Below are positions 1 through 40,300 of a stretch of 40,300 nucleotides of DNA, piece after piece. Origin of the DNA: Pseudomonadota bacterium (GTDB lineage: Bacteria > Pseudomonadota > Gammaproteobacteria > Burkholderiales > JAJZQI01). Location: positions 1-40,300 of the forward strand of contig JAJZQI010000018.1 in NCBI GenBank assembly GCA_021851875.1, read 5' to 3'. Under the pieces are notes generated by a model. That model did not search any database. It worked only from the letters and a program-made list of their open reading frames with translations, and was not told where the DNA came from. Position 1 is the first letter of the stretch; the number at the start of each line of letters is the position of its first letter. A program made the translations under genes and the position numbers.

Positions 1-1745
1 GCACAGGCCTCTGTCGGCTTCAGCCGATAGTATTTCTCCTCCACCGCTTTCGACTGCTCGGCGTAAGGCTGCGTCATCACCTCTTGCAGTTCTCGAAGGG
101 GTACATAGTTCCCCCGCTTTGCCTGTTCATAGACAGGCACCAGCAACCACTCCCGCAAGGTGTATTTGGGATTCACGCGCTGCATCTGCGCCGCGATCTC
201 ATCCAGAGGGCGGGCGGCATGTGTTTCGGTGATCTGTGCTTCTGTGATTTGGGCCCGCCATCTTGCCAACCACGCCGACCAATGCTGTTCTAACTCTTCA
301 GGGTGGGTGGCATAGGTGGGCGACCTGGAGACCGTGGCGTGGCTCGCATCCGTGTAGAAGCTCCTTTTGAGAGGCTCTATGTTATCCGGCAGGGTCGAGA
401 GCTCGCGGAAGAAGAGGGTGTAATCCACCGGCGTGTGAAGCATGAGCGTCACCAGGTCATTAAACAGCGCCTCGTCAAATCGATTCAGGCCCAGTTTGCT
501 GGCCCACATCACTTCCAGCTCTGCCTGCATCACGTGCATGAACCCATCGCGTATCTCCTGCAACTGTTGCAGCGCCGCCGTATTCGAGATCAGCAGGGGT
601 TGCAGGGCGGTACAGAACATGCCGAAGTTGCGCTCTGCGGCCTGCGGTTGGTTCCAGAACGAGAAGTGTTCCCCGCCCCCGGTCCAGGGCTGGTAATAGG
701 GATTAAAGGCATCCATGAATCCGTAGGGGCCATAGTCGAGGGTAAAGCCGCCGACGGCCGTATTGTCACTATTAAAATTGCCCTGGCAATACCCGACACG
801 CATCCAGTTCGCCACCAATGAAGTTAAGCGACTGCGAAACGCCCGCGCCAGCAACACCACCTTGTCGGCGGTGCTCAGTGTCTGATCGATCACATCGGCG
901 TACTCGCGGTCGATCAAGTGCAACACGATCGCCTCGAGCTCCGCCATCGCCTCGGGGTGTTCCTGTTTACGGGCACGACGACCAAAAAGCTCGATCTGCC
1001 CGACCCGCAGGAATGACGAGGCCACCCGCGTCGAGATAGCCACGGACTCCGACACCATCATATCTGGGTCGTACGAGCGCGAGCCCTCCATATACCAGGG
1101 CCGCCGCACTTTTTCAGTTCTAGATACATACAAACTCAGAGACCGTGAGGTCGGCACACCCAGCGCGTGCATATGCTCCTGTGCCAGAAACTCACGCACA
1201 CTCGAACGCAGTACAGCACGCCCGTCCGCGCCACGACAATAAGGCGTGCGCCCGCCTCCCTTCAGCTGCATCTCCCAACGACGGCCCCCGTTCTGATCAG
1301 GGATCACGACCTCCAGCACCGAGATAGCACGACCATCGCCATAGCCGTTGCCGGTTTTAAACGGGCACTGTTGAGTGTATTCAGTGCCGAAGATGGACAA
1401 CGCATAGCCAGTGGCCCACCCCACCCTGCGCATCGGCTCGGGCACTTGCGAGAGGTCTCCACTGAACACCCGCACAAAATCTTCGGACACCGCCAGGCTG
1501 TCGGCCATGCCCAGCTCCCGGAAAAAAATCCGGCTGTGCGCCACATACTCGGGCGCGTCTATAGGCGTAGGCTGCACGGGAACATAGTGCCCCGAAAAAA
1601 CCTGACGTGGCGCGTGGTCGACGCCGCTGGCTTTGGCATCCGGGTCAGGTTTAAGCGTGTCCATCAGCGAAAAGTCTGCCAGCCTGGCGAGGTCGTCGAG
1701 GGTGAGGATGCTGTCTGCAGGTTTCTGGGGCGGTTGAGTATTCAT
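1..1745 (-). CDS. selO: Protein adenylyltransferase SelO (YdiU/UPF0061), 3' end cut by window edge
   Basis: An open frame starts at ATG 1743-1745 and runs off the left edge (about 581 codons visible), so only roughly the last ten residues should be missing by comparison with E. coli YdiU. SelO is a pseudokinase-fold enzyme that transfers AMP to Ser/Thr/Tyr of target proteins and is linked to redox stress. Visible family motifs are [39 protein letters not shown], the metal-binding Asn in NSDN and the acidic motif [10 protein letters not shown]. The N-terminal block reads [10 protein letters not shown] where E. coli has GQLGDGRGILLGE, with a longer N-terminus, so it belongs to a divergent longer branch. 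It is the last gene on this strand after the HEPN/ATPase cassette, separated by a 408-bp spacer. Confidence 0.9.
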
Positions 1746-2153
1746 CGGCTAACGGCGTCAGGAATAATAAGATTTTCGACCAATATACTATAGAATGAGT
1801 TGCGCTATGACGAACCGATAGGCAAGAGTGTTCAGGGGGGTCAATGTGGGGGCGTCTATCTACCCACTCGTTTTAGCACCTGGTCAATCAAATTAAAAAA
1901 CTGTACGCAGGGAAACTGTCTTTCCAATGGGGAGGGGGTTACTAAGGAGACTCCTAATGAGGGGGTACTGCAGGGGCCTTTAGATGGGGGCAAAATGACG
2001 TTGAGACCACCCTTCAAGAGGGACTCCATAGAGGCCCCCCTCTAGATAAGGGAATGCTGGAAGCATCTCAGTAGATGGGTTTTAACCCCCTTGGAGTTCT
2101 GTCAATAACTGTACGAGCCTTGCTACTTGATGCTAACCGATCATTTAGAGAGG
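1746..2153. other. Gene-free G-rich spacer with small palindromes
   Basis: No convincing gene is seen in this 408-bp spacer. The + strand carries many G4-G6 runs (1835-1840, 1848-1852, 1929-1932, 1934-1938, 1961-1965, 1973-1976, 1986-1990). Several short perfect inverted repeats follow: TAGAGG/CCTCTA at 2029-2044, ATGCT/AGCAT at 2054-2066 and GGGTT/AACCC at 2077-2088. The 81-codon open frame at 1800-2045 has no recognisable domain. The spacer may include the 3' end of the ATPase transcript and the selO promoter, but no clear -35/-10 pair was identified. Confidence 0.5.
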
Positions 2154-4838
2154 TTAAAAGGGCATGCCACCCAAGTTACGTTTCAACAAAGCTTGTATTC
2201 GAGGTCTACCTCCAATTGCAGACCTAAAGCCTAGCCCGGTTCGGTAAATTTCTGGAAGATAAAATCTTTCAGCGTCATTCCCTTGATCCGTATCCTCATA
2301 AATAACACCCAACTCTCGTAGAGAGCTCAATAAGTCGATTGGAATTGGGATGGACTCGACACTGAATGGACTCTTTTTGACATCGCTATTCAGTGTACCC
2401 AGGAGGGTTTGCAGCTTCCTTAGTGCTGCTACTTCAGATGTTGCTTCTTCAACCTTTTCAATGCTGCAGTCTGCTAATGACTTCCGTATTGCTTCAGGGG
2501 CGAGTACTCGGTCTTTCCAAGTGTCGCCACGTGTTGAGCTCATATTTTGTGAGGCAAATTTCAGAAAGCGAACAATGTCACGAGCTTGGAGTCGACCATT
2601 TAAGTCACACAATGCCGCAAACACCCAGCGAGCCGTTAATGCTTCTTTGGAGGAATTGTTCCCCATCTTTTTACCCCAAAGCAGTTCAAGTTTCGACAGC
2701 AGTTGGGCACTACTTAATTTGTCGGCATCTTCAGGAGTGGCTCCAATAATGTTGGCTTTACCACATATCCAGTATGCAAGTCTTAGAAATGTCTCGCTTG
2801 ACCATACAAGCTGAAATGCTTGAAATCTCGAGATAAATTGTCCGACATTCTGGCGAATGGTAGCATTGATGTAATCCGCACGAACAAATGCTACAAGTCC
2901 AATTCTGCGGTTGCTGATATCGTTAAGTTGATTGGGTAACTGCAACAAAGCTCTCACGGCGTTTTTCTGGTTCTCATCACTATCCAAAGAATCAAATGTG
3001 TCTTCAATGCCATCAATCACAAAAACAATAGACTTGTTGTTTGTTGCAAGCCAGTTATTAAATTCTCCCAGCGTGCTGCATTCATTATTAAAGTTTAAGA
3101 ATAACGCTTGCACCCAGAGTCTCTCCCAATCAGTAGTGCTATCGCGCAAGGCCGTATTAATTAATTCCCTTAAGTTGCCTGAGGAAGTATCGGGGTTACT
3201 CCCAATGCTCAATTTGGCCGACTCTTCTGTGCGCTGTACAATCCCGAGGGACTCACCATCCAAGTTGGATGGGCGAAGCAACGGAAAAATTGTACCGTTA
3301 TCAACCTGTGGATCTTCAATGCCTAATTGAGCAAGAAAGCTGTGCCAATCTGCTTTTCTGCACAACTGCAAATAAGTAAACGTTTTACCAGCACCTTTAG
3401 CGCCAATTGAAATTGCGTTTGGGAGGCTGCTTGAGAAGTACTTTGCCAAGTTGCGCAATGGATCCGTGACAAGCATCTCATCAGAGGAATTATTCTCTGC
3501 AAATTGGAATCGCTCACAGATTTGCTGAAGCTTTACTGCATCATCTTGTTCTTGCGAAAGAACTGTGTCTACGATAGGACGCTCCTGATCCTTAACAGCT
3601 CTTGCCCACTCAGCTGCATATGGGTATAAAGAGCTACCACGCAATAATTCGAGGGCTTGTCGCACTGACCTTACACTCATAAAGCTCGGATCAAATTCTG
3701 CTTCTATGAACTCGATGCCAGGTGTTAATACATCCCCACCATCTTCATCACAATCAGGGGATGGGAAAGCGGCATTTAGGTCCTGAAGCGCTTTAGCATA
3801 GTCCGGTGATTGACGCAGTAGCGGAGTCAAAAAATTCAGGATAATAGATGGCTTGGACTGATTGTATTGAGTGGAATTAATGTTGCGTTGAAACTTGTTA
3901 ATGGTTTTTAGAATTTCGGACATGCCAATTACTGATTGGGGGGCTACAGTCGTGACAAAAAAATGTTCAATTCTGGGATCGAAAAGTAAAGGACTCGATA
4001 GCTCACTTAACCCTGCTCTCAAATCAATGAGAATTTTCTCAACCTTCAACCTCTTCCCAAGCTCATAAAGATAATCTGTCAACAGCCATGGGTTATCCAA
4101 ACTTCGTGCTATATGCTCCGGTTGAACGGGCATGTCCATGATTTCTGCCAAATCAAGAGCAGCCGGCAAAACAAAGACTTCACGATTTACACCCTCAATA
4201 TTTAAAGATGATTTTCTAAGTTCTGCGGCGAAGTAATCCAAAGAGGTATCGGTATCTTTGGGAGGGTAATGCATTGCTTCTAGAAAATGTACAAACGATA
4301 CGGTTGGCTTGTTCTGCGGATCAAGCCAAAAGGATATTCCGGGTGCCTCAAGGTCAGCATCAACCAGCAAAATGCGTGTTTGCTCTGAGTTTTCAACACT
4401 TAGAAGAGCTGATGCGTAAGTCATTAGAGAGGTGGTGCGTCCAACTCCGCCCTTAAAGGAATGAAACGCTGAAATCGTCGGAATGGCTTCAAAATTTCGC
4501 GGATAGTCTGTTATTTGTCCATTTGCATAAGTCTGCTCTTGCCATAATGGATATCGATGACGCTTTGCTTGGATTGTCACAGTTGACTCAATAAATTGAA
4601 TCGGATAGCCACAATCCCCTATTGTCAGCATTACTTCGCCATATAATTCATGGGCTTGATATACGTGACCAAATATCTCCCGTAACCATTCAACTATTGC
4701 TGGGAGGTTGGTGCTGTATTCGATTTCGGTACCATCAGAATAGCTACGAATAGAAAGGATGCCATCTCTGAATGTATTGAAATTATCGGTTTCTCTTTTG
4801 AAAGTGCGCTCTACATCAAGCCAAGTCAGTAATGCCAT
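2154..4838 (-). CDS. Tandem P-loop protein: KGGVGR-variant ParA/MinD-like ATPase fused to a second P-loop ATPase
   Basis: The product is 894 aa from the ATG at 4838. That start forms a TAATG overlap with the upstream gene; a longer frame to 4931 would overlap that gene for 90 bp without reason. Residues 1-115 form an N-terminal domain I do not recognise. Residues 125-300 are a ParA/MinD-like domain with deviant Walker A KGGVGRTTS (129-137), LLVDADLEAPG (157-167) and ILIDLRAGLSE (269-279). A second NTPase domain has P-loop GAKGAGKT (479-486) and Walker B IVFVIDGIED (604-613), as in STAND/AAA-like ATPases. The C-terminal 200 residues look helical. KGGVGR-variant ATPases are common in bacterial conflict and defence operons. 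Base composition is clearly more AT-rich than in flanking genes, which suggests horizontal acquisition. The biochemical activity beyond NTP binding is unknown. Confidence 0.8.
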   Translation of the reverse strand: MALLTWLDVERTFKRETDNFNTFRDGILSIRSYSDGTEIEYSTNLPAIVEWLREIFGHVYQAHELYGEVMLTIGDCGYPIQFIESTVTIQAKRHRYPLWQEQTYANGQITDYPRNFEAIPTISAFHSFKGGVGRTTSLMTYASALLSVENSEQTRILLVDADLEAPGISFWLDPQNKPTVSFVHFLEAMHYPPKDTDTSLDYFAAELRKSSLNIEGVNREVFVLPAALDLAEIMDMPVQPEHIARSLDNPWLLTDYLYELGKRLKVEKILIDLRAGLSELSSPLLFDPRIEHFFVTTVAPQSVIGMSEILKTINKFQRNINSTQYNQSKPSIILNFLTPLLRQSPDYAKALQDLNAAFPSPDCDEDGGDVLTPGIEFIEAEFDPSFMSVRSVRQALELLRGSSLYPYAAEWARAVKDQERPIVDTVLSQEQDDAVKLQQICERFQFAENNSSDEMLVTDPLRNLAKYFSSSLPNAISIGAKGAGKTFTYLQLCRKADWHSFLAQLGIEDPQVDNGTIFPLLRPSNLDGESLGIVQRTEESAKLSIGSNPDTSSGNLRELINTALRDSTTDWERLWVQALFLNFNNECSTLGEFNNWLATNNKSIVFVIDGIEDTFDSLDSDENQKNAVRALLQLPNQLNDISNRRIGLVAFVRADYINATIRQNVGQFISRFQAFQLVWSSETFLRLAYWICGKANIIGATPEDADKLSSAQLLSKLELLWGKKMGNNSSKEALTARWVFAALCDLNGRLQARDIVRFLKFASQNMSSTRGDTWKDRVLAPEAIRKSLADCSIEKVEEATSEVAALRKLQTLLGTLNSDVKKSPFSVESIPIPIDLLSSLRELGVIYEDTDQGNDAERFYLPEIYRTGLGFRSAIGGRPRIQALLKRNLGGMPF

Positions 4839-5275
4839 TAGATTTCCCGTTCTATCCAATTGTTGATGGCGACCAGTTTGAGTGCGATATCTGCATCGGT
4901 AGGTGCGGTGAGCGTTCCACCGTAGCGCCAAATTTGATTTAGTGTGTCGACCCTGTTGTTGGCCCTAAGTATTGCCTTGGGATTGGGAGGAGGGGTGCTT
5001 AGTGAGTTTAAGTCTAACGTCAATGGCAGTTTTAATTCCGCGCCAGCACGCAATAGGTCGAGAGCCTTATTTATGTCGTGCCCAATTTGATCTGCAGTTT
5101 CGGCGTCCAGAATGGTTTTATTACTTCGTTTTAAGTGTGCCGCCTTTAACCCACACTCCACAGAGTAAAATAATAGCAATCTATGGGCATTGGATTTGGG
5201 GGGGGACCCAGCTGCAACTCTGGCTTCTTTCCAAGCCTTAGTAAGTTCTCTTATGCTAAAAAGTATCTTGCCCAT
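4838..5275 (-). CDS. HEPN-like small protein, partner of the tandem ATPase
   Basis: The product is 145 aa from ATG 5273-5275. The frame stays open up to 5497 but there it runs into the tRNA-Thr gene, and this ATG gives a compact HEPN-sized protein; no strong Shine-Dalgarno decides it. The pattern LLLFYSVECGLKA (33-45) followed by GHDINKALDLL (65-75) and NQIWRYGG (113-120) matches the helical HEPN-like fold family (VECxLKA then HDL, then RY). The catalytic Rx4-6H ribonuclease motif is not evident, so it may be a structural or sensor HEPN rather than a nuclease. Its TAA overlaps the next ATG by one base, so translation is probably coupled. This coupling and the shared AT-rich composition argue for a two-gene system. 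Family assignment rests on motif recognition only. Confidence 0.65.
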   Translation of the reverse strand: MGKILFSIRELTKAWKEARVAAGSPPKSNAHRLLLFYSVECGLKAAHLKRSNKTILDAETADQIGHDINKALDLLRAGAELKLPLTLDLNSLSTPPPNPKAILRANNRVDTLNQIWRYGGTLTAPTDADIALKLVAINNWIEREI

Positions 5276-5485
5276 TATGAGAGGATCTTTTGCGAGCGAC
5301 AGTGTAATTCGTTTTTGTTTGTGGTGGAGAATTGCTTGCCAGCATTCATTGCTAACGCCAATCGTCTCAGGCTTAGAGGTGGCAGTCAATATGCCAGGAA
5401 TGTGGACTACTAAAGTCGACTGTGATACGACGTCTACACAAGTTGCATGAACAAAAAAACAATTCACGCAACCTATTGAATTAAT

Positions 5486-5561
5486 TGGTGCCGGCAAAAG
5501 GAATTGAACCCTCGACCTTCTGATTACAAATCAGCTGCTCTACCAACTGAGCTATGCCGGC
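5486..5561 (-). tRNA. tRNA-Thr (anticodon UGU)
   Basis: On the minus strand a 76-nt cloverleaf starts GCCGGCATAGCTCAGTTGG and ends with encoded CCA at 5486-5488. The acceptor stem is GCCGGCA paired with TGCCGGC. The anticodon loop CTGATTTGTAATCAG gives anticodon TGT, and the T-arm contains GGTTCAATTCC. It lies 25 bp downstream of trhP and about 210 bp upstream of the HEPN-like gene, all in the same direction. tRNA 3' ends are frequent integration sites, but no second copy of the 3' end was seen in the window. Confidence 0.95.
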
Positions 5562-5586
5562 ACACTAAGAGGTGAATTATACCAAA

Positions 5587-6957
5587 TTACGCCAGAAAGC
5601 GCGCGACCATGCCCTGGCTGCAATCTTGCGGCACTTTGATGCGTACACGGTGGCCGTTGCCCGGGGCGACATCGATAGAGGTACCCTTGTTGCTGGTCAT
5701 GGCGTCGATAGTGACGTTGAAATTGCCAGCGGGATGCACGATCTCGATGGTATCGCCCACGGCAAAGCGGTTTTTCACGTCGATTTCGGCCATGCCGGTG
5801 GCGGCATCGTAGCCGGTGATGTCGCCCACGTACTGGCTGCGTTGCGACTCGGAATGGCCGCGTAGGTAGTTCTGGTAATCGTGGGTGTGGTGGCGCTGGT
5901 AGAAGCCATCGGTGTAGCCACGGTTGGCCAGGTTTTCCAGTGTGCCGAGCAGGCTGTAGTCGAACGGGCGGCCGGCCACGGCATCGTCGATGGCTTTGCG
6001 GTAGGCCTGGGCGGTGCGGGCGATGTAGTAGGCGGACTTGGTGCGGCCTTCCACTTTCAGGCTGGTGATGCCCATTTTGGCGAGGGCCTCGACGTGCTCG
6101 ATGGCGCGCAGGTCCTTGCTGTTCATAATGTACGTGCCGTGCTCGTCTTCCATGATGGGCAAGAGCTCGCCGGGGCGTTCGGATTCTTCGATGAGGTAGA
6201 CGTTGTCGGCCAGCGGGTGGCGTTCTTGCTGGCCGCAGTCGGCAAACAGGGATTCGGCTTCTTCCTTGGCCTTGTTGAAGTTGAATTCGATTTTTTGCAG
6301 TGCCACTTGCTGAATATCACCGGCGCCGTTTTCTTCGGCATTGTGCATTTTGTAATCCCAGCGGCAGGAGTTGGTGCAGGTGCCCTGGTTGGGATCGCGG
6401 TGGTTGAAGTAGCCGGACAGCAGGCAGCGGCCGGAATAGGCGATGCACAGGGCGCCGTGGACGAACACTTCCAGCTCCATGTCCGGGCATTCCTGGCGGA
6501 TTTCGGCGATTTCATCCAGCGACAGTTCGCGCGACAGGATGATGCGGGTGAGGCCCAACTTTTGCCAGAATTTCACGGCGGCGTAGTTGGTGGTGCTGGC
6601 CTGTACGGACAGGTGCACCGGCACGTCCGGCCAGGTTTCGCGCACCATCATGATCAAGCCCGGATCGGCCATAATGAGGGCGTCCGGCTTCATTTCGATC
6701 ACCGGAGCCATGTCGGCCAGGTAGGTTTTGATTTTGGAGTTGTGCGGCAACAGGTTGCTGGTCACGTAAAACTTTTTGCCCAGTTCGTGCGCTTCGCGGA
6801 TGCCCTGCTCCAGCTGCTCCAATTGAAACTCGTTGTTGCGCGCGCGCAGACTGTAGCGCGGCTGGCCGGCGTAAACGGCGTCGGCGCCGAAGCGGTAGGC
6901 GGTACGCATTTTTTCCAGACTGCCGGCAGGCAGTAACAGTTCGGGAGCGCTCAACAT
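5587..6957 (-). CDS. trhP: U32-family tRNA uridine(34) hydroxylase TrhP (YegQ)
   Basis: The product is about 456 aa from ATG 6955-6957; an in-frame TTG five codons upstream (6972) is possible. TrhP hydroxylates U34 of tRNAs toward 5-hydroxyuridine derivatives in a prephenate-dependent reaction. The start PELLLPAGSLEKMRTAYRFG and the signature ELEVFVHGALCIAYSGRC are typical of peptidase U32-like proteins, followed by the Cys cluster GTCTNSCRW. VEGRTKSAYYIARTAQAYR is also typical, and the length matches E. coli YegQ (about 453 aa). It is divergent from dnaE with only a 42-bp gap, so the two promoters must lie close together or overlap the coding starts. The gene for a tRNA, its substrate class, follows directly downstream. 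Confidence 0.88.
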   Translation of the reverse strand: MLSAPELLLPAGSLEKMRTAYRFGADAVYAGQPRYSLRARNNEFQLEQLEQGIREAHELGKKFYVTSNLLPHNSKIKTYLADMAPVIEMKPDALIMADPGLIMMVRETWPDVPVHLSVQASTTNYAAVKFWQKLGLTRIILSRELSLDEIAEIRQECPDMELEVFVHGALCIAYSGRCLLSGYFNHRDPNQGTCTNSCRWDYKMHNAEENGAGDIQQVALQKIEFNFNKAKEEAESLFADCGQQERHPLADNVYLIEESERPGELLPIMEDEHGTYIMNSKDLRAIEHVEALAKMGITSLKVEGRTKSAYYIARTAQAYRKAIDDAVAGRPFDYSLLGTLENLANRGYTDGFYQRHHTHDYQNYLRGHSESQRSQYVGDITGYDAATGMAEIDVKNRFAVGDTIEIVHPAGNFNVTIDAMTSNKGTSIDVAPGNGHRVRIKVPQDCSQGMVARFLA

Positions 6958-6999
6958 GGTGGTAAAATCCAATCAAAATCAGAACGAAATTATAGCACT

Positions 7000-9900
7000 G
7001 TGACCACCCAGACTCCCGCCCCCTCTTTTGTCCATTTACGCCTGCACAGCGAGTTTTCCGTTGTGGATGGCATTTTGCATATCGACGACGCGGTGGATAT
7101 GGCCAAAGCGGACGGCATGCCGGCGCTGGCGTTGACCGATCTGGATAACCTGTTCGGCATGGTCAAGTTCTACAAAGCCTGCCGTGGCAGCGGCATCAAA
7201 CCCATTATTGGCTGCGATGTGTGGCTTTCCAACCCTGAGCAGCGCGAGCAACCGCACCGCGTGCTGCTTTTGTGCCTGCATCGCGAAGGCTACCGCCAGC
7301 TGTGCGAACTGGTGTCGCGCGCTTACCGGCAGAATATGTACCGCGGGCGTGGCGAGATTCACCCCGACTGGTTCGACGAAATGCCGTGCGACGGGCTGAT
7401 GGTGCTGTCCGGCGGGCAATATGGCGATGTGGGGCAACTCCTTCTCTCCGGCAAGCAGCAGGAAGCGGCTGTGGCCGCGCAAAAATGGTCCCAGCGCTTT
7501 CCGCAACGCTATTACCTGGAACTGCACCGCACGCAGGACCCGCAGTCCGATCGCCAGACCCGCGCCGCCTGTGCGCTGGCCGTGCAGCTGAAATTGCCGG
7601 TGGTGGCCACCCACCCGATCCAGTTTGCCAAGGAAGAGGACTTCAAGGCGCACGAAGCGCGGGTGTGCATTGCCGAGGGCAATATTTTGGGCGACCAGCG
7701 CCGCCCGCGTAAATTTACCGAAGACCAGTATTTCCTCAGCAGCGCGCAAATGGCGGAACGCTTTGCCGACCTGCCCGCCGCGCTGGCCAACAGCGTGGAG
7801 ATCGCCAAGCGCTGCAACCTCACAGTGGAACTGGGCAAACCCCGCCTGCCGCTCTTCCCCACGCCGGACAACATGCCGCTGGACGACTATATGCGCCAGC
7901 AATCGTTCGATGGGCTGAAAAAGCGCATGGCTTTCCTCTACCCCGACGAAGCGGAACGGCAACAGCGCTGGCCGGAATACGAAAAGCGGCTGGAATTCGA
8001 GATCAACACCATCATCCAGATGGGTTTCTCCGGCTACTTCCTGATTGTGGCGGACTTTATCATGTGGGCCAAGAACAACGGCGTGCCGGTGGGCCCCGGC
8101 CGGGGCTCCGGCGCCGGCTCGCTGGTGGCGTATTGCCTGGGCATTACCGACCTGGACCCGCTGCGCTACGCCCTGCTGTTCGAGCGTTTCCTCAACCCGG
8201 AACGGGTATCCATGCCCGACTTTGACGTGGACTTCTGTCAGGACGGCCGCGAACGGGTGATCAACTACGTAAAAGACGCCTACGGCCACGATGCGGTATC
8301 GCAAATAGCCACCTTCGGCACCATGGCGGCCAAGGCGGTGATCCGCGACGTGGGCCGCGTGCTGGATTTGCCGTACAACTTCGTCGACCAGCTGTCCAAG
8401 CTGATTCCAAACGAGCTGGGTATTTCGCTCGCCAAGGCGCGCGAAATGGAACCGCTCATCAACGAGCGCGCGGCGGCGGAAGAAGAAGTGTCCGAGTTAC
8501 TGCAGCTGGCCGAATCGCTCGAAGGCATGACCCGCAACATCGGCATGCACGCGGGTGGCGTACTGATTGCGCCGGGCAAACTGACCGATTTTACTCCGCT
8601 GTATTGCGCCGATGGGTCCACGTCCGTGGTGAGCCAGTTCGACAAGGACGACGTGGAGCAGGCCGGTCTGGTGAAGTTCGACTTCTTGGGCCTGCGCACG
8701 CTCACCATCATCGACTGGGCGGTACGCTTTATCAAGCGCCTGCATCCCGATATCGACCTCAACATCGACGCGATTCCGCTGGACGACAAAGACACTTACG
8801 AAAAGATCTTCCGCACCGCCAATACCACCGCCGTGTTCCAGTTTGAATCGCGCGGCATGAAAGACACGCTGGTCAAGGCCCGGCCCGACCGGCTGGACGA
8901 CCTGATCGCCCTGAATGCGTTGTACCGCCCGGGCCCGATGGACTTTATCCCGGACTACATCAACCGCAAGCATGGGCGCGAAAAGGTGATCATGCCGCAC
9001 CCGCTGCTGGAGCCGGTGCTTTCCACCACCTACGGCATTATGGTGTACCAGGAGCAGGTGATGCAGGCGGCGCAGTTCGTGGCCAACTACACACTGGGCG
9101 GGGCGGACTTGCTGCGTCGCGCCATGGGTAAGAAAAAGCCCGAGGAAATGGCTCAGCAGCGTGCCATCTTTGTGACCGGCGCGGCGGAAAACAATATCGA
9201 CGAAGCCAAGGCCAACGAAATCTTCGACACCATGGAGAAGTTCGCCGGCTACGGCTTCAACAAGTCGCACGCGGCTGCCTATTCGGTGGTGGCCTATCAA
9301 ACTGCTTATCTCAAGTGCCACTTTCCGTCTTCTTTCATGGCGGCCACCATGTCGTCTGAAATGGACAGCACCGACAAGGTGCAGTTCTTCTACCAGGACT
9401 GCCTGGCCAATAATCTGGTCATGCTGCCGCCGGACATCAACCAGTCCAATTACCGCTTCGAACCCGTTTCCGACACGGAAATCCGTTACGGCCTGGGCGC
9501 CATCAAGGGCACCGGCGAAAACGCCATCAACGCCATCCTTGAAGCGCGCAAGGATGGCCCGTTCAAGGACCTGTTCGACTTCTGCTGCCGGGTCGACAAA
9601 CGCATCGTCAACCGCCGCACGCTGGAATCGCTGATCCGTGCCGGCGCCTTCGACACCATTACCGATAACCGTGCCAGCCTGATGGCTTCCATTGCCCTCG
9701 CCATGGAAACGGCCGAACAGGCCCAGGCCGCCGCCTCGCAGGTGAGCCTGTTCGGCGAAGCCACCGGCACTGCACATCAACACGAACTGGTCGACGTGCC
9801 CGAATGGCAGTTGATCGAAAAGCTGGCGCAGGAAAAGCTGGCGCTGGGCTACTATTTCAGCGGCCACCCGTTTGAGGCCTATAAGGACGAGGTGGCCGCC

Positions 9901-10440
9901 TTTGCCAAAACGCGCCTGTGCGACATCGCGCCCAGGCACGACCACCAGTTGCTGTGCGGTATCATCATCAGCCACCGCACGCTCATGACCCGCCGCGGCA
10001 AGATGGCCTTTGTGCTGCTGGACGACGGCTCGGCGCAGCTGGAAGTCGCCGTCTACAACGAAATGTTTGAACGGCACCGCAACCTGCTGAAGGAAGACCA
10101 GTTGCTGATCGTGGAAGGCAAAGTCAGCAACGACGAATACAGCGGCGGCATGCGTATTTCTGCCGACTCGCTGTACGATCTGGCCGGCGCCCGCGCCAAA
10201 TTTGTCAAACACCTGCAGCTGATCGGTTCAGCAGGCCTGAATCCGGTGCAGCTGAAAGAACTGCTCCTGCCTTTCCGCGACGGCAACGGCGGCGGCTGCC
10301 CCATCCGGCTGGCCTACAATTCGCCGCAGGCCAGCTGCCAGCTGCTGTTGGGCGATTCCTGGCGCGTGCTGCCGCATGAAGAGCTTGTACCCATGCTGCA
10401 AAAACTCAGCGGGTTGGAGTCTGCCAACTGGGTCTACTAA
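7000..10440 (+). CDS. dnaE: DNA polymerase III alpha subunit
   Basis: The product is 1146 aa, normal for proteobacterial DnaE, starting at GTG 7000. It is the replicative polymerase of the holoenzyme. An N-terminal PHP domain opens with FVHLRLHSEFSVVDGI. The palm contains GPGRGSGAGSLVAYCLGITD and the catalytic acidic motif PDFDVDFCQDGRERVI. Further motifs are GMHAGGVLIAPG, ALNALYRPGPM and GYGFNKSHAAAYSVVAYQTA. The C-terminus carries an OB-fold segment (LLCGIIISHRTLMTRRGKM). No clear Shine-Dalgarno precedes the GTG, so translation may be weak. It is followed directly by a symmetric terminator. Confidence 0.97.
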   Translation: MTTQTPAPSFVHLRLHSEFSVVDGILHIDDAVDMAKADGMPALALTDLDNLFGMVKFYKACRGSGIKPIIGCDVWLSNPEQREQPHRVLLLCLHREGYRQLCELVSRAYRQNMYRGRGEIHPDWFDEMPCDGLMVLSGGQYGDVGQLLLSGKQQEAAVAAQKWSQRFPQRYYLELHRTQDPQSDRQTRAACALAVQLKLPVVATHPIQFAKEEDFKAHEARVCIAEGNILGDQRRPRKFTEDQYFLSSAQMAERFADLPAALANSVEIAKRCNLTVELGKPRLPLFPTPDNMPLDDYMRQQSFDGLKKRMAFLYPDEAERQQRWPEYEKRLEFEINTIIQMGFSGYFLIVADFIMWAKNNGVPVGPGRGSGAGSLVAYCLGITDLDPLRYALLFERFLNPERVSMPDFDVDFCQDGRERVINYVKDAYGHDAVSQIATFGTMAAKAVIRDVGRVLDLPYNFVDQLSKLIPNELGISLAKAREMEPLINERAAAEEEVSELLQLAESLEGMTRNIGMHAGGVLIAPGKLTDFTPLYCADGSTSVVSQFDKDDVEQAGLVKFDFLGLRTLTIIDWAVRFIKRLHPDIDLNIDAIPLDDKDTYEKIFRTANTTAVFQFESRGMKDTLVKARPDRLDDLIALNALYRPGPMDFIPDYINRKHGREKVIMPHPLLEPVLSTTYGIMVYQEQVMQAAQFVANYTLGGADLLRRAMGKKKPEEMAQQRAIFVTGAAENNIDEAKANEIFDTMEKFAGYGFNKSHAAAYSVVAYQTAYLKCHFPSSFMAATMSSEMDSTDKVQFFYQDCLANNLVMLPPDINQSNYRFEPVSDTEIRYGLGAIKGTGENAINAILEARKDGPFKDLFDFCCRVDKRIVNRRTLESLIRAGAFDTITDNRASLMASIALAMETAEQAQAAASQVSLFGEATGTAHQHELVDVPEWQLIEKLAQEKLALGYYFSGHPFEAYKDEVAAFAKTRLCDIAPRHDHQLLCGIIISHRTLMTRRGKMAFVLLDDGSAQLEVAVYNEMFERHRNLLKEDQLLIVEGKVSNDEYSGGMRISADSLYDLAGARAKFVKHLQLIGSAGLNPVQLKELLLPFRDGNGGGCPIRLAYNSPQASCQLLLGDSWRVLPHEELVPMLQKLSGLESANWVY

Positions 10441-10457
10441 TGTTGTCTGCCCACAAT

Positions 10458-10484
10458 AAAAAAGCCGCTTAACGCGGCTTTTTT
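10458..10484. terminator. Bidirectional intrinsic terminator between dnaE and sspB
   Basis: GCCGC/GCGGC stem (10464-10468 with 10474-10478) flanked by A6 on the left and T6 on the right, so it can terminate both convergent transcripts. Confidence 0.9.
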
Positions 10485-10497
10485 ATTGGCTACCGGC

Positions 10498-10920
10498 TTA
10501 CTTCACCACCTGCAGCTTGGGTCGCCCCTTCGGCGGCTGCGGCGGCTCGTCGTCCGGTCCCTCGTCCTTGGCCGCCTCGGCGTCCAGGTCGATATCGCCG
10601 GCCATGTCCGCCTCGGAGAAGAACATACCCTGGCCGTTCTCACGCGCGAAGATGCCGGCCACGTCACGCATGGCGACGGCCACTTCCTGCGACACGCCGT
10701 TGAAGCGCGCGGAAAACTGGACGTAGTCGAAACCCAGCGTGAGGTTGCGCGTGGCGCCCATGCCGATGTTGAGCACGATCTGGCCATCCTTGACGTATTC
10801 CATCGGCACCTGCGAGTTTTCGCTCACATTGACCGCCAGATACGGGGTATAGCCGTTGTCCGCGCACCATTCGTAAATGGCGCGCAGCAGATAGGGCCGG
10901 GTGGATTTTGAGCCGGACAT
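10498..10920 (-). CDS. sspB: ClpXP protease specificity-enhancing factor SspB
   Basis: The product is 140 aa. SspB binds the ssrA degradation tag on stalled-ribosome products and delivers them to ClpXP. The N-terminal folded half shows RPYLLRAIYEWCADNGYTPY and LNIGMGATRNLTLGFDYVQF, both diagnostic. The last 40 residues are a flexible Asp/Glu/Pro-rich tail ending GRPKLQVVK, the ClpX-docking peptide. Its ATG overlaps the sspA stop (TAATG at 10918-10922), so it is translationally coupled to sspA. Confidence 0.95.
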   Translation of the reverse strand: MSGSKSTRPYLLRAIYEWCADNGYTPYLAVNVSENSQVPMEYVKDGQIVLNIGMGATRNLTLGFDYVQFSARFNGVSQEVAVAMRDVAGIFARENGQGMFFSEADMAGDIDLDAEAAKDEGPDDEPPQPPKGRPKLQVVK

Positions 10921-11519
10921 TACTTGCGCATGGCCTTTTCAGCAGGAGTCATTGCCTCAATGTAAGCCGGACGGCTGAACAGACGTTCGGCATACTTCAG
11001 CAGCGGAGCCGCCTGTTTGGGCAGCTGGATGCCGTAATGGTCCAGACGCCACAGCAGCGGCGCAATCGCCACGTCCAGCATGGAGAACTCGTCGCCCAGC
11101 ATGAATTTTTGCTTGGCGAAGATCGGCGCCAGCATGGACAGGCTGTCGCGGATGGCGATACGCGCCTTGTCAGCGCCTTTCGAGTTTAGCGCTTCCAGCG
11201 TGTGCACGTGGCTGAACAGCTCCTGCTCGAAGCGGAACAGGAACAGGCGAGCGCGCGCGCGCATCACCGGATCTGGCGGCATCAGCTGCGGGTGTGGAAA
11301 GCGTTCATCGATGTATTCGTTGATGATGTTGGACTCATGCAACACCAATTCACGTTCCACCAGGACCGGCACCTGGTTGTATGGATTCATCACGGCCAGA
11401 TCTTCCGGCTTGTTGTGCAGATCCACGTCGATAATCTGAAAATCCATGCCCTTTTCAAACAGGACAATGCGGCAACGCTGACTGAAAGGACAGGTGGCCG
11501 CGGAGTAGAGGGTCATCAT
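10920..11519 (-). CDS. sspA: Stringent starvation protein A, GST-fold RNA polymerase-associated factor
   Basis: The product is 199 aa. SspA is a glutathione-S-transferase-fold protein that binds RNA polymerase and modulates sigma-70 transcription during stress, without enzymatic activity. The N-terminal thioredoxin-like half reads MTLYSAATCPFSQRCRIVLF and the segment VPVLVERELVLHESNIINEY is typical. The C-terminal helical half contains EFSMLDVAIAPLLWRLDHYG. It forms a coupled pair with sspB, next to the bc1 operon as is common in betaproteobacteria. Confidence 0.95.
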   Translation of the reverse strand: MMTLYSAATCPFSQRCRIVLFEKGMDFQIIDVDLHNKPEDLAVMNPYNQVPVLVERELVLHESNIINEYIDERFPHPQLMPPDPVMRARARLFLFRFEQELFSHVHTLEALNSKGADKARIAIRDSLSMLAPIFAKQKFMLGDEFSMLDVAIAPLLWRLDHYGIQLPKQAAPLLKYAERLFSRPAYIEAMTPAEKAMRK

Positions 11520-11573
11520 AATGCGTTTTAGCCCCGATTTAAGTTACTTGATTACAACATATTACAAATGAGT

Positions 11574-11617
11574 AAAGCCAGGCAAGCGGAGTCTTGCGAC
11601 TCGCATTGCCCGGCTTT
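11574..11617 (-). terminator. Long imperfect hairpin after petC
   Basis: AAAGCC...GACTC-type arms at 11574-11592 and 11598-11617 pair with a few mismatches around the loop CTTGCGA. It sits between the end of petC and the sspA start and most likely ends the petABC transcript. There is no long T tract. Confidence 0.5.
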
Positions 11618-11647
11618 GCCCTGCGGGGTTGCCCCCGCACACAGCCT

Positions 11648-12373
11648 TTAGTGGATGTCTTTCCAGAATTCCTTCTTCAGGAAGTAGGCAACCACGAAGA
11701 AGAATGCCAGGAAGGCCATCACGTATATACCGAGGTGTTTACGTTCGGATTGGGACGGTTCGCCCATCCACACCAGGTAGTTCACCAGATCGGCAACCGC
11801 ACGGTCGTATTCCGGCTGGGTCATGGTGCCCGGCTTGGTCAGGACGAGCTTTTCCTCTTCCACTTCCTTGCCGTGTTCCATTTTCTTCTCTACCTGCAGT
11901 TCCTGCTCACCCTGCAGACCGTACAGAACGAAAGGCATGCCGACGTTCTTGAACACAGTGTTGTTCCAGCCGGTCGGGCGGGACGGATCAACGTAGAAGC
12001 TGCGCAGGTAGGTATACAGCCAGTCTGCGCCGCGGGAACGGGAGATCACGCTCAGATCCGGCGGAGCTGCGCCGAACCATTTTGCCGCTTCTTCCGGACG
12101 CATGGACACATGCATGGTTTCACCTACTTTTTCGGCGGCGAACATCAGATTGTTCTTGATTTCGTCGTCGGTCAGGCCAATGTCATGCATGCGGTTGTAG
12201 CGCATGTAGTTGGCACTGTGGCAAGTCAGACAGTAGTTGCTGAACAACTGGGCGCCGCGCTGGATGGACGCGTAGTCCTGCACATTTACCGGTGCCTTGT
12301 CGACCTTGACCCCTTCTTCGTTTGCGAATGCCAGAACCGGCACCAGCAACAATGTCATGAGAAATTTTTTCAT
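11648..12373 (-). CDS. petC: Cytochrome c1 of the bc1 complex
   Basis: The product is 241 aa. It carries haem c1 and passes electrons from the Rieske protein to soluble cytochrome c in the periplasm. An N-terminal signal peptide (MKKFLMTLLLVPVLAFA) precedes the haem site CLTCH in NYCLTCHSANYMRYNR. The haem ligand region RPEEAAKWFGAAPPDLS follows, and the C-terminal anchor YVMAFLAFFFVVAYFLKKEF holds it in the inner membrane. It is the third gene of petA-petB-petC, one base after the petB stop. Confidence 0.96.
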   Translation of the reverse strand: MKKFLMTLLLVPVLAFANEEGVKVDKAPVNVQDYASIQRGAQLFSNYCLTCHSANYMRYNRMHDIGLTDDEIKNNLMFAAEKVGETMHVSMRPEEAAKWFGAAPPDLSVISRSRGADWLYTYLRSFYVDPSRPTGWNNTVFKNVGMPFVLYGLQGEQELQVEKKMEHGKEVEEEKLVLTKPGTMTQPEYDRAVADLVNYLVWMGEPSQSERKHLGIYVMAFLAFFFVVAYFLKKEFWKDIH

Positions 12374-12374
12374 A

Positions 12375-13610
12375 TTAGCCCGTCACCCTTTCCGGTACTG
12401 GTTTGGTCTTATCGAACTTCGTGTACCACGGCATCGCGATAAAGAAGGCAAAGTAGATCACGCTGCAAATACGCGCGATCAGCGTAGCGGTATCGGTCGG
12501 AGGCAGCAGACCCAGGTAACCCAGGGTTACAAAGCTGACAACGAACAGGGCCAGCCAGGTTTTGTACATCCAGCCGCGGTAACGGATGGACTTCACCTTG
12601 GAACGGTCCAGCCAGGGCAGGAAGAACAGCACCACGATGGACAGACCCATTGCCGCCACGCCCGGGAATTGTGAGCCGAATATCGGCGGCACAGCACGCA
12701 GAATGGCGTAGAACGGGGTAAAGTACCACAGCGGCGCAATGTGCGGCGGGGTCTTCAGCGGGTTAGCCGGAATGAAGTTGTTGGCTTCCAGGAAGTAGCC
12801 GCCTGCTTCCGGACCGAAGAAAACGATCGCGGAGAACACCATCAGGAATACCACAACGCCCAGGATGTCCTTGACGGTGTAGTACGGGTGGAACGGGATG
12901 CCATCCAGCGGAATATGGGTAACCGGATCCTTGTTCTTCTTGATCTCGATGCCGTCCGGGTTGTTGGAACCCACTTCGTGCAGCGCGATCAGGTGAGCGA
13001 CGATCAGGCCGATCAGAACCAGCGGCATGGCGATCACGTGGAAAGCGAAGAAGCGGTTCAGGGTTGCGTCGGATACCACGAAGTCGCCACGAATCCATAC
13101 GGCCAGGTCCGGACCGATAACCGGTACGGCAGCAAACAGGTTCACAATCACCTGAGCGCCCCAGAAGGACATCTGACCCCACGGCAGCAGGTAACCCAGG
13201 AAGGCTTCGGCCATCAGCACCAGGTAAATCAGCACGCCGAAGATCCAGATCAGCTCGCGCGGTTTGCGGTAGGAACCGTACATCAGACCGCGGAACATGT
13301 GCAGGTACACCACCACGAAGAACATGGACGCGCCGGTGGAGTGCATGTAGCGGATCAGCCAGCCGTAGTTGACGTCGCGCATGATGTATTCAACGGCCGC
13401 GAACGCCATGCCGGCATCCGGCTTGTAGTTCATGGTCAGGAAAATACCGGTCAGAACCTGGATCACCAGCACCAGCAGAGCCAGGGAACCGAAGAAGTAC
13501 CAGAAATTGAAGTTTTTCGGCGCATAGTACTCGGACAGATGCGCTTTGTAGTTTGCGGTCAGCGGGAAGCGTTCATCCACCCAGCCGAGCAGTTTTTGCA
13601 TTGTGCTCAT
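12375..13610 (-). CDS. petB: Cytochrome b of the bc1 complex
   Basis: The product is 411 aa, a multi-spanning membrane subunit that holds haems bL and bH and the quinol oxidation and quinone reduction sites. Recognisable segments are NFWYFFGSLALLVLVIQVLTG, the first haem pair region WLIRYMHSTGASMFFVVVYLHMFRG, FLGYLLPWGQMSFWGAQVI and RFFAFHVIAMPLVLIGLIVAH, with the Qo-site motif PEAG (FFGPEAGGYF) where many relatives have PEWY. A strong Shine-Dalgarno (AGGAGG) lies about ten bases before the ATG, inside the end of petA. Confidence 0.96.
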   Translation of the reverse strand: MSTMQKLLGWVDERFPLTANYKAHLSEYYAPKNFNFWYFFGSLALLVLVIQVLTGIFLTMNYKPDAGMAFAAVEYIMRDVNYGWLIRYMHSTGASMFFVVVYLHMFRGLMYGSYRKPRELIWIFGVLIYLVLMAEAFLGYLLPWGQMSFWGAQVIVNLFAAVPVIGPDLAVWIRGDFVVSDATLNRFFAFHVIAMPLVLIGLIVAHLIALHEVGSNNPDGIEIKKNKDPVTHIPLDGIPFHPYYTVKDILGVVVFLMVFSAIVFFGPEAGGYFLEANNFIPANPLKTPPHIAPLWYFTPFYAILRAVPPIFGSQFPGVAAMGLSIVVLFFLPWLDRSKVKSIRYRGWMYKTWLALFVVSFVTLGYLGLLPPTDTATLIARICSVIYFAFFIAMPWYTKFDKTKPVPERVTG

Positions 13611-13613
13611 TTA

Positions 13614-14213
13614 TTAGGCCTCCTTGCCGTCTTGGCCGATACCGATAATGATCTTGGTGTCGGTCAGGTACTTGTGCGGGGGGATTACCAGGTTGGTCGG
13701 TGCCGGAACGTCCTTGAACACGCGGGCAGACAGGTCGAAGCGGGAACCGTGGCACGGGCACAGCCAGCCGCCCGGCCAATCCGGGGTCGGGCCGGTCGGG
13801 CCGATTTCCGGACGGTAGGTCGGCGAGCAACCCAGGTGAGTACAGATACCCACAGCAATCAGATACTCCGGCTTGATGGAACGGGTTTCGTTCTTGCAGT
13901 AATCGGGCTGTTGCGGCTGTTCGGATTTCGGGTCGACCAGTTTGTCGTCGTGCTTACCCAGAAGGTCGAGCATTTCCTTGGTGCGGTTTACGATCCACAC
14001 CGGCTTGCCGCGCCATTCAACGGCCAGCAGCATACCCGGCTCAACCTTAGCCAGGTCGGCCTCAACCGGCGCACCGGCCGCCTTGGCACGCTCACTGGGG
14101 AACATACTCCCCACAAAAGGAACGGCCACGGCTGCAGCGCCCACGCCGCCTACGGCGACGCTAGCAGCAACCAGAAACCTCCGCTTACCGCGATCTACTT
14201 GGTGGTCACTCAT
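13614..14213 (-). CDS. petA: Rieske iron-sulfur subunit of the bc1 complex
   Basis: The product is 199 aa from ATG 14211-14213, preceded by AGGGA at a good distance; upstream in-frame ATGs would add unrelated residues. The N-terminus has a twin-arginine motif (GKRRFLVAA) and a hydrophobic anchor, consistent with Tat export of a folded Fe-S protein. Cluster ligands are in CTHLGC and CPCHGS, two Cys and two His. It is the first gene of petABC, which carries electrons from ubiquinol to cytochrome c. Confidence 0.96.
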   Translation of the reverse strand: MSDHQVDRGKRRFLVAASVAVGGVGAAAVAVPFVGSMFPSERAKAAGAPVEADLAKVEPGMLLAVEWRGKPVWIVNRTKEMLDLLGKHDDKLVDPKSEQPQQPDYCKNETRSIKPEYLIAVGICTHLGCSPTYRPEIGPTGPTPDWPGGWLCPCHGSRFDLSARVFKDVPAPTNLVIPPHKYLTDTKIIIGIGQDGKEA

Positions 14214-14359
14214 ATCACGATCCCTGTGCTGGATGGAACTATATAAAACTACAAACTTGTCCATTTTACCGAAAAAACCGGGCAAAAGGAACCATGCCAA
14301 ACTTAATGATCTTTAAAGACGCCGCGCCGCAGGTGGCGGCGCGGCCAGTTCGGCCCTGA

Positions 14360-14767
14360 TTATTCAAGCCATTTTGGAATGTAGGGCCACAGAACCAGCA
14401 GCCATACCAGCGCGGTAATCGCCAGCGTGATCAACACCGAGGCGCTGCCGATATCCTTTGCCCGTTTGGCAAGATGGTGATTTTCCAGGCTAATCCGGTC
14501 CACTGTGGCTTCGACGGCGGAATTGAGCAACTCCACCACCATCACCAGCAAAACCGAACCGATCAGCATGGCTTTTTCGAACGACTGAATAGGCAGAAAC
14601 AGGGCCAGCGGCACGGCCACCAGCGCGGTCCACACCTCCATGCGGAAGGCGTCCTCGCACGCCCAGGCGGCCTTCAGGCCGGCAATGGAATAACGCAGGG
14701 CGTTCCACAGCCGGCGCAGGCCGGTTTTGCCCTTGTAGGGGCTTTCAGCGTGCAAGGGAGCGGTCAT
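14360..14767 (-). CDS. dgkA: Diacylglycerol kinase
   Basis: The product is 135 aa, a small trimeric inner-membrane enzyme that phosphorylates diacylglycerol released by membrane-derived glycan or lipid A modification. Diagnostic motifs are the acidic active-site segment EDAFRMEVW and [17 protein letters not shown], with three hydrophobic spans. Its ATG overlaps the gcvPB stop (ATGA at 14764-14767), so it is the last gene of the glycine-riboswitch operon by position. A functional link to glycine cleavage is not obvious. Confidence 0.93.
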
Positions 14768-16215
14768 CGGCCCACCATCCTCCAGGTCAGATCCAGCTCA
14801 CGCGCCGCTTTCACGTCGTCCAGGCGGCGCACCGGGGTGGAATACGGCGCGCCCTTGACCAGTTCGGCATCGGTGCGGGCTTCGTGCAGGATTTCCTTCA
14901 GCGCGTCGACAAACCGGTCCAGCGTTTCGCGACTCTCGGTTTCGGTCGGCTCGATCAGCAGACATTCCGGCACCAGTAGCGGGAAGTAGGTGGTCGGCGC
15001 ATGGAAGCCCTTGTCGAGCAGCCGCTTGGCCACGTCCATGGCGCTGATGCCGGTTTCGTCCCTGAGCTTTTTCAGGCTCACGATGAATTCGTGGCTGGCG
15101 CGGCGAGTCGGATAAGCCACCTCGAAACCGGCTTTGCGCAGTTCGGCCATCAGGTAATTGGCGTTGAGGGTGGCGAACTCGGCCACGCGATGCATGCCGT
15201 CGCGCCCCAGCAGGCGGGCGTAGACATAGGCGCGCAGCAGCACGCCGAGGTTGCCCATGTGGGCGGACATACGGCCGATGGACTGGGGAATGTCTTTTTC
15301 ATCCAGCCAGCGGTAGCTGTCGCCCGCCTTGCCCACCACCGGAATCGGCATGAACGGCAGCAGACGCTCGGACACGCCCACCGGACCGGCGCCCGGACCG
15401 CCGCCGCCGTGCGGCGTGGAGAAGGTTTTGTGCAGATTCATGTGGATCACGTCAAAACCCATGTCGCCCGGCTTCACGCGACCGAGAATGGCGTTGAGGT
15501 TGGCGCCGTCGTAATAGGTCAGACCACCCGCCTCGTGCACGACTTGCTGGATCGCCTGAATCTGCTTTTCGAACACGCCCAGGGTGGACGGGTTGGTCAG
15601 CATGAGGCCGGCGGTATGCGGACCGACGGCCGCCTTGAGCGCCTCGATGTCCACGTCGCCTTCGCGGTTGGTGGGAATTTCGCGCACGCTGTAGCCGCAC
15701 ATCACGGCGGTGGCCGGGTTGGTGCCGTGGGCCGCATCCGGCACCAGGATTTCGGTACGCGCGGCGTCACCTCGTGCGTCATGATAGGCGCGGATCATCG
15801 CCACGCCGGCGAATTCGCCGTGCGCGCCGGCCATGGGGGTGAGCGACACGCCGGCCATGCCGGTGACGTCCTTGAGCATTTCCTGCAGTTCGTACAGGCA
15901 GGCCAGCACCCCTTGACCGGTGGCCGCATCGGCCGACGGATGGCGGCCGAGGAACTGCGGCAGCATGGCCAGCGCATTGGCGGCACGCGGGTTGTACTTC
16001 ATGGTACAGGAGCCCAGCGGGTAGAAATGCGTGTCGATGGAGAAGTTCTTTTGCGACAGACGGGTGTAATGCCGCACGGCATCCATTTCAGACACCTGCG
16101 GCAGATCGGGCGCAGACTTTCTCAGCAGGTGCGCGGGCAAATCGTTTACCGCTACCGCGGCAGGTGCCTGGGACGCATTATTGCGCCCCGGGCGCGACAA
16201 ATCAGCAATCAGCAT
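14764..16215 (-). CDS. gcvPB: Glycine dehydrogenase (decarboxylating) subunit 2, GcvPB
   Basis: The product is 483 aa, the PLP-binding C-terminal half of the split P-protein. It decarboxylates glycine and transfers the aminomethyl group to lipoyl-GcvH. The PLP lysine lies in [40 protein letters not shown] and [19 protein letters not shown] are classical P-protein segments. The partner gcvPA is upstream in the same operon, separated by tpx. Confidence 0.96.
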
Positions 16216-16229
16216 GTTTCATACTTTCG

Positions 16230-16739
16230 TTAAACTTGTACACCCAGTGCCGCAAGAGCCGCTTCGTAATCCGGCTCCAGCTCGATTTCCGGCACCAGTT
16301 GGGAGTACAGCACCACATCGTCTTCATCCAGCACCACCACGGCGCGGGCCGTGAGGCCGGCCAGCGGGTAGTCGGTGATCATGACGCCGTAGTCCTTGTG
16401 GAAATCGCGCCCGCGCAGGGTGGACAGGGTAATCACGTTATCCAGCCCTTCCGCGCCGCAAAAGCGCGCCTGGGCAAACGGCAAATCGGCGGAAATGACT
16501 AGCACCACGGTATTGGGCAGACTGGCGGCGACTTCATTGAACTTGCGGGTGGACGCGGCGCAGACCGGCGTATCGATGGACGGCACGATATTGAGCACCT
16601 TGCGCTTGCCCTTGAAACTGGACAGCGAAATGTCGTTCAGGTTTTTATCCACCAGCATAAAGCTGTGGGCGCTGCCGCCCTTTTGCGGAAAATTGCCCTT
16701 TACTTCAATCGGGTCGCCGCCAAACAGTACTGTAGCCAT
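16230..16739 (-). CDS. tpx: Thiol peroxidase Tpx
   Basis: The product is 169 aa from ATG 16737-16739, which has a near-perfect Shine-Dalgarno (AAGGAGGTGG) just upstream; the frame extends to 16832 but that part overlaps gcvPA. Tpx is an atypical 2-Cys peroxiredoxin that reduces H2O2 and alkyl hydroperoxides with thioredoxin. The peroxidatic Cys is in [17 protein letters not shown] and the resolving Cys in [12 protein letters not shown]. It lies between the two halves of the split glycine decarboxylase, which may give co-expression of peroxide defence with an FAD/lipoyl system. Confidence 0.96.
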
Positions 16740-16762
16740 GGTCCACCTCCTTGTTTTAATGA

Positions 16763-18112
16763 TTACATTGCCGCTGCCAGCGTTTTGGCATAGAGGGCAA
16801 TATCTTCGGCCGTGCGGGTTTCGGTTGCGCATACCAGCAGGGCATTGCCCAGCTCCGGATAATCGCGCGCCAGATCGTAACCGCCGACGATTTTCTGCTG
16901 GCGCAGCGCGGCCAGCACCTCGGCCGCCGGTTTGGCCAACTGGATCACGGCCTCATGGAACACCGGACCGGCAAACACCGGCTTGGCACCCACCGATGCA
17001 ACCGCTTTGAGCAGCTCGCCGGTATTGGCATGGCAGCTGGCTGCGACGTTCTGCAGGCCTTGCGGACCGAGCAGCGACATGTGCATGACCGATGCAGTCA
17101 CCAGCAAACCCTGGTTGGTACAGATGTTGGACGTCGCCTTGGAGCGGCGGATGTGCTGCTCGCGCGCCTGCAGGGTCAGGGCAAAACCGGGCTTGCCTTC
17201 CAGATCGACAGTCTTGCCGACGATGCGGCCCGGCATCTGCCGCACCAGCGCCATCTTGGCAGTCATGAAGCCGTAGTACGGGCCGCCGCTGGAGAGTGGG
17301 CAGCCGAGCGGCTGGCCTTCGCCGACGGCGATATCGGCGCCGATGTCGGCACCTTGCGCACCCCACTCGCCCGGCGGCTTGAGCAGCGCCAGCGACAGCG
17401 GATTAACGATGCCAATGGCCAGTGCACCGTTGGCATGCGCCCAGTCGGTGAGGGCATCGACTTCCTCCAGACGGCCGAAGAAGTTGGGCTGCGGAATCAC
17501 CAGGGCAGCGTATTCGCCGGCAGGCAGGCTGGCCGCATCGACGATGCCGCTGGCGCGGTCGTAATCGACTTCCACCAGTTCGATGTTCTGGTTTTGCACC
17601 ATCACCTGCGCCACCTTGCGGTAGATCGGGTGCACGGTGCGCGGCACCAGCACGCGGCGAGCCTTCTTGTGCGCGCGCACGGCCATGAGGATGGCTTCAC
17701 CTAAAGCAGTAGCACCGTCGTACAGACTGGCGTTGGACACTTCCATGCCGGTCAGCGCGGTGATCATGCTCTGGTATTCGTAGATCACCTGCAGCGTGCC
17801 CTGGCTCGCTTCCGCCTGGTACGGCGTGTAGGCGGAGTAGAACTCGCCGCGGCTGACCAGCTGCCACACGGCGGCCGGAATGTGGTGCTCGTAAGCGCCG
17901 GCGCCGATAAAGTTGAGGTAGCGGCCGTCCTGCTCGGCGCGCTCCTGCATCAGGCGGGTAACGGCCATTTCCGACAGGCCTTCCGGCACCTGGGTCAGGC
18001 CTTCGCTTTGCAGCGCGACCGGAATTTCGTCAAACAGGTCTTCGATCGACTTGGCGCCGATGCTTTGCAGCATGGCGCTGATATCGTCTTCGGTATGAGG
18101 TACGAACGGCAT
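16763..18112 (-). CDS. gcvPA: Glycine dehydrogenase (decarboxylating) subunit 1, GcvPA
   Basis: The product is 449 aa from ATG 18110-18112; the longer frame to 18160 would overlap gcvH. This is the N-terminal half of the P-protein in organisms with a two-chain enzyme. Visible segments are [52 protein letters not shown] and [17 protein letters not shown]. It starts four bases after the gcvH stop. Confidence 0.95.
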
Positions 18113-18116
18113 AGAC

Positions 18117-18506
18117 TCAGTGCGCCTCGCTCTCGACCTGCGCCTTATAGCCCGCCGCATCCAGCAGCGCGTCCACGTCGGCGGCGTTGTCCGGCTTGAT
18201 ACGGAACATCCAGGCGCCGTAGGCGTCCTGGTTGATCAGTTCCGGGCTGGCTTCCACGTCGCTGTTGGCGTCCACCACTTCGCCGGCGATCGGCGCGTAC
18301 ACGTCGGAAGCGGCTTTTACCGATTCCACCACGGCGCACTCTTCGCCCGCCTTCAGTTTGCGGCCGGCAGCCGGGTTTTCCACGAACACCATGTCGCCCA
18401 GCAGGTCCTGCGCATGGTCGGTAATACCCACGGTGACGGTGCCGTCGCCTTCAACGCGGACCCATTCGTGACTGGCGGTGTATTTCAGATCGGAAGGAAT
18501 ATTCAT
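18117..18506 (-). CDS. gcvH: Glycine cleavage system H protein
   Basis: The product is 129 aa, the lipoyl-carrier shuttle that takes the aminomethyl group from the P-protein to GcvT. The lipoylated Lys is in [18 protein letters not shown]. The start [20 protein letters not shown] and the end GAWMFRIKP are typical. It lies 23 bp after gcvT and needs lipoyl groups made by LipA, encoded at the head of the same operon. Confidence 0.97.
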
Positions 18507-18529
18507 GTTTTCAGCCTCGCATTTTGATT

Positions 18530-19621
18530 TTAGTCGAGCGCGATCAGAGCCTTGCCCTGCCGCGCAAACGGATACTTCACGACGCGCGCGGACAGCAGTT
18601 TGTCGCGCACCTCCACTTTTACTTCGTCGCCTATCGCGACACCCACCGGCACACGCGCCATGGCAATGGAGCGGTTGAGCGTCGGGGCAAAACTGCCGCT
18701 GGTGATCTCGCCCGCGCCATGAGCGGTTTGCACCAGCTGGTGTCCGCGCAGCACCCCTTTGTCGAGCAGCAGCAGGCCGACCATCTGGCGTTTGACGGGG
18801 TTCTGTTCCAGCGCGGCACGGCCGATAAAGGCGCGGCCCGGCGTCAGGTCCACCGTCCAGGCCAAACCCGCTTCCAGCGGGCTGGTGTCTTCGTCCATGT
18901 CCTGGCCATACAGATTCATGCCCGCTTCCAGCCGCAGGGTATCACGTGCGCCCAGACCGGCCGGCGCCGCACCGGCAGCCGCCAGTTTGCGCCACAGACC
19001 TTCGGCCTCGGCGGCGGGCAGCATGATCTCGGTGCCATCTTCACCAGTATAGCCTGTGCGAGCCAGCATCCATTCACCGACAAAAGCGGCCTGGAAGGGC
19101 TTGAGCTTTTCGGTTGCCGCTTTTGCCTGCGGCAGCACCTGCCAGACGGTTTCCCATGCCTTGGGGCCCTGCACGGCAATCATGGCCAGTTCAGGTTTCG
19201 GCGTGATGACACAATCCGCATTGCATTCTTTGGCTTGTTGTTGCATCCAGGCCACATCCTTGTCAGCCGTGCCGGCGTTGACCACGATGCGGAAATAGTC
19301 TTCCGTAAGGAAATAAATAATCAGATCGTCGATTACGCCGCCGGCGGGATTGAGCATACAGGAATAGAGCGCCTTGCCCGCTTCCTTCAGCTTGTCGACG
19401 TTATTGGCCACCAATCCACGCAGGAAGGCTCGGGTACCGGCACCGCGAATATCCACCACACGCATGTGACTGACGTCGAACATGCCGACGCTGTTGCGCA
19501 CGGTATTATGTTCTTCGATTTGCGAACCGTAGTTGACCGGCATGTCCCAGCCGCCAAAATCGACCATGCGCGCACCCATTTCGCGGTGCACGGCGTTCAG
19601 GGGAGTCTGTTTTAAGCTCAT
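18530..19621 (-). CDS. gcvT: Aminomethyltransferase GcvT (T protein)
   Basis: The product is 363 aa. It transfers the methylene group from aminomethyl-lipoyl-GcvH to tetrahydrofolate and releases ammonia. The start [20 protein letters not shown] and [14 protein letters not shown] are typical, and [17 protein letters not shown] contains the folate-pocket region. The C-terminal barrel has [15 protein letters not shown]. Its ATG overlaps the lipA stop by four bases (ATGA). Confidence 0.97.
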
Positions 19622-20535
19622 TGTTCCTCTTCGGCAAAATAGGAGCTGCGTACCAGCGGGCCGGCCTTGACCCAGCGGAAACCCAGCTCGCGCGCCGCCT
19701 GTTCATAGGCGGCAAATTCTTCAGGATGAATGTATTCGACCACCGGCAGGTGCTGCAGCGTGGGACGCAGGTACTGACCCAGCGACACGCGCTCGACGCC
19801 GCAGGCGCGCAAGTCCTGCAGCACCGCCAGCACTTCGTCACGAGTCTCGCCCAGCCCCAGCATGAGGGCGGATTTGGCCGCCACACCCGGCTGCCGCCCG
19901 GCTTTTGTCAGCAGGTCGAGCGAACGCTGGTATTGCGAGCCTTTACGGGCGATCTTGTACAGGCGCGGCACGGTTTCGACGTTGTGACCCCACACCAGGT
20001 CGCGGCAGGTGCCGACAGGCAGATTGGCCAGCGCAGCGTTCGTCACGTCGATGGCGTTGTCCTGACAGGTGCGGAAATCGGGGGTCAGCAGCTCAATGCC
20101 GATTTGCGGGTTCTGTTCGCGCAGGGCGGTTACGGTGCCGGCGAAAATACTCACGCCGCCGTCATCGAGTTCGTCGCGATTGACCGAGGTGAGCACCACA
20201 TAGTTGAGTTGCAGATCGTTGACGGCTTTGGCCACGCGGGCGGGTTCGGTGGTATCGAGCACACCGGGACGGCCGGTTTTGACGGCGCAGAAACCGCAGG
20301 CGCGGGTGCAGGTGTCGCCCAGCAGCATGAAAGTGGCGGTACCGCGACTCCAGCATTCGCCGCGATTGGGACAACGCGCTTCCTCGCACACAGTGACAAG
20401 ACCATGACCGTGCACGGCCTGACTGGTTTTGGGGTAATGCGCGTCTTGCCCGAGATTCTGGCGAATCCAGGCAGGCATGCGCCCTACCGAGCGGGATTTG
20501 GAATAGTCGAACTGAATCGGGGCAATGGTCGTCAC
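19618..20535 (-). CDS. lipA: Lipoyl synthase
   Basis: The product is 305 aa from a GTG at 20533-20535. It is a radical-SAM enzyme that inserts two sulfurs into octanoyl groups on lipoyl domains, including GcvH. The auxiliary cluster motif is [12 protein letters not shown] and the radical-SAM motif is CTRACGFC; the conserved terminal RSS is in [14 protein letters not shown]. It is the first gene behind the glycine riboswitch, an economical arrangement because its product matures GcvH. No lipB is present in the window. Confidence 0.95.
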
Positions 20536-20557
20536 GGTTGTTTTATCCGGTTTACCC

Positions 20558-20740
20558 CTCTGTCCTGATACCTGAGAGATTAAGTGTTCTGACTGAACAC
20601 CCGTGCCCCATCGGTGTCCGGCGAAGGCCGGCGCTCTCCAGAGTTGCCTGTTCGTGCGATCCTTTGACCTGAGCGATTATGGGTTGTTTACGCCTTCGGT
20701 AGTCTGCCCAAAACAGGACACAACAGACCTTCTCTCGCAC
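20558..20740 (-). promoter_or_regulatory. Tandem glycine riboswitch (two aptamers) in the lipA-gcv leader
   Basis: Read on the minus strand, aptamer I spans 20740-20654: P1 GTGCGA/TCGCAC, P2 GTCTG/CAGAC, core ACCGAAGGCGTAAACAA, then CGCTCAGGTCAAAGGA. Aptamer II spans 20643-20558: P1 CTCTG/CAGAG, core ACACCGATGGGGCA and CTCTCAGGTATCAGGACAG. The linker is about 10 nt. These match the glycine riboswitch consensus, in which both aptamers usually cooperate to turn on glycine-cleavage genes. It ends 22 nt before the lipA GTG with no U-rich terminator between, so control is probably at translation initiation. Confidence 0.93.
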
Positions 20741-20761
20741 AACGTTCGGCAAATTCCCCGC

Positions 20762-20790
20762 ACTATACCGGAGGCGCAAAAGGGGCGCAA
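20762..20790 (-). promoter_or_regulatory. Sigma-70 promoter for the glycine-cleavage operon
   Basis: On the minus strand, -35 TTGCGC (20790-20785) is followed by a 17-bp spacer and -10 TATAGT (20767-20762). The predicted start near 20755 is just ahead of aptamer I of the glycine riboswitch. Confidence 0.75.
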
Positions 20791-20872
20791 GAAACTCGAA
20801 TATCCGCCAAGAATCACGAGTTGTTCGGGCCGCGCTCCCGGCAATTACACCTGCATCCAGCAAGGCCAGCAT
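20790..20872 (-). pseudogene. Possible vapC toxin remnant (N-terminal codons only)
   Basis: An ATG overlaps the stop of the vapB-like gene as TGATG, the usual vapB-vapC junction. The first residues, MLALLDAGVIAG, resemble the PIN-domain opening MLALLDANVLIAL. After about a dozen codons similarity is lost and the frame enters the promoter and riboswitch of the gcv operon, so no PIN domain can be made. This is a short similarity and could be chance. Confidence 0.35.
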
Positions 20873-21111
20873 CAGACACCCTCTTCATCGCGCAAGGCGT
20901 CCATCATCTCATTCGTCACTATCGTGCCGCTCGCCGGAAAGGGGCGAAAACCCGCCACAACCGGTCCATTTTGCACCGTATCCGACCGCCCTGTCAGCGC
21001 ATCACGTACCAACTGGGAAATAATCTTACCCACCGTCACATTCTGCTGCCGCGCTAACTCCTCGACCGCTGCCAGTACATCATTTTCTATCTCAAGCGGG
21101 TACGCATACAT
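20872..21111 (-). CDS. VapB-like (ribbon-helix-helix) antitoxin, orphan
   Basis: The product is 79 aa from ATG 21109-21111, preceded by GGAG; the frame continues to 21207 without a better start. Residues 1-35 (PLEIENDVLAAVEELARQQN and VTVGKIISQLVRDAL) look like a ribbon-helix-helix DNA-binding unit. The tail GFRPFP...GTIVTNEMMDALRDEEGV resembles the toxin-binding end of VapB proteins. No complete toxin gene follows on this strand, only a short vapC-like start, so this is probably a solitary antitoxin or a relic. Autorepression at its own promoter is likely by family but not visible. Confidence 0.65.
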   Translation of the reverse strand: MYAYPLEIENDVLAAVEELARQQNVTVGKIISQLVRDALTGRSDTVQNGPVVAGFRPFPASGTIVTNEMMDALRDEEGV

Positions 21112-21333
21112 CACTCCATCATGATGCTGCAACGTCAAAATAATCGCAGCCGATTTGCGGTTATCTTCAAGAGGAAACTCACATTTAATGTAAAAGAAGA
21201 GTATCAACCTGGATTTATCAAGTTAGTTTAACCATATCCACCTTCATCAGCCCTCCATCAAAGATATCCATAACCGCTTGACCAGAGAGAGAGAATACAG
21301 AAAAAATATACAACCCATATAAATGAGAAATAA

Positions 21334-22005
21334 ATGAAAAAATACATCACCACAACATCCATTCTTATTGCATTAGCCGCTCCAACTTTGACCGGGTGCA
21401 ACAACCCCAAGGCTGCCACTGAGGCAAATTTTGCTGCGGCAATCAATATGCAACTCGCCGGCAAACCTGTCTGCTCGGACATACGAGTAGAAACACATAG
21501 CTATGGAAACAAGGCGCCAGATGCAAAATATGAAGAACGCGACATCCCCAATCAAATCATCATCAGCGAAGCCAACCCGGACTTACTGAAAGCCTATCAA
21601 ACCTTGGCCAAAGCCGGCGTATTCAAGTCTGCCCCGAGCACAATCCATTTCGAAGCCTTGCCTTATTTTGGTCGCCCCCACCCATTGGACTTTCCTGCGA
21701 CCACTTTTACGCTTAATCGCACCGAAACCACACCCAAGGAAATGACCGCGACCAATCTGTGCTTTGCCACACGAGAAGTCGATAAAATCAACCAATTCAC
21801 GGAACCCGGCCAGTCGCAATGGGCCGGCGGCGTAACGGTAACCGAGGTCAGTTATACATACAAGTTCAACAATGTAGCAGCATGGAGCAACGATACGGCG
21901 GTAAACAAAGTTTGGACATCCATCGCCGGCACTCTGAATGCCCCCGACAAAACCACAAAAATGGTACTCGGCCTTACCAACAAAGGCTGGAGCGCCAGCC
22001 TTTAA
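21334..22005 (+). CDS. Predicted lipoprotein of unknown function
   Basis: The product is 223 aa. The N-terminus is a lipoprotein signal ending LTGC with the acylated Cys at residue 22, followed by Asn-Asn, which predicts export and probably outer-membrane sorting. The mature part has four further Cys-poor segments and a Thr/Asn-rich beta-like C-terminal half (GGVTVTEVSYTYKFNNVAAW). I do not recognise a domain. It begins a run of four same-strand genes (to 24020) with lower GC than the core genes, 31 bp ahead of the next. Confidence 0.75.
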   Translation: MKKYITTTSILIALAAPTLTGCNNPKAATEANFAAAINMQLAGKPVCSDIRVETHSYGNKAPDAKYEERDIPNQIIISEANPDLLKAYQTLAKAGVFKSAPSTIHFEALPYFGRPHPLDFPATTFTLNRTETTPKEMTATNLCFATREVDKINQFTEPGQSQWAGGVTVTEVSYTYKFNNVAAWSNDTAVNKVWTSIAGTLNAPDKTTKMVLGLTNKGWSASL

Positions 22006-22036
22006 CTCATCCATCAGTACCCCAAGGGAATAACTC

Positions 22037-22969
22037 ATGAGCCTCGACCTCTTCATGCGGCCCGCCCAATTCTATGAAATGCAAATCCGCCAGCACTACC
22101 CTCATGCAGTGGGAAAAGGGCTCGGGCAATTGGTTCACAGCATCGAATCCGAACTGGATGCCGATCTGCGGGAAAGTCTCTCATTCGTCGTCAATTTGAG
22201 AAATCTCGCCGCGCACAACCTGGATTTTTCTCCCAGCGAAGCAGAAACCCAGGCATTTCACCAGCACTGCAAAAAAATCGAGCGGCATTTCGACAAACTG
22301 GCTTCCCCCCGCCTTGCTACACCAGAAAGATGGGAAGAGATCGTCGCGGGAAAACTCAGCGCCAAGGAACTGATCATCGAGTGGGAGAAAGCCACCGGCA
22401 ACCACCGCTTTGTCGCCTCTTCCGGTCACCAAGATGAAATCAGCTTGTGGGCAGCGGACCTCAAGATAGCCGCACTCGTCATCCCAAATATTGATTCACC
22501 TGATGCAGATCAAATAATCGAGCGCAGCAAGTGGCGTTATGCGTTTCGAGAGCAGCGCAAAATGAAACAGATACTGCTCATCGGTTTTTTTGCTTTCATA
22601 TTTGAGCTCTTGCTGCTCGGGACAATACAAGATGCACTGCCGTCCGCCCTGAGCAAGCTGTTTGCCATATTGATATGGTTGGCACTAGTGGGCCAGTTTG
22701 TCTGGCTGTTTCGCAACCCCAGGATTTTTTACCTCCCCGCATTCTCCACCGCCCTCCGCTCTCTGGTATCCCCGCCCTCGGCGGAAATGCGCACGATACA
22801 CGACTGCCTGAAGGGGCATGTGGCGGCGCTGAAATTTGCCAGCGCAATCATTGACGACAAGGGGCATGAGTGTGTCAGCTTTACCGTGCAATCCCAATAC
22901 CTGAATTCCGGTCTGCTTGGCTTGCGCCTACGCAAAAAACCGCTCGATGTCGTTCTCTATCTTGATTAA
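22037..22969 (+). CDS. Membrane protein with N-terminal HEPN-like motif, unknown function
   Basis: The product is 310 aa. Residues 20-90 are helical and contain LSFVVNLRNLAAHNLDF, in which R55-N-L-A-A-H60 fits the HEPN Rx4H pattern with the common polar residue after Arg. Two transmembrane segments lie at about 177-195 and 204-226. The C-terminal 80 residues (from about 245) form a soluble domain ending SFTVQSQYLNSGLLGLRLRKK. I do not recognise a named family. It sits between a lipoprotein gene and a DUF4282 gene, which suggests an envelope role. HEPN assignment is motif-based and tentative. Confidence 0.6.
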   Translation: MSLDLFMRPAQFYEMQIRQHYPHAVGKGLGQLVHSIESELDADLRESLSFVVNLRNLAAHNLDFSPSEAETQAFHQHCKKIERHFDKLASPRLATPERWEEIVAGKLSAKELIIEWEKATGNHRFVASSGHQDEISLWAADLKIAALVIPNIDSPDADQIIERSKWRYAFREQRKMKQILLIGFFAFIFELLLLGTIQDALPSALSKLFAILIWLALVGQFVWLFRNPRIFYLPAFSTALRSLVSPPSAEMRTIHDCLKGHVAALKFASAIIDDKGHECVSFTVQSQYLNSGLLGLRLRKKPLDVVLYLD

Positions 22970-22981
22970 GGCAAACACAAC

Positions 22982-23233
22982 ATGAATTTTCTCTCGTTCG
23001 ATGAAATGCTTACCCCGCGTCTTATTACACTGCTTTACTGGTTGTTATTGTTAGGCGCGATCGCCATGGGCTTGAACATGATGTTTGGCGGCTATGGCGG
23101 CTTCAGCTTCAGCGGCTTCCTGTCCGGCCTGGCGACCATGCTCGCCGGCGCGCTCGGTGCCCGTGTCTGGTGTGAACTGTTGATCGTTCTGTTCAAAATG
23201 AACGAAGCGCTTCAGGAAATCCGGAAGAAATAA
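22982..23233 (+). CDS. DUF4282 small membrane protein
   Basis: The product is 83 aa with two hydrophobic spans (about 14-32 and 42-62) and the family pattern FLSFDEMLTPRLITLLYWL at the start and ARVWCELLIVLFKMNEALQEI at the end. DUF4282 proteins are small inner-membrane proteins of unknown function. It lies 12 bp after the HEPN-like membrane gene and 13 bp before the ankyrin gene, so these three are probably one transcript. Confidence 0.85.
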   Translation: MNFLSFDEMLTPRLITLLYWLLLLGAIAMGLNMMFGGYGGFSFSGFLSGLATMLAGALGARVWCELLIVLFKMNEALQEIRKK

Positions 23234-23246
23234 AGCGAACCCTATC

Positions 23247-24020
23247 ATGCAAAAAATCGTACTTCCAGCATTTACACTGCTCATCACGCTTGTATTCGGC
23301 AATGTCAATGCTGCGGAACATCCCAGCAAAACCACCACACTCTTTGTGCAGGCTCTGCAGAACGAAAATTATGAGTTGATGCAAACACTCTTGGCACAAG
23401 GGGCCGACCCAAACTGCCGAAGCTGCAACGAGGCTGCAAGTACCCCGCTCATGTTTGCAACACAAATGGCCGAAATGAAGGCGGACCATGCGGCCAAGCG
23501 GGTTGTTTTTCTCATACAAAATGGCGCCAACCCGAATATCCAGGACAAGAACGGCCTGACAGCATTGGACTTTGCCCTCCTGAAGGTGCCTAATCCTTAC
23601 TGGTCCAACTTTCAAGATGCGCTGTATTTGCTTGACCATGGCGCCAACCCGAAGCTCAAGGACAAACAAGGGAACAGCGCTCTGCATCTATTCGCAAAGA
23701 GCGCCTTCATTCCCCTTGTGGGCACAGACGAAGCCTTCCGCCAGCAAGAGCTTAATCAACTTGCCGCACTGACGCACGCATTGCTCGATCATGGAGCAGA
23801 CATCAACCAGCCAAACAATGCCGGGGATACCCCGCTACACCTGGCCGCCTCGATCTTTTCGGTCTACTCCAGCAAACTGTTCCTGCTTAATGGCGCCAAC
23901 CTGCAAGCCAAAAACAAGAGCGGCCAGACTCCCATGGATATAGCCATGGAAAAAGCGGCGCAGGGCAGCCCTGAGGGACAGTGCATGCTGACGTTGAAAA
24001 CACTCAAGAACGGAGAATAG
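23247..24020 (+). CDS. Exported ankyrin-repeat protein
   Basis: The product is 257 aa with a Sec signal peptide (residues 1-22, ending GNVNA). Five ankyrin-type repeats are visible: GADPNCRSCNEAASTPLMFA, GANPNIQDKNGLTALDFALL, GANPKLKDKQGNSALHLFAK, GADINQPNNAGDTPLHLAAS and GANLQAKNKSGQTPMDIAME. It is probably periplasmic and binds a protein partner. Periplasmic ankyrin proteins are sometimes immunity or stress proteins, but no effector gene is seen next to it. A terminator follows 50 bp downstream. Confidence 0.85.
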   Translation: MQKIVLPAFTLLITLVFGNVNAAEHPSKTTTLFVQALQNENYELMQTLLAQGADPNCRSCNEAASTPLMFATQMAEMKADHAAKRVVFLIQNGANPNIQDKNGLTALDFALLKVPNPYWSNFQDALYLLDHGANPKLKDKQGNSALHLFAKSAFIPLVGTDEAFRQQELNQLAALTHALLDHGADINQPNNAGDTPLHLAASIFSVYSSKLFLLNGANLQAKNKSGQTPMDIAMEKAAQGSPEGQCMLTLKTLKNGE

Positions 24021-24069
24021 GGAACGACGGGAGGCTATCCTGACCCGCTCCACCACGAAAAACATGAGT

Positions 24070-24101
24070 AAAAAAGCCACGTCTGTTGACGTGGCTTTTT
24101 T
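24070..24101. terminator. Bidirectional intrinsic terminator
   Basis: GCCACGTC/GACGTGGC stem with a TGTT loop, flanked by A6 and T6, between the convergent ankyrin gene and adk. Confidence 0.92.
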
Positions 24102-24119
24102 ACTTGGAAACTGCCCCAC

Positions 24120-25542
<1,423 letters not shown>

Positions 25543-25546
<4 letters not shown>

Positions 25547-25722
25547 ACCTCTTCCTCGTCGGCCAGCTTGCGAGCCTCGTCTTCCAGCATGACGGGAATA
25601 CCGTCGCGAATGGGAAACGCCAGACGATCGGCCTTGCAAATCAGCTCCTGTTCGGCCTTACGGTAGACCAGCGGCCCCTTGCACAACGGGCAGACAAGAA
25701 TTTCCAGCAATTTGGCGTCCAT
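25543..25722 (-). CDS. Trm112/YcaR family small zinc-ribbon-like protein
   Basis: The product is 59 aa from ATG 25720-25722. It shows [13 protein letters not shown] with the CPxC pair, then [20 protein letters not shown], the classic UPF0434/Trm112 pattern. Eukaryotic Trm112 activates methyltransferases; the bacterial role is unclear. Gene order lpxK-trm112-kdsB is conserved in proteobacteria. It starts one base after the lpxK stop and overlaps the kdsB start. Confidence 0.9.
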
Positions 25723-25723
25723 C

Positions 25724-26743
25724 TCAACTCTTTCCTTTGTAATAACTCAGCTGCTCCGCCACCTGGTCGGCCAGCTCGGCGGGCAACTCGGCAGACACGG
25801 CACAGACCCAGGCATTGTGCAACGCAGGCGTTTCTTTTGCCAGATAGCGGCATTTTACCGCATCTTTCTCGGTCATCAGCACCCAGCCGTCGGAACGGAC
25901 AAAATTAAAGTCGCCGGCGGAAAACACGTGATGATCGGCAAATCCATGCGCCTCGTGGGCAATATCGTGCTGCCGCAACAGAGTGAAAAAGCGCTCGGGA
26001 TTGCCAATGCCTGCAACCGCATGAATCCAGCGGCCGTTGAACATGCCGGCCTCCACCCGCACGGATGCGTCCTGCAGGGAATAAAACCCGCTCGGCACCA
26101 GCTTCATGCAGAATTCATTCGCGTGCGTTGCCGCACAGCCGTTGCGCACCACCGCCAGCACCGTGCGCAGCCGCCAGCGGCCCTCACGCAACGGGCCGGC
26201 GGGCAGCAGCAGGCCGTTTCCCACCCCTCGCTCGTCCAGCACGGCTACTTCGACATCGCGGGCCAGCCGGTAATGCTGCAAACCATCGTCGCAAATGATC
26301 ACGTCACAATAAGGGTGCGCATGCAGCAGGGCCCTGCCCGCCGCCGCCCGGTCGCGGCCGACGAATACCGGGCAAGCGGTGTGTTGCGCCAGCAGCAGCG
26401 GTTCGTCGCCGACCTCGTGCGCATCGCTGTCGGGGTGCACTTCCGTCACCCCGGCGGCCCGGCCGCCATAACCCCGGCTGACAACGCCCGGCCGAAAACC
26501 GCGTTTGACCAGCTCCTGCACCAGCCACACGGTCAGCGGCGTTTTGCCGCTGCCGCCGACGGTGATATTGCCGACCACGACCACGGGCACCGGCAGGCGT
26601 TTTTGCGGCAGCAGCCGCAGACCGTAGAGCAGACGACGCAAAGACGCGAGAAAACCGAACAACCAGGACAAGGGCAGCAGCAATACGTGCCAAACACACC
26701 AGCGCATCCAGCATGCCGGCCAACCGGCGCGACGCGCTTTCAT
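25724..26743 (-). CDS. lpxK: Tetraacyldisaccharide 4'-kinase (lipid A biosynthesis)
   Basis: The product is 339 aa, which phosphorylates the 4' position of the lipid A precursor at the inner membrane. An N-terminal hydrophobic helix ([16 protein letters not shown]) precedes the P-loop [33 protein letters not shown] and [20 protein letters not shown] are hallmark motifs. It lies in the exbB-exbD-(GT-like)-lpxK-trm112-kdsB-adk run. Confidence 0.95.
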
Positions 26744-26750
26744 GTCCGCC

Positions 26751-27881
26751 TTACCACTCGAACACCCGCTCGACCAGCTCGGCAGTCACTTCACCGGCCA
26801 GGCGGCGCTCGTCCCAGTAGGCGCGGCGCACCTTATCGCCGGCCTGACGCGCCATGATCGGGTTGGCCGCGTAGGCCTGCCAAAGCTCAAGCAGCTGTTC
26901 TGCTGAATGGCAAGGCAGCGCCTGCCGCAATGCCTCCTTCGGCAAGAGCGTATCGGGACTTAACGACACAGCGCTGCCGCCCGCCATGGCCTGCCACAGA
27001 AAAGCCCGCGGCGGCTGTTCAAGCCAAATGGCGGCGCTCGAAGCCGCCACCGCCGGCAACCAGCGCGCGTCATCGACCAATACCACGCTGCCGGGCAGCA
27101 AAGGCTCACGGTTCCATCTCGACAGGGATTGGGCGCCATGCAACACGGGCGAGCCGGCGCGCAGGCCGCTTACCAGCAGATAGTCGCGCGGAAAGGCGTG
27201 GCGCCAGCGCTCCTGCAGCACCCTGATGCGCGCCTCGGACCGGCTGTGCACCCACCACAACCGCCCCTCATTGCCGCCGACCAGGGCACTGCGGAAATTG
27301 GGATCGACATTGGCATCGGCCAGCTGACAGGTGATATCGACCACCGGGGCGCAGTGATCGGCGGAAAATCGCTGCCCCTGTTCGGTCGAGAAGGGGTAGG
27401 CGCGCTCAATGGGCAAATCGGCCGGCACATGCGGCGTATCGACCAGCAGCACATGCTTGACCTCGGCGAGCGCCCTGCCCCAGGCAGGCCGCGGCGTGAC
27501 GCCGGCAAACAGCACGGCAAACGGCTGCAGCCGCTCGACCGCGCGCGCCAGATATTTGGGGTGCGCAGCCGGACCATAACCCCAACCGGTCTTGGCCATG
27601 TCGTCGAGGGGTTTGAGCAGCCTGGGGTAGTCTTTTTCGAATGTCAGCACCAGGCGAAAATCCAGCCGCCGGTCGCGGATGGCGCGCATGAGTTCGACTG
27701 CCAGCCGCACGCTGTCGCGCGTGTCGCCGGCCACCAGCCACATGACCTTGCCGGATACCTGCGGCGGCTTGAGCCAGCCGCGCCGGGCTGCAATGCGGGC
27801 GCGGTTGCCCGCCATACGGTCGCGCCAATCGGCCAGCCACAAGGCCAGCCGGTTGGCGCCATAGGAATCTTTAGACAACAT
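26751..27881 (-). CDS. Divergent WaaA/KdtA-like glycosyltransferase-fold protein, function uncertain
   Basis: The product is 376 aa. The N-terminal half has the order of a GT-B domain (VMWLVAGDTRDSVRLAVELM, then LTFEKDYPRLLKPL) seen in Kdo transferases, and the C-terminal half has LPGSVVLVDDARWLPAVAAS and LEQPPRAFLWQAMAGGSAV, like the nucleotide-sugar half of WaaA. The usual WaaA sequence between the halves is much eroded. Placement between exbD and lpxK, with kdsB nearby, suggests a lipid A or Kdo role, but this could be a non-catalytic paralogue. No membrane anchor is obvious. Confidence 0.5.
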   Translation of the reverse strand: MLSKDSYGANRLALWLADWRDRMAGNRARIAARRGWLKPPQVSGKVMWLVAGDTRDSVRLAVELMRAIRDRRLDFRLVLTFEKDYPRLLKPLDDMAKTGWGYGPAAHPKYLARAVERLQPFAVLFAGVTPRPAWGRALAEVKHVLLVDTPHVPADLPIERAYPFSTEQGQRFSADHCAPVVDITCQLADANVDPNFRSALVGGNEGRLWWVHSRSEARIRVLQERWRHAFPRDYLLVSGLRAGSPVLHGAQSLSRWNREPLLPGSVVLVDDARWLPAVAASSAAIWLEQPPRAFLWQAMAGGSAVSLSPDTLLPKEALRQALPCHSAEQLLELWQAYAANPIMARQAGDKVRRAYWDERRLAGEVTAELVERVFEW

Positions 27882-27895
27882 GGAAGAAAACGGAC

Positions 27896-28321
27896 CTACT
27901 TGGCAGCAGGCGCTTGGGTAGCAAAAGTAATATGGACCAGACCGACTTGACGCGCTGCTTCCATGACATTCACGACCGACTGATGGGTCGCCAGCGCATC
28001 CGCGTTGATCACCACCACGGCGTCCTGCTTACCCTGCGCCGCCTTTTGCAACGCCGCGCCGAAACCGGCGGCATCAGCATAGGCCACCGGCGCGTTGTTC
28101 ACCAGATATTGACCGGCTTTATCCACCGCCACCTGGACGATCTGCGACTTCTGCTCTTCCGGTTTGTCGGCCTGGGCCTGCGGCAGATTGATCTGCAACT
28201 CGGACAATTTGTCGAACGTGGTGGTCGTCATCATGAAGATAAGAATGACGAGCAACACGTCGATCATCGGAATCAGATTGATTTCCGGCTCTTCCCGCTT
28301 TTTGCCGCGCTGAAAATTCAT
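27896..28321 (-). CDS. exbD: ExbD/TolR-type proton-channel subunit
   Basis: The product is 141 aa from ATG 28319-28321; an upstream GTG at 28339 overlapping the exbB stop would add six residues. The single transmembrane helix EINLIPMIDVLLVILIFMM carries the proton-relay Asp, and the periplasmic domain follows. With ExbB it uses the proton gradient to energise an outer-membrane process. No TonB or receptor gene is next to it; its place before lpxK suggests envelope or lipid-linked use. Confidence 0.9.
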   Translation of the reverse strand: MNFQRGKKREEPEINLIPMIDVLLVILIFMMTTTTFDKLSELQINLPQAQADKPEEQKSQIVQVAVDKAGQYLVNNAPVAYADAAGFGAALQKAAQGKQDAVVVINADALATHQSVVNVMEAARQVGLVHITFATQAPAAK

Positions 28322-28335
28322 GGCATCCGCCCCGC

Positions 28336-28941
28336 TCACTGACGCTGGCTATGGACCATCTCGACCAGTTTGACGGCCTGCTGCTCCATTTCCATCACCA
28401 GTTCATCCACCTTACCGCGAAAATAGCGATAGAAAATCATAGCAGGAATCGCAACGATCAAGCCCATGGCGGTGTTGTACAAGGCCACGGAAATGCCGGA
28501 AGCCAGCTTGGCCGGATCGGCGCTGGCCGGAGTCAGCGCGGCAAAGATTTCCACCATGCCGATCACGGTGCCGAGCAGACCCAACAAAGGACTGATGGAG
28601 GCAATGGTGCCCAATGTAGTCAACCAAGTTTCCAGCTCATGCACTTCGGCACGCCCGGCTTCCTCGATCGATTCCTTCATGATTTCGCGGGTGGAACGGG
28701 CATTGCGCAAGCCCGCTGCCAGGATACGGCCCAGCGGATTGGCATTGACCATACGCTTTAGCAGGTCTTCGTGCAGACCCTTTTGCTGGTATTCCTGCAT
28801 AACAGACGGCAACAGGGAGGCTGGCGAAACTCTACTCACGCGCAGCTCAAACAGTTTTAAGACAATAATCCCAACCGAAAGAATAGAAGCAATGATCAAC
28901 GGCCAAACGGGCCAGCCGGCGGCCTGGATAATCGACAGCAT
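28336..28941 (-). CDS. exbB: ExbB/TolQ/MotA-type proton-channel subunit
   Basis: The product is 201 aa with an N-terminal transmembrane helix (about 10-30) and two C-terminal ones. LETWLTTLGTIASISPLLGLLGTVIGMVEIFA and VALYNTAMGLIVAIPAMIFY are diagnostic of ExbB/TolQ. It is the first gene of the exbB-exbD-lpxK-kdsB-adk run. Confidence 0.92.
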   Translation of the reverse strand: MLSIIQAAGWPVWPLIIASILSVGIIVLKLFELRVSRVSPASLLPSVMQEYQQKGLHEDLLKRMVNANPLGRILAAGLRNARSTREIMKESIEEAGRAEVHELETWLTTLGTIASISPLLGLLGTVIGMVEIFAALTPASADPAKLASGISVALYNTAMGLIVAIPAMIFYRYFRGKVDELVMEMEQQAVKLVEMVHSQRQ

Positions 28942-28977
28942 ATGGAAAACCCTTTGTTGGAATGGGCATCACTTTAA

Positions 28978-29013
28978 CGGCTTGGGCCGATTTCAGCAAG
29001 TGCGCCCAAGCCG
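28978..29013 (-). terminator. Inverted repeat after the aldehyde dehydrogenase gene
   Basis: Perfect 10-bp arms CGGCTTGGGC (28978-28987) and GCCCAAGCCG (29004-29013) lie between the end of the guanidine-locus operon and exbB. It probably ends that transcript, though the T tract is poor. Confidence 0.55.
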
Positions 29014-29023
29014 CACTTCCCCG

Positions 29024-30523
29024 TCACATGGTCGGCATCACCAGACTGCCGCCGCTCAACCCCGGCTCGGACGGCCAGCGGCTGGTGACCGCCTTGGTGC
29101 GGGTATAGAAATACACCCCTTCCATACCGTGCATGTGCAAATCGCCGAACAGCGAGGCCTTCCAGCCGCCGAAGGAGAAGAATGCCATGGGCACGGGAAT
29201 GGACGCATTGATGCCGACCATGCCGACCTCGATTTCGTTCTCGAAACGACGGGCGGCAGCGCCGGAGCGGGTGAAAATGGCCGTGCCGTTGCCGTAGGGG
29301 TTGCGGTTGATCATGGCCATGGCTTCATCCAGCGTATCCACGCGCAGGACGATCAGCACGGGGCCGAAAATTTCCTCGCGGTAGATATCCATTTCGGTGG
29401 TGACCTGATCGAACAGAGTCGGGCCGACATAGTAGCCGCCCTCGTGACCGGCCACTTTCATGCGACGGCCGTCGATCACCAGCCTGGCGCCCTGCGCCAC
29501 GCCGCTGTCGATCAAGGCAACAATGCGATCACGGTGCGGCGCGGAAATCACCGGCCCCATGTCGCTTTCCCTGGCCGAGCCGGCGCCCACTTTGATGGCC
29601 TTGGCCTTGTCGGCCAGCCTGGCCACCAGCGTATCGGCCACCTCGCCCACCGCCACGACGGTGGAAATGGCCATGCAGCGCTCGCCGGCCGAACCGTAAG
29701 CCGCGCCGATCAGGGCATCGACGGTGAAATCGACATCCGCATCCGGCAGCACCACTGCGTGATTCTTGGCGCCGCCCAGCGCCTGCACGCGCTTGCCGTT
29801 GGCGGCGGCGGTCTGATAGATGTATTTCGCCACCGGGGTGGAACCAACGAAGGAGATCGCGCCCACATCCGGATGATTCAGCAGCATATCGACAGCTTCC
29901 TTGTCGCCCGGCACCACATTCAACACGCCGTCCGGCAAACCCGCTTGCTTGAACAGTTCGGCCATGCGCAGGCTGCACGACGGCACTTTTTCCGACGGCT
30001 TGAGGACGAAGGTGTTGCCGCAGGCAATGGCCACCGGGAACATCCACAGCGGCACCATGACGGGGAAGTTGAACGGCGTGACGCCGGCGCACACGCCCAC
30101 CGGCTGCAGCAGGGAATGGCAGTCCACCCCGCGCCCCACGTCCTCGGCATGCTCGCCCTTGAGCAGATGCGGCACGCCGGAGGCGAATTCGATCACTTCG
30201 ATGCCGCGCTGCACGGAGCCAAGCGCATCGGCGAAAGTTTTGCCGTGTTCTTCACTGGCCAGCTGGGCCAGCTCGTGGCGATGCTGTTCCATCAGCTCGC
30301 GAAAGCGGGTGAGAATACGCGAGCGACGCAGCGGCGTAGTCGCCTTCCAGCCTGGCAAAGCCGCCTTGGCGGCGGCCACGGCGCGGTCCACATCGCCAGC
30401 CGAAGCCAGCTGCACCTGGCGGATCACCGCACCGCTGGAAGGATCATATACATCGCCCATGCGCCCGCTGGTGGCCGCATCCGTCTGGCCATTCACCCAC
30501 AAGGGCACTGTCTGCTTGCTCAT
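29024..30523 (-). CDS. mmsA: MmsA-type (methyl)malonate-semialdehyde dehydrogenase
   Basis: The product is 499 aa, an NAD-dependent aldehyde dehydrogenase of the CoA-acylating MmsA/IolA group. The catalytic Cys is in GSAGERCMAIS; VGVCAGVTPFNFPVMVPLWM and QALGGAKNHAVVLPDADVD are characteristic, and the C-terminal SFGGWKASLFGD is conserved. Classic substrates are malonate and methylmalonate semialdehyde. No valine, inositol or beta-alanine genes accompany it. It is last in a run behind a guanidine-I riboswitch, 44 bp after a creatininase gene, so here it may oxidise a small aldehyde from substituted-guanidine breakdown. That substrate is inference. Confidence 0.88.
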   Translation of the reverse strand: MSKQTVPLWVNGQTDAATSGRMGDVYDPSSGAVIRQVQLASAGDVDRAVAAAKAALPGWKATTPLRRSRILTRFRELMEQHRHELAQLASEEHGKTFADALGSVQRGIEVIEFASGVPHLLKGEHAEDVGRGVDCHSLLQPVGVCAGVTPFNFPVMVPLWMFPVAIACGNTFVLKPSEKVPSCSLRMAELFKQAGLPDGVLNVVPGDKEAVDMLLNHPDVGAISFVGSTPVAKYIYQTAAANGKRVQALGGAKNHAVVLPDADVDFTVDALIGAAYGSAGERCMAISTVVAVGEVADTLVARLADKAKAIKVGAGSARESDMGPVISAPHRDRIVALIDSGVAQGARLVIDGRRMKVAGHEGGYYVGPTLFDQVTTEMDIYREEIFGPVLIVLRVDTLDEAMAMINRNPYGNGTAIFTRSGAAARRFENEIEVGMVGINASIPVPMAFFSFGGWKASLFGDLHMHGMEGVYFYTRTKAVTSRWPSEPGLSGGSLVMPTM

Positions 30524-30567
30524 TTACTGCACTCCTGAAATTTGTTGCCTAAAACGATTACATCAAC

Positions 30568-31341
30568 TTACAAACCGAATTCCCGCCGGATGGCGGCGGC
30601 CATGTCGTCCGCCACCTGCTCGGCCATGGCCTTGCCTTTGGCCGCGTCGGCGCCCAGCGCCGAGGAAAGCACGCCGGATGGCGGCACCCATTCGGTACGG
30701 GAGGGGTACATGTCATAGGGCGGAAAATCGGCGCTCGGCTCGCGCGGAATCAGATCGAGGCGCACCAGCGACGGGTGGTAGTGCAACATCAGCGAGGTTT
30801 CCATCACCGCCGCATGCTCCAGCGCGAAACCCGGAAAGCCGTCCGGGAATACCGTCGCCAAAGTGGCTTCGGTGAGAAAATCCCAGTACTCGGTACGCAT
30901 CACACGCAAGGGCGAGCCGCTGCCGATATCACGCAGGGCCAAATCGATGCCTTCGGTCACAAACCACTGGTTTTCGTAGTGGCCGACCACCACAACCAGC
31001 TTGTCCACCCCGTGGCGGGCAAACTCGCGCACGGTATCGCGCACCGCGCTGATGATGCTTTGCGCGTCCAGGCTGGTGGTGCCGCAAAAATGCTGGCCGC
31101 CGCCGCACTTGGGCTGCGATTTGTAGCCGTAAGCCAGCGCCGGGGCGACAATGCCGTTGATCCGGCTGGCCACGCTTTCGCTCACCGAGGTGGACAGCAG
31201 GGTGTCGGTGCCCAAGGGCAAATGCGGACCATGCTGCTCCAGCGCGCCGACAGGCAAAAACACCGGCGGCTTTTCCTGTTTGATGCGCTCGGCGTAAGCC
31301 AGCCAGCTCATGCGATCCATACGCACTTCAATATCACTCAT
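30568..31341 (-). CDS. Creatininase (creatinine amidohydrolase) or close relative
   Basis: The product is 257 aa from ATG 31339-31341, preceded by AAGGA; the frame to 31413 overlaps the upstream gene. Creatininase opens the cyclic guanidine creatinine to creatine. Metal-ligand residues are present at equivalent positions: E35, H37 and D46 in GALEQHGPHLPLGTD, and H121 and E123 in GHYEN. YGYKSQPKCGGGQHF, GTTSLD, EGIDLALR, EYWDF, ETSLML and FPPYDMYP align closely with Pseudomonas creatininase, much more than with generic family members. One substrate-pocket Trp (W174 in Pseudomonas numbering) is Phe172 here, so the substrate may differ. No creatinase gene is nearby. It is the fifth gene of the guanidine-riboswitch run. 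Confidence 0.8.
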   Translation of the reverse strand: MSDIEVRMDRMSWLAYAERIKQEKPPVFLPVGALEQHGPHLPLGTDTLLSTSVSESVASRINGIVAPALAYGYKSQPKCGGGQHFCGTTSLDAQSIISAVRDTVREFARHGVDKLVVVVGHYENQWFVTEGIDLALRDIGSGSPLRVMRTEYWDFLTEATLATVFPDGFPGFALEHAAVMETSLMLHYHPSLVRLDLIPREPSADFPPYDMYPSRTEWVPPSGVLSSALGADAAKGKAMAEQVADDMAAAIRREFGL

Positions 31342-31351
31342 GTTTTTTCCT

Positions 31352-32125
31352 TTATGGCATAACCGAACCGCCGTTCGGCCCCAGCGTCTGGCCGTAGTAA
31401 AAACGGCTGGCATCCGAGGCGAGAAACAATGCGGTCAGGCCGATTTCGGCCGGGTCGGCAAAGCGGTCGGCGGGAATGTCTTTTTCCTTGGCGATCCACT
31501 CCGGGCTCATGGCTTCGGTGGACAGCATGGCTGTTTCCACCGGCCCCGGGGCGATGGCATTGACGCGGATGGCCGGGGCGAACTCTTTTGCCAGCGAACG
31601 GGTCAGCCCCATCACGCCGGCCTTGGCCGCGCAATAGGGGGCATACAGCTCGCGCCCGAGGTAACCCAGATCCGAAGCAATATTGATGATGCTGCCCGAC
31701 TGGCGCGCCACCATGCCGGGCAACACAGCATGGCAGCAGAGAAACACGGCGCGCAGATCGACACCCAGTACCCGATCCCAGTCGGATTCCGTCAATGCCA
31801 GAAAGGGCTTTTCCAGAATCACCCCGGCGTTGTTGACCTGGATATCAATGGGGCCCAGCGTTTTCTCCACCACCGCCACCATGCCGCGCACGTCGGCGGA
31901 ACGGGTGACGTCGGCGGCAAACAAGGCCGCCTTGCCGTCGGCCGCCGCAATCTCATTGACCAGCTCCATCGCCGCCTCGGCCTGGTGCGGCAAATGATTG
32001 ATCGCAACGCGGGCGCCTGCATGGGCCAGAGTCAGGGCAATGGCGCGGCCGATACCGCTGGTGGCGCCGGTAACCAGCGCCGTACGGCCGGCGAGTGAAA
32101 AGGGACTGCTGTTTTTGCGCAACAT
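31352..32125 (-). CDS. Short-chain dehydrogenase/reductase
   Basis: The product is 257 aa of classical SDR type: cofactor motif TGATSGIG, NNAG, and catalytic YCAAK with an upstream Ser in INIASDLGY. The C-terminus ends QTLGPNGGSVMP. Its substrate cannot be read from sequence. In the locus it probably oxidises an alcohol or hemiaminal intermediate. It ends 10 bp before the creatininase gene. Confidence 0.85.
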   Translation of the reverse strand: MLRKNSSPFSLAGRTALVTGATSGIGRAIALTLAHAGARVAINHLPHQAEAAMELVNEIAAADGKAALFAADVTRSADVRGMVAVVEKTLGPIDIQVNNAGVILEKPFLALTESDWDRVLGVDLRAVFLCCHAVLPGMVARQSGSIINIASDLGYLGRELYAPYCAAKAGVMGLTRSLAKEFAPAIRVNAIAPGPVETAMLSTEAMSPEWIAKEKDIPADRFADPAEIGLTALFLASDASRFYYGQTLGPNGGSVMP

Positions 32126-32144
32126 AAAAAATTTCCCCGACGAT

Positions 32145-32948
32145 TCAGCTCATGACCTCGCCCAGTGCCGCGACCACCGACTCACCGGTAATGGCACGGG
32201 CATCGTCCGAGGCCAAAAACAGATACAAGCCGGCAATGTCGGCCGGTTCCAGCAGGCGCGGCATGGCCTGCGCAGCGACAATGTGCTGCAGCTCCTCTTC
32301 CACACTGCGGCCGTGCGTTTCCGCCATCGCCAGGGCCGAACGCAGCGCCGCTTCGGTCTTCACCCAGCCGGGACAGACGGCATTGACGCGAATGCCGCGC
32401 GGCCCCAATTCCCACGCCAGCGAACGGGTGAGACCGATGATGGCGTGCTTGCTGGCGACATAGGCGGAAAAGTGCGGCACCCCCATCTTGCCCCAGATGG
32501 AGGCCTGGTTGATGACAGCCGAGCCGGCGGCCATCGCGGGCAGCAAGGCCCGGGTAAGACGGAATATGGTGCTGACGTTGTTGTCCACCAGCCGGCTCCA
32601 GCTGGCATCCACATCAACGGGGGGAATGCGCGGCGGCGCGTCGATGGGAGTGGGATACTCGATACCGGCATTGTTGACCAGCACCCGCAGCTCGCCGCCG
32701 TCCCGTACCTCGGCGGCAAACTGTGCCACGGCGGCGGCATCGCCCAGGTCGACGGCGTGGGTTGCCACTGTCGCCCTGGCGGACAATTTTTCCGCCGCTG
32801 CGGCAAGCGCCGCGTCATCCCGATCCAGCAGAATCAGGCTGGCGCCTTCGGCGGCAAAGGCCTCGGCAATACCCAGACCAATGCCGCGGGCCGCACCGGT
32901 GATCAGTGCCCGCTGCCCGGCGAGACCGTAGCGATTCTTGCGTGCCAT
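32145..32948 (-). CDS. Short-chain dehydrogenase/reductase, probably NAD-dependent
   Basis: The product is 267 aa: TGAARGIG, Asp at the end of beta-2 (LILLDRDD) favouring NAD over NADP, NNAG and YVASK. It shares little beyond family motifs with the adjacent SDR, so the two are not a recent duplication. Its ATG lies one base after the stop of the desaturase-like gene, so translation is probably coupled, which suggests it acts on that enzyme's hydroxylated product. Confidence 0.85.
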   Translation of the reverse strand: MARKNRYGLAGQRALITGAARGIGLGIAEAFAAEGASLILLDRDDAALAAAAEKLSARATVATHAVDLGDAAAVAQFAAEVRDGGELRVLVNNAGIEYPTPIDAPPRIPPVDVDASWSRLVDNNVSTIFRLTRALLPAMAAGSAVINQASIWGKMGVPHFSAYVASKHAIIGLTRSLAWELGPRGIRVNAVCPGWVKTEAALRSALAMAETHGRSVEEELQHIVAAQAMPRLLEPADIAGLYLFLASDDARAITGESVVAALGEVMS

Positions 32949-32949
32949 G

Positions 32950-33966
32950 TCACACCGCCGTCAGGAAGGAAACGCCCACCGCGCCCTTGAAACCGGCCGC
33001 CTTGTCCGGTCCGCTGCCTTCCACTCGGCCGTAGTCGTCGGCCAGGATGCGGCTGACGCGGTAATGATGAAAATTGACCAGCAGCGTGCGCATGGGAATG
33101 GTCTGCACGTGCTCGGGCGGAAACAGATCGGCATGCAACTTGGGCAGCTGATACCAGGGCGCGGCCGGCTTCTCGTGATGGGCATTGTGATAGGAGAAAT
33201 TCAGCAGCAGCAGATTGAGCAGCGGATGCGCCAGCGACACCACATTGCTGTAGGTGTTGCTCTGCTCGTAATCGCGGTCGCGCACCTTGTCATCGGGGAT
33301 GGCGCCGCCTTCCAGAATGGCGAAGGCGTCGTAGGTGTGCTGGTACGCATCGGTAAAACGCAGCACGGTCAGCATGATCATGTAGCTCACGCCGTACAGC
33401 AGCAGCGCCAGTTTGGACACCCAGGCCAGCAGCGCAAAAGCAGCGATACGCACGGCCAGGATGACCAGCAGGCGGCCGCGCTCCTTGTGACGTTCGGCCT
33501 TGATGAACGGCAGCACCATCACGTAGGTGTGCATGATCAGTTCAACCGCCGGCACATAGGCCCATTCCAGCAGCAGCACCAGCTTGCGGAACCAGGCGGG
33601 GGAGGCCTTGAGGAAGGCTTTGAAATCGAAGGTGATCACGTCCGCGCGGTCGACGTGATGACGCATGTGTTTGCGGCGCAGGTGCTGGAAATCGGCATAG
33701 CAGGCACCGGTGATCCAGGTGGTGAGCACACCCCAGCGTTCATTGAGCTCGCGGGTCTTGAATATGCTCTGGTGAGCGAATTCGTGAAACAGATAGGCGC
33801 TGATGACGAGCGTATGCGCCACCAGCGGCACCCCCAGCAATACCGCCACCCAGGGCGAAGGCGCGCACAGCAGGGCGATACCGAGCGGGTAGCCGATCAG
33901 CACATACGCCAGCACCAGCACGTTGGGCGTCACGCCGTCGGGATAACGAAAATAGTTTGCCAGCAT
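32950..33966 (-). CDS. Membrane fatty-acid-desaturase-superfamily di-iron oxygenase
   Basis: The product is 338 aa from ATG 33964-33966; a longer frame starting with TTG at 34008 begins inside a hairpin and is unlikely. Three His boxes are seen: HEFAHQ, HLRRKHMRHH and HNAHHE, which hold a di-iron centre in membrane desaturases and hydroxylases. Hydrophobic spans surround them (LVLAYVLIGYPLGIALL and later segments). Such enzymes hydroxylate or desaturate unactivated C-H bonds and need an electron donor, which is not encoded here. With a guanidine riboswitch and a creatininase, a lipid substrate seems less likely than an N-alkyl or alpha-carbon of a guanidino compound; that is inference. Confidence 0.8.
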   Translation of the reverse strand: MLANYFRYPDGVTPNVLVLAYVLIGYPLGIALLCAPSPWVAVLLGVPLVAHTLVISAYLFHEFAHQSIFKTRELNERWGVLTTWITGACYADFQHLRRKHMRHHVDRADVITFDFKAFLKASPAWFRKLVLLLEWAYVPAVELIMHTYVMVLPFIKAERHKERGRLLVILAVRIAAFALLAWVSKLALLLYGVSYMIMLTVLRFTDAYQHTYDAFAILEGGAIPDDKVRDRDYEQSNTYSNVVSLAHPLLNLLLLNFSYHNAHHEKPAAPWYQLPKLHADLFPPEHVQTIPMRTLLVNFHHYRVSRILADDYGRVEGSGPDKAAGFKGAVGVSFLTAV

Positions 33967-33996
33967 GGTTTTCAGCCTTTTCAAAACATCCGGCCA

Positions 33997-34016
33997 GGCG
34001 GGTGCCAAGACCCGCC
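33997..34016 (-). terminator. Hairpin between the binding-protein gene and the desaturase gene
   Basis: GGCGGGT (33997-34003) and ACCCGCC (34010-34016) form a 7-bp stem in the 72-bp gap. Hairpins after a binding-protein gene often act as partial terminators or RNA stabilisers that raise its expression over downstream genes. There is no T tract. Confidence 0.5.
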
Positions 34017-34038
34017 CAGACCGGGCATGTTCACGCCA

Positions 34039-35043
34039 TTACTTGGCGGTCATTGCCTTGACGAACTGGCCGTCGAAGGTTTCTTCGGTGGCTGGAATGC
34101 GCTTGATCTGGCCCTTGGCCTTGAGGATCTCGCCGATCAGGCTGCCGCTGGTGTAGAAGGAGGTGGTGTCCTTGCTTTTGGCAAACACGGTGGGCATTTC
34201 CTGCAGGGTCAGGTTATGCACGCCGGCCATCTGGGCTTTGACATCGTCCGCACTCACGCCCAGCACCTTGCCGATGATCTTGTTGGCGGCTTCCGGGTTT
34301 TTCTTCATGTATTCCAGACCATCCAGATAAGACTGGATCGCAGCCTTTACGGCATCCGGATGCGCCTTGATGTATTTGGGCGGGAACACCAGCACGTCGG
34401 TGATCAGACCCGGCGCCTGCTTGGAGGAATACACCACGTGGTATTTGCCCTTGCCCTGCGACAGAATCTGGGAAACATTCGGCTCGTAGGTCACACCGAT
34501 TTTGACGCTGCCTGACACCATGGCCGCCGGAATCGCCTCGGGCGTCATGTTGACCGGCTGGATGGCCTTATCGGTCAAACCGTGGCTCTTCAGCGCGTAG
34601 GACAGCAAAAAGTCGGAGGGAGACAGCTGATTGAAGGCGATTTTCTTACCGGCAAACTCTTTCACATCCTTGATGTCGCTGGTGGCCACGATGGCATCGC
34701 CGCCGGCGGAGTAGTCGATCGGCATCACCACCTGCTGCGCATCGCCCTGGGCGACTGCGCCGATCACCTGATCGTAGGTCAGCATGCCGCCCTCAACCGC
34801 GCCGCCGGCAATGGCAGGCGGAATCAGCGCAGGGTCGTTGAACATCTGCAGCTTGACGTCCAGGCCATGCTTTTTGAACATGCCCATGGCGTCGGCGACA
34901 TAGAAGGGACCATAGCCGATCCACACACAGGTACCGATTTTCATCGGCGTGGCGGCGGCATGAACGGGAGCAGACAATACGGATGCCGCCAGTGCGGCAG
35001 TGACGGTCAGGGTACGAACGGACTTGCGGACAATAGATCGCAT
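34039..35043 (-). CDS. NitT/TauT-type (NMT1-like) ABC substrate-binding protein
   Basis: The product is 334 aa from ATG 35041-35043, with GAGGAGA seven bases upstream; the frame extends to 35193 but that segment is riboswitch RNA. A Sec signal peptide (residues 1-29, ending PVHA) precedes a periplasmic NMT1/SsuA-like domain: MKIGTCVWIGYGPFYVADAM, GLDVKLQMFND, DIKDVKEFAGKKIAFN and VFPPKYIKAHPDAVKAAI. Related proteins downstream of guanidine-I riboswitches belong to nitrate/taurine-type ABC systems. No permease or ATPase gene is in the window, so it must share them or they are encoded elsewhere. It is first behind the riboswitch. Confidence 0.87.
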   Translation of the reverse strand: MRSIVRKSVRTLTVTAALAASVLSAPVHAAATPMKIGTCVWIGYGPFYVADAMGMFKKHGLDVKLQMFNDPALIPPAIAGGAVEGGMLTYDQVIGAVAQGDAQQVVMPIDYSAGGDAIVATSDIKDVKEFAGKKIAFNQLSPSDFLLSYALKSHGLTDKAIQPVNMTPEAIPAAMVSGSVKIGVTYEPNVSQILSQGKGKYHVVYSSKQAPGLITDVLVFPPKYIKAHPDAVKAAIQSYLDGLEYMKKNPEAANKIIGKVLGVSADDVKAQMAGVHNLTLQEMPTVFAKSKDTTSFYTSGSLIGEILKAKGQIKRIPATEETFDGQFVKAMTAK

Positions 35044-35090
35044 AACAAACTCTCCTCGGTAGGAAATGACAATAGCGGGGAGACGGTTTC

Positions 35091-35190
35091 GTTCTCCCGG
35101 GCTTTTATCCCTCCGTGGAGCTCCAGCCAACTGGAGCCGGCTGCTCTCGGACCAGACATCCTTGCGGACCGGAACCCTAGTAGCCATTGT
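35091..35190 (-). promoter_or_regulatory. Guanidine-I (ykkC) riboswitch
   Basis: On the minus strand the leader contains, in order, CTAGGGTTCCGG, CTGGTCCGAGAG, a variable hairpin (GGCTCCAGTTGGCTGGAGC), and ACGGAGGGATAAAAGCCC followed by GGGAGA. These are the conserved blocks of the ykkC subtype-1 aptamer, which senses free guanidine. A segment TCTCCC (35077-35083) can pair with the aptamer's GGGAGA or with the ribosome-binding site GGAGA (35051-35057), suggesting translational control of the binding-protein gene; which state is on cannot be told by eye. The distal ATG is 48 nt after the aptamer. Confidence 0.92.
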
Positions 35191-35260
35191 CAAATGCGAG
35201 TCAAGCGCGAAAGTCTTGCGCCGAAATCAGGCAAAACCGCTCACCCCTCAGAACACAATA

Positions 35261-35276
35261 GCAACACGCGTGCCAA
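35261..35276 (-). promoter_or_regulatory. Sigma-54 promoter for the guanidine locus
   Basis: On the minus strand TTGGCACGCGTGTTGC matches the -24/-12 consensus (TGGCACG, four bases, TTGC) exactly, followed by T. The predicted start is near 35250, about 60 nt ahead of the riboswitch. Sigma-54 control with an enhancer protein such as NtrC would make the operon respond to nitrogen limitation. Confidence 0.85.
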
Positions 35277-35351
35277 CACCACAAAATACAATCAATACAC
35301 TGATTTATAATAAGTATTTATAAATGCCCGGAAACGCCCGACAGCCCCAAA

Positions 35352-35368
35352 TGCCTGATCAGGGTGCA
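35352..35368 (-). promoter_or_regulatory. Candidate NtrC-type enhancer site upstream of the guanidine locus
   Basis: On the minus strand TGCACCCTGATCAGGCA resembles the NtrC dyad (TGCACCA, three bases, TGGTGCA) with one strong and one weak half-site. It lies about 80 bp upstream of the -24 element, a suitable distance for an enhancer. A further GGTGC half-site is near 35383. Confidence 0.4.
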
Positions 35369-35525
35369 ACCAACAAATGAACGGCACCATCTTTGTTCAC
35401 ACTTTGTTCATACCCTGCCTCATCCAGCCGGCCAGGCTGGCAATTTTCTTGACTTTTATCTACAGCCGGAAATGCTTCACCCCTGCCGGGACAATTTTCC
35501 CTTACTGCAGACCGACTTGCCTCAC

Positions 35526-35725
35526 TCATCCACAATATCTGTGGATAACTCTGTGGGTAATCTGTCCATACTTGCAAAAAATGCTTGTCCGGCAAGCTTC
35601 TTAGCTAAACCGCAAAAAAATGAGTCAATATATAACCAGTTGATTTTTATGTATTTTAATTTTTTCATGCCATTCAACCCAAAAGCATGCTACGAGATAG
35701 CTGCAACTTTTCCTTCTGTGGATGA
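35526..35725. other. DnaA-box cluster beside an AT-rich tract
   Basis: A perfect DnaA box (TGTGGATAA, 35540-35548, complement of TTATCCACA) is flanked by one-mismatch boxes at 35526-35534 (TCATCCACA), 35552-35560 (TGTGGGTAA) and 35717-35725 (TGTGGATGA). The stretch between 35570 and 35690 is AT-rich. No gene was recognised between the sigma-54 promoter and xseA. It could regulate xseA or titrate DnaA; no dnaA gene is present. Confidence 0.5.
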
Positions 35726-35762
35726 ACGTTTTTGCGTAAGTACTTGATGCTACAATGGCGTG

Positions 35763-37103
35763 ATGATTTCATTACCTGCCCATGATCAGCGCCCCCTGAC
35801 CGTCAGCCAGTTCACCCAGCTTGCACGTCAAGCCTTGGAGCAGGCTTTTCCCCTGCTGTGGGTCAGCGGCGAAATCTCCAACCTGAGCAAGGCCACGTCC
35901 GGTCATTGGTATTTTTCACTCAAGGACGCAGGAGCTCAGGTACGCTGCGTCATGTTTCGTGGCCGCAACCAATACATCGATTTTCAGCCGGAAAACGGCA
36001 TGCACGTCGAAATCCGCGCCCTGGCCACGCTTTACGAAGCACGCGGCGATTTTCAGCTCAACGTCGAAGTCATGCGCCAGGCCGGATTAGGCCGGCTGTT
36101 TGAAGCGTTTGAACAGCTCAAGTCGCGGCTGGCCGCCGAGGGCCTGTTTGCCGCCGAACGCAAACGCGCTTTGCCGACCCTGCCGCAACGCATCGGTATC
36201 GTCACCTCCCCCGCCGCGGCCGCGCTGCAGGACGTATTGACCACACTGAAACGGCGCATGCCGGGCATACCCGTGGTGCTTTACCCGGCTCAGGTGCAGG
36301 GCGAAGGCGCCGCACAGCAGCTGGCTCGCGCTCTGGCGAGGGCCAACGAGCACGCCGCCTGCGACGTGCTCATACTGTGCCGGGGCGGCGGCAGCATCGA
36401 AGATTTGTGGGCCTTCAACGAGGAAATCCTGGCACGCGCCATCGTCGCCAGCGCCATTCCGGTCATCAGCGGCGTGGGGCATGAAACCGACACCACCATA
36501 GCCGATTTTGCCGCCGACAAACGCGCCGCCACCCCCACTGCCGCAGCCGAGCTGGCCGTGCCGCACCAGGAGGATTTGCGCATGCAAATTCAACGCCTGC
36601 ACCAGCGCGCCGGCCGGGCCATGGAACGCCAGCTGCACAACCGCGCGCAGCTGCTCGATCTGACGGCTCGCCGGCTGCGCCACCCGGCCGAAAAACTGGC
36701 GCTCAACCGCCAGCAATTGACCTTGGCCGCCACGCGCCTGCAGCGCGCCTTACACGATGGATTGGCGAATGACCGACACCGGCTTGGCCTGACCGGACAA
36801 CAGCTTGCCAATGCGCGGCCGCAATGGCTGCGGCAAAGCCACCAGGTCGACCGGTTGCAGCTCTCCCTGCATCAAGCACTGCCGCACATTCTGCAACAAA
36901 GACGGCTAAGGCTGGAGCGACTGGCCAGCAATCTGCAACACCTGAGTCCGCTGGCAGTGCTTAAGCGCGGCTACAGCATCGTCTCCCGGAACAACGGCGC
37001 GGTCGTTGAACACGCCTCCCAGCTCAGCCCCGGTGAAAGCATTCAAATCCAGCTGGCGCACGGATCGGCAGATGCAATCGTGACAAATACCCATGATACG
37101 TAA
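35763..37103 (+). CDS. xseA: Exodeoxyribonuclease VII large subunit
   Basis: The product is 446 aa from ATG 35763; an adjacent GTG at 35760 is possible. XseA with XseB degrades single-stranded DNA in repair. The N-terminal OB fold shows PLLWVSGEISNLSKATSGHWYFSLKD; the catalytic core has RIGIVTSPAAAALQDVLTTL, CRGGGSIEDLWAFNEE and SGVGHETDTTIADF. The following part is a long coiled coil, and LAVLKRGYSIV is near the C-terminus, as usual. No xseB lies next to it. Confidence 0.96.
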   Translation: MISLPAHDQRPLTVSQFTQLARQALEQAFPLLWVSGEISNLSKATSGHWYFSLKDAGAQVRCVMFRGRNQYIDFQPENGMHVEIRALATLYEARGDFQLNVEVMRQAGLGRLFEAFEQLKSRLAAEGLFAAERKRALPTLPQRIGIVTSPAAAALQDVLTTLKRRMPGIPVVLYPAQVQGEGAAQQLARALARANEHAACDVLILCRGGGSIEDLWAFNEEILARAIVASAIPVISGVGHETDTTIADFAADKRAATPTAAAELAVPHQEDLRMQIQRLHQRAGRAMERQLHNRAQLLDLTARRLRHPAEKLALNRQQLTLAATRLQRALHDGLANDRHRLGLTGQQLANARPQWLRQSHQVDRLQLSLHQALPHILQQRRLRLERLASNLQHLSPLAVLKRGYSIVSRNNGAVVEHASQLSPGESIQIQLAHGSADAIVTNTHDT

Positions 37104-37177
37104 GCCGGTATTTACATTCTGCGCACCCATATTAGAATGGCATTAACCCGGTTAAAACACGCCAGCCCAGGTAGCCC

Positions 37178-37966
37178 ATGCCGACAACGCAGTTGCACGC
37201 ACAAACACTCTTTCACCAACTGCAATCCGAATTCATCGAATCGCTGCCGCAAAAGCTCGCCCTGCTGGAGCACCTTTGCGCCAGCCTGCCCGGCAAACCC
37301 TCCAGCACCCCCGAACTGGCCGAACTGCTGCGGCAAGTGCATAGTCTGAAAGGCAGCGGCGGAACCTACAGTCTGCACATCATCACCGTTATCTGCCACC
37401 AGCTGGAGGATTACATTACCAATGAGTTATCCAGCGCCAGCAGTTTTTCCGCCGCTTTCGTCGGCAATTGCCTGCGCCATATCGATCTGCTGCATAAGGT
37501 GGCCGAACAGGCGCAACCGGGCGTCCAGCAGGAATTCGGCGAGGCCTGGAACGAGCTCAACCTGCTGCGCGAAAGCATTCATCCCGCGCGCGGCAATGCA
37601 TTGGTCATTGAACCAAGCCGGCTGACGCAGAACATCATTGCGCAGGTATTGCAGCAACATCATATTCGCCCCACGCTCGTGACCGACGGCTACCGCGCCC
37701 TGCTGCACGCCCTCAGCGAACCGTTCAGCCTCATCATCACCAGCGCCGAAACGCCGTTGCTGAACGGTTTCGCCTTTAGCGGCGGGCTGCGGCTGTCCGA
37801 CAGCATCAACCGCAACGTGCCGATCATCCTGTTGACCGCCAGCCAAGCGCCGAAAGCGGCCCCCAGACGCAAAATGGATCCGAGCATCCTCATTGCCAAG
37901 GACACCCACCTGATCGAGAATTTGGCCGCCACTTTGAACAAAATTCTACCGCCCCCGACGCATTAA
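37178..37966 (+). CDS. Hpt domain fused to a receiver-like domain lacking the phospho-acceptor Asp
   Basis: The product is 262 aa. Residues 1-115 form an Hpt four-helix domain with the phosphorylatable His in [16 protein letters not shown] (about residue 52). Residues 140-255 look like a CheY fold: [49 protein letters not shown] and VPIILLTAS. The usual acidic pair is replaced by Glu-Pro-Ser and the acceptor Asp before MP is Ser (LIITSAETP), so the receiver should not be phosphorylated. It probably passes phosphate through Hpt and uses the pseudo-receiver for binding. No histidine kinase gene is adjacent. It starts 74 bp after xseA. Confidence 0.75.
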
Positions 37967-37992
37967 CAACTTCGCTCATTGCTCTGTGGCGG

Positions 37993-37998
37993 TATAAT
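37993..37998 (+). promoter_or_regulatory. Probable ppa promoter -10 element
   Basis: A perfect TATAAT lies 34 bp ahead of the ppa ATG. The -35 region is poor (around 37970). AAGAGG before the ATG is a good ribosome-binding site. Confidence 0.45.
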
Positions 37999-38031
37999 TG
38001 GCGTTTATTCTCATCAACCCAAGAGGTTTTC

Positions 38032-38562
38032 ATGAATCTTGACCGCGTACCGGCCGGCCGCGACCTGCCCAACGACTTTAACGTAATTATTGAAATTCCG
38101 GCCAACGGCGAGCCGGTCAAATACGAACTGGACAAGGACACCGGCGCCATGTTCGTGGATCGCTTCATGAGCACCGCCATGCACTACCCGTGCAACTACG
38201 GCTACATTCCCGACACCCTGGCGGAAGACGGCGACCCGGTCGACGTGCTGGTCATCACCCCGGTACCGCTGGCGCTGGGCACCGTGATCCGCTGCCGTGC
38301 GCTGGGCATGCTGAAGATGAGCGACGAATCCGGCGAAGACGCCAAGCTGGTCGCCGTACCGGTGAAAAAACTGACCGCCATGTACGACAAGGTCAACACC
38401 ATCGACGACCTGCCGGAAATTCTGCTGAAGCAGATCTCCCACTTCTTTGAGCACTACAAGGATCTGGAACCCGGCAAGTGGGTTAAGGTTGAAGGCTGGG
38501 CCGATATCGACGAAGCCAAGGCCGAAATCCTCTCCGGCGCACAGCGCAACAAACAGAAGTAA
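38032..38562 (+). CDS. ppa: Inorganic pyrophosphatase (family I)
   Basis: The product is 176 aa, a cytoplasmic hexameric enzyme that hydrolyses pyrophosphate and so drives biosynthesis. The signature motif [13 protein letters not shown] holds the metal-binding Asp residues. [16 protein letters not shown] and [14 protein letters not shown] are other active-site segments. It ends with a hairpin downstream and lies on the same strand as xseA, the Hpt gene and amt. Confidence 0.97.
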
Positions 38563-38571
38563 TCCCCTGCA

Positions 38572-38595
38572 GGTGCCGGCGACTCCGTCGGCACC
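38572..38595 (+). terminator. Hairpin after ppa
   Basis: GGTGCCGGCG paired with CGTCGGCACC (one G-T pair) around ACTC, ten bases after the ppa stop. A T-rich stretch (TTTTTTGTTTT) follows about 20 bases later, so terminator function is only likely. Confidence 0.5.
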
Positions 38596-38661
38596 CTCGC
38601 CGCCGCACGACCCCATTTTTTGTTTTGCACTTGATTGCCACCTCAATCCGCCGGCGGATAT

Positions 38662-38708
38662 TGCACCAATATCATTAATTGGTGCATTCATTGCACCGTA
38701 ATAGTGCA
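38662..38708 (+). promoter_or_regulatory. NtrC-type enhancer sites upstream of amt
   Basis: TGCACCG-TAA-TAGTGCA at 38692-38708 fits the NtrC dyad spacing (7-3-7). A second pair of half-sites, TGCACCA (38662-38668) and TGGTGCA (38680-38686), lies just upstream with an 11-base gap. They are 50-100 bp before the -24 element. Confidence 0.75.
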
Positions 38709-38758
38709 TAATAAAAATGATTAAAAACAATATTTCATATATATCAATATTATATATA

Positions 38759-38775
38759 TTGGCACACATATTGCT
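38759..38775 (+). promoter_or_regulatory. Sigma-54 promoter for amt
   Basis: TTGGCAC (38759-38765), five bases, then TTGCT (38771-38775) is an exact -24/-12 pair. The predicted start is near 38785, about 28 bases before the amt ATG. With the NtrC dyads this means induction under nitrogen limitation. Confidence 0.9.
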
Positions 38776-38812
38776 TTCTTCAACGCGTTTTTAATTTCAC
38801 ACCGGTCACATC

Positions 38813-40015
38813 ATGGAAAATTTAAAATACGGCAGTGACGTTCTTTTCATTCTGCTTGGCGCCATCATGGTGCTGGCCATGCACGCAGGTTTCGCCTTTC
38901 TCGAGCTGGGCACGGTCCGACGCAAAAACCAGGTCAATGCGCTGGTCAAAATCCTCACCGATTTCGCCATCTCGACCATTGCCTATTTCTTCATCGGCTA
39001 CAGCATTGCCTATGGCGTCAGCTTCTTCAGCGGCGCCGAGGTTCTGACACAGAAGAACGGCTACGAGCTGGTCAAATTCTTTTTCCTGCTGACCTTTGCC
39101 GCCGCCATTCCCGCGATCATTTCCGGCGGCATCGCCGAGCGCGCCAAGTTCAACCCGCAAATGGCCGCCACTTTCGTGCTGGTCGGCTTCGTCTATCCCT
39201 TCTACGAAGGCATTGTCTGGAACAATCACTTTGGCGTACAAGACTGGCTGGCCGTCCAGCTGGGCGCCAAATTCCATGACTTCGCCGGCTCCGTCGTCGT
39301 TCATGCCATGGGCGGCTGGCTGGCACTGGGCGCCGTGATCATGCTGGGCGCACGCCGCGGCCGCTACCGCAAGGACGGCATGATTTCCGCCCACCCGCCC
39401 TCCAACATCCCATTCCTGGCACTGGGCGCCTGGATCCTGACGGTGGGCTGGTTCGGTTTTAACGTCATGTCCGCCCAAACCATCGATGCCGTATCCGGCC
39501 TGGTGGCCGTGAATTCGCTGATGGCGATGGTCGGCGGCATTCTGGCCGCGCTGGTTTTCGGCAAGAACGACCCCGGCTTCGTCCACAACGGTCCGCTGGC
39601 CGGTCTGGTGGCCGTCTGCGCCGGCTCCGACCTGATGCACCCGCTGGGCGCACTGCTTACCGGCGCCATCGCCGGCGCCCTGTTCGTTTACCTGTTCACC
39701 CTGACGCAGAACAAATGGAAAATCGATGACGTACTGGGCGTGTGGCCGCTGCACGGCGTCTGCGGCGCCTGGGGCGGCATTGCCGCGGGCATTTTCGGCC
39801 TCAAATCGCTTGGCGGCATTGGCGGCGTGACCTTTGGCGCACAACTGGCCGGCACGGCGCTGGGCGTCGGCATCGGCCTGATCGGCGGCTTCGTGGTGTA
39901 CGGCGTATTGAAAGCGCTGGTCGGCATTCGCCTCGACCCCGAAGCCGAATTCGAGGGGGCAGATTTGTCGATCCACAAAATCTCCACCACTGCCGAACAC
40001 GACACCAGCTGGTAA
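38813..40015 (+). CDS. amt: Ammonium transporter (Amt family)
   Basis: The product is 400 aa with about 11 hydrophobic spans, an inner-membrane ammonium channel. The first span region MHAGFAFLELGTVRRKN is typical of the Amt branch. The pore twin-His residues are in VVHAMGGWLALG and WPLHGVCGAWGG. NNHFGVQDWL and FNVMSAQTIDAVSG are further family segments. It is unusual in having no glnK directly upstream, though its promoter carries NtrC and sigma-54 signals, so a PII partner must be elsewhere. Confidence 0.93.
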   Translation: MENLKYGSDVLFILLGAIMVLAMHAGFAFLELGTVRRKNQVNALVKILTDFAISTIAYFFIGYSIAYGVSFFSGAEVLTQKNGYELVKFFFLLTFAAAIPAIISGGIAERAKFNPQMAATFVLVGFVYPFYEGIVWNNHFGVQDWLAVQLGAKFHDFAGSVVVHAMGGWLALGAVIMLGARRGRYRKDGMISAHPPSNIPFLALGAWILTVGWFGFNVMSAQTIDAVSGLVAVNSLMAMVGGILAALVFGKNDPGFVHNGPLAGLVAVCAGSDLMHPLGALLTGAIAGALFVYLFTLTQNKWKIDDVLGVWPLHGVCGAWGGIAAGIFGLKSLGGIGGVTFGAQLAGTALGVGIGLIGGFVVYGVLKALVGIRLDPEAEFEGADLSIHKISTTAEHDTSW

Positions 40016-40030
40016 TTCAGCCCTGATAGA

Positions 40031-40068
40031 AAACAATTAAGTCTGTCGAGAAACAATTAAGTCTGTCG
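40031..40068. repeat. Two tandem copies of an 18-bp repeat (period 20)
   Basis: AAACAATTAAGTCTGTCG occurs at 40031-40048 and again at 40051-40068, just after amt and before a hairpin and an IS element. It may be the edge of an insertion or a duplicated target region. Confidence 0.85.
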
Positions 40069-40071
40069 GGA

Positions 40072-40102
40072 GATTTGAAGGCAAAAATAGCGCCTTCAAA
40101 TC
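40072..40102. terminator. 11-bp perfect inverted repeat after amt
   Basis: GATTTGAAGGC (40072-40082) and GCCTTCAAATC (40092-40102) with a 9-base loop. It may end the amt transcript, though no T tract follows. Confidence 0.5.
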
Positions 40103-40180
40103 TAACCCGGCTAAACCATATGCCGAGCAGGTTTCACTGCACGCCATATTGAGATTTCACTACTCGAGCACGGGCAACGT

Positions 40181-40300
40181 TGAATCGCCCCCAGTTTACT
40201 AGACACTTCTGAGGCTATAAATTTGGCTATTAAACGGAGGTGTTACGATGAGTCAGCAATACACGGAAGAATTCAGGATTGAGGCAGCGAAGCAGGTAAC
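40181..40300 (+). mobile_element. Left end of an IS3-family insertion sequence
   Basis: The terminal sequence TGAATCGCCCCCAGTTTACT at 40181 resembles inverted-repeat ends of IS3-family elements (TGAACCGCCCC... types). It is followed by the transposase orfA start. The right end is outside the window, so the boundaries and target duplication cannot be checked. Confidence 0.65.
40248..40300 (+). CDS. IS3-family transposase OrfA, 3' end cut by window edge
   Basis: ATG 40248-40250 has GGAGG eight bases upstream. The visible residues MSQQYTEEFRIEAAKQVT are the usual start of IS3-type OrfA (helix-turn-helix, TEEFRxEAxxQV). Only 17 full codons are in the window. Confidence 0.8.
   Translation, partial: MSQQYTEEFRIEAAKQV

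Follow-up and report, generated by a model that had tools for sequence, protein, structure and literature searches.

A membrane FA_desaturase-type hydroxylase behind a Guanidine-I riboswitch as a candidate guanidine-releasing enzyme of a guanidine-scavenging regulon

A six-gene operon on the minus strand of the 40,300-nt stretch of DNA analysed here (the window; contig JAJZQI010000018.1, GCA_021851875.1) encodes a membrane hydroxylase that, judged from sequence comparison, is probably a non-homologous counterpart of the hydroxylase MgdH, releasing guanidine from an N-alkylguanidine within a guanidine-scavenging regulon. The computed basis comprises gene content, regulation signals, conserved linkage, homology to the lyase MgdL and the failure of MgdH and the membrane hydroxylase to co-occur in the compared genomes; from it we infer which catalytic steps these proteins perform, on what substrate and in which sequence. 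For methylguanidine, hydroxylation followed by collapse, controlled by a guanidine riboswitch, is already known from a different enzyme: the 2025 report on Vreelandella boliviensis, in the part consulted, describes demethylation under a guanidine riboswitch by MgdH, a 2OG/Fe(II) methylguanidine hydroxylase whose hydroxylation step precedes collapse to guanidine, and MgdL, a lyase that splits N-(hydroxymethyl)guanidine and is specific for that compound (PMC12508155). Guanidine riboswitches are common and known guanidine-making enzymes few, according to the portions consulted of two papers (PMC12508155, PMC12186494). New here is an iron enzyme of the membrane, with no homology to the known one, that appears to cut guanidine from alkylated or ring-shaped guanidines. 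Its operon is a widely conserved guanidine-making candidate, occurring in Pseudomonas, Stutzerimonas, Burkholderiales, Thiobacillus, Acidithiobacillus and others, and may reveal the sources and sinks of free guanidine and methylguanidine.

The operon is preceded by an exact match (TGGCACGCGTGTTGCT, 35260-35275, minus strand) to what we take to be the sigma-54 promoter consensus. Shuffled sequence would give 0.06 exact sites per window; the window has two, the second lying just 5' of an ammonium-transporter gene. Of the 82 Guanidine-I sites in the window and related loci, 66 have a site with at most one mismatch ahead of them, compared with 1.5% of 4100 control positions. The aptamer at 35092-35191 (minus strand) scores 88.9 bits against the RF00442 covariance model (gathering score 63; E 8e-15 over the window), identifying it as a Guanidine-I riboswitch predicted to bind guanidine and control expression. 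Its 3' end is overlapped by a hairpin, GGGAGA...UCUCCC (35077-35098, minus strand), which was recognised from sequence and RNA folding, is followed by no U-run and is probably the expression platform. Guanidine, and probably also a shortage of nitrogen, appears to turn the operon on. Six co-directional genes behind a sigma-54 promoter and a guanidine riboswitch had been proposed from an earlier, sequence-only reading, and this arrangement stands. All on the minus strand, they encode an ABC substrate-binding protein of the SsuA/NMT1 family (34039-35043) that has no adjoining permease, the FA_desaturase-type hydroxylase (32950-33966), whose gene is the conserved core, two short-chain dehydrogenases, SDR1 (32145-32948) and SDR2 (31352-32125), a creatininase-family metal hydrolase with altered residues (30568-31341) and an MmsA-type CoA-acylating semialdehyde dehydrogenase (29024-30523); the binding protein and both SDRs were assigned with Pfam and NCBIfam.

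The sequence-only reading had staked its proposal on conserved linkage in other genomes, and such linkage was found. Of 84 related hydroxylase loci with at least 1.5 kb of upstream sequence, 68 have a Guanidine-I riboswitch on the same strand no more than 2.5 kb upstream, as detected by a pattern search with which Rfam agreed for 13/13 pattern-positive sources tried. In 3 of the other 16, the hydroxylase is directly preceded by a Guanidine-II riboswitch, an RNA of another class with no relation to Guanidine-I, in front of the same gene. No guanidine riboswitch was found before the hydroxylase in eight database loci with at least 1.5 kb upstream (L020, L021, L025, L028, L070, L076, L078 and L083), nor in L103, L104, L105 and L107; around the divergent hydroxylases of L105 and L107, the 16 kb read contained nothing else of the regulon. 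A class sample of 369 genomes contained the hydroxylase in 12. In four of these (G000, G107, G241, G263) Guanidine-I lies immediately 5' of the hydroxylase gene or the gene for its binding protein, in three (G119, G127, G299) Guanidine-II does, and in four no guanidine riboswitch was detected, G048 having been left out of the scan. The carboxylase gene was present in 10 of these 12 genomes (all except G263 and G167) compared with 32 of 369 overall (Fisher 3e-10, uncorrected for relatedness).

Two further Guanidine-I operons, neither of them seen by the sequence-only reading, were found in the host genome. That reading had reported the typical guanidine genes as absent, which is correct for the window operon but not for the genome. 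Behind its own Guanidine-I riboswitch, one sister operon (L084) encodes a carboxylase, two DUF1989 proteins, an allophanate hydrolase and an ABC permease/ATPase that could serve the window's binding protein. NCBIfam names the carboxylase as urea carboxylase (TIGR02712) and the DUF1989 pair as UAAP1/UAAP2; we use guanidine names because of the riboswitch control and the cited papers. The host thus has the known guanidine carboxylase regulon (Gca, CgdAB, AtzF) under a Guanidine-I riboswitch of its own, but encoded outside the window operon, which would feed guanidine to it. The other sister operon (L085), on a different contig from the hydroxylase, encodes an orphan protein, homologous to MgdL, together with a guanylurea-hydrolase-like enzyme and an AiiA-like metallohydrolase.

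For MgdL, the consulted part of the report gives catalytic positions 49 (D) and 51 (R) and a beta-barrel model (PMC12508155). The protein of L097, whose gene neighbours that of a 2OG dioxygenase in an operon of the Vreelandella type and which has D and R at positions 49 and 51, was taken as MgdL from gene order and residue numbering, without an accession, and is 39% identical to the host orphan (E 4e-40). The catalytic D-x-R, invariant in 19/19 rows of the lyase alignment, is retained in the orphan, a predicted lyase, and the predicted structure of the L012 homologue is mostly beta, in line with the authors' model. In 14 genomes chosen for lyase or hydroxylase rather than at random, MgdH-like proteins occurred in seven, the membrane hydroxylase in six and both in none, six further hydroxylase genomes lying outside the MgdH search; the same search, positive in 7/14 genomes, found no MgdH match in the host. 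The 12 genomes that carry an MgdL-family gene include G084, which lacks both hydroxylases, and G213, in which the membrane enzyme is encoded on another contig only. The membrane hydroxylase appears to substitute for MgdH and is a candidate for the role of the halophiles' 2-oxoglutarate dioxygenase, with a lyase family common to both. As far as the report was consulted (PMC12508155), the two systems share Guanidine-I control, ABC import, the guanidine carboxylase pathway, an oxygenase with an MgdL-type lyase and hemiaminal logic, and differ in the hydroxylase, a membrane FA_desaturase-family protein here and a 2OG/Fe(II) enzyme there. Additional here are the AiiA-like metallohydrolase, the SDR pair, the creatininase family, the guanylurea-hydrolase-like enzyme, an EamA transporter and the sigma-54 site, which has 4 mismatches at the L097 riboswitch.

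The hydroxylase scores 126.5 bits against PF00487 (threshold 29.7), placing it among FA_desaturase-like proteins, and nine histidines (H61/H65, H100/H103/H104, H210, H260/H263/H264) are invariant in 24 sequences; its iron centre is presumably di-iron, and its predicted structure has a model pLDDT of 88.8. FA_desaturase is its sole domain match, with no 2OG-FeII_Oxy, and by sequence it is not a homologue of MgdH. Four loci (L006, L007, L026, L078) carry two hydroxylase paralogues. It is highly improbable that the protein is a lipid desaturase serving a guanidine-induced membrane-stress response outside guanidine metabolism, as might be read from a Pfam family named after lipid enzymes and a top NCBIfam resemblance to DesA (37 bits, cut-off 500): its neighbours are predicted to import, release and degrade guanidine, it appears to replace MgdH beside the lyase, and it is placed under sigma-54 nitrogen control. 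A further point against a lipid role is its weak similarity to the arginine gamma-hydroxylase GntB (NF041365), of a related hydroxylase family and with a guanidino-compound substrate, although at 19.7 bits (cut-off 380) it is not a member.

In the favoured reading, MgdH-like release of guanidine by the membrane hydroxylase, the window operon would be one third of a guanidine-scavenging regulon, in which sigma-54 would initiate transcription under nitrogen limitation and riboswitch-bound guanidine would permit expression. The binding protein would pass a guanidine derivative to the ABC permease/ATPase of the sister operon; the SDR pair and creatininase-family enzyme, acting upstream, would convert an oxidisable cyclic guanidine and supply the hydroxylase. 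The hydroxylase would attack a carbon bonded to a guanidine nitrogen, with methylguanidine (at its methyl) or a close N-alkylguanidine as the likeliest substrate. The resulting N-(1-hydroxyalkyl)guanidine would be cleaved to guanidine plus an aldehyde by the MgdL-type lyase of the third riboswitch operon or, alternatively, be handled by the AiiA-like metallohydrolase of that operon. The specificity of MgdL for N-(hydroxymethyl)guanidine makes larger substrates uncertain. Guanidine would then yield ammonia via the carboxylase, CgdAB-type proteins and allophanate hydrolase, while freed guanidine would hold the riboswitches on. The sequence-only reading had likewise postulated hydroxylation next to a guanidine nitrogen and hemiaminal collapse to guanidine and an aldehyde, a proposal that gains support from the MgdL homologue in the regulon and the apparent replacement of MgdH. 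A formaldehyde-detoxifying family (TIGR02818) is present in the host above its cut-off. Across 69 loci with at least 6 kb downstream, 43 have lyase and metallohydrolase, 14 the lyase only, 7 the metallohydrolase only and 5 neither, so the lyase is not obligatory. Testable functions are thereby offered for an unnamed lyase family, the metallohydrolase and the creatininase subfamily.

The creatininase-family enzyme is 47% identical to a solved creatininase (116/248 aligned), scores 362 bits against the NCBIfam equivalog model TIGR04448 (cut-off 235) and retains E34, H36, D45, H120 and E122, which we take to be the metal ligands and which the sequence-only reading had rightly recorded as present. 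Such features would suit classical creatinine use, in which creatininase yields creatine for further processing, with creatine or pieces of it as the substrate of the hydroxylase and SDRs, an order that resembles the one first proposed. We nevertheless consider this quite unlikely, and creatinine as substrate is not borne out: S78, W174 and D175, presumably the substrate pocket, are C, F and A in the window protein and changed nearly throughout the subfamily (13 rows: C, with one S, at 78; F/Y at 174; A at 175), and no Creatinase_N protein was found in the host by a search positive in 13/14 controls, leaving the usual next enzyme missing. Furthermore, in 10 of 61 loci the hydroxylase occurs with neither creatininase nor SDRs, and SDRs are present in 49 of the 51 loci having creatininase; the enzymes form a co-inherited accessory module that joins the hydroxylase and probably prepares a cyclic guanidine. 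Unlikely, too, is an oxidative enzymatic pathway that starts from creatinine, or from another cyclic acylguanidine related to it, and leads through two hydroxylations to guanidine. The membrane enzyme would hydroxylate the ring carbon of creatinine to give creatol, the SDRs would oxidise this to an imino-dione, a re-tuned creatininase would open the ring, a guanylurea-hydrolase-like amidase would free methylguanidine from the acylguanidine, and a second hydroxylation would precede MgdL-type guanidine release. Two hydroxylations could require two hydroxylases (compare the paralogue pairs above). If true, this route would answer the literature's stated question on the source of biological methylguanidine.

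It is also very unlikely that the system serves acyl- or carbamoyl-guanidines such as guanylurea, with an isochorismatase-family hydrolase as key enzyme and the oxidative genes just trimming side chains. The host protein of this family, the guanylurea-hydrolase-like enzyme, finds one match on plasmid CP098607, with 65% identity over 97%, taken to be guanylurea hydrolase BB_00025 of that strain, and D7/K113/C146, which we assume to be catalytic, are invariant in 12 sequences. However, it scores 261.5 bits against the NCBIfam biuret-hydrolase model (cut-off 370), and no such hydrolase was found in five operons (L014, L024, L025, L080, L083) that retain hydroxylase, metallohydrolase and lyase. 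GuuH/BB_00025 belongs to the isochorismatase family and frees guanidine, according to the part consulted of PMC9800807; the host's putative counterpart is encoded outside the window operon.

Of the six-family linkage first proposed, the pairing of riboswitch and hydroxylase holds, the creatininase and SDRs are accessory, and MmsA falls away. The window MmsA belongs to its family (TIGR01722, 713.8 bits; cut-off 448.5), but none of the 69 related loci with at least 6 kb downstream has the gene on the same strand within 9 kb; it is a lineage-specific extra outside the conserved system, following the hydroxylase operon only in the window and in L004, whose hydroxylase is 93% identical.

The six-gene operon that the sequence-only reading had placed behind a guanidine riboswitch is real, and its support is stronger than that reading knew: the Guanidine-I aptamer (35092-35191 (-)) scores 88.9 bits, the sigma-54 sequence at 35260-35275 (-) is exact, and the linkage is conserved in other genomes. 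The co-directional genes encode, in order, a binding protein, an FA_desaturase-type membrane protein (32950-33966 (-); hereafter the hydroxylase), two SDRs (SDR1 and SDR2), a creatininase-family protein (30568-31341 (-)) and MmsA (29024-30523 (-)). The window holds two exact sigma-54 sites against 0.06 expected, and because the second (38760-38775 (+)) immediately precedes the gene for an ammonium transporter (38813-40015), nitrogen control is plausible for both. A hairpin overlaps the 3' end of the aptamer and lacks a U-run, so that it probably does not act as a classical terminator. Elsewhere in the window, tandem glycine riboswitch aptamers (20551-20747 (-); 54.1 and 44.7 bits) precede minus-strand ORFs at 19618-20535 and 18530-19621.

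The host genome contains three Guanidine-I riboswitches, the window operon being one of three units under this signal. Operon A (C11:41202, locus L084) comprises an ABC permease and ATPase, two DUF1989 proteins (UAAP1/UAAP2 by NCBIfam; CgdA/CgdB in work on guanidine), a biotin carboxylase labelled urea carboxylase by NCBIfam and read by us as guanidine carboxylase, and an allophanate hydrolase. Operon C (C11:67869, locus L085) encodes a second binding protein, an EamA transporter, an isochorismatase-family hydrolase, an AiiA-like metallohydrolase and an orphan protein that is our lyase candidate. That the window's binding protein has no permease beside it, and that genes for guanidine degradation are missing there, is thus explained by supply in trans, under the same signal, from operons A and C. 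The isochorismatase-family protein shares 65% identity with a homologue encoded on a plasmid of Pseudomonas mendocina MET and taken to be the guanylurea hydrolase reported for that strain; the regulon therefore probably serves to release guanidine from more than a single derivative.

Screening species genomes yielded 164 hydroxylase relatives. The 80 top-scoring ones were retained, a set enriched for close relatives and with many from one genus; 11 loci from a class-wide sample brought the total to 91, of which 84 extended 1.5 kb or more upstream and 69 extended 6 kb or more downstream. The predicted linkage to Guanidine-I was borne out: 68 of the 84 carried the pattern on the same strand no more than 2.5 kb upstream, and Rfam confirmed 13 of 13 pattern-positive sources tested. 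This pattern search undercounts, as a second Guanidine-I in L014 was missed by it and seen by Rfam. Three of the 16 pattern-negative loci, from three genomes (L101, L102, L106), carry a Guanidine-II riboswitch directly before the hydroxylase, with two Guanidine-I sites also in the L106 cluster, and L078 has a Guanidine-I ~4 kb downstream of the hydroxylase. Scans of 11 of the remaining 12 (all but L111) found no guanidine riboswitch at the Rfam gathering threshold, nor did scans at E <= 1 in nine of those 11. Of 82 Guanidine-I sites, 66 had a sigma-54-like site (at most one mismatch) in the preceding 250 bases, compared with 1.5% of 4100 random positions. Usually the riboswitch is followed by genes for the binding protein, hydroxylase, SDR1, SDR2, EamA, creatininase, isochorismatase, metallohydrolase, orphan, permease and ATPase, in that order; Pseudomonas, Stutzerimonas and Plasticicumulans have this arrangement as a single operon. 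Hydroxylase operons at L020, L021, L065 and L070 had no detected guanidine riboswitch (L065, cut close upstream, at the gathering threshold only); at L020 and L070 the operon is followed by what is presumably a luciferase-like monooxygenase.

The class-wide sample of 369 genomes is less biased than the best-80 loci. The hydroxylase was present (>140 bits) in 12 genomes, with 23 others matching at 31 bits or less; Guanidine-I lay directly upstream of the operon in four of the 12, including the host, Guanidine-II in three, and no riboswitch was detected at the operon in four, while the G048 hydroxylase, a fragment at a contig end, was not scanned. The carboxylase (>500 bits; next score below the gap, 462) occurred in 10 of the 12 versus 32 of 369 overall (Fisher 3e-10, not corrected for relatedness), and Guanidine-I anywhere in the genome in 6 of 12 versus 29 of 369 (Fisher 9e-5). 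In each genome the protein searches scored the first candidates only, and RNA search filters were stricter, making absences soft, including that of the carboxylase from two hydroxylase genomes.

Gene content around the hydroxylase resolves into modules. With minimum identities of 40% for creatininase and 45% for SDR, the 61 of the 80 loci that extend 6 kb or more downstream had both SDRs and creatininase in 49 cases, neither in 10 and creatininase alone in two (L061 and L071, each with an SDR of 43-45% identity divergently upstream), a pattern that makes them one co-inherited module. Six smaller systems (L014, L024, L025, L076, L080, L083) keep the hydroxylase, metallohydrolase and orphan; five of these loci also contain carboxylase-pathway genes, L076 being short. 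Metallohydrolase and orphan occurred together in 43 of 69 loci, the orphan only in 14, the metallohydrolase only in seven and neither in five, and the two may be partly interchangeable. Hydroxylases were divergent in four of the five loci with neither, and in the fifth, L061, tblastn picked up a 40% match to the orphan. The lyase is missing at some loci, and at some no riboswitch was detected; at L105 and L107, which have divergent hydroxylases, no other regulon gene was found in the stretches read. Apart from the window, MmsA follows the operon only at L004, the window's nearest relative, so it is no core part of the pathway as had been proposed, and we give it no weight as a pointer to a malonate- or methylmalonate-semialdehyde product. 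Occasional neighbours include a presumed glutamine-synthetase-like protein resembling gamma-glutamylmethylamide synthetase (L106, 7468-8923 (-); in Stutzerimonas, ~9 kb downstream of the hydroxylase), what we take to be a sugar-phosphate-isomerase-like protein after the hydroxylase or metallohydrolase (L104, 8785-9640; L106, 5584-6420; L077, ~14100) and a presumptive PAS/GGDEF-type signalling protein after the metallohydrolase gene (L010, 15677-17833; L063, 13301-15532; L072, 12692-14770).

The orphan had no match in Pfam, NCBIfam or PDB sequences, and its likely role comes from loci L096 and L097, where it follows a 2OG/Fe(II) dioxygenase and is preceded by Guanidine-I, an ABC transporter, the DUF1989 pair and the carboxylase. 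This is the layout published for Vreelandella boliviensis mgdH-mgdL (2-oxoglutarate methylguanidine hydroxylase and N-(hydroxymethyl)guanidine lyase; PMC12508155), except that no allophanate hydrolase was found in the 16 kb read at L096/L097. In that study, mutation of MgdL residues 49 (D) and 51 (R) abolished activity (PMC12508155); the L097 protein, to which the host orphan is 39% identical, has D at 49 and R at 51, and D-x-R is kept in 19 of 19 aligned members (lyase rows L009 and L011, with a stop codon within the stretch, were left out). On these sequence grounds the orphan is identified as an MgdL homologue. The L012 member was modelled as a beta-rich fold (pLDDT 92) whose best solved match was yeast YLR301w (E 7e-5, TM 0.54). 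Among 14 genomes chosen for lyase or hydroxylase (the 12 that matched the MgdL family, along with G263 and G119), each of the seven in which an MgdH-like protein was found carries it next to the MgdL-family gene, and none of these seven has the membrane hydroxylase; conversely, MgdH matches were absent from all six membrane-hydroxylase genomes of this test, six other hydroxylase genomes lying outside it. G084 has neither hydroxylase kind, and in G213, as in the host, the membrane hydroxylase is on a different contig from the lyase; no obvious oxygenase stood beside the lyase in G084 or G213 among ORFs judged by eye.

We therefore favour, as fairly likely, a pathway in which guanidine would be released by the membrane hydroxylase and an MgdL-type lyase ahead of the carboxylase pathway, our confidence being slightly reduced because the exclusion test rested on chosen genomes. 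On the model of MgdH/MgdL, the membrane enzyme would hydroxylate a carbon bonded to a guanidine nitrogen, the lyase would cleave the resulting hemiaminal, and the carboxylase would then process the guanidine; methylguanidine would be the simplest substrate. A formaldehyde-detoxifying family, which methylguanidine hydroxylation would need, is present in the host, although this family is common. The sequence-only reading of oxidative guanidine release was thus right in kind, given the MgdL homology and the apparent replacement of MgdH; its choice of creatinine is a conjecture, and it erred in treating MmsA as a core part. A lipid desaturase, as the protein family might suggest, was rejected as the main explanation by the gene company and by that same replacement. 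Foldseek with the hydroxylase model offered no guide to substrate: it returned two FtsHi motor-complex chains (E 8e-4 and 3.5e-3), every other match having an E of 2 or more. For the hydroxylase sequence, phmmer against solved structures gave nothing at E <= 1, and a plasmid search one distant cyanobacterial match. Oxidative guanidine release under a guanidine riboswitch is already known; what is new is a candidate hydroxylase for it that is non-homologous to MgdH. The literature on creatininase, desaturase or hydroxylase with guanidine riboswitches, in the portions available, yielded no description of this operon, and an earlier notice is possible; a search for creatininase with Trp174 gave no result.

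The creatininase-family enzyme keeps the metal-site residues, W154, Y121, E177 and H178, and has S78, W174 and D175 changed, the roles of all these positions being those we assume for the family. By its sequence it represents a distinct subfamily, and no creatinase-type protein was found in the host genome. The changed residues, this absence and the coupling to SDRs suggest that an oxidised cyclic guanidine fits the enzyme better than plain creatinine. Chemical oxidation converts creatinine through creatol to methylguanidine (PMC3775425), and natural methylguanidine sources are called elusive in PMC12508155. An enzymatic route from creatinine through methylguanidine to guanidine would need a hydroxylase, SDRs, a creatininase-type ring opener and an acylguanidine amidase, and we regard it as improbable. 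Two hydroxylase copies occur in four loci (L006, L007, L026, L078). Another, distant creatininase-family protein (23-29% identity) accompanies ABC transporter or hydroxylase genes of this kind at L078, L083, L087 (host contig C43), L099, L104 and L106.
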